A DNA stretch of 39,513 nt from Candidatus Nezhaarchaeota archaeon WYZ-LMO8 (GTDB lineage Archaea > Thermoproteota > Methanomethylicia > Nezhaarchaeales > WYZ-LMO8), in the NCBI GenBank assembly GCA_004347965.1, contig QNVF01000007.1:1-39513 (forward strand), written 5' to 3'. Position 1 is the stretch's first letter, and each line of letters starts with the position of its first letter. Position numbers and translations under genes: made by a program. The notes under the pieces are model-generated. The model did not search any database. It worked only from the letters and a program-made list of their open reading frames with translations, and had not been told where the DNA came from. Shown in pieces: positions 1 through 39,513 of the stretch.

Positions 1-571
1 ACCAACCATCCGCGAACTTTGCCGTCATTTCTCTTGTTTTCGGTGAGTTGGCTCCGAAGTATATTGGTACAGGTTTTCTCTTTGGTTTTATTTGAAGAAA
101 AGCGTCTTTAAGGTGCCAGAACTTTCCTTGATAGTCAAGCCTATCCTTTAGCCAAAGCTCTCGAATGATCTTTGTGAACTCCATCATTCTTGAGAGCGGT
201 TTGTCCCACGTTATGCCGAACTGATTGAGATTCATGACCTCACCCGCTCCTAGACCTACTATTATTCTTCCTTGCGATATCTGGTCAATGGTTGCCACTA
301 GTTGAGCAAAGACTGCTGGATGTATTCTATGAGGGTCTGATACGCAAGTTCCTAACTCTATCTTTTCGGTTTGAGAAGCTATTACACTGAGGATCGGCCA
401 TACGTTTGGAACTATGCCCGTTGGTATCATTAATAAGTGGTCAGCAGCCCATATGGAGTCAAACCCTGCTTTTTCCGTTCTCACCCCAATTCTAATTAAC
501 GCATCAATAGGAGATACGGGGATCGGTAAAAGTTGTCCAAACTTTACTCGCTCCTCGCCCATAATTCTCAT
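1..571 (-). CDS. LLM-class F420-dependent oxidoreductase (3' end outside window)
   Basis: About 190 N-terminal residues are visible and the gene runs off the left edge. The reading begins MRIMGEERVKFGQLLPIPV and continues with residues typical of luciferase-like F420 or flavin oxidoreductases: GFDSIWAADHLL, an IELGTCVSDPHRIHPA stretch, QISQGRIIVGLGAGE and a later PIYFGANSPKT. These belong to the TIM-barrel family that includes Mer, F420-dependent alcohol dehydrogenase and Fgd. The start at 571 follows a GAGGT ribosome site; a second ATG lies at 562. Family members pass hydride between F420 and a substrate, which cannot be named here. The cofE gene later in the window supports F420 use by this organism. 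Family assignment is firm; substrate is unknown. Confidence 0.9.
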   Translation of the reverse strand, partial: MRIMGEERVKFGQLLPIPVSPIDALIRIGVRTEKAGFDSIWAADHLLMIPTGIVPNVWPILSVIASQTEKIELGTCVSDPHRIHPAVFAQLVATIDQISQGRIIVGLGAGEVMNLNQFGITWDKPLSRMMEFTKIIRELWLKDRLDYQGKFWHLKDAFLQIKPKRKPVPIYFGANSPKTREMTAKFADGW

Positions 572-729
572 CTACCTCTTAATTTTTCTCGATACCACTT
601 AGATATCACTTACTATTACTATACAATTAACCCGTATATCTTTTGGTAAGGCTCTTAAACTATTAGATAGTTCACGTCGTTTATACCTCCATTGTAGAAC
701 ACCGCTGGTAACAACATTCTAAGTAAGTG

Positions 730-737
730 TTATAAAG
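730..737 (+). promoter_or_regulatory. TATA-like box before the phosphate permease gene
   Basis: TTATAAAG lies 26 bases before the ATG at 763, so the transcript would start only a few bases before the start codon and be nearly leaderless. This is a visual match only. Confidence 0.45.
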
Positions 738-762
738 CGAGGCTCAAGAGAAAGAGAGTGAA

Positions 763-1797
763 ATGATAGAGATAGCACTCTACATAGCTGGATTAGCGGC
801 CTCAGCCTTCATGGCTTTCTGCATAGGGGCCAATGATGCTGCAAACCCAGTAGATCAGGCTGTTGGTGCAGGTACCTTAACTTTGAAGAGAGCACTCTTC
901 CTATTCTCACTCTTCACCATGACAGGAGCTTTAGTTCAAGGAAGATGTGTAATCAAGACTTTAGGAGCAGGAATAGTTCCGAAGATAGACATCATAGCTG
1001 CTTTAATAGCAGTTGTAGCTGCTGGAGCATGGGTGCTTACTGCCACTCTTCTCGGCTTACCCATTTCTACTTCACAAAGCATAACTGGAGCTGTAATAGG
1101 AGTGGGCTTGGCTTACGCTCTAAGGGGGTTGATAAGATTTGATGACATCAATTGGAGCGTTATGATAAGAATATTGCTAAGCTGGATTACGTCACCAGTT
1201 GTAGCCATAAGTTTAGTGGTTATCTTTTACTCCCTCTTCGTTAAGCTTGAAAGGTTTTTGAGAGCTAGGAGGTATGATTCTGAGAAACTCTTCTTAATCC
1301 TTCACGTAGTGTCAGTAGCTTTTGCTGCTTATGCGTTTGGTGCAAATGACGTTGCTAATGCTACCGGAGTATACCTTGCAGTAACACAAGAATACCTTGG
1401 ACTACCAACAGAGGAAGCAATGTTCATGCTCTCTGCACTTGGAGGTGTTTTTATAGCTATAGGTGGCTTTACGTTAGGGTATAGGGTTATAAGAACAACG
1501 GCTTTTAGGGTAACTAGGCTGGATCGTCCAAGCGGAGCTGCAGCAGGCTTCTCATTGGCACTAACAGTCTGGCTTTTCACCACAATACCTTACATGATAT
1601 GGGGCTTCGGAATGCCAATCTCGACAACTCACGTAAGTGTCTCATCGATAATAGGTGTTGGTATAGCAAGAGCTAAGAGTTTAAGAGGGCTAAACTTTAA
1701 GGTTGTGGCTGCCATCATAATCTCATGGCTTTTAACTGTTCCAATGACTATCGGGATAGCTTCATGCCTATATCTTGTAGTTCGAGTTTCCATGTAA
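763..1797 (+). CDS. PiT-family inorganic phosphate permease
   Basis: This 344-residue membrane protein has the two inverted signature motifs of PiT/Pho-4 transporters, GANDAAN at residues 22-28 and GANDVANA at 193-200. Each is followed later by a PISTS/PISTT motif (about residue 100 and again near the C-terminus). It should have about ten membrane helices and import phosphate, probably coupled to protons or sodium. It is followed 62 bases later by a DUF47/PhoU-like gene, the usual partner of archaeal PiT genes, which strengthens the call. The start is an ATG shortly after a TATA-like box. Length is normal for the family. Confidence 0.95.
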   Translation: MIEIALYIAGLAASAFMAFCIGANDAANPVDQAVGAGTLTLKRALFLFSLFTMTGALVQGRCVIKTLGAGIVPKIDIIAALIAVVAAGAWVLTATLLGLPISTSQSITGAVIGVGLAYALRGLIRFDDINWSVMIRILLSWITSPVVAISLVVIFYSLFVKLERFLRARRYDSEKLFLILHVVSVAFAAYAFGANDVANATGVYLAVTQEYLGLPTEEAMFMLSALGGVFIAIGGFTLGYRVIRTTAFRVTRLDRPSGAAAGFSLALTVWLFTTIPYMIWGFGMPISTTHVSVSSIIGVGIARAKSLRGLNFKVVAAIIISWLLTVPMTIGIASCLYLVVRVSM

Positions 1798-1807
1798 TCG
1801 TACAGCT

Positions 1808-1830
1808 TATTTAAAATAAAAATATATTTT
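1808..1830 (+). promoter_or_regulatory. AT-rich promoter-like segment before the DUF47 gene
   Basis: A run of A and T with TTTAAAATA and AAATATATTTT lies 30-50 bases before the GTG start at 1860. It could give the DUF47 gene its own near-leaderless transcript besides read-through from the permease gene. Confidence 0.35.
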
Positions 1831-1859
1831 GGGTTAAGTGTAGTAAAGTCTCAATAAGT

Positions 1860-2540
1860 GTGGTGAACTTTTTGGTTACTTGGATATGGGCGTCTAAGAG
1901 AATCGAAAAAGGCATAATGTCGAAGTGCATGGAGCATGGAACTAAAGTGTCAAATGTTGTTGAAGGTCTCGTTTCAGTACTTAAAGCTATAGATGAAGGG
2001 CGACTTAATGAAGTAGCTTCGATTTTTTCTAAGGTGTTTAAAGCAGAAAGAGAGGCTGATGAGATTAAGAGGGGGTTAATATACGATTTATCAAGGGCTA
2101 CCCTATTACCGCTTGACAGAGACTTCATAATGAGACTCACGCTAAGGTTAGACGATGTAGCTGACTACTCTAAAGCTGCGGCTAGAAGATTACTGATAGC
2201 TATACAGATAGGGATTATCTTAGACAAAGAGATTACATCAAGTCTTTTGAACATGGCGTCTAAACTTCATGAGGCCATGAACCTGATAAATCGAGCATTT
2301 AAGGAGTTAGCTGAAAGTCCTCAGAAGGCATTGAGCACAGCCGATGCGATAGAGCGAGTAGAGGAGGAAGTCGATGATTTAAGAACCTCGCTCTTAGAGT
2401 ACATATTCTTAAGGTGCGATGAGAAGGGACCTAAATGGTGCACAATAGTCAAAGAGATAGTAGATGAAATAGAGAACTCTGTTGATAGGTGCGAAAACGT
2501 TGCCGACATGATAAGGTACATAAGCGTTAGCTTGAGCTAA
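1860..2540 (+). CDS. DUF47 / PhoU-like Pit accessory protein
   Basis: This is a 226-residue all-helical soluble protein of the DUF47 (TIGR00153) family, distant relatives of PhoU that accompany PiT permeases. The opening MVNFLVTWIW matches the short hydrophobic start of the family. Acidic metal-binding-like patterns follow: EREADEIKR near residue 62, LTLRLDDVADYSKAAARR near 92, and EEEVDDLR and VDEIENSVDRCENVADMI toward the C-terminus. It probably regulates phosphate uptake by the preceding permease. The start is GTG at 1860 or the next GTG at 1863; no clear ribosome site precedes either, so it may be leaderless. Function is inferred from family and gene order. Confidence 0.88.
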   Translation: MVNFLVTWIWASKRIEKGIMSKCMEHGTKVSNVVEGLVSVLKAIDEGRLNEVASIFSKVFKAEREADEIKRGLIYDLSRATLLPLDRDFIMRLTLRLDDVADYSKAAARRLLIAIQIGIILDKEITSSLLNMASKLHEAMNLINRAFKELAESPQKALSTADAIERVEEEVDDLRTSLLEYIFLRCDEKGPKWCTIVKEIVDEIENSVDRCENVADMIRYISVSLS

Positions 2541-2689
2541 GAAGTTTTCTCCACGTAACCCTTTAATTGTCGGGTCATCACATATCGGGATGACGAGAGG
2601 GTCACGACATGAACCTATATACAATTGAATGTCCCTCCGACATCAGCTCTAAGTTACGGCTAATATAAACTCCTTATATCAAGTCATAG

Positions 2690-2904
2690 GTAGTTCATGA
2701 GTTACGAGGATCTCTCTACGTCTGGGGAATGTTCAAGCCCCATTGGAAACATAACTATTAGAAAGAACTTGAATAACTTAAGATCAGGGGTAAAAGCTTA
2801 GAACGAATAGCTTATGATCTAGCAAGGCATCGCTTATGGGGGTATGGTCGTTAATTGTAGAGTTATATCTACGGCCTTTAATTCAAAAAGTTACTGACGA
2901 ATAA
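2690..2904 (+). pseudogene. Possible decayed protein gene with two nonsense codons and a frameshift
   Basis: This is the main content of the gene-poor stretch 2541-3131. One forward frame gives GMFKPHWKHNY, a TAG, KELE, a TAA, then LKIRGKSLERIAYDLARHR followed by LWGYGR. Both stops replace what could be GAG/GAA glutamate codons in a charged helix. A one-base shift then continues with LIVELYLRPLIQKVTDE to a stop at 2902-2904. The composition is protein-like across all segments on one strand, which suggests a dead gene. A TATA-like TAATATAAAC lies at 2661-2670. The family is not recognised. The rest of 2541-3131 shows no tRNA, repeat array or convincing ORF apart from the possible YkgJ tail. 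Chance resemblance cannot be excluded. Confidence 0.35.
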
Positions 2905-3018
2905 GAAATCAAGCTTCACAGCTACGTACTCATCGGCTAAAAAGTTATGGTTGCTTGAACTCAGTTGCCGTAATTCGTGCGATGCATCAGATAGAGATGG
3001 AAGACTAGACGTCGATAA

Positions 3019-3144
3019 TCACTTGCAAAGACTTAGCCTGTAGCCTAGCTTTTTAACTTTAAGCCAAGTAATTATTCTCCGATATTCAATTGCATGTTCC
3101 ATCATTTCTTGGCTAAACGCTAAGACGTATCTTATCGACTCCTC
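3019..3144 (-). other. Possible frameshifted C-terminal extension of the YkgJ-family gene
   Basis: Adding one T to the TTT run (AAA at 3145-3147 on the plus strand) in the last codons of the YkgJ gene turns its end into NEYFEESIRYVLAFSQEMM, then EHAIEYRRIITWLKVKKLG and YRLSLCK before a TGA at 3019-3021. The added 40 or so residues form a plausible amphipathic helical tail. This may be a true frameshift, a sequencing indel, or coincidence. Confidence 0.35.
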
Positions 3145-3590
3145 AAATACTCATTTCTTAACCTGTCTATCAAGCTCAAAAGTGCACTACTAAGCTCTAT
3201 GATGAGCTTATGAGGTACTACGTGGGCTTTTGGACATAATGGATCGACCACAATGCTATCTTTCTCTTCATCATATATAAGTGGGTATAAGCGGCAACCC
3301 TCAGGTCTATCTGGATAAATAATACAAGCATTAGTTCTTGGGTCAAGGAAGACGCAGTGCCCCTTCATGTTCTTCAACCTCGGTATTCGACCTCGACGAT
3401 CAACAAAGTACTCTTCAGGATAGCCAATCTTCTTAATTCTCTCTACGTCTCTCTTTGTAAGAGGCATTTTGGTGTCGTAACAGCACTTGCCGCATAACTC
3501 CTCATTGATCCTGCAATTAATGTAGAGAGTCGGATACATGCAGTTCAAAAGAAGTTGAGGGAACAAGTTAAAAATCTCTCCGGTCTTCAC
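3132..3590 (-). CDS. YkgJ-family cysteine-cluster protein
   Basis: This 152-residue protein has the YkgJ/Fe-S-cluster family pattern. CRINEELCGKCCYD sits near residues 26-39, HCVFLDPRTNACIIYPDRP follows near 95-113, then GCRLYPL and a last DPLCPKAH. These conserved cysteines are thought to bind zinc or an iron-sulfur cluster; the biochemical role of the family is unresolved. The start is uncertain. GTG at 3590 is the longest choice, TTG at 3566 has a GGAGAG ribosome site, and ATG at 3539 still keeps every cysteine except one. The C-terminus may be cut short by a frameshift, described as a separate entry. The sirtuin gene starts divergently only 20 bases away. Confidence 0.78.
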   Translation of the reverse strand: MKTGEIFNLFPQLLLNCMYPTLYINCRINEELCGKCCYDTKMPLTKRDVERIKKIGYPEEYFVDRRGRIPRLKNMKGHCVFLDPRTNACIIYPDRPEGCRLYPLIYDEEKDSIVVDPLCPKAHVVPHKLIIELSSALLSLIDRLRNEYLRSR

Positions 3591-3609
3591 ATTTTTTTGG
3601 GTTGCTAAA

Positions 3610-4380
3610 GTGGTCTTCGAAAGCAGTGTACGTTATGTAGCGGAGATGATTATTGAATCTAAGAAAACTGTAGCATTAACTGGGGCTGGAATATCAACTG
3701 AAAGTGGTATACCTGATTTCAGGGGTCCTGAAGGGCTGTGGAAGAAAATAGATCCTAGACTTGTAACCATACAATCCTTTAGGATGTTTCCAGAAGTTTT
3801 TTGGTACTTCATAGCTGAAAGATTCGAGAGCTTGATGAAGGCTCAACCAAATAAAGCACACTACGCCTTAGCTGAGCTTGAGAAAATTGGCAAACTTAGC
3901 TCAATAATAACTCAAAACGTCGATGGTCTCCACTTTAAAGCTGGGTCTAAAAACGTAATAGAGCTGCACGGTAACATGAGGGAAGCCATATGTATGAACT
4001 GCAGTACTATCGTGCCCATGGATGAGGCCCTAAAGATGGCCAAGAGGAATTACTACCTTCCGATGTGTAAAAGCTGTGGAGGAATCTTAAAGGCAAACGT
4101 CATACTATTCAATGAGCCTTTACCAAAAGAAGCGATCGAGAAAGCTCTTTGTGAGAGCAGAACATGCGACTTGATGTTGGTTATAGGAACATCATTACAA
4201 GTGTACCCAGCTGCATATATGCCAGCTATTGCGAAGCAGAGAGGGGCAAAGCTTGCGATAATAAACATGGAGCCAACACCGTTAGATGATAGCGCTGATG
4301 TAGTGATTCATGCAAAAGCTGGTGAAGTCCTGCCAGTAATAGTTGGGATCATTAAAGAAAAGCTTATGAGAGCATCCTAG
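3610..4380 (+). CDS. Sir2-family NAD-dependent protein deacylase (sirtuin)
   Basis: This 256-residue protein has the full sirtuin core. GAGISTESGIPDFRG at residues 25-39 binds NAD, TQNVDGLH is at 101-108, the catalytic His is residue 120, and four zinc cysteines lie at 128, 131, 153 and 156. GTSLQVYP follows at 193-200. All catalytic residues are intact, so an active lysine deacylase is expected. In Sulfolobus, Sir2 deacetylates the chromatin protein Alba, and an alba gene lies about 16.5 kb downstream here. The start is a GTG with no strong ribosome site, so the message may be leaderless. Family certainty is high; the substrate is inferred. Confidence 0.95.
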   Translation: MVFESSVRYVAEMIIESKKTVALTGAGISTESGIPDFRGPEGLWKKIDPRLVTIQSFRMFPEVFWYFIAERFESLMKAQPNKAHYALAELEKIGKLSSIITQNVDGLHFKAGSKNVIELHGNMREAICMNCSTIVPMDEALKMAKRNYYLPMCKSCGGILKANVILFNEPLPKEAIEKALCESRTCDLMLVIGTSLQVYPAAYMPAIAKQRGAKLAIINMEPTPLDDSADVVIHAKAGEVLPVIVGIIKEKLMRAS

Positions 4381-4645
4381 TTAATGCCTAACTTAAGAGG
4401 TCTTTCTATAGTAAAGCTTAAAGAGACATAATCTTATTTTGAAACACACTAACGATACACATTTTGAAGTAATGTCGATGATGAGTACTGTTTTTATTAA
4501 TTTAGATTAATTAGTGGGAGAAGCCAAGCGCCTCCGAGATTTTTAACCCTTTAATCCATATCCTCAAGACATGATAACCGCTTTCGCTATCAGTGCTTTG
4601 ATTTATTCTCACATGCTGAGGATCGATGAGACTCTACTTCACCGA

Positions 4646-4660
4646 GATAAATTTAAGTAT
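4646..4660 (+). promoter_or_regulatory. TATA-like box before the DUF151 gene
   Basis: ATAAATTTAAGTAT is placed so that transcription would begin near 4680, about 10 bases before the ATG at 4690. This favours the ATG over an upstream in-frame GTG at 4663. The rest of the 309-base gap 4381-4689 shows only AT-rich sequence and no convincing gene. Confidence 0.45.
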
Positions 4661-4689
4661 TTGTGCGCTACGCTCTCCCAAGAGAAGTA

Positions 4690-5163
4690 ATGAATACTTC
4701 AGGTGAGGACTTAATAGAGGTCAAAGTTACTGGAATAGCGATGACCACAACTCCTCAAGGACCCATACCTGTAGCCTTCTTAGAAGATTCTCAAGAGAGA
4801 GTTTTACTTCTAGCAATGGACGGGGCTCAGGCCATGAGCATTAAGTGTATGCTTGATAGAGAATCAATACAAACAATCCACGGCTTTATGCTAGACGTTC
4901 TAAATCAGCTACACGTAAAAGTTAAGAGGGCGATTATTTACGGTATGAGTGGTCCAAGATTTCTAACAAAGATAGCTCTAGAGACTAGTGAAGGTCTTAA
5001 AGAAATAGAAGGTAGGACGGGTGACATAGTAACTTTAGCTTCTATAGCCAATGCACCCATATTAGTGTCTAGTGAAATAATGAATGAAATTGCACTTGAT
5101 AAAGCGGAGCTTTATAAGCCATTACCGGAACCAGAAGAAGAGGAGGAAGGAGAAGAAACCTAA
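4690..5163 (+). CDS. Bifunctional nuclease / DUF151 family protein
   Basis: The 157-residue product carries the DUF151 (bifunctional nuclease) domain over most of its length. LIEVKVTGIAMT leads into VAFLEDSQERVLLLAMDGAQA, then HVKVKRAIIYGMS and the GRTGDIVTLASIANAPILVS segment typical of the family's end. The last residues are a run of glutamates. Members have been linked to nuclease activity in Thermotoga and plants, but the archaeal role is not established. I prefer ATG 4690 because of the promoter position; GTG 4663 would add nine residues. A T-rich stretch after the stop (about 5165-5190) may terminate transcription. Confidence 0.85.
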   Translation: MNTSGEDLIEVKVTGIAMTTTPQGPIPVAFLEDSQERVLLLAMDGAQAMSIKCMLDRESIQTIHGFMLDVLNQLHVKVKRAIIYGMSGPRFLTKIALETSEGLKEIEGRTGDIVTLASIANAPILVSSEIMNEIALDKAELYKPLPEPEEEEEGEET

Positions 5164-5190
5164 ACTTTCTTCTTCATTTTTGTTGTTGTA
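5164..5190 (+). terminator. T-rich archaeal terminator after the DUF151 gene
   Basis: Immediately after the stop codon the coding strand becomes rich in T runs (TTCTTCTTCATTTTTGTTG). Archaeal RNA polymerase can stop at such oligo-T stretches without a hairpin. No functional test is possible from sequence. Confidence 0.4.
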
Positions 5191-5283
5191 AAGATAGTAC
5201 AAAGTGAGCTGATTAACCCCCTTAGAAGGGCTAGAGAACGTAGTGAAGGCTATAGGGCTTCAAGATTTAGCAAGCTTCAATAT

Positions 5284-5736
5284 CTATTTGCTATCAACTT
5301 CACCCTTAATCATGTTTAGGGATCTTCTAATGCTTATTGCCACGTTTTCGAGCTCGTCGAGGTTACTTAACTTCGCTGGCCAGTATACGTAAATTTCGTC
5401 GCCAACCCATCTAGGTATCACGTGCACATGGACATGGAAAACGTGTTGCCAGGCTGCTCTACCATTGTTTTGAAGTATGTTTACCCCTTCAGCTCCAAGA
5501 GCCTTCTTGACTGCTTTGGCTATAAGACATGCTACGCCAAAGATGTGGGCTGCTTCCTTGAAAGGCATTTCGAGTACAGTTTCATAGTGTTTTTTAGGTA
5601 TAACTAGTAAGTGTCCTCTGTTTACTGGAGCTATGTCCATAATGGCGATGCATAGGTCATCCTCATACACCTTTACTGTCCTTTCAGTACCAGCTATGAT
5701 TTTGCAGAAAACGCACTTTGTACCATTGTTATGCAT
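5284..5736 (-). CDS. HIT-family nucleotide hydrolase
   Basis: The 150-residue product opens MHNNGTKCVFCKIIAGT, the usual CxFC zinc-type start of Hint/HIT proteins. It contains APVNRGHLLVIPKKHYET and the catalytic histidine triad HVFHVHVHVIPRW, with the upstream asparagine in ILQNNGRAAWQ. It should hydrolyse or transfer nucleotide monophosphates from nucleoside phosphoramidates or dinucleotides. The start at 5736 is chosen because GGAGGT (5745-5750) sits eight bases before it. Reading further upstream would add about 30 residues not seen in the family, with the ribosome site inside the coding region. It is transcribed alone. Confidence 0.93.
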   Translation of the reverse strand: MHNNGTKCVFCKIIAGTERTVKVYEDDLCIAIMDIAPVNRGHLLVIPKKHYETVLEMPFKEAAHIFGVACLIAKAVKKALGAEGVNILQNNGRAAWQHVFHVHVHVIPRWVGDEIYVYWPAKLSNLDELENVAISIRRSLNMIKGEVDSK

Positions 5737-5962
5737 CTTCATTAACCTCCTTAAGGCATTACTTAAGCTAAATAACTTCAATCCTCTGAGCGAATAAGAT
5801 TTTATCAACACCACAGCATACGTCAACCCTCAAAGATTGATGTGTAAATCTAAGTTTACGATTTATTAGCAATTAAGCTCATGCCTTTGCCAAAGCATTT
5901 ACCTGGGACCTTAGGGAAGAGTTTTAATGCAATACTTAGTCACTTATTGTCGGTGTAATTAA

Positions 5963-6778
5963 TTGCTCAGAAACGTCATAGTCGAGGCTTTAATGTCTGC
6001 TAAGACTCGTTTTGCAGAACTTAAAGGATCTGATGAGGCTTACAAGGAGCTCGGTATTGGTGCTGGCGGTGACGTTATGAGACTTCTAGACTTTGAACTT
6101 GAAAAGGTGATAGTGGAATCCGTAACCAAAGATCTAGGAGACTTCACCCTAGTAAGTGAAGAAAGTGGGGTTAAAGAATGTGGGAAAGGAGAGTACGTAG
6201 TGGTAGTCGACCCATTAGATGGAAGCACGAATGCTTTAAGGGGTTATCCTGCTTGCAGCACAGCAATAGCGATAGCTAAAGGAGGATGCTTGGAGGACGT
6301 TGTCGCTGCAGGGGTCATTAACCTCGTGACTGGTGACCTCTATTATGCTGAGAAAGGCTTAGGAGCCTACATGAATAACTCGAAGATAAAGCCTCGCAAC
6401 ATAAGTAAGGTGGAGGAAGCCCTCATTGCTTTCGAACTAAACGTTAGAGGACAAATAAATGGCTATGTATCTAGAATTGCAGAGATCATTGAGAAGGCAA
6501 GGCATGTGAGGCTGATAGGTTCAGATGCTCTTGAAATATGCTTCATAGCTTCGGGAACCTCTGATGCCTTCATTGATTTAAGAGGTTTTCTAAGGGCACC
6601 AGACTTTGCTGCTTCGACATTCATTCTTAAGGAGGCTGGTGGGGTTGTAACTGACGCTTATGGGAACATGTTAAACTGCAAGCTAGACCCTAAAGCTAGA
6701 TCGACCATAATAGCTGCATGCACGATGGAGCTTCACAGGAACATAGTAAGTAGATTAAGAGAGATAAAGGAGAGGTGA
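5963..6778 (+). CDS. Inositol monophosphatase / archaeal fructose-1,6-bisphosphatase family
   Basis: This 271-residue enzyme has the metal and phosphate sites of the IMPase superfamily: SEESG at residues 65-69, DPLDGSTN at 83-90, and a C-terminal RAPDFAAS containing the third metal-binding aspartate. Archaeal members often act on both inositol-1-phosphate and fructose-1,6-bisphosphate, so either osmolyte/lipid or gluconeogenic roles are possible. The start is TTG at 5963, about seven bases after GGTG; it gives the expected N-terminus, and no closer ATG does. It is a single gene flanked by about 130-200 bases of noncoding sequence. Confidence 0.92.
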   Translation: MLRNVIVEALMSAKTRFAELKGSDEAYKELGIGAGGDVMRLLDFELEKVIVESVTKDLGDFTLVSEESGVKECGKGEYVVVVDPLDGSTNALRGYPACSTAIAIAKGGCLEDVVAAGVINLVTGDLYYAEKGLGAYMNNSKIKPRNISKVEEALIAFELNVRGQINGYVSRIAEIIEKARHVRLIGSDALEICFIASGTSDAFIDLRGFLRAPDFAASTFILKEAGGVVTDAYGNMLNCKLDPKARSTIIAACTMELHRNIVSRLREIKER

Positions 6779-6930
6779 TGCCCGCATAGTTTATGTAAAA
6801 TATTTTTCTTAGACTGTGTACGCTTAATAGTACTGAGATAAAATTCTAGTCTGGGTCTTGATGGTAAAGACAAGCATTAACCTCTTTAGCAGCAAGCGAC
6901 CTCAAGTTATCTACTGAAGTGAATCACTAC

Positions 6931-6960
6931 CTTTATATCATTTAAACTTTGAAAGTTTAA
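6931..6960 (+). promoter_or_regulatory. Promoter with perfect palindromic operator-like site before stomatin-NfeD
   Basis: A TATA-like CTTTATATCA (6931-6940) is followed directly by the palindrome TTAAACTTTGAAAGTTTAA (6942-6960), with nine-base perfect arms around one central base. The palindrome covers the space between TATA box and expected transcript start. A protein bound there should block polymerase loading, so it looks like a repressor site. Confidence 0.5.
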
Positions 6961-6975
6961 TGAGGGGTAGAACCC

Positions 6976-7797
6976 ATGCTGATCTGGCCTATCGAGCAAG
7001 TAGGGCTCTTGCCATTGCAAGCTATTACTATATTCTTCTTAGTTATCGTGGCAATCATAATCTTAGCATCATCGATAAAGATGGTTTATGAGTACGAGAG
7101 AGCAGTTATATTCAGGCTTGGAAGGCTTCTTGGAGCTAAGGGCCCAGGTCTCTTCTTTAGGATACCAATAGTTGACAGGTTCGTAAAGGTAGATTTGAGG
7201 GTTGTGACCATAGATGTCCCTAAGCAGAGGATAGTCACAAAAGACAACGTTACAGTTGACGTTGATGCAGTTATATACTACAGGGTATTTGATCCAGTAA
7301 AGGCAGTAACAGCAGTCGAAAACTACATATATGCGACAAGTCTCCTTGGACAGACCGTTTTAAGAGACATACTTGGACAATCAGAGCTTGACGAGCTGCT
7401 TGCTAAGAGAGAAGAGCTGAATAGGAAGCTAACTCAGACGCTGGACATACTTACTGATCCATGGGGCATTAAGGTTACGGCGGTCTCAATAAAGGACGTA
7501 AGCCTTCCTGAAAGCATGTTGAGGGCCATGGCTAAGCAAGCAGAGGCTGAGAGAGAAAGAAGATCCAGAATAATAGTTGCCGAGGGTGAATATCAGGCTT
7601 CTAAGATAATGGCTGAAGCAGCTAAAGCATATCAAGAGCAACCCGTGGCTCTCAGACTTAGGGAGCTTCAAACCCTCCTCGACATAGCTAGAGAAAGGAA
7701 CCTGATAATAATAGCTCCTCAATCACTAGGTGAAATGGGAACGATAATAGGTTTAGCATCAAGCATTAAGGAGAGGGAGAGAGGAAAAGGTGAATGA
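6976..7797 (+). CDS. SPFH/band-7 domain protein (stomatin/prohibitin-like)
   Basis: The 273-residue protein has one N-terminal membrane helix (about residues 12-34). The SPFH core follows, with YEYERAVIFRLGRLLGAKGPG, VDLRVVTIDVPKQ, VDVDAVIYYRV and TDPWGIKVTAVSIKDV. A charged coiled-coil rich in Ala, Glu and Arg follows (KQAEAERERRSR onward). The ATG is preceded by GAGGGG. It overlaps the nfeD-type gene by eight bases, the well-known archaeal stomatin-protease pair in which the protease cleaves the stomatin C-terminus. It probably forms membrane microdomain scaffolds. Family and operon are clear; cellular role is inferred. Confidence 0.95.
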   Translation: MLIWPIEQVGLLPLQAITIFFLVIVAIIILASSIKMVYEYERAVIFRLGRLLGAKGPGLFFRIPIVDRFVKVDLRVVTIDVPKQRIVTKDNVTVDVDAVIYYRVFDPVKAVTAVENYIYATSLLGQTVLRDILGQSELDELLAKREELNRKLTQTLDILTDPWGIKVTAVSIKDVSLPESMLRAMAKQAEAERERRSRIIVAEGEYQASKIMAEAAKAYQEQPVALRLRELQTLLDIARERNLIIIAPQSLGEMGTIIGLASSIKERERGKGE

Positions 7798-9127
7798 ACT
7801 ACCGGGGCTTAGGAATCTAAGCCCCCTCCTAATTTTTTCAGTACTTTTGGTGTTGAACTTTTTGACACCATATCCTATGATGTTGAGTGGACATGGCTCA
7901 ATAGCCTACGTTTTGAGGATTGAGGGAACCATAACCCCAGCTACTGCTATATACGTTGAAGAGGGCATTAAAGCTGCTATCGATGCGAGGGCATCAGCTA
8001 TTGTATTGCTATTAAACACTCCAGGAGGACTTCTTGATTCCACCATTAAGATTCTGGATAGCATAGAATTATCTCCCATACCAGTCATAGCTTATGTTTA
8101 TCCTAGAGGTGCTAGAGCTTGGTCCGCTGGAACCTACATACTAATAGGCTCGCATCTAGCAGCCATGGCACCCTACACGATTATAGGCTCTTGCCAGCCG
8201 GTTGATTTCACTGGTCAACTTATCAACGATACGAAGATAATCAATGCTTTAATGACATTAATGGAGCAGAAGGCCAAGGAGCGTGGTAGGAACGTTGATG
8301 TTGCAATCAGGTTCGTAACTGAGAACCTTAACCTAGGAGCTGACAAGGCTTACGAGCTTGGAGTAGTTGATGTACCGCCGGTTGACGGCTTGAGAGAACT
8401 CCTAAGTATGGTACATGGTATGAAAGTGAGCACGATAGCTGGGCTAGTAACGCTAGAAACAAGTAGCGCAGAATTAGTTGAGTACAGCCCCTCTCTAAGG
8501 GTTGCTTTATTAAGCGCAATATCGGACCCACAGATTGCTTACATACTAATGACCGTCGGGGTATTGGCCTTAATATTTGGGCTTGCCTCGGCCATCTATC
8601 CTTCGGCCATCATAGGTGCAATAATGACTATTCTTGGCATAATTGGGTTGGGAGCTACACCTCTAAACCTAGGATCCCTAGCACTCATAGCCTTAGGGCT
8701 GATACTCTTACTCATAGAAGCTTTAACGCCCGGTTTTGGTCTCTTCGGTGTATCAGGTATAATATCTATTGTGTTAGGAGGATTGCTTATGATAACTCTT
8801 GAACCTGCTAAGTGGGCAGTAAGCCCAGAATGGATGACATCATTTATGTGGACCATAGTTGCTACGATAACTCCCATAACGGTCTTTGCAGCCTTCGTGG
8901 CTTACAAGGTCATTAAGGTTAGAAGAAGAAAGCCAAGCATAGGAGCAATAGTTGGTGAAATAGCTGAAGCTCTAGATGATATAGAGGAAGGAGGTATCGG
9001 CTTTGTGCGTTTTCATGGAGAGCTTTGGATGGCAAAGGCTACGAGGAAGGTCTCTAAGGGCTCTATGGTGAGGATAATAGGCAAAGAAGGTCCAAGACTC
9101 ATAGTTGAACCTCAAGAGCAGAAGTGA
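7790..9127 (+). CDS. NfeD-family membrane serine protease
   Basis: The 445-residue protein starts with a signal/anchor helix, then a ClpP-like protease domain (about 38-225). This has NTPGG at 76-80, the catalytic serine in WSAGTYI (Ser112) and a lysine in DTKIINALM (Lys149) that aligns with the catalytic lysine I recall for Pyrococcus PH1510. Several membrane helices follow (about 230-360), then a soluble OB-fold NfeD domain (about 385-445). It should be a Ser-Lys membrane protease acting on the stomatin partner encoded just before it. The GTG start lies inside the end of the previous gene, so translation is coupled. Confidence 0.94.
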   Translation: MNELPGLRNLSPLLIFSVLLVLNFLTPYPMMLSGHGSIAYVLRIEGTITPATAIYVEEGIKAAIDARASAIVLLLNTPGGLLDSTIKILDSIELSPIPVIAYVYPRGARAWSAGTYILIGSHLAAMAPYTIIGSCQPVDFTGQLINDTKIINALMTLMEQKAKERGRNVDVAIRFVTENLNLGADKAYELGVVDVPPVDGLRELLSMVHGMKVSTIAGLVTLETSSAELVEYSPSLRVALLSAISDPQIAYILMTVGVLALIFGLASAIYPSAIIGAIMTILGIIGLGATPLNLGSLALIALGLILLLIEALTPGFGLFGVSGIISIVLGGLLMITLEPAKWAVSPEWMTSFMWTIVATITPITVFAAFVAYKVIKVRRRKPSIGAIVGEIAEALDDIEEGGIGFVRFHGELWMAKATRKVSKGSMVRIIGKEGPRLIVEPQEQK

Positions 9128-9383
9128 TATGATTGTTCGCAGAGGTCATTAGAGCTTAGAGCAGCATGACGTGGATTAAACTACGTAGTAGAAATTATGA
9201 GGTACATGAGCATCGAAGATTCGGGGTTCGAAGTGAAGGTCTCATCAATAAATCGATGAGGGCCAAAGTACATGCGTTGAAGTGTAGCGAATCACATGAT
9301 AACAATAGAGAGATACTCCACAGAATCTCGAGGTTAATTCGATGGTTGTACGTCAATGAGACATCATTTGTAAAGGTAAGAGT

Positions 9384-10613
9384 TTAGGTAGAGCCTTCTC
9401 CTCGCCTCCAAAGCTCTTTTTGGACGATATCTAAAACCCTTCTTAGTGGCATTCCAAGCTCTCTCGATATTCTCTTGAGGTCCTCGTACTCAGGCTTAAT
9501 TCTCAATAATTTGTTGCCTGGCGTTTTAGACTCCTTAACCAGGATTTCGAACCTTCTCCCTTGAACTTCAACCTCAACGCGTTTTTGAACTCGCTCAACT
9601 ACGATTCTAGGGACTTCAAGGACTCTAACGCCTAATGTTCCAAGTTCATCGATCAATGCTTCAGCTAGCTCGGCATGGTTTTCAAGTTTGGTTAGCACTT
9701 TAACAATGCATACTGGTCTACCTTTCTTTCCAATACCTTGAAGAATCGTAACGTCGAGGGCTCCAAGCTCAACTAGCCTTTCAATGACATTGCCTAGAAC
9801 TTCTCCAGCAACGTCATCGACTGTTGTCTCAAGGACCACGATTCTATCCGTGGCTTTCAAGCTTGAGCTCTCTCCTAAAACCACTCTAAGCACATTAGGT
9901 ATTAATGGGGGGTCCTTTGATCCGGCTCCATAACCAACCCTACTAACCTTCATTGGTGGATAGAAGTCGATAGCCTTTTTAGCTAAATTGACGAGCAAAG
10001 CTGCGCCTGTCGGCGTTGTAAGCTCCTGATCTATTGAAATATTGGAGTAAGTGAAGTTATGCTTACGTAGGATTTCTAGAGTAACTGGTGCTGGAACTGG
10101 AAGAACGCCATGACATGTCTCAATAAATCCTGAGCCCAGGGCTGGTGGAGTTGTGTAGATCTCAGAGTTGAAGAGTTTCAGCTTATCTAATAGTAGAGCG
10201 ACACCTACAACATCGAAGATTGTATCTACTGATGCCACTTCAAGTAGATCGTGCCCCACATGAACCCTTGCTTCAGCCTCACAAATTTCTTCAACAACTT
10301 TCCTAGAGAAGCTCTTAGCCTCATCGGATAGATCTAGCGCCCCCAAGACCTTCTCAACATTGTACTTAAACTTGCTGGGAGTGATGTTCTCAAGTCTCTC
10401 CTTAACCTTAAGCTCAACTCTCTTTGCTCTAATTCCTCTTCTATGAACATCGTGGATTTCAAGTTCAACCTCCTCACAGTAATCGACCTCCCTCTCGATT
10501 ATTGACGCTAATCGATGTAGAGGATCGGTCTCTCCAGACATGTCAACTAAAGCTGATAACAACATGTCCCCCGATATTCCAGCCAATCTTGGGTCTATTA
10601 TCAACATCTTCAT
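9384..10613 (-). CDS. larC: LarC-type nickel insertion protein for nickel-pincer cofactor
   Basis: This 409-residue protein matches LarC (former DUF111). DPRLAGISGDMLLSALVD lies at the N-terminus, and central motifs include HVGHDLLEVASVDTIFDVVG, TPPALGSGFIETCHGVLPVP and ELTTPTGAALL. LarC inserts nickel into the pyridinium-dithiocarboxylate nucleotide to finish the NPN cofactor used by LarA-type racemases and epimerases. In Lactobacillus larC needs a programmed frameshift, but here it is one continuous reading frame. It overlaps larB by four bases (ATGA), so the pair is co-translated. The pathway is clear, though no LarA client or LarE sulfur transferase is encoded in this window. Confidence 0.93.
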   Translation of the reverse strand: MKMLIIDPRLAGISGDMLLSALVDMSGETDPLHRLASIIEREVDYCEEVELEIHDVHRRGIRAKRVELKVKERLENITPSKFKYNVEKVLGALDLSDEAKSFSRKVVEEICEAEARVHVGHDLLEVASVDTIFDVVGVALLLDKLKLFNSEIYTTPPALGSGFIETCHGVLPVPAPVTLEILRKHNFTYSNISIDQELTTPTGAALLVNLAKKAIDFYPPMKVSRVGYGAGSKDPPLIPNVLRVVLGESSSLKATDRIVVLETTVDDVAGEVLGNVIERLVELGALDVTILQGIGKKGRPVCIVKVLTKLENHAELAEALIDELGTLGVRVLEVPRIVVERVQKRVEVEVQGRRFEILVKESKTPGNKLLRIKPEYEDLKRISRELGMPLRRVLDIVQKELWRRGEGST

Positions 10614-11395
10614 TTGTTCATCCTCCTAAACTTAGCAACCCTATTGGCTATCAGAGCTGCTGCGACGGCTGCTCCCACGCTGTTATCTATGTTTACTACT
10701 AGTAAACCAGGAGAGCAAGATTGAAGCATGCATAAGAGCGCCGTAACCCCCTTCCCACCTAAACCATAGCCAATCGACGTCGGGAGACCTATCACCGGGA
10801 CATCCAAGATTGAAGCTAAGATTGATGGTAGAGCACCCTCCATACCTGCTATTGCAACAACAACGTCAACGTCCTCCTCCAAAAGCTTCTTAGCAGCATC
10901 GATTGTTCTGTGAAGACCAGCTACTCCCACATCGTAGATGGTAATTGCGTCGCAGCCAAGTTCTTCGGTTATCAGCTTCACTTCGTCAGCTATGGAGACG
11001 TCAGCCGTACCAGCAGTAACTATTCCAACTATTCCGCCACTCTTGATGGTCTTGTAGTCTCTCCTCTTTACAACAGCTACTCTACGTGATGTACTTAAAG
11101 TAACATTGTACTCTTGCTCAAACTTCTTCAATACTTCAAGCTGGTCCTCTCTCAACCTAGATGCTATTGCTCTTCCACGAACCCTCAAAAGCACTCGTAT
11201 AGCTTGCTCTAATTGATTTAGGCTCTTATGCTCGCTAAAAATTATTTCAGGAACGCTTTTACGAAGTTCTCTTCCAACATCTAGCTTCAAGACGTTGGCG
11301 ATTTCTTCAAGTGCTAGCAACCTTAATTGCTGTTCAGCCTCCTCAATGCTCATGGAGCCCTCAGCAACCCTCTTCAAGAGCTCTCTTAGCGTCAT
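10610..11395 (-). CDS. larB: LarB-type nicotinic acid adenine dinucleotide carboxylase/hydrolase
   Basis: The 261-residue protein has a helical N-terminal part (MTLRELLKRVAEGSMSIEEA) and a C-terminal PurE-like domain with GIVGIVTAGTADVSIADE, DVGVAGLHRT, AGMEGALPSILA and GLPTSIGYGLGGKG. LarB carboxylates and cleaves nicotinic acid adenine dinucleotide in the first step of nickel-pincer nucleotide synthesis. It was long confused with the purine-pathway PurE because of this fold. The ATG has a GAGGAG ribosome site. Its overlap with larC and position first in the operon agree with the pathway order. Confidence 0.93.
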   Translation of the reverse strand: MTLRELLKRVAEGSMSIEEAEQQLRLLALEEIANVLKLDVGRELRKSVPEIIFSEHKSLNQLEQAIRVLLRVRGRAIASRLREDQLEVLKKFEQEYNVTLSTSRRVAVVKRRDYKTIKSGGIVGIVTAGTADVSIADEVKLITEELGCDAITIYDVGVAGLHRTIDAAKKLLEEDVDVVVAIAGMEGALPSILASILDVPVIGLPTSIGYGLGGKGVTALLCMLQSCSPGLLVVNIDNSVGAAVAAALIANRVAKFRRMNK

Positions 11396-11514
11396 GTAAT
11401 CTCCTCAGGAAGAAAGTCAGTAATTAACTTGAAAAACTTGCTCTTATGCTATGCACTTCTTTGGCTATGTGGATATACAAATTTAGGTTTATTACCTTAA
11501 GCATTGAGTAATTA

Positions 11515-12564
11515 ATGGAGATCGCAATGCGCTCCTTTAGAGATAGAGACTACGTGGAGACGGTTGAAGGGCTGTTCTTTACGGTCATTGGCAATGTCCA
11601 CCCAACAAGCCACGTAATAGCTTACCTGAAGTATGTTCCAAGCCCTGAGGGCAAGTGGGGGAGGGAGAAGAGGTTTAAGAGAGCTCTTCCATATTACACG
11701 GTGCCCATGCTCCTCGATACTATAAGCTACTTGAAGCAGCACTATCCCCACTACGTCACCTTCTTCGATGAACTTGGAATAGAAATGTCCGCCATACCCT
11801 TAAGTAAGTTACTTAAACACTACTGCCCCGAACGCAGACTGCAAGAGATGTTTGAGAAGCCCAAAGATAATTTAGAGGCAATAGCTATTGATTTAGCTCA
11901 AGTAATAGCTGATGAAGCTGGCATATCGATCAACGACTTAGGCATAACGGGCTCTCTACTGATAGATATTCACCAACCATTCTCCGACATAGATCTCATA
12001 GTTTACGGTAGAGATGGTGCTATGAAGGTTAAAGAAGCTCTCCTCAAACTTTACGAGGAACCTAAGAAGAGGATAGAGAGGTTACCCAAAGATCGACTCG
12101 AAGAGTTAATGGAGAGGAGACAGAGACTCTTTTACCTCTCTAGAAATGATGTGGAGGTCATATGTTCAAGGAAGTGGAATAGGGGCTTCTTTAAGGGAAA
12201 GGAGTTCTCAATTCATCCAGTAAAGAGGGATGATGAAGTGGAAGAGGTTTTTGGTGAGTTCACGTACAAGCCCATAGGACTAGCTATCATCAGGGGAATC
12301 ATAGTTGACTCCTCAGAGTCCATGTTCATGCCGTCAAGATGGTTAGTAAGCGAGGTTAAAAGCTTGTGCGGAGTAAAAGTTGAAGGTTTAACAGAGCTGT
12401 GTAGTTATGAGGGGCTCTACGTGGGGGTCGTGAATGAGGGTGAGATGTTCGAAGCTAAAGGTAAGGTGGAGGCTGTCTATCATAGGGGCAAGCTCGATCA
12501 CTACAGGCTTTTGATAGGCTCGCCAGAGGCACGAGGCCAAGACTATTTAAAGCCCATAATTTAG
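11515..12564 (+). CDS. Predicted nucleotidyltransferase, COG1665-type archaeal protein
   Basis: The 349-residue protein contains a minimal nucleotidyltransferase (Pol beta-like) core, GSLLIDIHQPFSDIDLIVYG near residues 146-165, with the two acidic metal ligands in the SDIDL motif. The N-terminal region (RDYVETVEGLFFTVIGNVHP) and C-terminal region (SRWLVSEVKSLCGVKVEGL) are typical of a conserved archaeal family with no assigned substrate. ATG 11515 would be almost leaderless if the TATA-like TTTAGGTTTA (11482-11491) is used. ATG 11527 has GGAG six bases ahead and is equally likely. It is divergent from larB. Confidence 0.8.
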   Translation: MEIAMRSFRDRDYVETVEGLFFTVIGNVHPTSHVIAYLKYVPSPEGKWGREKRFKRALPYYTVPMLLDTISYLKQHYPHYVTFFDELGIEMSAIPLSKLLKHYCPERRLQEMFEKPKDNLEAIAIDLAQVIADEAGISINDLGITGSLLIDIHQPFSDIDLIVYGRDGAMKVKEALLKLYEEPKKRIERLPKDRLEELMERRQRLFYLSRNDVEVICSRKWNRGFFKGKEFSIHPVKRDDEVEEVFGEFTYKPIGLAIIRGIIVDSSESMFMPSRWLVSEVKSLCGVKVEGLTELCSYEGLYVGVVNEGEMFEAKGKVEAVYHRGKLDHYRLLIGSPEARGQDYLKPII

Positions 12565-12643
12565 ACTTAGCGTTACGAACTTGAGATAGATTTAATTAAC
12601 TAGGTCTCCTTCTTCTTGCGAAACCCTAAGCGAGGGTCGTACG

Positions 12644-13819
12644 TTGAAGAGACTTAAAGAGCTTAGCTTTAGAACTAAGGCCATAACCCCCTCGGGCATT
12701 AGAAGACTTTTTGACTTAGCTCAGAAGATGTCGGGCGTAATAAACTTTGGGATAGGAGAGCCAGACCTTGAAACCCCTCTATGCGTTAGAGAAGCAGGTA
12801 AGAGAGCTATAGATCTCGGTTACACACACTATACACCAAATGCTGGCTACCCCGAGCTTAGAGAGGCAATAGCTAAGAAGCTTAAAGTCGAAAACGGAAT
12901 TGACGTTACAGCTGAAAACATAATAGTTACTACCGGGGCCTCAACCGGCCTTTTACTATCTGCTCTAACGCTGATTGAACCGGGCGACGAGGTTCTGATT
13001 CCCGATCCTGGCTTTGTGATATATGAGGCGATAGTAAACATGGCCGGCGGTAAGTCAGTAAGGGTACCCCTCATCGAGGAAGAAGATTTCAGGATGACTC
13101 CGGAGAAAGTGAATGAGCTAGTGACAAAAAACACGAAGTGCATATTTCTAAACAGCCCTCATAACCCTACAGGAGCAGTCTTAGAGTTCAGTGACATCAA
13201 GGGAATAGCTGAGGTAGCTATGGATAACGGGATATACGTCATCTCGGATGAGGTTTACGAGAAGTTAGTCTACGATGGAGCTAAGCACTACAGTATAGCA
13301 TCGATACCCGGCATGGAGGATTTAGCGATTACAGTCAACTCCTTCTCTAAGACCTTTGCCATGTGCGGTTGGAGGATAGGCTATGTAGCTGCGAGTAGAA
13401 GGTTAATAAACGAGATGATAAAGCTACAACAGTACACGGTAGTTAATGCTCCAAGCATTTCTCAGATGGCTGTGCTTGAGGGCTTAAAGAATCCTAAGGT
13501 AAAGACATTCATAGATGAGATGGTTAGGGAGTACGATAAGCGGAGGCGTTTCATGGTCGAGAGGATAAACAAGATAACCGGGTTTAAGGCGAAGTTACCT
13601 AAAGGTGCATTTTATATCTTCGCTAACGTGAAGGAGCTAGGGTTAAAGTCAACAGACCTAGCAGAGCTCATATTGGAGAAAGCAGCTGTGGCAACAGTTC
13701 CAGGTTCAGCCTTTGGACCTAATGGTGAAGGGTACTTAAGGTTCTGCTATGCTACCTCCTTAGCTAACATAGAGCTTGGGTTAGAGAGGATCAAGAAAGT
13801 TATTGAGGATATTAGGTGA
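12644..13819 (+). CDS. PLP-dependent class I/II aminotransferase (aspartate aminotransferase-like)
   Basis: The 391-residue enzyme has the whole fold-type I aminotransferase pattern. NFGIGEPDLETP is near the N-terminus, TGASTGLLLSALTLIEPGDE forms the cofactor phosphate region, and NSPHNPTG and ISDEVYEKLVYDG follow. The PLP lysine is in SFSKTFAMCGWRIGYV, and the carboxylate-binding arginine in GYLRFCYA near the end. It transfers amino groups between amino acids and 2-oxo acids; aspartate or aromatic/branched substrates are possible. The start is TTG with GAGGGT six bases ahead. It converges on the next gene with 12 bases between stops. Confidence 0.93.
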   Translation: MKRLKELSFRTKAITPSGIRRLFDLAQKMSGVINFGIGEPDLETPLCVREAGKRAIDLGYTHYTPNAGYPELREAIAKKLKVENGIDVTAENIIVTTGASTGLLLSALTLIEPGDEVLIPDPGFVIYEAIVNMAGGKSVRVPLIEEEDFRMTPEKVNELVTKNTKCIFLNSPHNPTGAVLEFSDIKGIAEVAMDNGIYVISDEVYEKLVYDGAKHYSIASIPGMEDLAITVNSFSKTFAMCGWRIGYVAASRRLINEMIKLQQYTVVNAPSISQMAVLEGLKNPKVKTFIDEMVREYDKRRRFMVERINKITGFKAKLPKGAFYIFANVKELGLKSTDLAELILEKAAVATVPGSAFGPNGEGYLRFCYATSLANIELGLERIKKVIEDIR

Positions 13820-13831
13820 GGAAGTCTAAAC

Positions 13832-14371
13832 CTAAGACGCGAGAATCTTGAATATGTAAGCTGCTACAAGCCAAAGTATTAGCCAAAAGACTCTAAACAG
13901 TATCTCAACATTCGTAGCTATGAGCCCCAGCAGGCCTAAGGCTATGCAGCCAATTGATAGCGAGTACAAGATGATTCTCTTGAAACCAGCCCTCCTAACG
14001 ATGTAAGTGAGATTTAAGATAGACCCCCTAGCACGAACCCTCACTTCGGTCTTCTCACGCTCCATGGAGCTATTGATGTTGGCAGGCTCGGTCTTAACTT
14101 TCAAGAACGTTATCGCTAAAATCCCCTTATCGGTTATGCAATACTTGGGCTTCTTATGGTTGGTCCTAGCTATAAAGCCATGGTCTATGAGCTCCTTTAA
14201 GTGTCTCTTAACAGTACTTTCGTCACGCTGAACTTCGTCTACAAGATCTTTTAGCGTGCAAGGACCCTTTTCGTGAATCCTCACTAAAAGCTTGAGTCTC
14301 GTTGGGTTACTTAGGACGCCAAAGTCGCATGCCATGTCCTCAACCTTAGTTCTTTCTCCTTCCTCACTCAA
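13832..14371 (-). CDS. Membrane-anchored ArsR-type winged-helix regulator
   Basis: The 179-residue protein has a winged helix-turn-helix at its N-terminus (VLSNPTRLKLLVRIHEKG, then DESTVKRHLKELIDHGFI and a wing with KYCITDKG). A linker leads to two hydrophobic helices at the C-terminus (about 136-152 and 158-176). The DNA-binding part should face the cytoplasm while held at the membrane, suggesting a one-component sensor of membrane or external state. The start is TTG 14371; ATG 14335 within the coding region is an alternative. It stands alone with no obvious target beside it. Confidence 0.82.
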   Translation of the reverse strand: MSEEGERTKVEDMACDFGVLSNPTRLKLLVRIHEKGPCTLKDLVDEVQRDESTVKRHLKELIDHGFIARTNHKKPKYCITDKGILAITFLKVKTEPANINSSMEREKTEVRVRARGSILNLTYIVRRAGFKRIILYSLSIGCIALGLLGLIATNVEILFRVFWLILWLVAAYIFKILAS

Positions 14372-14489
14372 GTTAACAACCTAATATCGAATAGCAGAAG
14401 AGAACTTAATTAAGATTGCTTGATGACTGAAGATCACAAAGAATAATTTTTAGTCGAATTAATAAGTTAAGAATCGAAGATCCTAACAA

Positions 14490-14603
14490 TCACGACGTGA
14501 CTTTAAAGAAGCTTGCTACACCGTGACACTTACATGCAGTTGTTAGGGCTATGCTAACGTCTCTTCCATCAACACTAGTCTCAACTTCGTGTATGAAGTT
14601 TCA
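14490..14603 (-). other. In-frame coding continuation past a TGA
   Basis: Reading straight through the TGA at 14601-14603 gives NFIHEVETSVDGRDVSIAL then TTACKCHGVASFFKVTS before a TGA at 14490-14492. The 36 added residues include a CKCHG motif and look like the true end of the preceding protein. The interruption may be a point nonsense mutation, a sequence error, or recoding. I see no stable hairpin resembling an archaeal SECIS in the 90 bases after the final stop. Confidence 0.6.
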
Positions 14604-15218
14604 TAGAGTCTCAAAGTCGAATCCACCAGCAAAGTTTCCTGTCTTCCTACTCTCTAACACTAAAGCTAGGTCAGTGAAGCATAGGATCTCTTCAGCCATT
14701 TTTGTGATGGGCTTAAGCTTTAATCGACCAGTAACCGGACAAACGCCCGGTTGATTACATGGGACTATGCATCGAGACCATGAAGGCATACAGCTAAACG
14801 TGAATGTTGAGCTCTCAAAATCTAAGTTAAGGATCAATTCTTTTGGGAATAGCTTTAAAGCTTTCTTGATGCCATCAGGTGAAGGGATCACCTTAAGTCT
14901 TCGCATCTCAAGCTCACGTTTCAAGAAGTCAGCAGCAAAATGTCTTGGAATTGCTGGAACTACGATTTCTGGCTTTAAGCCTAAGCGAATCACTTTGCTT
15001 AAAGCATCTGACGCATTGCCTACGATAAGGATGGACTTGAACTTACCAAGATGCTCTCTATCTAACTTATCTAGTGGAATTACTAAGTCAACGTCTTTAC
15101 TAGCAGGGCATCTACCCTCAACGTCAGCTACTAGAACTAAGGAGTAGCTTGAAGCTTCATGCAAAGCCTTGAATCCAAAGAAACCTCCACCAGCTATGAA
15201 CAGCATACTCCCCCTCAT
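14601..15218 (-). CDS. Uncharacterised Rossmann-like protein with cysteine cluster, interrupted by TGA
   Basis: The 205-residue product begins MRGSMLFIAGGGFFGFKAL, a nucleotide-binding-like GGGxxGxxA turn. It continues with alternating strands and helices (SILIVGNASDAL, PEIVVPAIPRHFAADFL). A C-terminal cysteine-rich part reads SCMPSWSRCIVPCNQPGVC then PVTGRLK, suggesting a metal or iron-sulfur site. The frame continues past the stop with 36 more residues carrying CKCHG, so the complete protein is probably about 242 residues. I do not recognise a named family. A second ATG at 15206 would remove four residues but keep the GGG motif. Neighbours offer no functional hint. Confidence 0.75.
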   Translation of the reverse strand: MRGSMLFIAGGGFFGFKALHEASSYSLVLVADVEGRCPASKDVDLVIPLDKLDREHLGKFKSILIVGNASDALSKVIRLGLKPEIVVPAIPRHFAADFLKRELEMRRLKVIPSPDGIKKALKLFPKELILNLDFESSTFTFSCMPSWSRCIVPCNQPGVCPVTGRLKLKPITKMAEEILCFTDLALVLESRKTGNFAGGFDFETL

Positions 15219-15314
15219 AGTGGTCAGTCCCGCGGATTTCGAGCACTAGGAGCTCCTCATCCCTTCTTCATCATCCCGAGACATTCAATACACAGTTTAG
15301 CTAATAGCTGAGCG

Positions 15315-15932
15315 TTAAACATCCACGCCCCTCTCACGAATGCCCCTTACAACCTTACCTATTAAGATGAAGTCATTAATCAGCATATTCTTCAATTTAG
15401 GATTATAGAGCCCAGCAGCTGGGTGATAGGTGGGTACGACTAGGAGGCTAAGATCTTCGAAGTTTATTTTAAATACTTGACCTCTAACAGTTGATATTCT
15501 CCCCCTATACGTCTTTACTCCACCTTTGAGAAGTATGTAGTTTGTTGAGTATCTGCCGAGACACACAATTAACTTGGGCTTTATAACTGCTACTTGCTTA
15601 TCAAGGTAGGGAGTACAGGCATCAACTTCATCAGGCAGGGGGTCTCTATTACCTGGAGGTCTACACTTCAAGATATTGGTTATGAAGACCTCATCTCTCC
15701 TAAAACCAGCCATTTCTAGGAGTTTATCTAGAAATTTTCCAGCAGCTCCAACAAAGGGTCTTCCCTCCACATCCTCATTGTACCCCGGGGCCTCCCCTAC
15801 GAGCATGACGTCAGCATATACGTCTCCTTGACCTGGAACTGGCTTCATCCTTGAAGACCATAACCTACACTTTCTACAACTAGCTACCTCCCTCGCTACC
15901 TCTTCTAATATCCTGACCCTCTCGTTTTCCAT
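15315..15932 (-). CDS. Family 4 uracil-DNA glycosylase
   Basis: The 205-residue enzyme has all type 4 (thermostable UDGa) features. Four iron-sulfur cysteines are at residues 19, 22, 90 and 106, the motif GEAPGYNEDVEGRPFVGAAG (46-65) forms the uracil pocket, and HPAAGLYNP lies near residue 170. It removes uracil formed by cytosine deamination, an important repair step at high temperature. The ATG gives the expected N-terminus. It is divergent from the recombination-type operon starting at 16115, with a 182-base spacer. Confidence 0.95.
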   Translation of the reverse strand: MENERVRILEEVAREVASCRKCRLWSSRMKPVPGQGDVYADVMLVGEAPGYNEDVEGRPFVGAAGKFLDKLLEMAGFRRDEVFITNILKCRPPGNRDPLPDEVDACTPYLDKQVAVIKPKLIVCLGRYSTNYILLKGGVKTYRGRISTVRGQVFKINFEDLSLLVVPTYHPAAGLYNPKLKNMLINDFILIGKVVRGIRERGVDV

Positions 15933-16019
15933 AACAGCTATAGAAGATTACTGAGAAGAGGCATCTTTAAGCTTTGCAGTATAGATCCATAGATCCACCA
16001 CGACGTTGCTAGTAGGGGT

Positions 16020-16083
16020 GTGCACCTCTGCAATGTCGTTTCAAGGACCTCTAAGTGCACCTCGATGATCCGAGTGTTTATCA
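16020..16083 (+). promoter_or_regulatory. Direct repeats and weak promoter before the recombination operon
   Basis: GTGCACCTC occurs at 16020-16028 and again at 16055-16063, each holding the palindrome GTGCAC. A weak TATA-like TGTTTATCA follows at 16075-16083, about 30 bases before the first ATG. The spacing would suit paired activator or repressor sites upstream of the TATA box. Confidence 0.3.
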
Positions 16084-16114
16084 GAAGCCAAGTTGATGTC
16101 GAGACGATGAGCCT

Positions 16115-16750
16115 ATGATAAGGACCTTAGGTGGGACTTTGTTCTTAAGAAGAGGAATGATGAGTTTAAGAATAATATTATTTCTGCTATTATTACTATT
16201 GCTATCAACCATACTTCCTTGGCTCCTCATACCTATAGCCGCTTACATTGCTTACAAAGTTGGGAGATGGCTCTACAAGCTTGTTAAGAGCCTTAAATGG
16301 CCTAAGGCAGGAGGGAAGAGGAAGGAGCGCGTGAGCAGCGTTTCAACGGTTGGTGACATTCAAGTTTATGAAGTTGAAGGTATTGGACAAGCTCTCGTTG
16401 TGAAGAACGGTCTCGAAGCCCTAGGTTTAGGATGCTTAGAGGTAAGGTCTCTTGGTGGAGGTCGACTTGCTGAGCTTCTTAGTGCTATCGATGCGACGGT
16501 GAAGACAGGATTCGAGAGTAGCTTAATAGTTTCTAAGAGAACGTCGGGGGATGCTTGCTTCATGATCATGATCAAGGTCCGTAAGCCAATGATTAAGGAC
16601 TTCCTGGAGACGGCCAAGGAGGTCGTAGATGACGTGGTTAAGGGGCTTACAGCAGCCATGGGAGCAATTAAGGCTAGGTTGCCGAGGTCTGAGGTTCACG
16701 TATTGGAGTTCGATGACCTCTTAAAAGCTATTAGAGGTGTTGTAGCGTGA
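16115..16750 (+). CDS. Membrane-anchored protein of a HerA/RadA-paralogue operon
   Basis: The 211-residue protein has a leucine-rich hydrophobic hairpin near its N-terminus (about 18-50, with LLLLLLLSTILPWLLIPIA) followed by basic residues. A soluble alpha/beta domain (about 75-210) follows. The pattern LAELLSAIDATVKTGFESS, then a SLIVSKRTSGDACFMIMIKV strand pair and a long helix, resembles the N-terminal domain of VirB4/CedB-type ATPases. Together with the next gene, which overlaps by four bases (GTGA), it would equal the length of a single such ATPase, so this may be its split N-terminal half. The start may also be the ATG at 16157 or 16160. The family assignment is inference. Confidence 0.7.
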   Translation: MIRTLGGTLFLRRGMMSLRIILFLLLLLLLSTILPWLLIPIAAYIAYKVGRWLYKLVKSLKWPKAGGKRKERVSSVSTVGDIQVYEVEGIGQALVVKNGLEALGLGCLEVRSLGGGRLAELLSAIDATVKTGFESSLIVSKRTSGDACFMIMIKVRKPMIKDFLETAKEVVDDVVKGLTAAMGAIKARLPRSEVHVLEFDDLLKAIRGVVA

Positions 16751-18030
16751 GCACCATAGTGGAGGTTGGGTGGATTGTTGATGGGGATGCGGATGCGCTG
16801 GTGGACACATTGAGGATCGATCTCTCTAACGTACATTTGCTAACGGTCAGCGGCGCCTGGAGCTTAAACGCTACTTGCCACTTATTGGGTCAAGTAGCGG
16901 GCTCAGTGAATTTAGTAGTAGTATCTCCTTACACAGCTGAGGGGCCTCAATGGCTTCGGCACTTGAGCCTTGGCTTGAACGCCTCGTTCAACCCCTTTAA
17001 ACCCGTTGGAGACAAGCTAGCATACTCACATTTCATTGCCGACATCTTCAAGGGAGCCTTTAGTCTGAACAATGCGCAAACCTCAGCTTTGAGGAGAGCG
17101 CTGATGAGAGCCTATCTAAGCAGTAAGGAGCCAACCGCTGAGGACGTTCTATCCGCATTAGAGATAGAATCAACCGAACTAACAAACCGAGATTCCATCG
17201 AGCTGATAGAGATCGTGGAGGCGATGTGTAGAGGTAGACTTGGAGCTGCGTGTACTAATCGATTAGAGCTCACGGATCTTCAAGCCATAATCTCGATGTC
17301 TGAGCTGCCACCAAGCTATGCCTCAATTCTATCCATGGCTATGTTAATGTATTTGGTGAAGAATGGCTTTAAAGGGGTCGTAGTACTATGCAACCTCGAT
17401 GTTCTCAGAGAATTCATTGGTTCCGCTTGGAGAAATTTCGTATACCTGGTTAATAAAATGAAGGTCGAACCTTTGACAATCATCGCCTGCACGAGCAGCG
17501 CATCGTTCACGCCACTAGAGTTGAGGACTAGAGCTCACATGATTATTGTCGGCTCACCTTTAACTCCTGAAGATGCCAAGTACGTTAGTGCTATGGTTGG
17601 CCGAAAACGTCTTAAGCTACTCAATAGCAAGGAGAGGTTCGCCTATAACCTCATTTCCTCAAGCGGAGTCATCGAGATACCGCTTGAAGAGACAGTGAAG
17701 ATGCATGTGGAAGAGGAGCTGAAAGCTCTTCTGGAAGCTCCTCGATCAATGCTTCACGCAAAGCTTGGCAATAAAGCTAAGATGGCATACGATATCTTAA
17801 GCTTCTTAAGGGATGGAGCGTCGACGAGAGACTCCGTGATATCTTATGCAATGCATAGGCTCGACGTATCATCGTTGGAGGCCTCAAGGCTTGTTAACAC
17901 ACTACTGATCCATGGACTTGCAAGTGAGGTTGTTGGGGCTGACGGTAAGTATTGGCTCAAGATTACAGTTCGAGGGCTCAACGCTTTAGAGGAGCTTGAA
18001 GCGTTAGAGGGGTGGTTGACACGAGAATAG
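16747..18030 (+). CDS. HerA/VirB4-like protein lacking ATPase motifs, with C-terminal winged helix
   Basis: The 427-residue protein follows the HerA/FtsK-like order. NVHLLTVSGAWSLNAT (28-43) sits where a P-loop GATGSGKS should be, but the lysine is absent. LVVVSPYTAEG replaces the DPHG strand, and FNPFKPVGDKL (81-91) fits the usual LNPL turn. LNNAQTSALRRALMRAYLS matches the helical insertion. GVVVLCNLD (210-218) sits where Walker B should end in DE, and the last strand reads TIIACTSSASFTPLELRTRA. A winged-helix-like domain occupies 340-425. It therefore looks like an inactive structural subunit. GTG start overlaps the previous gene. The homology is by pattern only. Confidence 0.7.
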   Translation: MSTIVEVGWIVDGDADALVDTLRIDLSNVHLLTVSGAWSLNATCHLLGQVAGSVNLVVVSPYTAEGPQWLRHLSLGLNASFNPFKPVGDKLAYSHFIADIFKGAFSLNNAQTSALRRALMRAYLSSKEPTAEDVLSALEIESTELTNRDSIELIEIVEAMCRGRLGAACTNRLELTDLQAIISMSELPPSYASILSMAMLMYLVKNGFKGVVVLCNLDVLREFIGSAWRNFVYLVNKMKVEPLTIIACTSSASFTPLELRTRAHMIIVGSPLTPEDAKYVSAMVGRKRLKLLNSKERFAYNLISSSGVIEIPLEETVKMHVEEELKALLEAPRSMLHAKLGNKAKMAYDILSFLRDGASTRDSVISYAMHRLDVSSLEASRLVNTLLIHGLASEVVGADGKYWLKITVRGLNALEELEALEGWLTRE

Positions 18031-18350
18031 AGAGAAGGGGTAGCTCATTAACTTGGGTTGTGGGAGTATCGTGTAAAGGGCTCTATACAGTCTCATTAAC
18101 ATTGTATAAATCAAGTAGTGGTTGGAGGGTGAAGAGAGAGTTAAGATTGAAGATTAAAAGAGCAGAGGATGAGAGGACCTTATTCATTGAGGATTACAGC
18201 CTACCAGAGTTCCAAGCCATTTTAGAGGCCTTCCAGTCCATGACGTCAGAGATCGACGTCGATGAAAGTGCTCGACGTCTTACCCTCGCTCTTAGAGCAT
18301 CAACGATCATCAACCTTCTCGTTCAAGAGCTCGGAGGTGTCTCTAGGTGA
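18012..18350 (+). CDS. Uncharacterised small protein in the HerA/RadA-paralogue operon
   Basis: This 112-residue protein is not recognised. It begins with beta-strand-like sequence (SLTWVVGVSCKGLYTVSLTL, then basic WRVKRELRLKIKR). An acidic helix follows (PEFQAILEAFQSM), then another helix containing ARRLTLALRASTIINLLVQ. The GTG start lies 19 bases inside the preceding gene, and its own stop overlaps the start of the RadA paralogue gene by four bases. It must therefore be made together with both. Its size and fold pattern suggest an adaptor or single DNA- or protein-binding domain, but that is only a guess. Confidence 0.75.
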   Translation: MVDTRIERRGSSLTWVVGVSCKGLYTVSLTLYKSSSGWRVKRELRLKIKRAEDERTLFIEDYSLPEFQAILEAFQSMTSEIDVDESARRLTLALRASTIINLLVQELGGVSR

Positions 18351-19309
18351 AGGGTGAAGTGAAGCTTGAGGACCTAGAGGGTATAGGACCCAAAACCGCA
18401 GAAAAACTTCGAAGCATTGGTATATGCTCAGCTAAGCACTTATCGCTTTTCAACGTTGATGAGCTCCTCAACTTAGTTGACGTCGATGAGAGGACTTTAA
18501 GGAGAGCTCTAGCTCACGCTAGAAGCATTTTCATGCCGTTAAGGGCTATTAAGGCCTTAGATAACTTGGCTCAAAAGTCTCTACCGCAATTAACAACTGG
18601 TGTCAAGAGCATAGATCTCCTCCTCAATGGTGGTCTAAGGCCTAGAGCAATCTACGAACTGTGTGGGCAACCAGGAGCTGGGAAGACTCAGCTTTGTCTA
18701 CAGCTATCAGTTACAATTCAGCTCTCAGCCAATAAGGGAGGTATTGGAGGTAAATGCTACTTCATGGATACTGAGGGAACCTTCAGCCTCAGCAGGGTCA
18801 AGGTCATAGCCGAGAGGTTTGGGCTCGACTCCGAGTACGCGTTAAGCAACATCTACGTCATAGACGTCATAAACACGGATCATCTACTTCAAGTGATAAC
18901 CTCAGACCTCGTTAGGGCTGTGGAGGATGGAGTGAAGTTAGTGATCGTGGACTCTTTGATGTCGAGGTTTAGAACTGAGTATGCTGGAAGAGAGTCTTTA
19001 GCTTTAAGGCAGAGTAGACTTGGTTATGCGCTTGACTGGCTTGTAAGGATAGCTAGGCTCTATGAGGTCATAGTGATCGTAACAACTCCAGTAATGGAAG
19101 TGCCAGTAGCATTTGTAAGCATAAATGAAAGACTAAGACCTGTTGGAGGCACGACATTAGCTCACGCTACGACTCACAGATTCTTCCTGACCACTAGAAG
19201 TGAAAGGGGCGTGCTTAGAGGTACCATGACCGTCCTAGATAGTCCATCTCTACCTCATGGAGCTATAGCAAGCTACTTGATAACCGACAAAGGGATTGAA
19301 GATGCGTAA
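18347..19309 (+). CDS. RadA/Rad51-family recombinase paralogue
   Basis: The 320-residue protein has an N-terminal helix-hairpin-helix (LEDLEGIGPKTAEKLRSIGI, 8-27). The recombinase core has Walker A GQPGAGKT (107-114), DTEGTF (141-146, catalytic Glu143), Walker B LVIVDS (198-203) and GRESLALRQSRL (214-225). It departs from true RadA. The loop-2 segment reads VTTPVMEVPVAF instead of the usual VTNQVMARPD, losing the glutamine that senses ATP. The polymerisation FxxA motif before the core is not clear (IFMPLRAI). It is likely a mediator-type paralogue with ATP binding kept. GTG start overlaps the upstream gene; a SWIM gene follows directly. Confidence 0.88.
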   Translation: MKGEVKLEDLEGIGPKTAEKLRSIGICSAKHLSLFNVDELLNLVDVDERTLRRALAHARSIFMPLRAIKALDNLAQKSLPQLTTGVKSIDLLLNGGLRPRAIYELCGQPGAGKTQLCLQLSVTIQLSANKGGIGGKCYFMDTEGTFSLSRVKVIAERFGLDSEYALSNIYVIDVINTDHLLQVITSDLVRAVEDGVKLVIVDSLMSRFRTEYAGRESLALRQSRLGYALDWLVRIARLYEVIVIVTTPVMEVPVAFVSINERLRPVGGTTLAHATTHRFFLTTRSERGVLRGTMTVLDSPSLPHGAIASYLITDKGIEDA

Positions 19310-19631
19310 TAGAGAGCCTCGTATGAACGCTAAGATCTTAGACGATCGCATAATAGAGAAGCTCTTAGCGCTAATGGAGAACAAAGGATCTTCCTGGATC
19401 AAGAGGAGCATGAAGAGGGTGCATGATGTTTATGAATGCGACAGGAATACATGGATCGTTAGAGGGAGAAAAAGTCTCGGAGATGAAGAGACAATATACG
19501 TGGTTGAGTATGATGAAGAAAAAGGAAGCTTCAAGTGTACTTGTCACCAACCCTACAAACCCTACGCTAGGAGTAGGAGACGAGCATGCACTCACGTGGG
19601 TGCATGTCTCTTTCATCACATATTTTTCTAA
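19302..19631 (+). CDS. SWIM zinc-finger protein
   Basis: The 109-residue protein ends in a SWIM motif, CxCx(14)CxH, formed by Cys79, Cys81, Cys96 and His98 (FKCTCHQ, then RRRACTHVGACLFHH). A helical region with TWIVRGRKSLGDE and a two-stranded IYVVEY element precedes the motif, as in SWIM proteins. SWIM domains mediate DNA or protein contacts, and the eukaryotic Shu2/SWS1 SWIM proteins act with Rad51 paralogues. Finding it next to a RadA paralogue fits that theme. ATG 19302 has AGGGA seven bases ahead; a TTG at 19296 would add two residues. It overlaps the RadA paralogue gene by eight bases. Confidence 0.88.
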   Translation: MRNREPRMNAKILDDRIIEKLLALMENKGSSWIKRSMKRVHDVYECDRNTWIVRGRKSLGDEETIYVVEYDEEKGSFKCTCHQPYKPYARSRRRACTHVGACLFHHIFF

Positions 19632-19655
19632 CTTCTTAGCATCGAGGTAAGAAAA

Positions 19656-20048
19656 GTGGGAAGATCTTATCTAGTAGTTGGCGACGGCAACAAACCCTTA
19701 CTGAAGTCGCTGGAGATCGCAAAGGGTAAGAGGATTGTGGTCTCTGACAAGCCATTAGAGGTTGATGGTTTCATCGAAATTTTAGATATATTTAAACAGT
19801 TCAATCAAATAGCTTCATTACCTCTAGAGCTTTCAGAGAACGATAGTCTTGTACTAGACCTGTATGCTCACGTCTCTAGACTATCTGCTTTAAGTAGGTA
19901 CGCTAGCGTGAAGTTGTACTTGAGGTTGTGCAGGATGTTGATTGCGTCAGCTAAAGCTAAGTGCTTTAATATCTACATTAATTGTAATAGGAGCTCGAAA
20001 CTTTATGTGAAGCTAAGGGCTACTGTTGACGAGGAGGTGCCTTGCTAA
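19656..20048 (+). CDS. Uncharacterised small alpha/beta protein after the SWIM gene
   Basis: The 130-residue protein is not recognised by family. Its pattern is strand, helix, strand (SYLVVGDGNKPLLKSLEIA, then KRIVVSDKPLE). A second strand LVLDLYAHVSRLSAL follows, then a long helix and FNIYINCNRSSKLYV. This recalls a stripped RecA/Rad51 core with no Walker lysine motif and a Walker-B-like LVLD strand, comparable in spirit to the inactive Rad51-like subunits of the yeast Shu complex. The GTG start has GAGGT about eight bases ahead. Its TAA overlaps the cofE ATG by one base (TAATG). The RecA-fold idea is speculative. Confidence 0.7.
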   Translation: MGRSYLVVGDGNKPLLKSLEIAKGKRIVVSDKPLEVDGFIEILDIFKQFNQIASLPLELSENDSLVLDLYAHVSRLSALSRYASVKLYLRLCRMLIASAKAKCFNIYINCNRSSKLYVKLRATVDEEVPC

Positions 20049-20806
20049 TGGAGGTGAAGATCATACCGATAAGAGGCATACCAGTACCAGTCAAACCTGG
20101 AGATGACATAGCGAAACTCATATGCGAAGCAGCAGAAAGGCAGGGGACACCGCTGCTTGACGGCGACATCCTCGTCGTCTCCCAGAAGATAGTTTCGAAA
20201 GCTTGTGGTCACATATTCAGGCTAAGTGAGGTGAAGCCATCAGAAGAGGCAGTTAAGATATCAAGGATCTTGGAGAAGTCTCCAGAGCTTGTAGAAATAA
20301 TACTTAGAGAAACCAATAGAATAGTCAGGCTTAAGAACAAGCACATAATATGCGAAACCAAACATGGCTTTGTTTGCGCCAATGCTGGAGTGGATGTCTC
20401 CAACGTTGATGGAGGTTTAAGTGCGGTGACCTTACCCCTAGACCCTGACAAGGAGGCATCTAAGATAAGAGAGACAGTAAAGAAAATGAAGGGAGTGGAC
20501 ATTGCGGTCATAATTAGTGACACTCATGGCAGAGCTTTCAGGAGAGGTCAAGTGAATGTGGCGATAGGCGTAGCTGGGATGAAACCTTTGAGGGACAGGA
20601 GGGGGGAGAGAGACCTCTTCGGCTACATCCTCAAGTTCAAATTCATAGCCATAGTCGATGAGATAGCATCTGCAGCTGAGCTAGTAATGGGTCAAGCCGA
20701 TGAAGGTGTTCCAGCAGCAATCATAAGAGGACTAAGGTATGAAAGAGACGAGTCTGCATCAATTAAGGATCTTGTAATGTCTCCAGAGGAGGACTTGTTC
20801 CGTTAA
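20048..20806 (+). CDS. cofE: Coenzyme F420-0:L-glutamate ligase
   Basis: The 252-residue enzyme carries the CofE pattern. IIPIRGIPVPVKPGDDIAKL is at the N-terminus, followed by DGDILVVSQKIVSKACG, the glutamate-rich ILRETNRIVRLKN, ETKHGFVCANAGVDVSNV and VIISDTHGRAFRRGQVNVAI. It adds glutamates to F420-0 using GTP. The start is ATG 20048 with GGAGGT nine bases ahead, overlapping the preceding stop. It is the last gene of the tight operon and appears unrelated to recombination, so it may simply share the transcript. With the F420-type oxidoreductase at the window's left end it indicates an F420-using archaeon. Confidence 0.95.
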   Translation: MEVKIIPIRGIPVPVKPGDDIAKLICEAAERQGTPLLDGDILVVSQKIVSKACGHIFRLSEVKPSEEAVKISRILEKSPELVEIILRETNRIVRLKNKHIICETKHGFVCANAGVDVSNVDGGLSAVTLPLDPDKEASKIRETVKKMKGVDIAVIISDTHGRAFRRGQVNVAIGVAGMKPLRDRRGERDLFGYILKFKFIAIVDEIASAAELVMGQADEGVPAAIIRGLRYERDESASIKDLVMSPEEDLFR

Positions 20807-20832
20807 TTTAAGCCTAAGCGAAGAGTTTAAAA

Positions 20833-20871
20833 CTGACCAGCTACAGAAGTAGCAGACTACCACGAGGTCAG
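20833..20871 (+). promoter_or_regulatory. Nested inverted repeats before alba
   Basis: CTGACC (20833-20838) can pair with GGTCAG (20866-20871), enclosing GCTAC-AGAA-GTAGC (20840-20853). TATA-like boxes at about 20802-20811 or 20825-20832 bracket it. Depending on which is used, this is either a structured mRNA leader or a DNA operator. The GGAGGT ribosome site at 20878-20883 follows closely. Confidence 0.35.
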
Positions 20872-20891
20872 CGATTCGGAGGTAGCAAGAA

Positions 20892-21182
20892 ATGAGCAAA
20901 CCAAGACCTGGAGAGAATGTTGTCCTTGTTGGGAACAAACCAACTATGAATTATGTGCTTGCAACAGTAATACAATTCAACCAAGGAGCTGACAAGGTCG
21001 TCATAAAGGCTAGAGGAAGGGCTATATCGAAGGCTGTCGATGCAGCTGAGATAGTTAAGACGAGGTTCCTCATGAACCAGGTAGAGATAACTGATGTAAA
21101 GATAGGGACAGAGAAAGTCGGTGAAGGCGAGCAGTCCAGAAACGTCTCCACAATAGAGATAACGTTGGAGAGAAAGAAGTAG
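20892..21182 (+). CDS. albA: Alba chromatin protein
   Basis: The 96-residue protein is a clear Alba. [20 protein letters not shown] opens the fold and carries the region with the acetylatable lysine. [20 protein letters not shown] and [20 protein letters not shown] follow, then a basic end. It binds double-stranded DNA and RNA and is a major archaeal chromatin protein; lysine acetylation lowers its affinity and Sir2 reverses this in Sulfolobus. The ATG has GGAGGT eight bases ahead. Its own promoter lies in the 85-base gap after cofE, and a hairpin with a T run follows the gene. Confidence 0.96.
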
Positions 21183-21190
21183 ATCAAAGC

Positions 21191-21216
21191 AAAAGTTCTA
21201 GACTTCAACTTTTTTA
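21191..21216 (+). terminator. Hairpin plus T run after alba
   Basis: AAAAGTT (21191-21197) pairs with AACTTTT (21207-21213), followed directly by more T residues. This is a good candidate terminator for the highly expressed alba message. Confidence 0.5.
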
Positions 21217-21344
21217 TCCCCCTTTATTTCAATACAATTACCTACTTTAGACCAAATTACCTGGTGTAAATGGAAATTGCTCACCATGACGAAAAGACAT
21301 CGGAGGTAGGAACATCATAAAATTTCTGTGGAAGGAGATGATCT

Positions 21345-22592
21345 CTAGAGCTCCTTAACTTCAAATCCTCTCTCTGCTAAAGCTCTTTTAACTTCTGTTG
21401 AACCAACTTGAACTGCTAGAACTGCATGCCCACTAGGCCACTCAGATAGGACATCTAATGCCTTGGACTTGAGCTTAATGGTTACCTGAGTTCTGCACAA
21501 GTTCTTAAGTTCAAGCTGACTTCTATCGACATAGCATTCGACTACGTAGGCATTTTTGAGTTGATGATCACACCCAATCATGACCGCTCTTCCTCGTCTT
21601 ATTGGTACGTCGACAGCAACGCTCTTACCAGTCTCAAAGTGGCTCTTTAACTTCAAATCACCTTCGTTAGAAGCTAGTGTAATTGGTGCAGTACAGTGAG
21701 CTAATATCAATGTGTCTTCTGATTCTACTGCGGCTATGTTGCCCATGAATGGTTGTGTGAGCTCCCTTATTGTCATCATGCATGCTGCTGCCTGAACATC
21801 GGCTTCGCATACTCCTAAAATTTCATTTGCAGAAAGTAGGGATATGGCTAAGCAAGGAGTGACGTTAATTCTCTTTATGACCTCGAAACAATCAATGGTA
21901 AACACGTCACATTTAAATCTTTTAAGGACATCATTTACAGCTTCCTTCAAAGCCAGGCTTAGTTGAAGCTCCCGCATTGGCACATCAACCTTGCCTCTAA
22001 ACCATGAGAAGAACTTGTGGATAAGCTCGGTATCCTGCTTATGCTTTTCAAGATATCTTTCAAGCTCCTCCTGCGTTAAGTGTTTGACTTTGACCTTGAA
22101 CCTTCGCGCTATGATTGCTGGACAAGTAACATCAAAGGTTCTCGGAGAAACCTCGCCCAAGATAGTCATGCTTTTCTTAAAGTCAGGGCCTTCACTCTTA
22201 ATCTTGATCTTGCCGTTAATTAAATCAATTGTTGCTAGTTCAACATCAAGTCCTAGACGTCTGATACGAGAACGAGCTTCTAAACTCGATGGAAGTGAAT
22301 TACTCTCATCGTGGGCAATGAGTGTAATGGTGGAGTTACACCACTTCGCTACTTCAACTGCTGATTTAGATGTACCACCAGTAAGATGTAATACGGCTAA
22401 CGGTCCATCAAGGTCCAGGATCCTATGTTTAATAGCCCATACCTCCTCGATTGATGATACTGGCTCAGCTACCATGTTTATTTCAAGTCCCGAATCCTCC
22501 ATGGCCTTTAAGATCCTCTTTAGGATTATTGTTTGCTGCATTTGTGGGTGAACCCGAGAGACGAGAGCAATAACGAATACCTTTCTGCTCAT
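21345..22592 (-). CDS. L-fucose/L-arabinose isomerase-like protein
   Basis: The 415-residue protein resembles the COG2407 group related to fucose and arabinose isomerases. The N-terminal part has Rossmann-like strands with LAVLHLTGGTSKSAVEVAKW. The C-terminal half holds candidate metal ligands in FTIDCFEV, GVCEADVQAAACMM and LILAHCTAP. The substrate is unknown, and many archaeal members are not true fucose isomerases. The ATG is preceded by GGAGG and an AT-rich TATA-like site near 22632-22643. No sugar-uptake genes lie beside it, so a sugar catabolic role is not supported by context. Confidence 0.72.
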   Translation of the reverse strand: MSRKVFVIALVSRVHPQMQQTIILKRILKAMEDSGLEINMVAEPVSSIEEVWAIKHRILDLDGPLAVLHLTGGTSKSAVEVAKWCNSTITLIAHDESNSLPSSLEARSRIRRLGLDVELATIDLINGKIKIKSEGPDFKKSMTILGEVSPRTFDVTCPAIIARRFKVKVKHLTQEELERYLEKHKQDTELIHKFFSWFRGKVDVPMRELQLSLALKEAVNDVLKRFKCDVFTIDCFEVIKRINVTPCLAISLLSANEILGVCEADVQAAACMMTIRELTQPFMGNIAAVESEDTLILAHCTAPITLASNEGDLKLKSHFETGKSVAVDVPIRRGRAVMIGCDHQLKNAYVVECYVDRSQLELKNLCRTQVTIKLKSKALDVLSEWPSGHAVLAVQVGSTEVKRALAERGFEVKEL

Positions 22593-22736
22593 TAACTAGC
22601 CTCCTAGCCACACCTCTAAGCCTTCCAAATATGAATTTAAGCTATTCAAGACGTGCCTCCATAGAACAAGAAGGCTTAAGGGAAAAAGGTAATTTCTGCA
22701 TCTCAATCCTTGAAAAGCTCATTACATAATAGGAAG

Positions 22737-22836
22737 CGTTGAAAAATGTTGTAGACTTCATTTTAGAGATCATTAGAATAGCTAGCATCTAAAATGAGCT
22801 TGAATTTGAGCTATGAAAACAACAATGCAATCAACG
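22737..22836. repeat. Nested inverted repeats; candidate structured RNA
   Basis: Three inverted pairs are nested in order within a gene-free stretch: CGTTGA (22737-22742) with TCAACG (22831-22836), TGTTGT (22747-22752) with ACAACA (22819-22824), and TCATTTTAGA (22758-22767) with TCTAAAATGA (22788-22797). A small GCTT/GAGC hairpin could form in the right arm. It may encode a structured RNA or be a remnant of a mobile element. The AT-rich composition makes chance pairing possible. The rest of 22593-22869 shows only promoter-like sequence for the gene to its left. Confidence 0.3.
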
Positions 22837-22869
22837 AATACTTTTGTAGTTACAACTCTGTTTAATATT

Positions 22870-23172
22870 TTAACCCTGTGGAGCCCCTTCAGATCCCTTA
22901 AGTATCTTGCTTATTTTCGAGTAGCCCATTAACACTAGTAGCACTGTTAAGTCATTGACGTTTATCTTGCCTTTAACCCCCATCTTCTTCAATCTCTTAG
23001 TGAATTCTTTAAGCATTGCGAATATCTCGTCGGGCATAGATATTTGATGAGTTTTCCCCGTTAGGGCTATGGTCTTAAGGGCATAGGTCCTCGCATAAAC
23101 TTCCTTAAGATCTTCCAATGTTGAAATCTCCTTTGTTTCTAATTCGTTTATTAACTGCTCGATCTTGGGCAT
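22870..23172 (-). CDS. Small uncharacterised helical protein
   Basis: The 100-residue protein is not recognised. It is mostly helical: IEQLINELETKEISTLEDLK, then a segment KTHQISMPDEIFAMLKEFTK and a hydrophobic stretch NDLTVLLVLMGYSKISKIL. The ATG follows GAGGTGATT, a good ribosome site, and codon use is like its neighbours, so it is likely a real gene. It is a single gene with nothing nearby that suggests a role. Confidence 0.72.
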   Translation of the reverse strand: MPKIEQLINELETKEISTLEDLKEVYARTYALKTIALTGKTHQISMPDEIFAMLKEFTKRLKKMGVKGKINVNDLTVLLVLMGYSKISKILKGSEGAPQG

Positions 23173-23352
23173 ACCAAATCACCTCGAAGTGAACGCTTAG
23201 CTACTAGAATGAGTCTACTTATAAGATTTTCACTTTGTGGAAGTAATATTAGTTGCTAAAATTATTTGTTATAATGCACGATAAAAATGAAAGGTTTAAG
23301 GTACTAATATGGAGAGCTCAATCACCGTGTTGTGCTAACTGTTTGTTGAGCC

Positions 23353-23901
23353 TTACCTCAAATCAATAAGTTCTTCTAACCCCTCTTTTGAACCAAACTT
23401 GTTTACGTAAACAAGCTCTCTCAAATCTATTCTACTTGAGTAAGACTTTTCATCCGGATACCCTAAAGCTATTATTGATAACAATATCCAGTCACTCGGT
23501 ACTCCAAGTAACCTCTTAACTTCCTCCTCGTAAGATGAACCATAACTACCTATCCAACAAGCACCGAGACCAAGTGCATGTGCAGCTAAGAGAATGTTCA
23601 TGGTTGAAGCGGCACCATCCTCTACTGGGTGTCTAGTTAACTTTGTATTCACAGTTATTGCTATCCCTAAAGGAGCTTCAGCCAAGAACTTACCTGCAGT
23701 TGTAGCATCTGCTATTCTTCTCTTTAAATCCTCGTCGACTATCAATATGAATTTCCAAGGTTGGCTATTTCTAGATGAAGGCGCCCATCGTCCAGCATCT
23801 AGAACTTCCTTTAATATATTAGGGGCTACTTTTCCCTTCTTAAACCTCCTTATGCTTCTCCTAGTCTTGATGGCTTCAAGTGCATCCACACTCAACACCA
23901 A
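23353..23901 (-). CDS. Nitroreductase-family flavoprotein
   Basis: The 182-residue protein has the nitroreductase pattern. KTRRSIRRFKKG (12-23) and WAPSSRNSQPWKFILIVD (39-56) bind FMN, and the middle NILLAAHALGLGACWIGSY and final SIIALGYPDEK are typical. It should reduce nitro compounds, quinones or similar using NAD(P)H, or possibly an F420-type donor; substrate is not predictable. The start lies in a TTG-GTG-TTG run at 23901-23893, after GAGGAAAG, and the exact codon is uncertain. It is transcribed alone. Confidence 0.93.
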   Translation of the reverse strand: MVLSVDALEAIKTRRSIRRFKKGKVAPNILKEVLDAGRWAPSSRNSQPWKFILIVDEDLKRRIADATTAGKFLAEAPLGIAITVNTKLTRHPVEDGAASTMNILLAAHALGLGACWIGSYGSSYEEEVKRLLGVPSDWILLSIIALGYPDEKSYSSRIDLRELVYVNKFGSKEGLEELIDLR

Positions 23902-24063
23902 CTTTCCTCAACTTATGGCACTCTTAAAGAGATAAGACTTTTGGCTGGTATAGGTTAATCTTGTAATGTGAAGGCTGGAACAGCTGACCCTAAGTGACCT
24001 CTCAATTAACTTTGTAGGTTGTACTTGAGGAGAATTGGTCTTATTGAAGAAACGTTTTATAGT

Positions 24064-24864
24064 TCAGCTAAGGAGTTGAGAGGTCCTCCACGTCTTTAAT
24101 TGCTCTCCACGCCTTAATGCTTGAACCTCAATTAAATGAGCTATCCCTGAGCTCTTTATCTTAGCACCCAAGACTTGTTCTACTTGAAAAATCCCAGCCT
24201 CATTATCCATGTCCACGATTATCTTAACTGGCCTATCCTCACCTCTATCTATCTCAACTCTCTTAATTGCTAAGGCAGAGAACCCGTGAATATCGCTCTT
24301 ACCAAGCTTGTATGGTATTCTAGCTCTACCTTCAGCCATATCGGTTCCATCAGCAACTTTGACTACTCCAGCCTCAATCGTTAGAGGAACCACGTTCTCG
24401 TCGTGAGAGAATATCGCATGGAGAATCTCCTGCTTTACGATAATTGCCTTGTGTTTATCGTCAGTATAGAGCTTTAGTAAGAGCTTCCTTAAGATCCTAT
24501 CGGACACGTAGACTCCATGTAGATGATGTTCATCTCTATGAACAGCGTTTCCTATGTCATGTAGGTATGCACCGCCAACTGTGACGATCTTGGAGTCCTC
24601 TACATCACCTTCTCCATCCTTAACTATGGTAGGCTTAATTCCCCTCTCCATCAAGATGTCCAGTATCTCCAACGCAGAGCCACTTACTATCCTGGAGTGA
24701 ACAACGCCGTGGTCATTGTAGAATAGTCTCGTAACGGCCATGGTGTTGGCCATTCTAAGTAGTGATTGTACTTCATAATTGTCCTCCAACATCTCAAAGA
24801 ACTTAGCTATCTTAGGGCCTTCTCTGACCTTAGAGTATACTAACTTAGAGCTTATAATCACCAA
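24064..24864 (-). CDS. HD-domain phosphohydrolase
   Basis: The 266-residue protein has an HD metal-dependent phosphohydrolase domain. NDHGVVHSRIV supplies the first histidine, AYLHDIGNAVHRDEHHLHG the central HD pair and further histidines, and ILHAIFSHDEN and VVKVADGTDMAEGR the later residues. Such enzymes act on nucleotides or cyclic nucleotides. The C-terminal part (VKIIVDMDNEAGIFQVEQVL) looks like a small regulatory alpha/beta domain. The start is GTG at 24864 with a weak ribosome site. It is divergent from the homoserine dehydrogenase gene. Confidence 0.87.
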   Translation of the reverse strand: MVIISSKLVYSKVREGPKIAKFFEMLEDNYEVQSLLRMANTMAVTRLFYNDHGVVHSRIVSGSALEILDILMERGIKPTIVKDGEGDVEDSKIVTVGGAYLHDIGNAVHRDEHHLHGVYVSDRILRKLLLKLYTDDKHKAIIVKQEILHAIFSHDENVVPLTIEAGVVKVADGTDMAEGRARIPYKLGKSDIHGFSALAIKRVEIDRGEDRPVKIIVDMDNEAGIFQVEQVLGAKIKSSGIAHLIEVQALRRGEQLKTWRTSQLLS

Positions 24865-24963
24865 ACATCACGCACCCAATAAGTTCTACGGCATGGAATT
24901 AGAAAAGTGTTGCCCAATACCTATCACCTAACATGGTTCGACGAACGCTGGCTGAGCAGTAGG

Positions 24964-24989
24964 TATAAAAAGATATAATTATAAATATG
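24964..24989 (+). promoter_or_regulatory. AT-rich promoter before homoserine dehydrogenase
   Basis: TATAAAAAGATATAATTA and the following ATAAATATG lie 50-70 bases before the hom start, leaving room for a leader with GGTGAG just ahead of the ATG. Several overlapping TATA choices are possible. Confidence 0.4.
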
Positions 24990-25035
24990 AAGAAGCACAA
25001 TCAATAAACCTAAGCTTGAACTTCTCGGTGAGCCT

Positions 25036-26070
25036 ATGAAGAGGCTAAACCTGCTTTTTATTGGTTTCGGGATTGTTGGAAGGGGACTTGCCGAGCTTCT
25101 CCTAGAGAAGGAGGGCATGCTTAAATCAAGGTTCGATCTTGAGGTTAAGACAGTAGGTATATGCGACTTAAGGTGGGGTACCATAGTTAACGACGATGGG
25201 ATAAACCTTTCAAAGGCTTTAAAACTTGTGAACTCAGGTAAGGCCTTAACTAATTACGATTCACCAGCTAAGCGCGACCTCACCAGCCTTGAAGCTATAA
25301 GGGAGACGACGTCAAACGTGGTGGTCGAGGCCACGTGGACAAACATCGAGACCGGGGAGCCAGGCTTAACACACATAAGAGAGGCATTGAAGTTGGGGAA
25401 GCATGTTGCCACCACGAATAAGGGCCCAATAGCTTTGGCCTACAAGGAGCTCATAAGCTTAGCTAAAGTGAAGGGGGCTCAGTTAAGGTTCGAGGGAACA
25501 GTCATGAGTGGTACGCCAACCTTCAACTTGAAGTGGTCTTGCTTAGCAGCTGCTGAAGTAAGAAGAATCGTCGGGATATTGAATGGAACCACCAACTTCA
25601 TACTAACAGAGATGGAGAAGGGATTGAGCTACGAAGAGGCGCTACACAATGCTCAAGAACTTGGTTATGCCGAAGCCGACCCAACACTAGACGTTGATGG
25701 ATGGGATGCAGCAATAAAAGCCGTGATACTTGCTAACGTGTTAATGGATGGAAATTTGAGTTTGAAAGACGTGAAGAGGAGAGGGATAAGGGGTATAAGT
25801 CTCGAAGAAGTACTAAGCCCGATCAAGCAGGGCTGTAGACTAAAGCTACTCGTTGAGGTGAGAAGGGAAAGAAGTGATATCGTAGCTAAGGTGGACCTAA
25901 CACCTGTACCAACAACGAGTATCCTGGCAGGAGTATCAGGGCCCCTCAATGCCATGGTGATGGAGACCGACGTTTTAGGCGACGTTACAATAATAGGTCC
26001 CGGAGCTGGGAGGAGACCTACAGGCTACGCCTTATTAAATGACATCCTTGAAATCTCAAAGCATCTATGA
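25036..26070 (+). CDS. hom: Homoserine dehydrogenase
   Basis: The 344-residue enzyme has the NAD(P)-binding turn GFGIVGRGLAELL (11-23). HVATTNKGPIAL carries the conserved NKGP, FEGTVMSGTPTFNL follows, and the catalytic part reads GILNGTTNFILTEMEKG and YAEADPTLDVDGWDAAIKA. It reduces aspartate semialdehyde to homoserine for threonine and methionine synthesis. It lacks a fused aspartokinase or an ACT domain, so it is the short archaeal form. The ATG has GGTGAG upstream. No other threonine genes are adjacent. Confidence 0.95.
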   Translation: MKRLNLLFIGFGIVGRGLAELLLEKEGMLKSRFDLEVKTVGICDLRWGTIVNDDGINLSKALKLVNSGKALTNYDSPAKRDLTSLEAIRETTSNVVVEATWTNIETGEPGLTHIREALKLGKHVATTNKGPIALAYKELISLAKVKGAQLRFEGTVMSGTPTFNLKWSCLAAAEVRRIVGILNGTTNFILTEMEKGLSYEEALHNAQELGYAEADPTLDVDGWDAAIKAVILANVLMDGNLSLKDVKRRGIRGISLEEVLSPIKQGCRLKLLVEVRRERSDIVAKVDLTPVPTTSILAGVSGPLNAMVMETDVLGDVTIIGPGAGRRPTGYALLNDILEISKHL

Positions 26071-26163
26071 TCTCTAAGAGAATTCATCTTATTAATAAGC
26101 CTACCTTGATCCCTATGGAGGCTGCAAAGCTTTCTATTAGAGTTATGTAGTAAAGTTTTTAGT

Positions 26164-27645
26164 TTGACCTTCAACTATTCAATTGGCGAGACGTTCTTGA
26201 GCGTTAAAAGCTTACTGCAAGTCATCAGATTAATCCTTGGGAACACGCTCTCTCGCTCCTTCATACGCCACATGTCATCTTCGTGCCCTCATGGGCGTAA
26301 AAGCAAGCTGGAGCATGTTTTGGAGTATATAGCTGGTGACGCTAAAATCCCTCTAAGCTCGTGTAAAGTTGAAGGGTTGATCCTTAAATCCATGATATCT
26401 ATGACAAGTAGGGCTATTCGTGCAGACCCTGATGCTTTTAGAGAGTACGTTAAAAACCCGTCCGTAAGGCGAGGATTAGCTTTAGTTCTTAAGGGAATAG
26501 CTGAGTACGGCATTACCGTCCCACAAAGATTACCGGCACCTTTCTTAGTGGTCTGGAACTTCACGAACATGTGCAACTTGAGGTGTAAGCACTGCTATCA
26601 AAAAGCCGAAAAGTCTCTACCAGATGAGCTCACATTGAACGAAAAACTTGCGGTTCTAGATCAACTTGATAGAGCGTACGTAGCAGCAGTAGCTTTTTCA
26701 GGTGGTGAACCCCTCATTCATCCAGACTTCTTAAAGGTAGCACGCGAAGCATCTTTAAGAGGAATGTACGTCTCTGTTGCAACTAATGGAACAATGATAA
26801 CAAGGGAGCTAGCCAAGAAGTTAAAGGAAGTGGGGGTTAACTACGTCGAGATAAGCTTGGATTCCTCGAATTCGAGGAGACACGACAGCTTTAGAGGAGT
26901 TTCAGGTGCATGGGAGAGAGCTGTTAGAGGTATAAGGATCTGCGTTGAGGAGGGCCTCGTAACCGGTGTCGCAACGACCTTGACGAAGATGAACTACGAC
27001 GAGATAGAGGATATCGTGGATCTATGCGAAGATCTTGGAGTGAAGAGGGTAATATTCTTCAACTTCATTCCAACCGGTAGAGGATCAGACATAGTTAACT
27101 GGGACTTAACCTGTGACGAGAGGGAGGAAGCTCTTAAGACAATATACAAGCTTGCCACGAGTAGGAAGCTGGAGGTAGTGTCAACAGCCCCTCAACTTGC
27201 TAGAGTTGCGCTACAAGAAAGTCGTGGCTGTACAGTGGCTCCAACACATTTTGCAATGGGATCTGATCCCGGAACCTTAGCATTAGCAGAGTTCATAGGC
27301 GGTTGTGGAGCTGGTAGAATCTACGCTGCAATAGAGCCCAATGGAGACCTCACTCCTTGCGTTTTCATGCCAATTAAAGTTGGAAACCTAAGGCAAGAAA
27401 GCTTCGAAGACCTCTGGAGCAAGTCTCCTATATTCCTGAAGTTGAGAGACAGAAATGCATTCCAAGAGCCTTGTGGAAAGTGTCAATACAGATTTGTATG
27501 TGGTGGCTGTAGAGCAAGAGCATATGCCTACACAGGTTGCATAACTGGACCAGATCCTGGATGCATAAACTTTAAGCTTTCAACATGCTTGGAGTCCAAG
27601 ATCTTAAAGTGCGATGCGATTAAGTTAGGCGAAGAGCAACGTTAA
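26164..27645 (+). CDS. Radical SAM protein with SPASM-type C-terminal domain
   Basis: The 493-residue protein has the radical SAM cluster motif CNLRCKHC (about 138-145) followed by AFSGGEPLIHPDF and a full TIM barrel. A cysteine-rich C-terminus (GGCGAG, LTPCVFMP, EPCGKCQYRFVCGGCRARAY) is a SPASM/twitch domain expected to bind auxiliary iron-sulfur clusters. The helical N-terminal region of about 125 residues is shared with other archaeal radical SAM proteins of this type. It could modify a peptide, haem or another cofactor; no precursor peptide is visible beside it. The start is uncertain: TTG 26164 or TTG 26197. It runs 21 bases into the convergent DUF1614 gene. Confidence 0.9.
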   Translation: MTFNYSIGETFLSVKSLLQVIRLILGNTLSRSFIRHMSSSCPHGRKSKLEHVLEYIAGDAKIPLSSCKVEGLILKSMISMTSRAIRADPDAFREYVKNPSVRRGLALVLKGIAEYGITVPQRLPAPFLVVWNFTNMCNLRCKHCYQKAEKSLPDELTLNEKLAVLDQLDRAYVAAVAFSGGEPLIHPDFLKVAREASLRGMYVSVATNGTMITRELAKKLKEVGVNYVEISLDSSNSRRHDSFRGVSGAWERAVRGIRICVEEGLVTGVATTLTKMNYDEIEDIVDLCEDLGVKRVIFFNFIPTGRGSDIVNWDLTCDEREEALKTIYKLATSRKLEVVSTAPQLARVALQESRGCTVAPTHFAMGSDPGTLALAEFIGGCGAGRIYAAIEPNGDLTPCVFMPIKVGNLRQESFEDLWSKSPIFLKLRDRNAFQEPCGKCQYRFVCGGCRARAYAYTGCITGPDPGCINFKLSTCLESKILKCDAIKLGEEQR

Positions 27646-28383
27646 GAAGAGAGCCATTATGCCACTCAAGTAAATGCCATCAAACGTCCCAGCACCACCA
27701 ATACTAATTAGGGGCGATCTAAGTTCATCAAAGTGCTTAATTAAGTTTACCACGTCTGCACCTATGAGCACTCCAATAACAGCTCCTGAGTATGCTATGG
27801 CAGGAGCTAGCTCCACTAAACCCATAAAGCTAGACAGTATGATGGTCGATAGCGCAGCCGTCAAAGGGGGGATGAAGGCAGGTGCGACTATGCCTAACCC
27901 TGGAACAATCCTAGAAGAAGAGTAAGAGACTAGCGATACAAGCAAGATAACTAACGTTTCAACGAAGAGAGCTTGTAGAGCCTTGGTGGTCGTTGACATG
28001 AGGAAGATCATTAAGAGTGATATAGTAAGCGGCACGATGGCTCCGCCAACGTTTATAGCAACCAAGGTCTTAGAGGTCACAAGTCGAAGCCTTGGAACTG
28101 GATAGTATATTCCGAAGAAGGAGATGTACTCCACATCTGGTATGAGAATTTGGTGTGGTATCTCTACAATAGCTATGTTAACGAAGCTCAAAGTTAACGA
28201 CAGTAGTACCATTACGAGAGCTACGACGTAACCAATGGAATGATTTAAACCTAAAGGCTGAAAAGCGTAAGCTAGAGCGCTCGGTGTGAAAAGCAGCCAA
28301 ATTAGTGGCGCAAAAGCTAGGAATAAGAAGGATAGCAGAAATATTGGGTGAAGCGGTACTTGCACGATTATCTTTTTACCCAT
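27625..28383 (-). CDS. DUF1614 integral membrane protein
   Basis: The 252-residue protein has seven or eight predicted membrane helices and matches DUF1614. Conserved-looking elements are ISFFGIYYPVPR in a loop, NVGGAIVPL, and acidic residues inside helices in GVLIGADVVNLI and the final GGAGTFDGIYLSG. Two intramembrane aspartates separated by a helix invite comparison with aspartyl intramembrane proteases, but the family has no demonstrated function I know of. Its 3' end overlaps the convergent radical SAM gene by 21 bases. Confidence 0.85.
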   Translation of the reverse strand: MGKKIIVQVPLHPIFLLSFLFLAFAPLIWLLFTPSALAYAFQPLGLNHSIGYVVALVMVLLSLTLSFVNIAIVEIPHQILIPDVEYISFFGIYYPVPRLRLVTSKTLVAINVGGAIVPLTISLLMIFLMSTTTKALQALFVETLVILLVSLVSYSSSRIVPGLGIVAPAFIPPLTAALSTIILSSFMGLVELAPAIAYSGAVIGVLIGADVVNLIKHFDELRSPLISIGGAGTFDGIYLSGIMALFLTLLFA

Positions 28384-28594
28384 GCTTACAGCTCCTAGTT
28401 TTGCTGCAAACAGTAATGCTTACACCATATAGAAAACTATTTTCTTACATGCTATAGCCACATCAATAATAGTGCATGAGCCAAAATAATGTCCCCTGCT
28501 CATGTCTAACACGTTATTCAGCCCATCTAAGCCATGAAGACTAGGGCATTAACTTAAGAGCTTAATTCAAATTCTAACAACTATCAAATTGTGT

Positions 28595-29215
28595 ATGTAT
28601 AGCTCTACAAGCAATGCAAGCAAAATAGTAGGTAAGCATTTCTATCGTCGAGATCCTGCAGTAGTAGCTGTTGAGCTCTTAGGTCAAAAACTTGTCAGAA
28701 TGTATGAAGGAACCAGGCTTTCTGGGATAATAATTGAAACTGAGGCTTACTATGGTAGGTGGGATCCTGCTTCAAGAGCTTATAGAAGTTTTAGGGGTGA
28801 TTTAGCTCAAACCCTTTATGGTGAAGTGGGCCATGCGCTCGTGTACGGAGTTCATGGTCAATGGCTCCTAAACGTGGTTGCACATGTGGATGGTGATGGT
28901 GGAGCAGTGCTCATAAGAGCGTTGGAGCCATGCGAGGGCGTGGAGGTGATGAAGAATATTACAGGTACCAGGAACGTTTACATGCTCACTAATGGTCCTG
29001 GAAAGTTGACTAGAGCTTTAATGATAGACAAGAGCTTTCATAAGAAGCCCATTTACACAATAGAGCATGGACTTTGGGTTGAAGAGTATGTAAAATTGGG
29101 TCCAAGTCAGATAGCTAAGAGTAGGAGGATAGGTGTTTCAAGGGATCTTCCTCAAGAACTGAGGTTCTACGTACATGGCAACCCTTTCGTCTCTAAGAAG
29201 ACCTCCATCAGATAG
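28595..29215 (+). CDS. 3-methyladenine (alkyladenine) DNA glycosylase
   Basis: The 206-residue protein is an AAG/MPG-type glycosylase. HFYRRDPAVVAVELLGQKLV opens the fold, the catalytic glutamate lies in IIIETEAYYGRWDPASRAY, and VYGVHGQWLLNVVAHVDG, AVLIRALEP, NGPGKLTRAL and ISRDLP-like SRDLPQELRFYVHGNPFVS follow. It excises alkylated purines and hypoxanthine. The ATG at 28595 gives the expected start; an upstream TTG at 28589 adds two residues. It is not adjacent to the other repair genes, though endonuclease IV lies about 1.8 kb on. Confidence 0.94.
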   Translation: MYSSTSNASKIVGKHFYRRDPAVVAVELLGQKLVRMYEGTRLSGIIIETEAYYGRWDPASRAYRSFRGDLAQTLYGEVGHALVYGVHGQWLLNVVAHVDGDGGAVLIRALEPCEGVEVMKNITGTRNVYMLTNGPGKLTRALMIDKSFHKKPIYTIEHGLWVEEYVKLGPSQIAKSRRIGVSRDLPQELRFYVHGNPFVSKKTSIR

Positions 29216-29273
29216 CTATCCTTTAGCAGCAAACAACATATTCTTAATAGAGAAAAGTAAGGGTTGAAATGCT

Positions 29274-29681
29274 GTGACTGGACCAGGCGAGGGTAAGTTA
29301 AAGATTGAAGCTCAGGTTTACGTTAATGGAGAGCTTTTAAGGGATGTAGATGTCTACGTGCACGTTAAAGGTTACTCTCTCGCTCGCGTTACTCATCTCG
29401 ACATAGAGCACCCAGATGTGAATAAGTACGTGAAACCTCATGGTGGGAGGTTCCTAAAGATCGTTGGGATCAAGGGGGGCTTTATGGTTAAGGATAGCTC
29501 GTGGGTCATGATCGTTAAGAGCACATTCCTTGAAGACCTCCTTAAAATAGGCGAGGAGACCTATGCCTGGGTCGGGGGAAAGCTTGGAGGTATGTACATA
29601 GGCTTCAAGAAGACGTATATAGAGAAGTTGGAAGAGAAGGCTATCAAGCTCTACAACATAATCCCACGACGAGCACGTTAA
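29274..29681 (+). CDS. Uncharacterised small protein
   Basis: This 135-residue protein is not recognised. It looks mainly beta-stranded, with KIEAQVYVNGELLRDVDVYV, HVKGYSLARVTHLDIEHPDV, then GGRFLKIVGIKGGFMVKDSS and a closing helix EKLEEKAIKLYNIIPRR. The composition and codon use are like those of neighbouring genes. The GTG start lies a short distance after AAGGGTTG, the only ribosome-site-like sequence. It stands between two unrelated enzymes. Confidence 0.7.
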   Translation: MTGPGEGKLKIEAQVYVNGELLRDVDVYVHVKGYSLARVTHLDIEHPDVNKYVKPHGGRFLKIVGIKGGFMVKDSSWVMIVKSTFLEDLLKIGEETYAWVGGKLGGMYIGFKKTYIEKLEEKAIKLYNIIPRRAR

Positions 29682-29786
29682 ATTGAGTTCTTAGTGGCTT
29701 GCTTCGTGTACTTTCCCATTTCTTAGCACTCACCTTCGCATGAAGCATACGTTCTAAGTTCTTGGCACTCTAAGAACCACATGATT

Positions 29787-29817
29787 TGATACTAGTATCA
29801 TTGACTCTTAATAAAAA
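29787..29817 (+). promoter_or_regulatory. Palindromic operator-like site and TATA box before the thioesterase gene
   Basis: A perfect 14-base palindrome TGATACTAGTATCA (29787-29800) sits about six bases upstream of a TATA-like CTTAATAAAAATG (29805-29817, approximate). This is where an archaeal activator or repressor could touch the transcription factors. The gene's ATG at 29836 follows GAGGAG. Confidence 0.4.
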
Positions 29818-29835
29818 TGATAAGCGAGGAGAGAG

Positions 29836-30279
29836 ATGAACTATACTGGTGCTTACGTCTTGTGTAGTCGAGAAGGGATTCTCGAAAGGATACGTGAGAA
29901 AATTAATCGAGATCCCTACGCAAACCTACTGGGAATAGAGGTTCTTGAAGTTAAAGAAGGTTATTCAAGAGCATCAGTAACAGTTAAAGGAGAGATGGTG
30001 AACTTTCATGGAATGGCACATGGAGGCTTAATAGCGTCACTAGCTGACGTAGCCTTTGCAGCAGCAAGTAATTCACATAACAAGAAAGCTCTTGCCCTCA
30101 ACTTAAATATAAGTTATCGAAGACCGGTCAAGGTAGGTGAAACTCTGGTAGCAGAGGCATTTGAGGAAAGTCTTGGTGACACTACGGCTCTCTATAGGAT
30201 TGTAGTTAAGAACTTTAAGGGCGTTTTAGTTGCAGTATGCCAAGGTCTTGCTTATAGAATAGACGAACCTGTTACATGA
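29836..30279 (+). CDS. PaaI-type hotdog thioesterase
   Basis: The 147-residue protein has the PaaI hotdog motif, NFHGMAHGGLIASLADVAFA (65-84), which forms the central helix and active site. Strands LALNLNISYRRPVKVGETL and later YRIVVKNFKGVLVAVCQG complete the fold. It probably hydrolyses acyl- or aryl-CoA thioesters, perhaps as a CoA-releasing housekeeping enzyme. The start has a GAGGAG ribosome site and a possible palindromic operator upstream. Confidence 0.92.
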   Translation: MNYTGAYVLCSREGILERIREKINRDPYANLLGIEVLEVKEGYSRASVTVKGEMVNFHGMAHGGLIASLADVAFAAASNSHNKKALALNLNISYRRPVKVGETLVAEAFEESLGDTTALYRIVVKNFKGVLVAVCQGLAYRIDEPVT

Positions 30280-30438
30280 AACTTATGAGCTCACCTCATC
30301 AGGGCCTCTTCATTTCTCTACATTTCGGGTTAAAGCATTTGTAAGGTCATAGCGATAACGTAAGCTACTACTTCAACTATTAGCATTAGCCCTTAACGAA
30401 ATCTTTAGTTCTGTTGGTAATAGGTCTCTAACTTAATT

Positions 30439-31464
30439 ATGACTGTGGTCACTGCTAAGACACCATACTTTATTGCTAAGATTATGTCTGGTGACATGTT
30501 TTACCTGCATAAATCATGTTCGTACGGTGAAGGCTGGAATGTTTGGGATAAGCTTAACAGCAAGACAAGAGTTAAAGGCTCACTTTACATAAGAAATCCA
30601 GTGGAGGGTAATGAGGTTTTGAAAAAAGTAATTAATGGGCTACTTTTTGGAACGGCTGGTATACCCCTAAGTACTCCAAAGCCTGCTACGAGCGTTAATG
30701 GCGTTTTAAGAGTTAGAGAATTGGGGCTCAATGCCATGGAGCTTGAGTTCGTTAGAGGGGTCAAGATGAGCGACGACTTAGCCTACAAGGTTAGAAGCGT
30801 TAGCGAAGCTGCTAAAGTAGTTCTAACAGCACACGCACCTTACTACATAAATCTGAACTCTCCCGAGAAGGCTAAGGTTGAAGCAAGTATCAATAGGATA
30901 CTTGAGACAGCAAGAGTTGCTTACAAGGCTGGTGGATGGTCCATAGTATTTCATCCAGCTTACTACGGCAAGGACTCAGCGGAGCTGGTCTACGAGAGGG
31001 TTAAGGAGGCTCTTAAGGTTATAGTCAGAACCTTGAGCGATGAAGGAGTAAGCGTGTGGATTAGACCTGAAACCTCTGGTGGACTAGCAGAGTTCGGTAG
31101 CCTAGAAGAGGTTGTGAGACTTAGCCAAGAAGTTGAAGGAGTGCTACCATGCATAGACTTCGCACACATGCATGCTAGGAGCAGGGGAGAGTATAACAGC
31201 TACGAGGAGTTTATGAAAGTGTTCAACTATGTAGAGAAAGAGCTGGGCAAAGATATCTTGAAGAACATGCACATGCACTTCTCAGGAATAGAGTATGGAG
31301 AGAAGGGGGAGATAAGGCATTTGAACATCCAAGAATCTGATTTCAAGTACGTTGATCTTGCCAAGGCCTTGAAGGACTATTCGATTGAGGGAATAATAAT
31401 AAGCGAGTCGCCAAACATAGAAGACGATGCATTACTTCTAAAGAAGGCTTACGATCTATCCTGA
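30439..31464 (+). CDS. Endonuclease IV-type AP endonuclease / TIM-barrel protein
   Basis: From about residue 70 the protein follows endonuclease IV. GTAGIPLSTP is at the start of the barrel, then LTAHAPYYINL, IVFHPAYY, WIRPETSGGLAEFG, PCIDFAHMHAR, MHMHFSGIEY and a final ISESP. These supply the histidines, aspartate and glutamates of the three-zinc site, so AP-site cleavage is likely. The first 60 or so residues are unlike the family. TTG 30619, with GGAGGGT upstream, would give a standard-length enzyme, whereas ATG 30439 gives a unique extension. Confidence 0.88.
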   Translation: MTVVTAKTPYFIAKIMSGDMFYLHKSCSYGEGWNVWDKLNSKTRVKGSLYIRNPVEGNEVLKKVINGLLFGTAGIPLSTPKPATSVNGVLRVRELGLNAMELEFVRGVKMSDDLAYKVRSVSEAAKVVLTAHAPYYINLNSPEKAKVEASINRILETARVAYKAGGWSIVFHPAYYGKDSAELVYERVKEALKVIVRTLSDEGVSVWIRPETSGGLAEFGSLEEVVRLSQEVEGVLPCIDFAHMHARSRGEYNSYEEFMKVFNYVEKELGKDILKNMHMHFSGIEYGEKGEIRHLNIQESDFKYVDLAKALKDYSIEGIIISESPNIEDDALLLKKAYDLS

Positions 31465-31716
31465 AGCGTTCGTGACTTAAGGTCTCATGAAAGCCTTCAA
31501 GCGAGAATGTAGCTAAAAGCCCTCATTATCAAGCGAAGAGAGAGTGAAGTCACATGCTAATCGAAGTAATCTGAGATTAAATTATAGTGTAACCCTCTTT
31601 TTACTAAACTGCCTAGCATCGTTAATGAGTGAACCCTCTGGCTTCGCCTTGCTTGTAAGATGACCAGCATACAACTTTTTTAGCGGCACCTATTACTACT
31701 TAAACGGGTAGGAGGG

Positions 31717-32844
31717 ATGCCCAAGATTAGTAAGAAAATACTAGCTGCTATCGTTGCTGTAATCGTGATAGTCATAGCTGTTGCTGCTTATACGGCTCTA
31801 ACACCAAAAGGGCCTGAGCTTAAAGAGAAGGTTTCTTGGGTGATCGGTACATCAGATCCAGGCTCTGTAGGATACATAGCTCACGCTACAATAGCTGATA
31901 TACTCACGAGAACCTATCCCGAGTACTTTGCAATCTCGATAAGTGTTGTTGGTGGCGCTGCTGCAGGTCACGCTGCTTGGGATGCTGGAAAATGCGATAT
32001 AGGGTATTCAGCTATGAACATAGTTTACCAGTATGTCACGAAGACTGGACGATGGGATCCCGCGAAAGCGACGGCAAAAAGGTACGATGAGATGACGGTC
32101 ATAGTTTACCAATACCCGCTGATATATACGCTGTTTGTAACGGAGGATTTAAAGGATCAGGTCACGTGCTGGAGCGACCTCAAGAAGTTCGGTAAGACAA
32201 TAGGAGTTTACGCTACTCCGGCTGCCTATGCAAGCCACGAGGTGTTTAGAGAAGCTTTCTCGATATTGTTCGACTGCAAGCCCGAAGAATTAGACCAAAT
32301 ACTCGCCATCGATGCATCTGGCGTCGCTGCTGTGCCAGACCTGTTAATCACAGGCAGGGTCAAGGCTGTTTGGGGTTATGGTGATCCAGGTGGCCCTGCA
32401 TCGTGGGTTTCAGATGCCTTCGCTAGGTATGGATATAGACTGGTTGCGGTCCCACCATCGAAAAGTGAGCTAGAAAAGATATTGGGTAAGTCACCAGATC
32501 TCGTAAAATTCAAAATGGATTTAACCCCCTACAATGTGAGGACGAGGGCTGGAGAGACATCCATTGACACAATAGCTGTTGGCTTCGGGCTCGTTGGGAG
32601 CAAAAACCTCAGTAAGGATCATGTTTATGTGCTCTTTGAGGTGCACATAAAGAATGCAAAGGATCTTGAGGCAACAGGTGTAGCAACCTTCAAGAACTAC
32701 AGTAAGTGGTTCTTGGACTTCTGTGTAGAGTGCTTCAAGAAGCAATCCACCTTTGGAGCTAAGATACACCCCGGTGTGGCTGAAGTTCTAAAGAATTACG
32801 GCTACGATCCGGAGAGGTTGGGAATACTTATAGCTAAGTCATAA
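31717..32844 (+). CDS. TAXI-family TRAP transporter solute-binding protein
   Basis: The 375-residue protein starts with a basic segment and one hydrophobic helix (about 8-28) that anchors or exports it. A TAXI-type periplasmic-binding fold follows, with WVIGTSDPGSVGYIAHATIA and VVGGAAAGHAAWDAGKCDIG. Later comes TIGVYATPAAYASHEVFRE. It captures a solute outside the cell for the TRAP permease encoded 97 bases downstream. The ligand is not predictable, but the CoA ligase and lyase genes that follow point to a carboxylic acid. The ATG has GGAGGG just ahead. Confidence 0.93.
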   Translation: MPKISKKILAAIVAVIVIVIAVAAYTALTPKGPELKEKVSWVIGTSDPGSVGYIAHATIADILTRTYPEYFAISISVVGGAAAGHAAWDAGKCDIGYSAMNIVYQYVTKTGRWDPAKATAKRYDEMTVIVYQYPLIYTLFVTEDLKDQVTCWSDLKKFGKTIGVYATPAAYASHEVFREAFSILFDCKPEELDQILAIDASGVAAVPDLLITGRVKAVWGYGDPGGPASWVSDAFARYGYRLVAVPPSKSELEKILGKSPDLVKFKMDLTPYNVRTRAGETSIDTIAVGFGLVGSKNLSKDHVYVLFEVHIKNAKDLEATGVATFKNYSKWFLDFCVECFKKQSTFGAKIHPGVAEVLKNYGYDPERLGILIAKS

Positions 32845-32866
32845 GCACAACTTCGACACAACAAAC

Positions 32867-32908
32867 CTTTTATACTCTTTTTTCCTTCTAAAAGTCTTCT
32901 TTTAGAAG
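32867..32908 (+). promoter_or_regulatory. T-rich stretch and strong hairpin between binding-protein and permease genes
   Basis: A T-rich CCTTTTATACTCTTTTTTCC is followed by CTTCTAAAAG-TCTT-CTTTTAGAAG (32885-32908), a perfect ten-base stem with a four-base loop. It could act as a partial terminator or RNA-processing barrier that keeps the binding protein more abundant than the permease. TTTTATACT could instead be a TATA box for the permease gene. Confidence 0.5.
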
Positions 32909-32941
32909 AGCAGCACTTAACAGCTTAGGTAGGGTGGCATT

Positions 32942-34957
32942 ATGAGTGATGCTTCAGGCAGAAAAGACGTGTTTTTAAGGGCCCTTTACATTGCCCTTTG
33001 CCTGCTACTGATATGCTACGTTATGTGGTATGCTGGTACTCTCTATATTGAGAGGGAGAGGGCTGCTACATTGTACTTAGCGTTTTCGTGTATGATTTTG
33101 CTTCTTCACTCACTCATGGGACGCAATAAACTGTTCAACCTAAAGAGTCCGCTATTAAATAAAGCATTGTCCTCGATCTTCATCTTATCCGTAATCATGA
33201 GTGGCATCTACTTCTTCGCTGAGTACTACAACATAATATACTACAGGATGGGTATAGGGAATGTGTATGACATAATCTTCGGGGCCATCATGCTGATAGC
33301 AGTGCTTGAGTGTTGTAGAAAGGATGTTGAGAAATGGTTGCTCATAGTAGCGCTAGCCTTCATGGTCTACGCGCTCTTAGGTCCCTATATACCCCATCCG
33401 CTCTTAGGTCATAGGGGGCTGGATGTGCCATCCCTTGTAAGATCTCTTTCAGCAGACATACCATTAGGCATCTTTGGGCTGCTGACTCAGATAGCATTCA
33501 CATGGATTTCAGCATTCATAATATTTGCAGCATTCCTCAGAGCTCTTGGAGGCTACGACACGCTCTTCAGCCTAGCAAGATACATGGTCACGAGAAGCCC
33601 GTATATGGTACCTCAAACTGGCGTCGTTATGAGCGCCCTCTTCGGAATGTTTAGTGGTAGCGCACCTGCAAACGTTGCTGGCACAGGCGTCTTCACGATA
33701 CCCATGAATAAACGCGTTGGGGTTCCAGCATACTTTGCAGGTGCAATAGAAAGTGTGGCTTCAAGTGGAGGTTTAATAGTCCCACCAGTCATGGGTGCAG
33801 CAGCCTTCATTATGGCATCACTTCTAGGGGTGCCCTACATATACGTATGTGCTGTCGCTGTGATCCCTGCTATAATTTACTATTTGGCTGCGTCGATCGC
33901 CGTATTTTGCATTACGCGTCAATACTTAGATGTTCAAAAAGCTCAAGCCCTCTTAAAAGAGACTGCTGCTGTAAGGGCTATCGACATTGTAAGGATTGGC
34001 ATACCGTTTTTCCTTGCACTAGCAATCCTCATATTCCTGATGGCTTACTATAGAATGGATCCATTGCTTGCATGCTTCCGAACAGTAATAATATACTTAC
34101 CATTCGCCTTCGTTTACAACTACTTAGTGGTGTTTAGAAGAACCTCAAAAAGTGGATCGCTCAAAGAGTACCTTAAGGATTTTGCAAAACGCCTTCGTGA
34201 TTCGATAGAGGAAGGTGGTTCGCTCGCCGCAAATGCTGGAGTTATGTTAGCTACCATCGGCATAATCACAGGCGTCTTAACAGTTACGGGCTCCGCTCTA
34301 AAGTGGTCGATGGCCCTCGTACATCTAGTAGGCTACAATCTGGTGCTTCTGGTCGTAGCTGCATGGATCATTACCTTTCTCCTAGGATTCGGAGTTTCAG
34401 CTACAGGTGTATACGTAATAGCAATATCCATACTGCTTCTGCCTTTCGGGAAGTTAGGCGTTGAACCTATTGTAACTCACTTCTTCGTGTTCTGGATGGC
34501 AGTCCTCTCCGCCATAACACCGCCTGTTGCAATAGCTTGCGCCACAGCTGCGAAGATAGCTCAAGAAAGCTTCGGCAAGATCTCATGGGAGTCCGTAAAG
34601 ATAGGGCTACCGCTATTCATGTTATGCTTCTCGTTCTTCGTGTGGCCAGAGCTGCTAGTGTGGTCTTCAGAGACCATTGCGGCAGCCATACTATTAATCG
34701 TGGCTGCTATGTCGATGCCGATAGCCATATATGGTGTTGGAGCTTTAAGAGATGTCGTTAAATCGAGGACCCTTCAATACGCCATTAGAGTGTTGCTGGG
34801 AGTGACGTCATTACTCATATTCCTTGGAAGGCCACTGATCCCGATATACATATCGTACTTAATGGCTGCATTAGCAGCCGCCATAGCAATCTATCTAATA
34901 GCTTTTGAGGTCAGAGCCTACGGACTACGAATTAGGGCTTTAGGCTTCACAAGATGA
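32942..34957 (+). CDS. TRAP transporter fused permease (TAXI-associated)
   Basis: The 671-residue protein has about sixteen or more membrane helices. Four N-terminal helices correspond to the small Q subunit and the remainder to the large M subunit. Typical M-subunit motifs are GMFSGSAPANVAGTGVFTIP near residue 230, ESVASSGGLIVPPVMGAAAF near 270, and AITPPVAIACATAAKIA near 520. Together with the TAXI binding protein it forms a sodium- or proton-driven uptake system for organic acids. ATG 32942 has GGTAGGG upstream. A separate promoter for the next genes lies in the following gap. Confidence 0.94.
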   Translation: MSDASGRKDVFLRALYIALCLLLICYVMWYAGTLYIERERAATLYLAFSCMILLLHSLMGRNKLFNLKSPLLNKALSSIFILSVIMSGIYFFAEYYNIIYYRMGIGNVYDIIFGAIMLIAVLECCRKDVEKWLLIVALAFMVYALLGPYIPHPLLGHRGLDVPSLVRSLSADIPLGIFGLLTQIAFTWISAFIIFAAFLRALGGYDTLFSLARYMVTRSPYMVPQTGVVMSALFGMFSGSAPANVAGTGVFTIPMNKRVGVPAYFAGAIESVASSGGLIVPPVMGAAAFIMASLLGVPYIYVCAVAVIPAIIYYLAASIAVFCITRQYLDVQKAQALLKETAAVRAIDIVRIGIPFFLALAILIFLMAYYRMDPLLACFRTVIIYLPFAFVYNYLVVFRRTSKSGSLKEYLKDFAKRLRDSIEEGGSLAANAGVMLATIGIITGVLTVTGSALKWSMALVHLVGYNLVLLVVAAWIITFLLGFGVSATGVYVIAISILLLPFGKLGVEPIVTHFFVFWMAVLSAITPPVAIACATAAKIAQESFGKISWESVKIGLPLFMLCFSFFVWPELLVWSSETIAAAILLIVAAMSMPIAIYGVGALRDVVKSRTLQYAIRVLLGVTSLLIFLGRPLIPIYISYLMAALAAAIAIYLIAFEVRAYGLRIRALGFTR

Positions 34958-35000
34958 ACCTAGCCACTTTCTTTAACATTGATGACTGGCAGTGGTAAGA

Positions 35001-35010
35001 CATATATTTC
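35001..35010 (+). promoter_or_regulatory. TATA-like box before the CoA ligase genes
   Basis: CATATATTTC lies 40-50 bases before the ATG at 35050, leaving room for a short leader with the strong AAGGAGGA ribosome site. The ligase-lyase genes may thus be expressed apart from the transporter as well as with it. Confidence 0.4.
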
Positions 35011-35049
35011 TGATTTTTAGGAGTCTCAGCGTTTAAGGAGGATTACTAG

Positions 35050-36678
35050 ATGGTTAGGCTCTATGAGTATCAGGGGAAGCAGATATTGAAAGATAATGGC
35101 GTTCCAGTACCTGAAGGCTATGTGATCTTCAGAGCAAATGACGTGGCAACGGTCTTGGATAGAATAGGTAAAAATGTTGCGATAAAGGCTCAGTTGCTTA
35201 CGACTGGGAGGCTTAAGGCCGGCGGTATAAGGTTCGCCTCGTCAATTAATGAAGTTGTATCCATAGTAAACGACATGATCGGTAAGGAGATTAAGGGCAC
35301 GCGTGTTGATAAGGTCTTAATTGAAGAGAAGCTTGAAATAGTCAAGGAGTTCTTCATTAGCATTACGGTGTCAGATTCCTACAAGATCAAGGGCCCCATC
35401 ATCCTTTTTAGCACAGAAGGCGGCGTTAACATTGAGGAGGTTGCGGAGAAGCATCCTGAAAAAATACTCGCAATGCCAATAGACTACCTTAAAGGTATCG
35501 ATAGGGATGACGTCAAGAAGGGAATCATGAGATTAGGCGTGCCAGAAAACTTGGCTGAGCAGCTCGCTGACTTTGTAGCAAAGCTTTACGATGTGTTTAA
35601 GAAGTACGATGCTCACACGGTTGAGGTCAACCCACTAGTCTTGACGAAAGATGGAAGGCTCCTAGCAGCTGACTGCAGGATAACGATTGACGATAGCTCA
35701 ATGTACAGACACCCTGAACTGGGCATTGAGGTTCCACGCGATATTGCAAGGCCGATAACTGAGTTTGAGAAGATGGCATGGAAGATAGAGGAGAGCGATT
35801 ATAGAGGTGTGTGCTACTTCATGCAGTTTGTTAGTGACGTTAACGAGATTGCGAGAGGTGGCTACATAGCTTTCCATGGTATAGGTGGAGGAGCTTGTAT
35901 GTTAGCTTCCGAGGTTCTTCTTAGGCGAGGCTTCAAACTGGCGACTTACCTTGACACGAGTGGAAACCCAACAGCATTTAAAGTATATCGGGGCATGAAG
36001 GTCTCTCTGTCACTGCCTAACATTGATGGATACTACTTGGCTGGAGCAGTAATAGCTAATCAAGAGCAATGGTATCATGGATTCGCCATAGTCAAAGCAT
36101 TTAGAGAGTACTCAAAGTACAAGCCGGGATTTCCAGTTGTAATATTGATAGCCGGTAATAAGGAGGCTGAAACCCATAGGATAATAACGGAAGGCTTAAA
36201 GGATGTTCCGCTGAGGTGGGAACTGTATGGGAGGGAGAAGGTTCTCGATATAGACTTCATAACCGATAGGTTCTCTAAATTAGTCGAGGGTTACAAAGGA
36301 GGGGATGCGAAAGCTGTTGGAAGCGTAATGGATTTCGTTGAGGCGAAAGGACCATCTGAAGACGAGTTAAGGGACTATTTGTGGTTCAAGACGTCGACTG
36401 GAGGAGAGGTGTACGTAAACCTTAAGAGGTGTGTGGCACCCAACTGTGGCTTTGCCTGCGTTAAGGCGTGCAGGTGGATGGGTACCGGGGCTCTTAAGGT
36501 GGAGAGGGGCAAGCCAAGCCTTGCTTCTAGAGACCCTGAATCTCTACGAAGATTGTGTAGTGAGTGTCTTGCTTGTGAGTTCTACTGCATGGTCAGAGGA
36601 AGCAATGCCATAAGGATAGTAGTCCCAGTGCAAGGTCTAGTTGACGTTGTAAGCAAGTACTTACATCTGTATAGGTGA
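35050..36678 (+). CDS. ADP-forming CoA ligase beta subunit fused to an iron-sulfur domain
   Basis: Residues 1-410 follow succinyl-CoA synthetase beta: YEYQGKQILKDNGVPVPEGY, an ATP-grasp domain with FSTEGGVNIEEVAEKHPEKI and HTVEVNPLVLTKDGRL, then the ligase domain GYIAFHGIGGGACMLASEVL. The glycine loop LDVGGGA of true SucC is altered to LDTSGNPTAF (302-310). Residues about 455-542 are extra, with cysteines at 461, 466, 470, 474 and 503, 506, 509, 513, enough for two [4Fe-4S] clusters. The next gene encodes the alpha subunit. Malate-, citrate- or succinate-type substrates are possible, and the lyase gene that follows favours malate or citrate. Confidence 0.88.
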   Translation: MVRLYEYQGKQILKDNGVPVPEGYVIFRANDVATVLDRIGKNVAIKAQLLTTGRLKAGGIRFASSINEVVSIVNDMIGKEIKGTRVDKVLIEEKLEIVKEFFISITVSDSYKIKGPIILFSTEGGVNIEEVAEKHPEKILAMPIDYLKGIDRDDVKKGIMRLGVPENLAEQLADFVAKLYDVFKKYDAHTVEVNPLVLTKDGRLLAADCRITIDDSSMYRHPELGIEVPRDIARPITEFEKMAWKIEESDYRGVCYFMQFVSDVNEIARGGYIAFHGIGGGACMLASEVLLRRGFKLATYLDTSGNPTAFKVYRGMKVSLSLPNIDGYYLAGAVIANQEQWYHGFAIVKAFREYSKYKPGFPVVILIAGNKEAETHRIITEGLKDVPLRWELYGREKVLDIDFITDRFSKLVEGYKGGDAKAVGSVMDFVEAKGPSEDELRDYLWFKTSTGGEVYVNLKRCVAPNCGFACVKACRWMGTGALKVERGKPSLASRDPESLRRLCSECLACEFYCMVRGSNAIRIVVPVQGLVDVVSKYLHLYR

Positions 36679-36684
36679 TGATGC

Positions 36685-37581
36685 ATGGCGATATTAGTGA
36701 ACGAGAAAACAAGGGTTCTTGTGCAAGGTATTACTGGTAGAACCGGGGCCTTCGGTACGAGAGCTATGCTGGAGTACGGTACAAAAGTCGTTGCGGGGGT
36801 CACTCCTGGTCGAAGAGGAGAGAATGTGTGGGGCGTTCCAGTGTTCAATACCGTCAAGGAAGCCATAGATGAGGTGGGCCCCATAGATCTTAGCGTGACG
36901 TTCGTACCTGCTCCTCAAGTGAAGGATGCCGTAATTGAGGCTCTAGAAGCAGGGATCAAAACTATAGTCGTACCTGCAGAGAGGGTTCCCTTACACGACA
37001 TCCTCGCGATGGTGGGCCGAGCAAAAGCTTTGAATGCCAGGATTATTGGTCCAGGTTCTCTAGGTCTCATAAGCCCTGGCAAGGCATCGGTTGGATGGAT
37101 AGGTGGTGCTAGAGAGCTTATTGAGGATTCTTTTAGGCCAGGTGACATAGGAGTCATCTCTAGAAGTGGTGGAGGAGTGACGACCATTTGTTGGCTACTA
37201 TCTCAAGCTGGGCTGGGTATAAGCACGGCTGTCCATGTGGGCACAGAACCTGTAGTAGGTACGACAGGTGCTGAGCTCTTACGTGAGTTTCAAAAGGATG
37301 ATGAAACGCATGCGGTAGTAGTTTTTGGCGAAGTTGGCGGCCTAATGGAGCTCGAGATGGCAGAGATCATGAGGAAGGGGGAGTATGAAAAACCAATAGT
37401 CTTCTACATAGCAGGAAGGATGTTGCCGTCGGGAATGCGTTTCTCTCACGCTAGCGCCATTATAGAGAGAAGATCGGATACGGCTGAGTACAAAGAGAAG
37501 CTCTTAGAGGAAGCAGGTGGCTTCATTGCGAAGAGGCCCATGGAGATAGCTGAAATCGTCAAGAAGATATTAAGGAGGTAG
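36685..37581 (+). CDS. ADP-forming CoA ligase alpha subunit (SucD-like)
   Basis: The 298-residue protein has the SucD fold. VLVQGITGRTGAFGTRAMLE (11-30) binds CoA, IGPGSLGLISPGKASVGW is at 121-138, ISRSGGGVTT is at 158-167, and the phosphohistidine lies in FSHASAII (His255). It starts six bases after the beta-subunit stop, so the two form one enzyme. Malate-CoA ligase (MtkAB) and citryl-CoA synthetase are close relatives of succinyl-CoA synthetase, and sequence alone cannot separate them. The operon context with a CitE-type lyase favours a substrate that yields a cleavable hydroxyacyl-CoA. Confidence 0.9.
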   Translation: MAILVNEKTRVLVQGITGRTGAFGTRAMLEYGTKVVAGVTPGRRGENVWGVPVFNTVKEAIDEVGPIDLSVTFVPAPQVKDAVIEALEAGIKTIVVPAERVPLHDILAMVGRAKALNARIIGPGSLGLISPGKASVGWIGGARELIEDSFRPGDIGVISRSGGGVTTICWLLSQAGLGISTAVHVGTEPVVGTTGAELLREFQKDDETHAVVVFGEVGGLMELEMAEIMRKGEYEKPIVFYIAGRMLPSGMRFSHASAIIERRSDTAEYKEKLLEEAGGFIAKRPMEIAEIVKKILRR

Positions 37582-37586
37582 TGAAT

Positions 37587-38483
37587 ATGAGACCCATATT
37601 GCTTAGGTCCTTGCTATTCGTCCCTGGGAACAATTGGAGGTTGATAGAGAGCGCGAAGAAGATCGTTGAAGCTGATGCAATAATCTTGGATATGGAGGAT
37701 GCCGTCCCTATAGACGATAAGGAGACCGCTCGATGGTTCGTTCGTGATGCTGTTAGAGAATTGAAAGATGCAGGGCACTTTGTCGTGGTTAGGGTCAATA
37801 GTATTTCATCGAATCTAATGGAAGAGGACCTCAAACACGTAGTGCAGGAGGGTGTTGATGCCATAATGTTGCCAAAAGCTGAATCTAGAGAAGATGTAGT
37901 AAAGCTGGAGGAGCTGCTTGCAAAGGAAGAGGGGCTCAAAGGCTTAGCTTCAATAAGCGTAATACCACTAATCGAGAGCGCTCGTGGAGTTCTAAATGCT
38001 TGTGAGATAGCGTTAGCAAGTAAAAGGATTATAGCTTTGGCATTCGGAGCTGCAGATTATCTTAGAGACCTTGGCCGCAGCTACTTTACGCTATCACCTG
38101 AAGAGTACGAACTGCTGTTTCCCCGCTCTCAGCTAGTGTTGGCATCGAGAAATGCTGGCATAGCCGCCATAGATACACCATATCTAGGCTTAATAATAGA
38201 TCTTGAAGGAGTTGCTAGAGAATCAAAATTAGCCTTAAGCTTAGGTTTCAGAGGTAAGATGTGCATCCATCCATCACACGTAAGGATAATAAATGAAGTT
38301 TTCACGCCATCAGAAAAAGAAGTTGAGTCAGCTAAGAAGATCGTTGACGCATACGAGAAAGCTGCGGAGCAAGGTTTGGGCGCAACATCTGTGGAAGGTA
38401 GAATGATCGACAAAGCAACGTACGATCAGGCAAAAGAGCTATTGACTTTAATCGAAATGCTAAGGAGGAAGAGAAGAACTTAG
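37587..38483 (+). CDS. CitE/HpcH-type beta-hydroxyacyl-CoA lyase (malyl-, citryl- or citramalyl-CoA)
   Basis: The 298-residue protein has the CitE/malyl-CoA lyase pattern. RSLLFVPGNNWRLIESAKK is at the N-terminus, then AIILDMEDAV, VVVRVNS, and IMLPKAES. Metal-binding acidic residues lie in VIPLIESARGV and FGAADYLRDLG, and the end is MCIHPSHVRIINEVFTPSEKE. It should cleave a hydroxyacyl-CoA to acetyl-CoA plus an oxo-acid. Free-standing CitE proteins do this without the other citrate lyase subunits. ATG 37587 is chosen because AAGGAGGT ends seven bases before it, whereas GTG 37581 is too close. Confidence 0.92.
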   Translation: MRPILLRSLLFVPGNNWRLIESAKKIVEADAIILDMEDAVPIDDKETARWFVRDAVRELKDAGHFVVVRVNSISSNLMEEDLKHVVQEGVDAIMLPKAESREDVVKLEELLAKEEGLKGLASISVIPLIESARGVLNACEIALASKRIIALAFGAADYLRDLGRSYFTLSPEEYELLFPRSQLVLASRNAGIAAIDTPYLGLIIDLEGVARESKLALSLGFRGKMCIHPSHVRIINEVFTPSEKEVESAKKIVDAYEKAAEQGLGATSVEGRMIDKATYDQAKELLTLIEMLRRKRRT

Positions 38484-38670
38484 CTCTTTCCATTATATTA
38501 TTGGATTTACTTAGTCAGAAACTCTTCCCAACAATTTGTCATATCATCTAGCATGAGCTTTTACTATGCACTTGATTAGGTCGCCGTATCGTATATTAAG
38601 GGGAGATCCACGTTGAGAGTTCGAGAATGTATGAGAATACGTTGTAAGATCTCGCTAAGAGTTCTAAGAG

Positions 38671-39513
38671 CTACAGGAGATTAGCTCCTGATAGTAGAGC
38701 TAAGAATATTGATGCGGCAGTTAGGTCGGCGGTTGTACCTGGATTGTAGGCGGGTCCCTTAGCTTCAAGCTCCTCATCTAAATCTTTGATGACCTTCCTT
38801 CCTTCAATTGTTGTAAGTCCTCCAGCTTCAAGGGCTTCCCTAGCTCTCTCCGATATCCTTCTAGCTTCCTGCATCCCTAGCTCAACGGCCTTATCTATCG
38901 AGGCGTTAGGTGCCTTAGCCAGCCCAACATTCCTAGCTATGAACGTATCAGGTTTGTGAGATAGTATGCTTAAGAAGCAGTGAACTATAGCGATGTTTAA
39001 GTCCTTGGTCTTCTCGTAAGTCTTAATCAATGATGGAAGACCTACTTTCAAGCTGGTCCTCAATCCACTTACCAGCTCTCCAGCAACTCCATCCCACCTC
39101 GATGAGGATTCCAAAATCTCGTAGAGGGTCATGTCGATTCTCTGCTTCTCTTTCAAGGCATCTGGCAGCCCTTTAGGAGGTCTACCTAATCCACTGGGCT
39201 TTGCAAGCTTAATACCTCTCATCAATGCAACTGCGTCCGCCAAAGTTGTGGTCTTTAGGACCTCAAGTGTTGCTACGCCTAAGTCGCTTATGTCTCTACT
39301 ACCTGCAATCCACATAGGTATTGAGGATGCTATTGGGATAAATAACATGATTACTCCAAGATGAGTATTGCCAGCACTATGAACCTTTAACTGATGCTTT
39401 ACGGCTTTCTCTATTAGCTTTCCGATATTAATCGAGCTCAAGTCTCCTTGGAGCCACGCCCTATACCCCCTCATGAAGGCTTCTTTGACGATTGGTCCTA
39501 TGGCAACGGAGCC
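38671..39513 (-). CDS. CitG-like triphosphoribosyl-dephospho-CoA synthase family (5' end outside window)
   Basis: The visible 280 residues run off the right edge. Codons continue open past the ATG at 39474, reading GSVAIGPIVKEAFMRGYRAW, so the true start lies beyond. HSAGNTHLGVIMLFIP is the CitG/MdcB-type conserved turn, followed by TTTLADAVALMRGIK and a C-terminal GPAYNPGTTADLTAASIFLALL. True CitG makes the prosthetic group precursor of citrate lyase, but archaeal members are common in genomes without that complex. It converges on the CitE-type gene with 187 bases between; no citrate lyase acyl-carrier gene is visible. Confidence 0.85.
   Translation of the reverse strand, partial: GSVAIGPIVKEAFMRGYRAWLQGDLSSINIGKLIEKAVKHQLKVHSAGNTHLGVIMLFIPIASSIPMWIAGSRDISDLGVATLEVLKTTTLADAVALMRGIKLAKPSGLGRPPKGLPDALKEKQRIDMTLYEILESSSRWDGVAGELVSGLRTSLKVGLPSLIKTYEKTKDLNIAIVHCFLSILSHKPDTFIARNVGLAKAPNASIDKAVELGMQEARRISERAREALEAGGLTTIEGRKVIKDLDEELEAKGPAYNPGTTADLTAASIFLALLSGANLL

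Follow-up and report, generated by a model that had tools for sequence, protein, structure and literature searches.

A HerA/VirB4-fold protein without a Walker A motif, encoded with a membrane protein and a RadA paralogue in archaea, is a candidate recombination scaffold

We examined if an open reading frame of Candidatus Nezhaarchaeota archaeon WYZ-LMO8 encodes a HerA/VirB4-like protein whose nucleotide-binding motifs are gone, and what such a protein could be retained for. The reading frame lies within a stretch of 39,513 nucleotides (contig QNVF01000007.1, positions 1 to 39,513), hereafter the window. The original prediction, made without database searches, was that the segments of a HerA/FtsK-like ATPase are present in order with the Walker motifs replaced, and that the product serves as a structural scaffold or as a partner relying on another ATPase such as the neighbouring RadA paralogue. 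The gene and the segments referred to below are as follows.

16747-18030, + strand: gene 2, dead HerA/VirB4-fold protein with a C-terminal winged helix (427 aa, GTG start)
16852-16875, + strand: degenerate Walker A GAWSLNAT (residues 36-43), aligned with GATGSGKS of intact homologues
16924-16944, + strand: SPYTAEG (residues 60-66) replacing the DxxG(E/Y) motif, aligned with DWHGEHS
17014-17250, + strand: helical insertion (residues about 90-168, helices in the model) separating the degenerate Walker A from the degenerate Walker B
17377-17400, + strand: degenerate Walker B VVVLCNLD (residues 211-218), aligned with LFIEEAQ
17749-18024, + strand: C-terminal winged helix (residues about 335-426; H-H-H-beta hairpin-H, pLDDT near 90)

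Gene 2 submitted as a single sequence matched no family significantly in Pfam or NCBIfam, and its homology to HerA was therefore visible only by profiles and structure. A profile of 11 homologues matched VirB4 4ag5 in the PDB (E 2e-4), and hhalign of 30 homologues against intact 605-aa HerA/CedB-like proteins of the same class (Methanomethylicia), which match Pfam HerA models, gave a probability of 99.2% (E 1.4e-19, 313 columns). An AlphaFold2 model was prepared from the window protein and ten relatives, and was of moderate confidence (pLDDT 71, pTM 0.56); in Foldseek its best solved structures included VirB4 4ag6 (E 1.6e-8), HerA-NurA 9x1m (E 1.3e-7), a chain of the R388 type IV secretion system (E 5.2e-7) and HerA 4d2i (E 5.5e-7). 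The HerA/VirB4 ATPase core fold was thus observed both by structure (Foldseek E 1.6e-8 to 5.5e-7, probability 1.00) and by profile-profile comparison, as had been anticipated from the order of segments. The helical insertion, also anticipated, was kept in the model as helices 90-105, 109-125, 131-144, 147-159 and 163-168, mostly of high pLDDT. The winged helix was among the best-predicted parts of the model, and the gene 2 profile also matched the PadR-like winged helix 4ejo (E 0.009). No HAS-barrel was found in gene 2 by Pfam.

The motif positions were set by alignment with the intact 605-aa proteins, and this placed GAWSLNAT, SPYTAEG and VVVLCNLD where the original prediction had put them. 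In the model only three residues separate beta-1 (31-35) from alpha-1 (39-49), which would leave no room for a P-loop; a strand (210-214) stands at the degenerate Walker B. The window's own family has kept neither the Walker A nor DxxG nor the acid of Walker B. One way in which the prediction could have failed was that orthologues would show intact motifs; the Walker A Lys was absent from all homologues (0/34, from many families across the phylum), so that the pattern GxxGxGK[ST] was not met in the gene 2 family, and judged from these alignments motif loss is a property of the whole family and not of one mutated copy. Gene 2 is under purifying selection, with a dN/dS of 0.11 against its closest relative, and its neighbouring genes gave similar values (0.06-0.13). 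This value together with the conservation rules out a pseudogene. The product is most likely without P-loop nucleotide binding and kept as a scaffold, and it belongs to an entire family with this fold that selection has retained although the motor is lost.

The start of gene 2 overlaps the stop of gene 1 by 4 bases, gene 3 overlaps gene 2 by 19 nt, and the genes downstream of gene 2 overlap or sit within 25 bases of each other. The remaining genes of this operon are:

16115-16750, + strand: gene 1, predicted membrane anchor of 211 aa (N-terminal two-helix transmembrane (TM) hairpin plus an alpha/beta domain)
18012-18350, + strand: gene 3, small conserved protein of 112 aa, with homologues in the same slot at nearly all loci
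18347-19309, + strand: gene 4, RadA paralogue of 320 aa (N-terminal HhH, intact Walker A GQPGAGKTQ)
19296-19631, + strand: gene 5, SWIM-type zinc protein of 111 aa (CTC...CTHVGA, fitting CxC...CxHxxA)
19656-20048, + strand: gene 6, small protein of 130 aa that is probably a RecA-like ATPase, shortened and degenerate

The order TM protein, dead HerA, gene 3, RadA paralogue was observed at 30 of the 31 loci with a HerA-like homologue, the exception being a contig end, and the SWIM and degenerate RecA-like proteins often come next; a few of the contigs begin inside the gene run. Gene 1 homologues lie upstream of the dead HerA at nearly all loci. A scan of public genomes, with the RadA-paralogue alignment as query, placed carriers among Candidatus Culexarchaeum nevadense, Culexmicrobium profundum, Ca. 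Methanosuratincola subterraneus, and metagenome-assembled genomes of Methanomethylicota, Thermofilaceae and Geoarchaeota; viral contigs yielded only eight distant RadA-type proteins, 26-35% identical. Genes 1, 2, 3, 5 and 6, each searched as a single sequence, gave nothing significant in Pfam, NCBIfam or PADLOC, and the PADLOC search left a defence-system reading of the operon unsupported. The TM gene, the SWIM protein, the degenerate RecA-like gene and a family-wide change that is mostly Lys to Arg (see below) go beyond the original prediction.

Some loci vary. A Thermofilaceae variant (L131:2715-7487) encodes the TM protein, a short HerA-like protein (386 aa), an unknown 317-aa protein, SWIM, the RadA paralogue and a 174-aa protein that by eye has the look of a PD-(D/E)XK nuclease, without a Pfam match; similar genes of 169-174 aa lie downstream of the RadA paralogue at L135 and L138. 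In three distant operons (L078:7817-8296, L087:7759-8211, L081:2662-3021), genes with an AbrB/MazE-like look follow the RadA paralogue in place of SWIM and gene 6; this look is supported by a weak Pfam match for L078 only.

Gene 4 matched Pfam Rad51 (E 5.9e-60) and has a RecA-type core, with the Walker A and the DNA loops L1/L2 present; Walker A was intact in all 33 RadA paralogues of the operons. A tree of 105 RadA-type proteins put every operon copy into a single 50-member clade (support 100/97) distinct from the main RadA; the remaining 17 sequences of this clade belong to Vulcanisaeta, Thermofilum and relatives in which no HerA-like gene could be recognised. In the FxxA polymerisation motif another residue replaces the Phe in 49 of the 50 clade members and in 17 of the 55 others (kept in 1/50 versus 38/55). 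With its separate clade and replaced Phe, gene 4 does not qualify as the RadA recombinase proper, and the window's genome has its own RadA (G000:C17) separate from the operon. Among near-complete genomes of the class, those without the dead HerA had one RadA-type gene (5/5), and those with it had two or more (15/16); as these genomes are related, the count cannot be read as a probability. Like other archaeal RadA paralogues (RadB, Sulfolobus RadC-type), gene 4 is a RecA-family ATPase beside a main RadA; it differs in its retained N-terminal HhH, its own clade and its replaced Phe, which we take to be differences from the Sulfolobus RadC-type as well. The original suggestion of the RadA paralogue as the likely partner is consistent with its co-conservation and kept ATPase motifs, while a physical scaffold role and reliance upon it are inferences.

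Vulcanisaeta and related Thermoproteales with a RadA paralogue of this clade and no recognisable HerA-like gene (L123, L116-L118, L120-L121) include one cultured species. A third RadA-type copy occurs in the window's family (G002:C2:11766-12695, G005:C1:499807-500736) and was not found in the genome of the window itself.

The motif CxC...Xn...CxHxxA defines Shu2/SWS1 (PMC6316741). Gene 5 carries it, and 8 of the 9 aligned rows have its final Ala; no match to gene 5 was obtained in the PDB or to Pfam SWIM. All 12 strong SWIM matches in the class were inside these operons, and SWIM was found only there. None of this kind was detected in the genomes of group f6 (Methanosuratincola and relatives), and it is missing from several distant operons, so the operon core must work without it. 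Gene 6, which in the class also occurs only in these operons, had no significant match in the PDB. Its homologue in the corresponding position at L137:7203-7826 is longer, retains a Walker A and has weak matches, below curated cut-offs, to RecA-like and other P-loop models; from this, gene 6 is likely, not proven, to be a degenerate RecA-like protein.

At one locus the operon lies directly behind the archaeal end-resection genes: eleven genes on one strand (L199:2435-14523) encode NurA, HerA, Mre11, Rad50, the TM protein, the HerA-like protein, gene 3, the RadA paralogue, SWIM, gene 6 and a C2H2 protein. This linkage was observed in a single genome only. The herA of this run is intact, with a HAS-barrel, and is a separate gene beside nurA, so that L199 has both a HerA of the HerA-NurA type (4d2i, 9x1m) and the dead protein in one gene run. 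The two share the ATPase fold; gene 2 does not qualify as HerA proper, as it has no N-terminal HAS-barrel, no P-loop and no gene partnership with NurA, and an intact HerA-family gene (G000:C23) stands separate from the operon in the window's genome.

The dead HerA fold and its conserved company, in many uncultured archaea, of a membrane protein, a RadA relative and often SWIM, a zinc protein resembling a eukaryotic helper of Rad51, make gene 2 probably a recombination scaffold. Our preferred reading, to which we give somewhat better than an even chance, is that gene 2 is a membrane-tethered HerA/VirB4-fold scaffold for a RadA-paralogue/SWIM complex acting as a recombination mediator. The HerA-like and TM proteins would form a membrane-associated platform holding the RadA paralogue (the operon's one intact ATPase) and the Shu2/SWS1-type SWIM protein, joined in many lineages by a degenerate RecA-like subunit. 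Such a complex might accept single-stranded DNA, whether it comes from resection by HerA-NurA-Mre11-Rad50 or reaches the membrane, and promote assembly of RadA filaments. That the proteins form a complex, that there is a ring or another oligomer (the models are of monomers only), that the whole set is tethered to the membrane and that it works as a mediator are all inferences, as there are no interaction, localisation or activity data. Further points against this reading are the patchy occurrence of SWIM, a resection-gene linkage known from a single genome, a gene 1 model unlike the VirB4 N-terminal domain, the moderate confidence of the models, and the Thermoproteales of the clade (Vulcanisaeta and relatives), which have the RadA paralogue but no dead HerA that could be recognised. 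Archaeal recombination mediators are poorly known; the operon supplies a concrete, testable candidate for a mediator complex and for a link between recombination and the membrane.

Like the Shu complex (Csm2-Psy3-Shu1-Shu2; human SWS1-SWSAP1) and other Rad51-paralogue complexes, the operon combines a SWIM protein bearing CxC...CxHxxA with a RadA/Rad51 paralogue and probably a degenerate RecA-like subunit; unlike them, it is archaeal, encodes its set as an operon, adds a dead HerA/VirB4 protein as well as a TM protein, and comes with no binding data, SWIM and the RadA paralogue being linked by gene adjacency alone. That the operon is an undescribed archaeal counterpart of these complexes, with a dead VirB4/HerA ring as its membrane anchor, is possible, and we propose it only tentatively. 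If true, a Shu-like membrane complex would couple end resection or DNA uptake to RadA loading, and motor ATPases would have been turned into recombination scaffolds. Literature on SWIM with RadA or in archaea, on inactive HerA-like proteins and on SWIM with NurA/HerA did not describe the operon; open-licence papers alone were covered, and an earlier report is possible.

The operon could instead serve DNA uptake or exchange, with the dead HerA/VirB4 protein replacing or capping CedB/CedD/VirB4 at a membrane channel and the RadA paralogue and SWIM receiving single-stranded DNA for integration. We consider this doubtful but a serious rival, because related archaea import DNA through Ced/Ted systems that rely on VirB4/HerA-like ATPases, CedD being made up of TM, N-terminal and HerA/VirB4 domains (PMC11868833); Ted loci contain HerA and Rad50 genes (PMC9905601). 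The fold of gene 2 is closest to VirB4 and a TM gene adjoins it. VirB4 (4ag6, Thermoanaerobacter), CedB, CedD and TedB share with gene 2 the ATPase fold and the helical insertion, and share membrane association with the operon, where it is provided by the neighbouring gene 1; unlike them, gene 2 has no Walker A, no consistent Walker B and no VirB4 N-terminal domain that could be found, and it has a C-terminal winged helix and a RadA paralogue as neighbour. The single-chain plan of CedB/CedD (TM, VirB4-like N-terminal and ATPase domains) is not met, as the TM segment of the operon is a separate gene. The AlphaFold2 model of gene 1 (pLDDT 77) has helices at 8-33 and 35-60 and a ferredoxin-like domain. 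Gene 1 had no significant match in the PDB and no detectable similarity to the CedB-like N-terminus by hhalign, and its model had none to the VirB4 N-terminal domain, which weighs against an uptake role. A CedB/VirB4 protein split into genes 1 and 2 was confirmed neither by hhalign nor by the fold model, the structure models being of moderate confidence (pTM 0.56-0.58).

A second departure from the mediator scaffold would have gene 2 bind nucleotide without hydrolysis through a conserved Arg in place of the Walker A Lys; joined in a mixed ring to an intact HerA-like ATPase, it would sense ATP/ADP. Of the 34 homologues, 26 do have Arg where the Lys would be, several lineages retain DxxG and an acid resembling that of Walker B (DxxG in most homologues outside the window's family), and the same genomes carry intact HerA-like ATPases. 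We nevertheless judge a sensor unlikely, since the glycine-rich loop is shortened or lost and the window's family has neither the Arg, the DxxG nor the Walker B acid; even elsewhere the Walker B acid is kept by only some homologues, and DE only by some distant ones, so that the family lacks the hydrophobic-DE Walker B expected of an ATPase of this branch.

The well-predicted winged helix and the TM partner could also suit a DNA-binding regulator or a membrane anchor associated with the nucleoid; the RadA paralogue would then serve to attach the chromosome or to regulate genes, and not recombination. This is very unlikely, as the nurA-herA-mre11-rad50 linkage, and the Walker A and both DNA-binding loop regions kept by the RadA paralogue, point to recombination. 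That the gene is decaying or resembles HerA by chance, for which only the lack of a single-sequence Pfam or NCBIfam match could speak, is refuted by the dN/dS of 0.11, the conserved operon and the significant fold and profile matches, and hardly merits further thought.

Several neighbours of the operon in the window were recorded. A Type-4 uracil-DNA glycosylase gene (15315-15932, - strand) is divergent from the operon and adjoins it in the window's family. A 415-aa protein without a Pfam match (21345-22592, - strand) is conserved in the two nearest relatives. Farther along the window, a DctM-type TRAP transporter gene (32942-34957) is followed by two ATP-citrate-lyase/succinyl-CoA-ligase-like genes (35050-37581).
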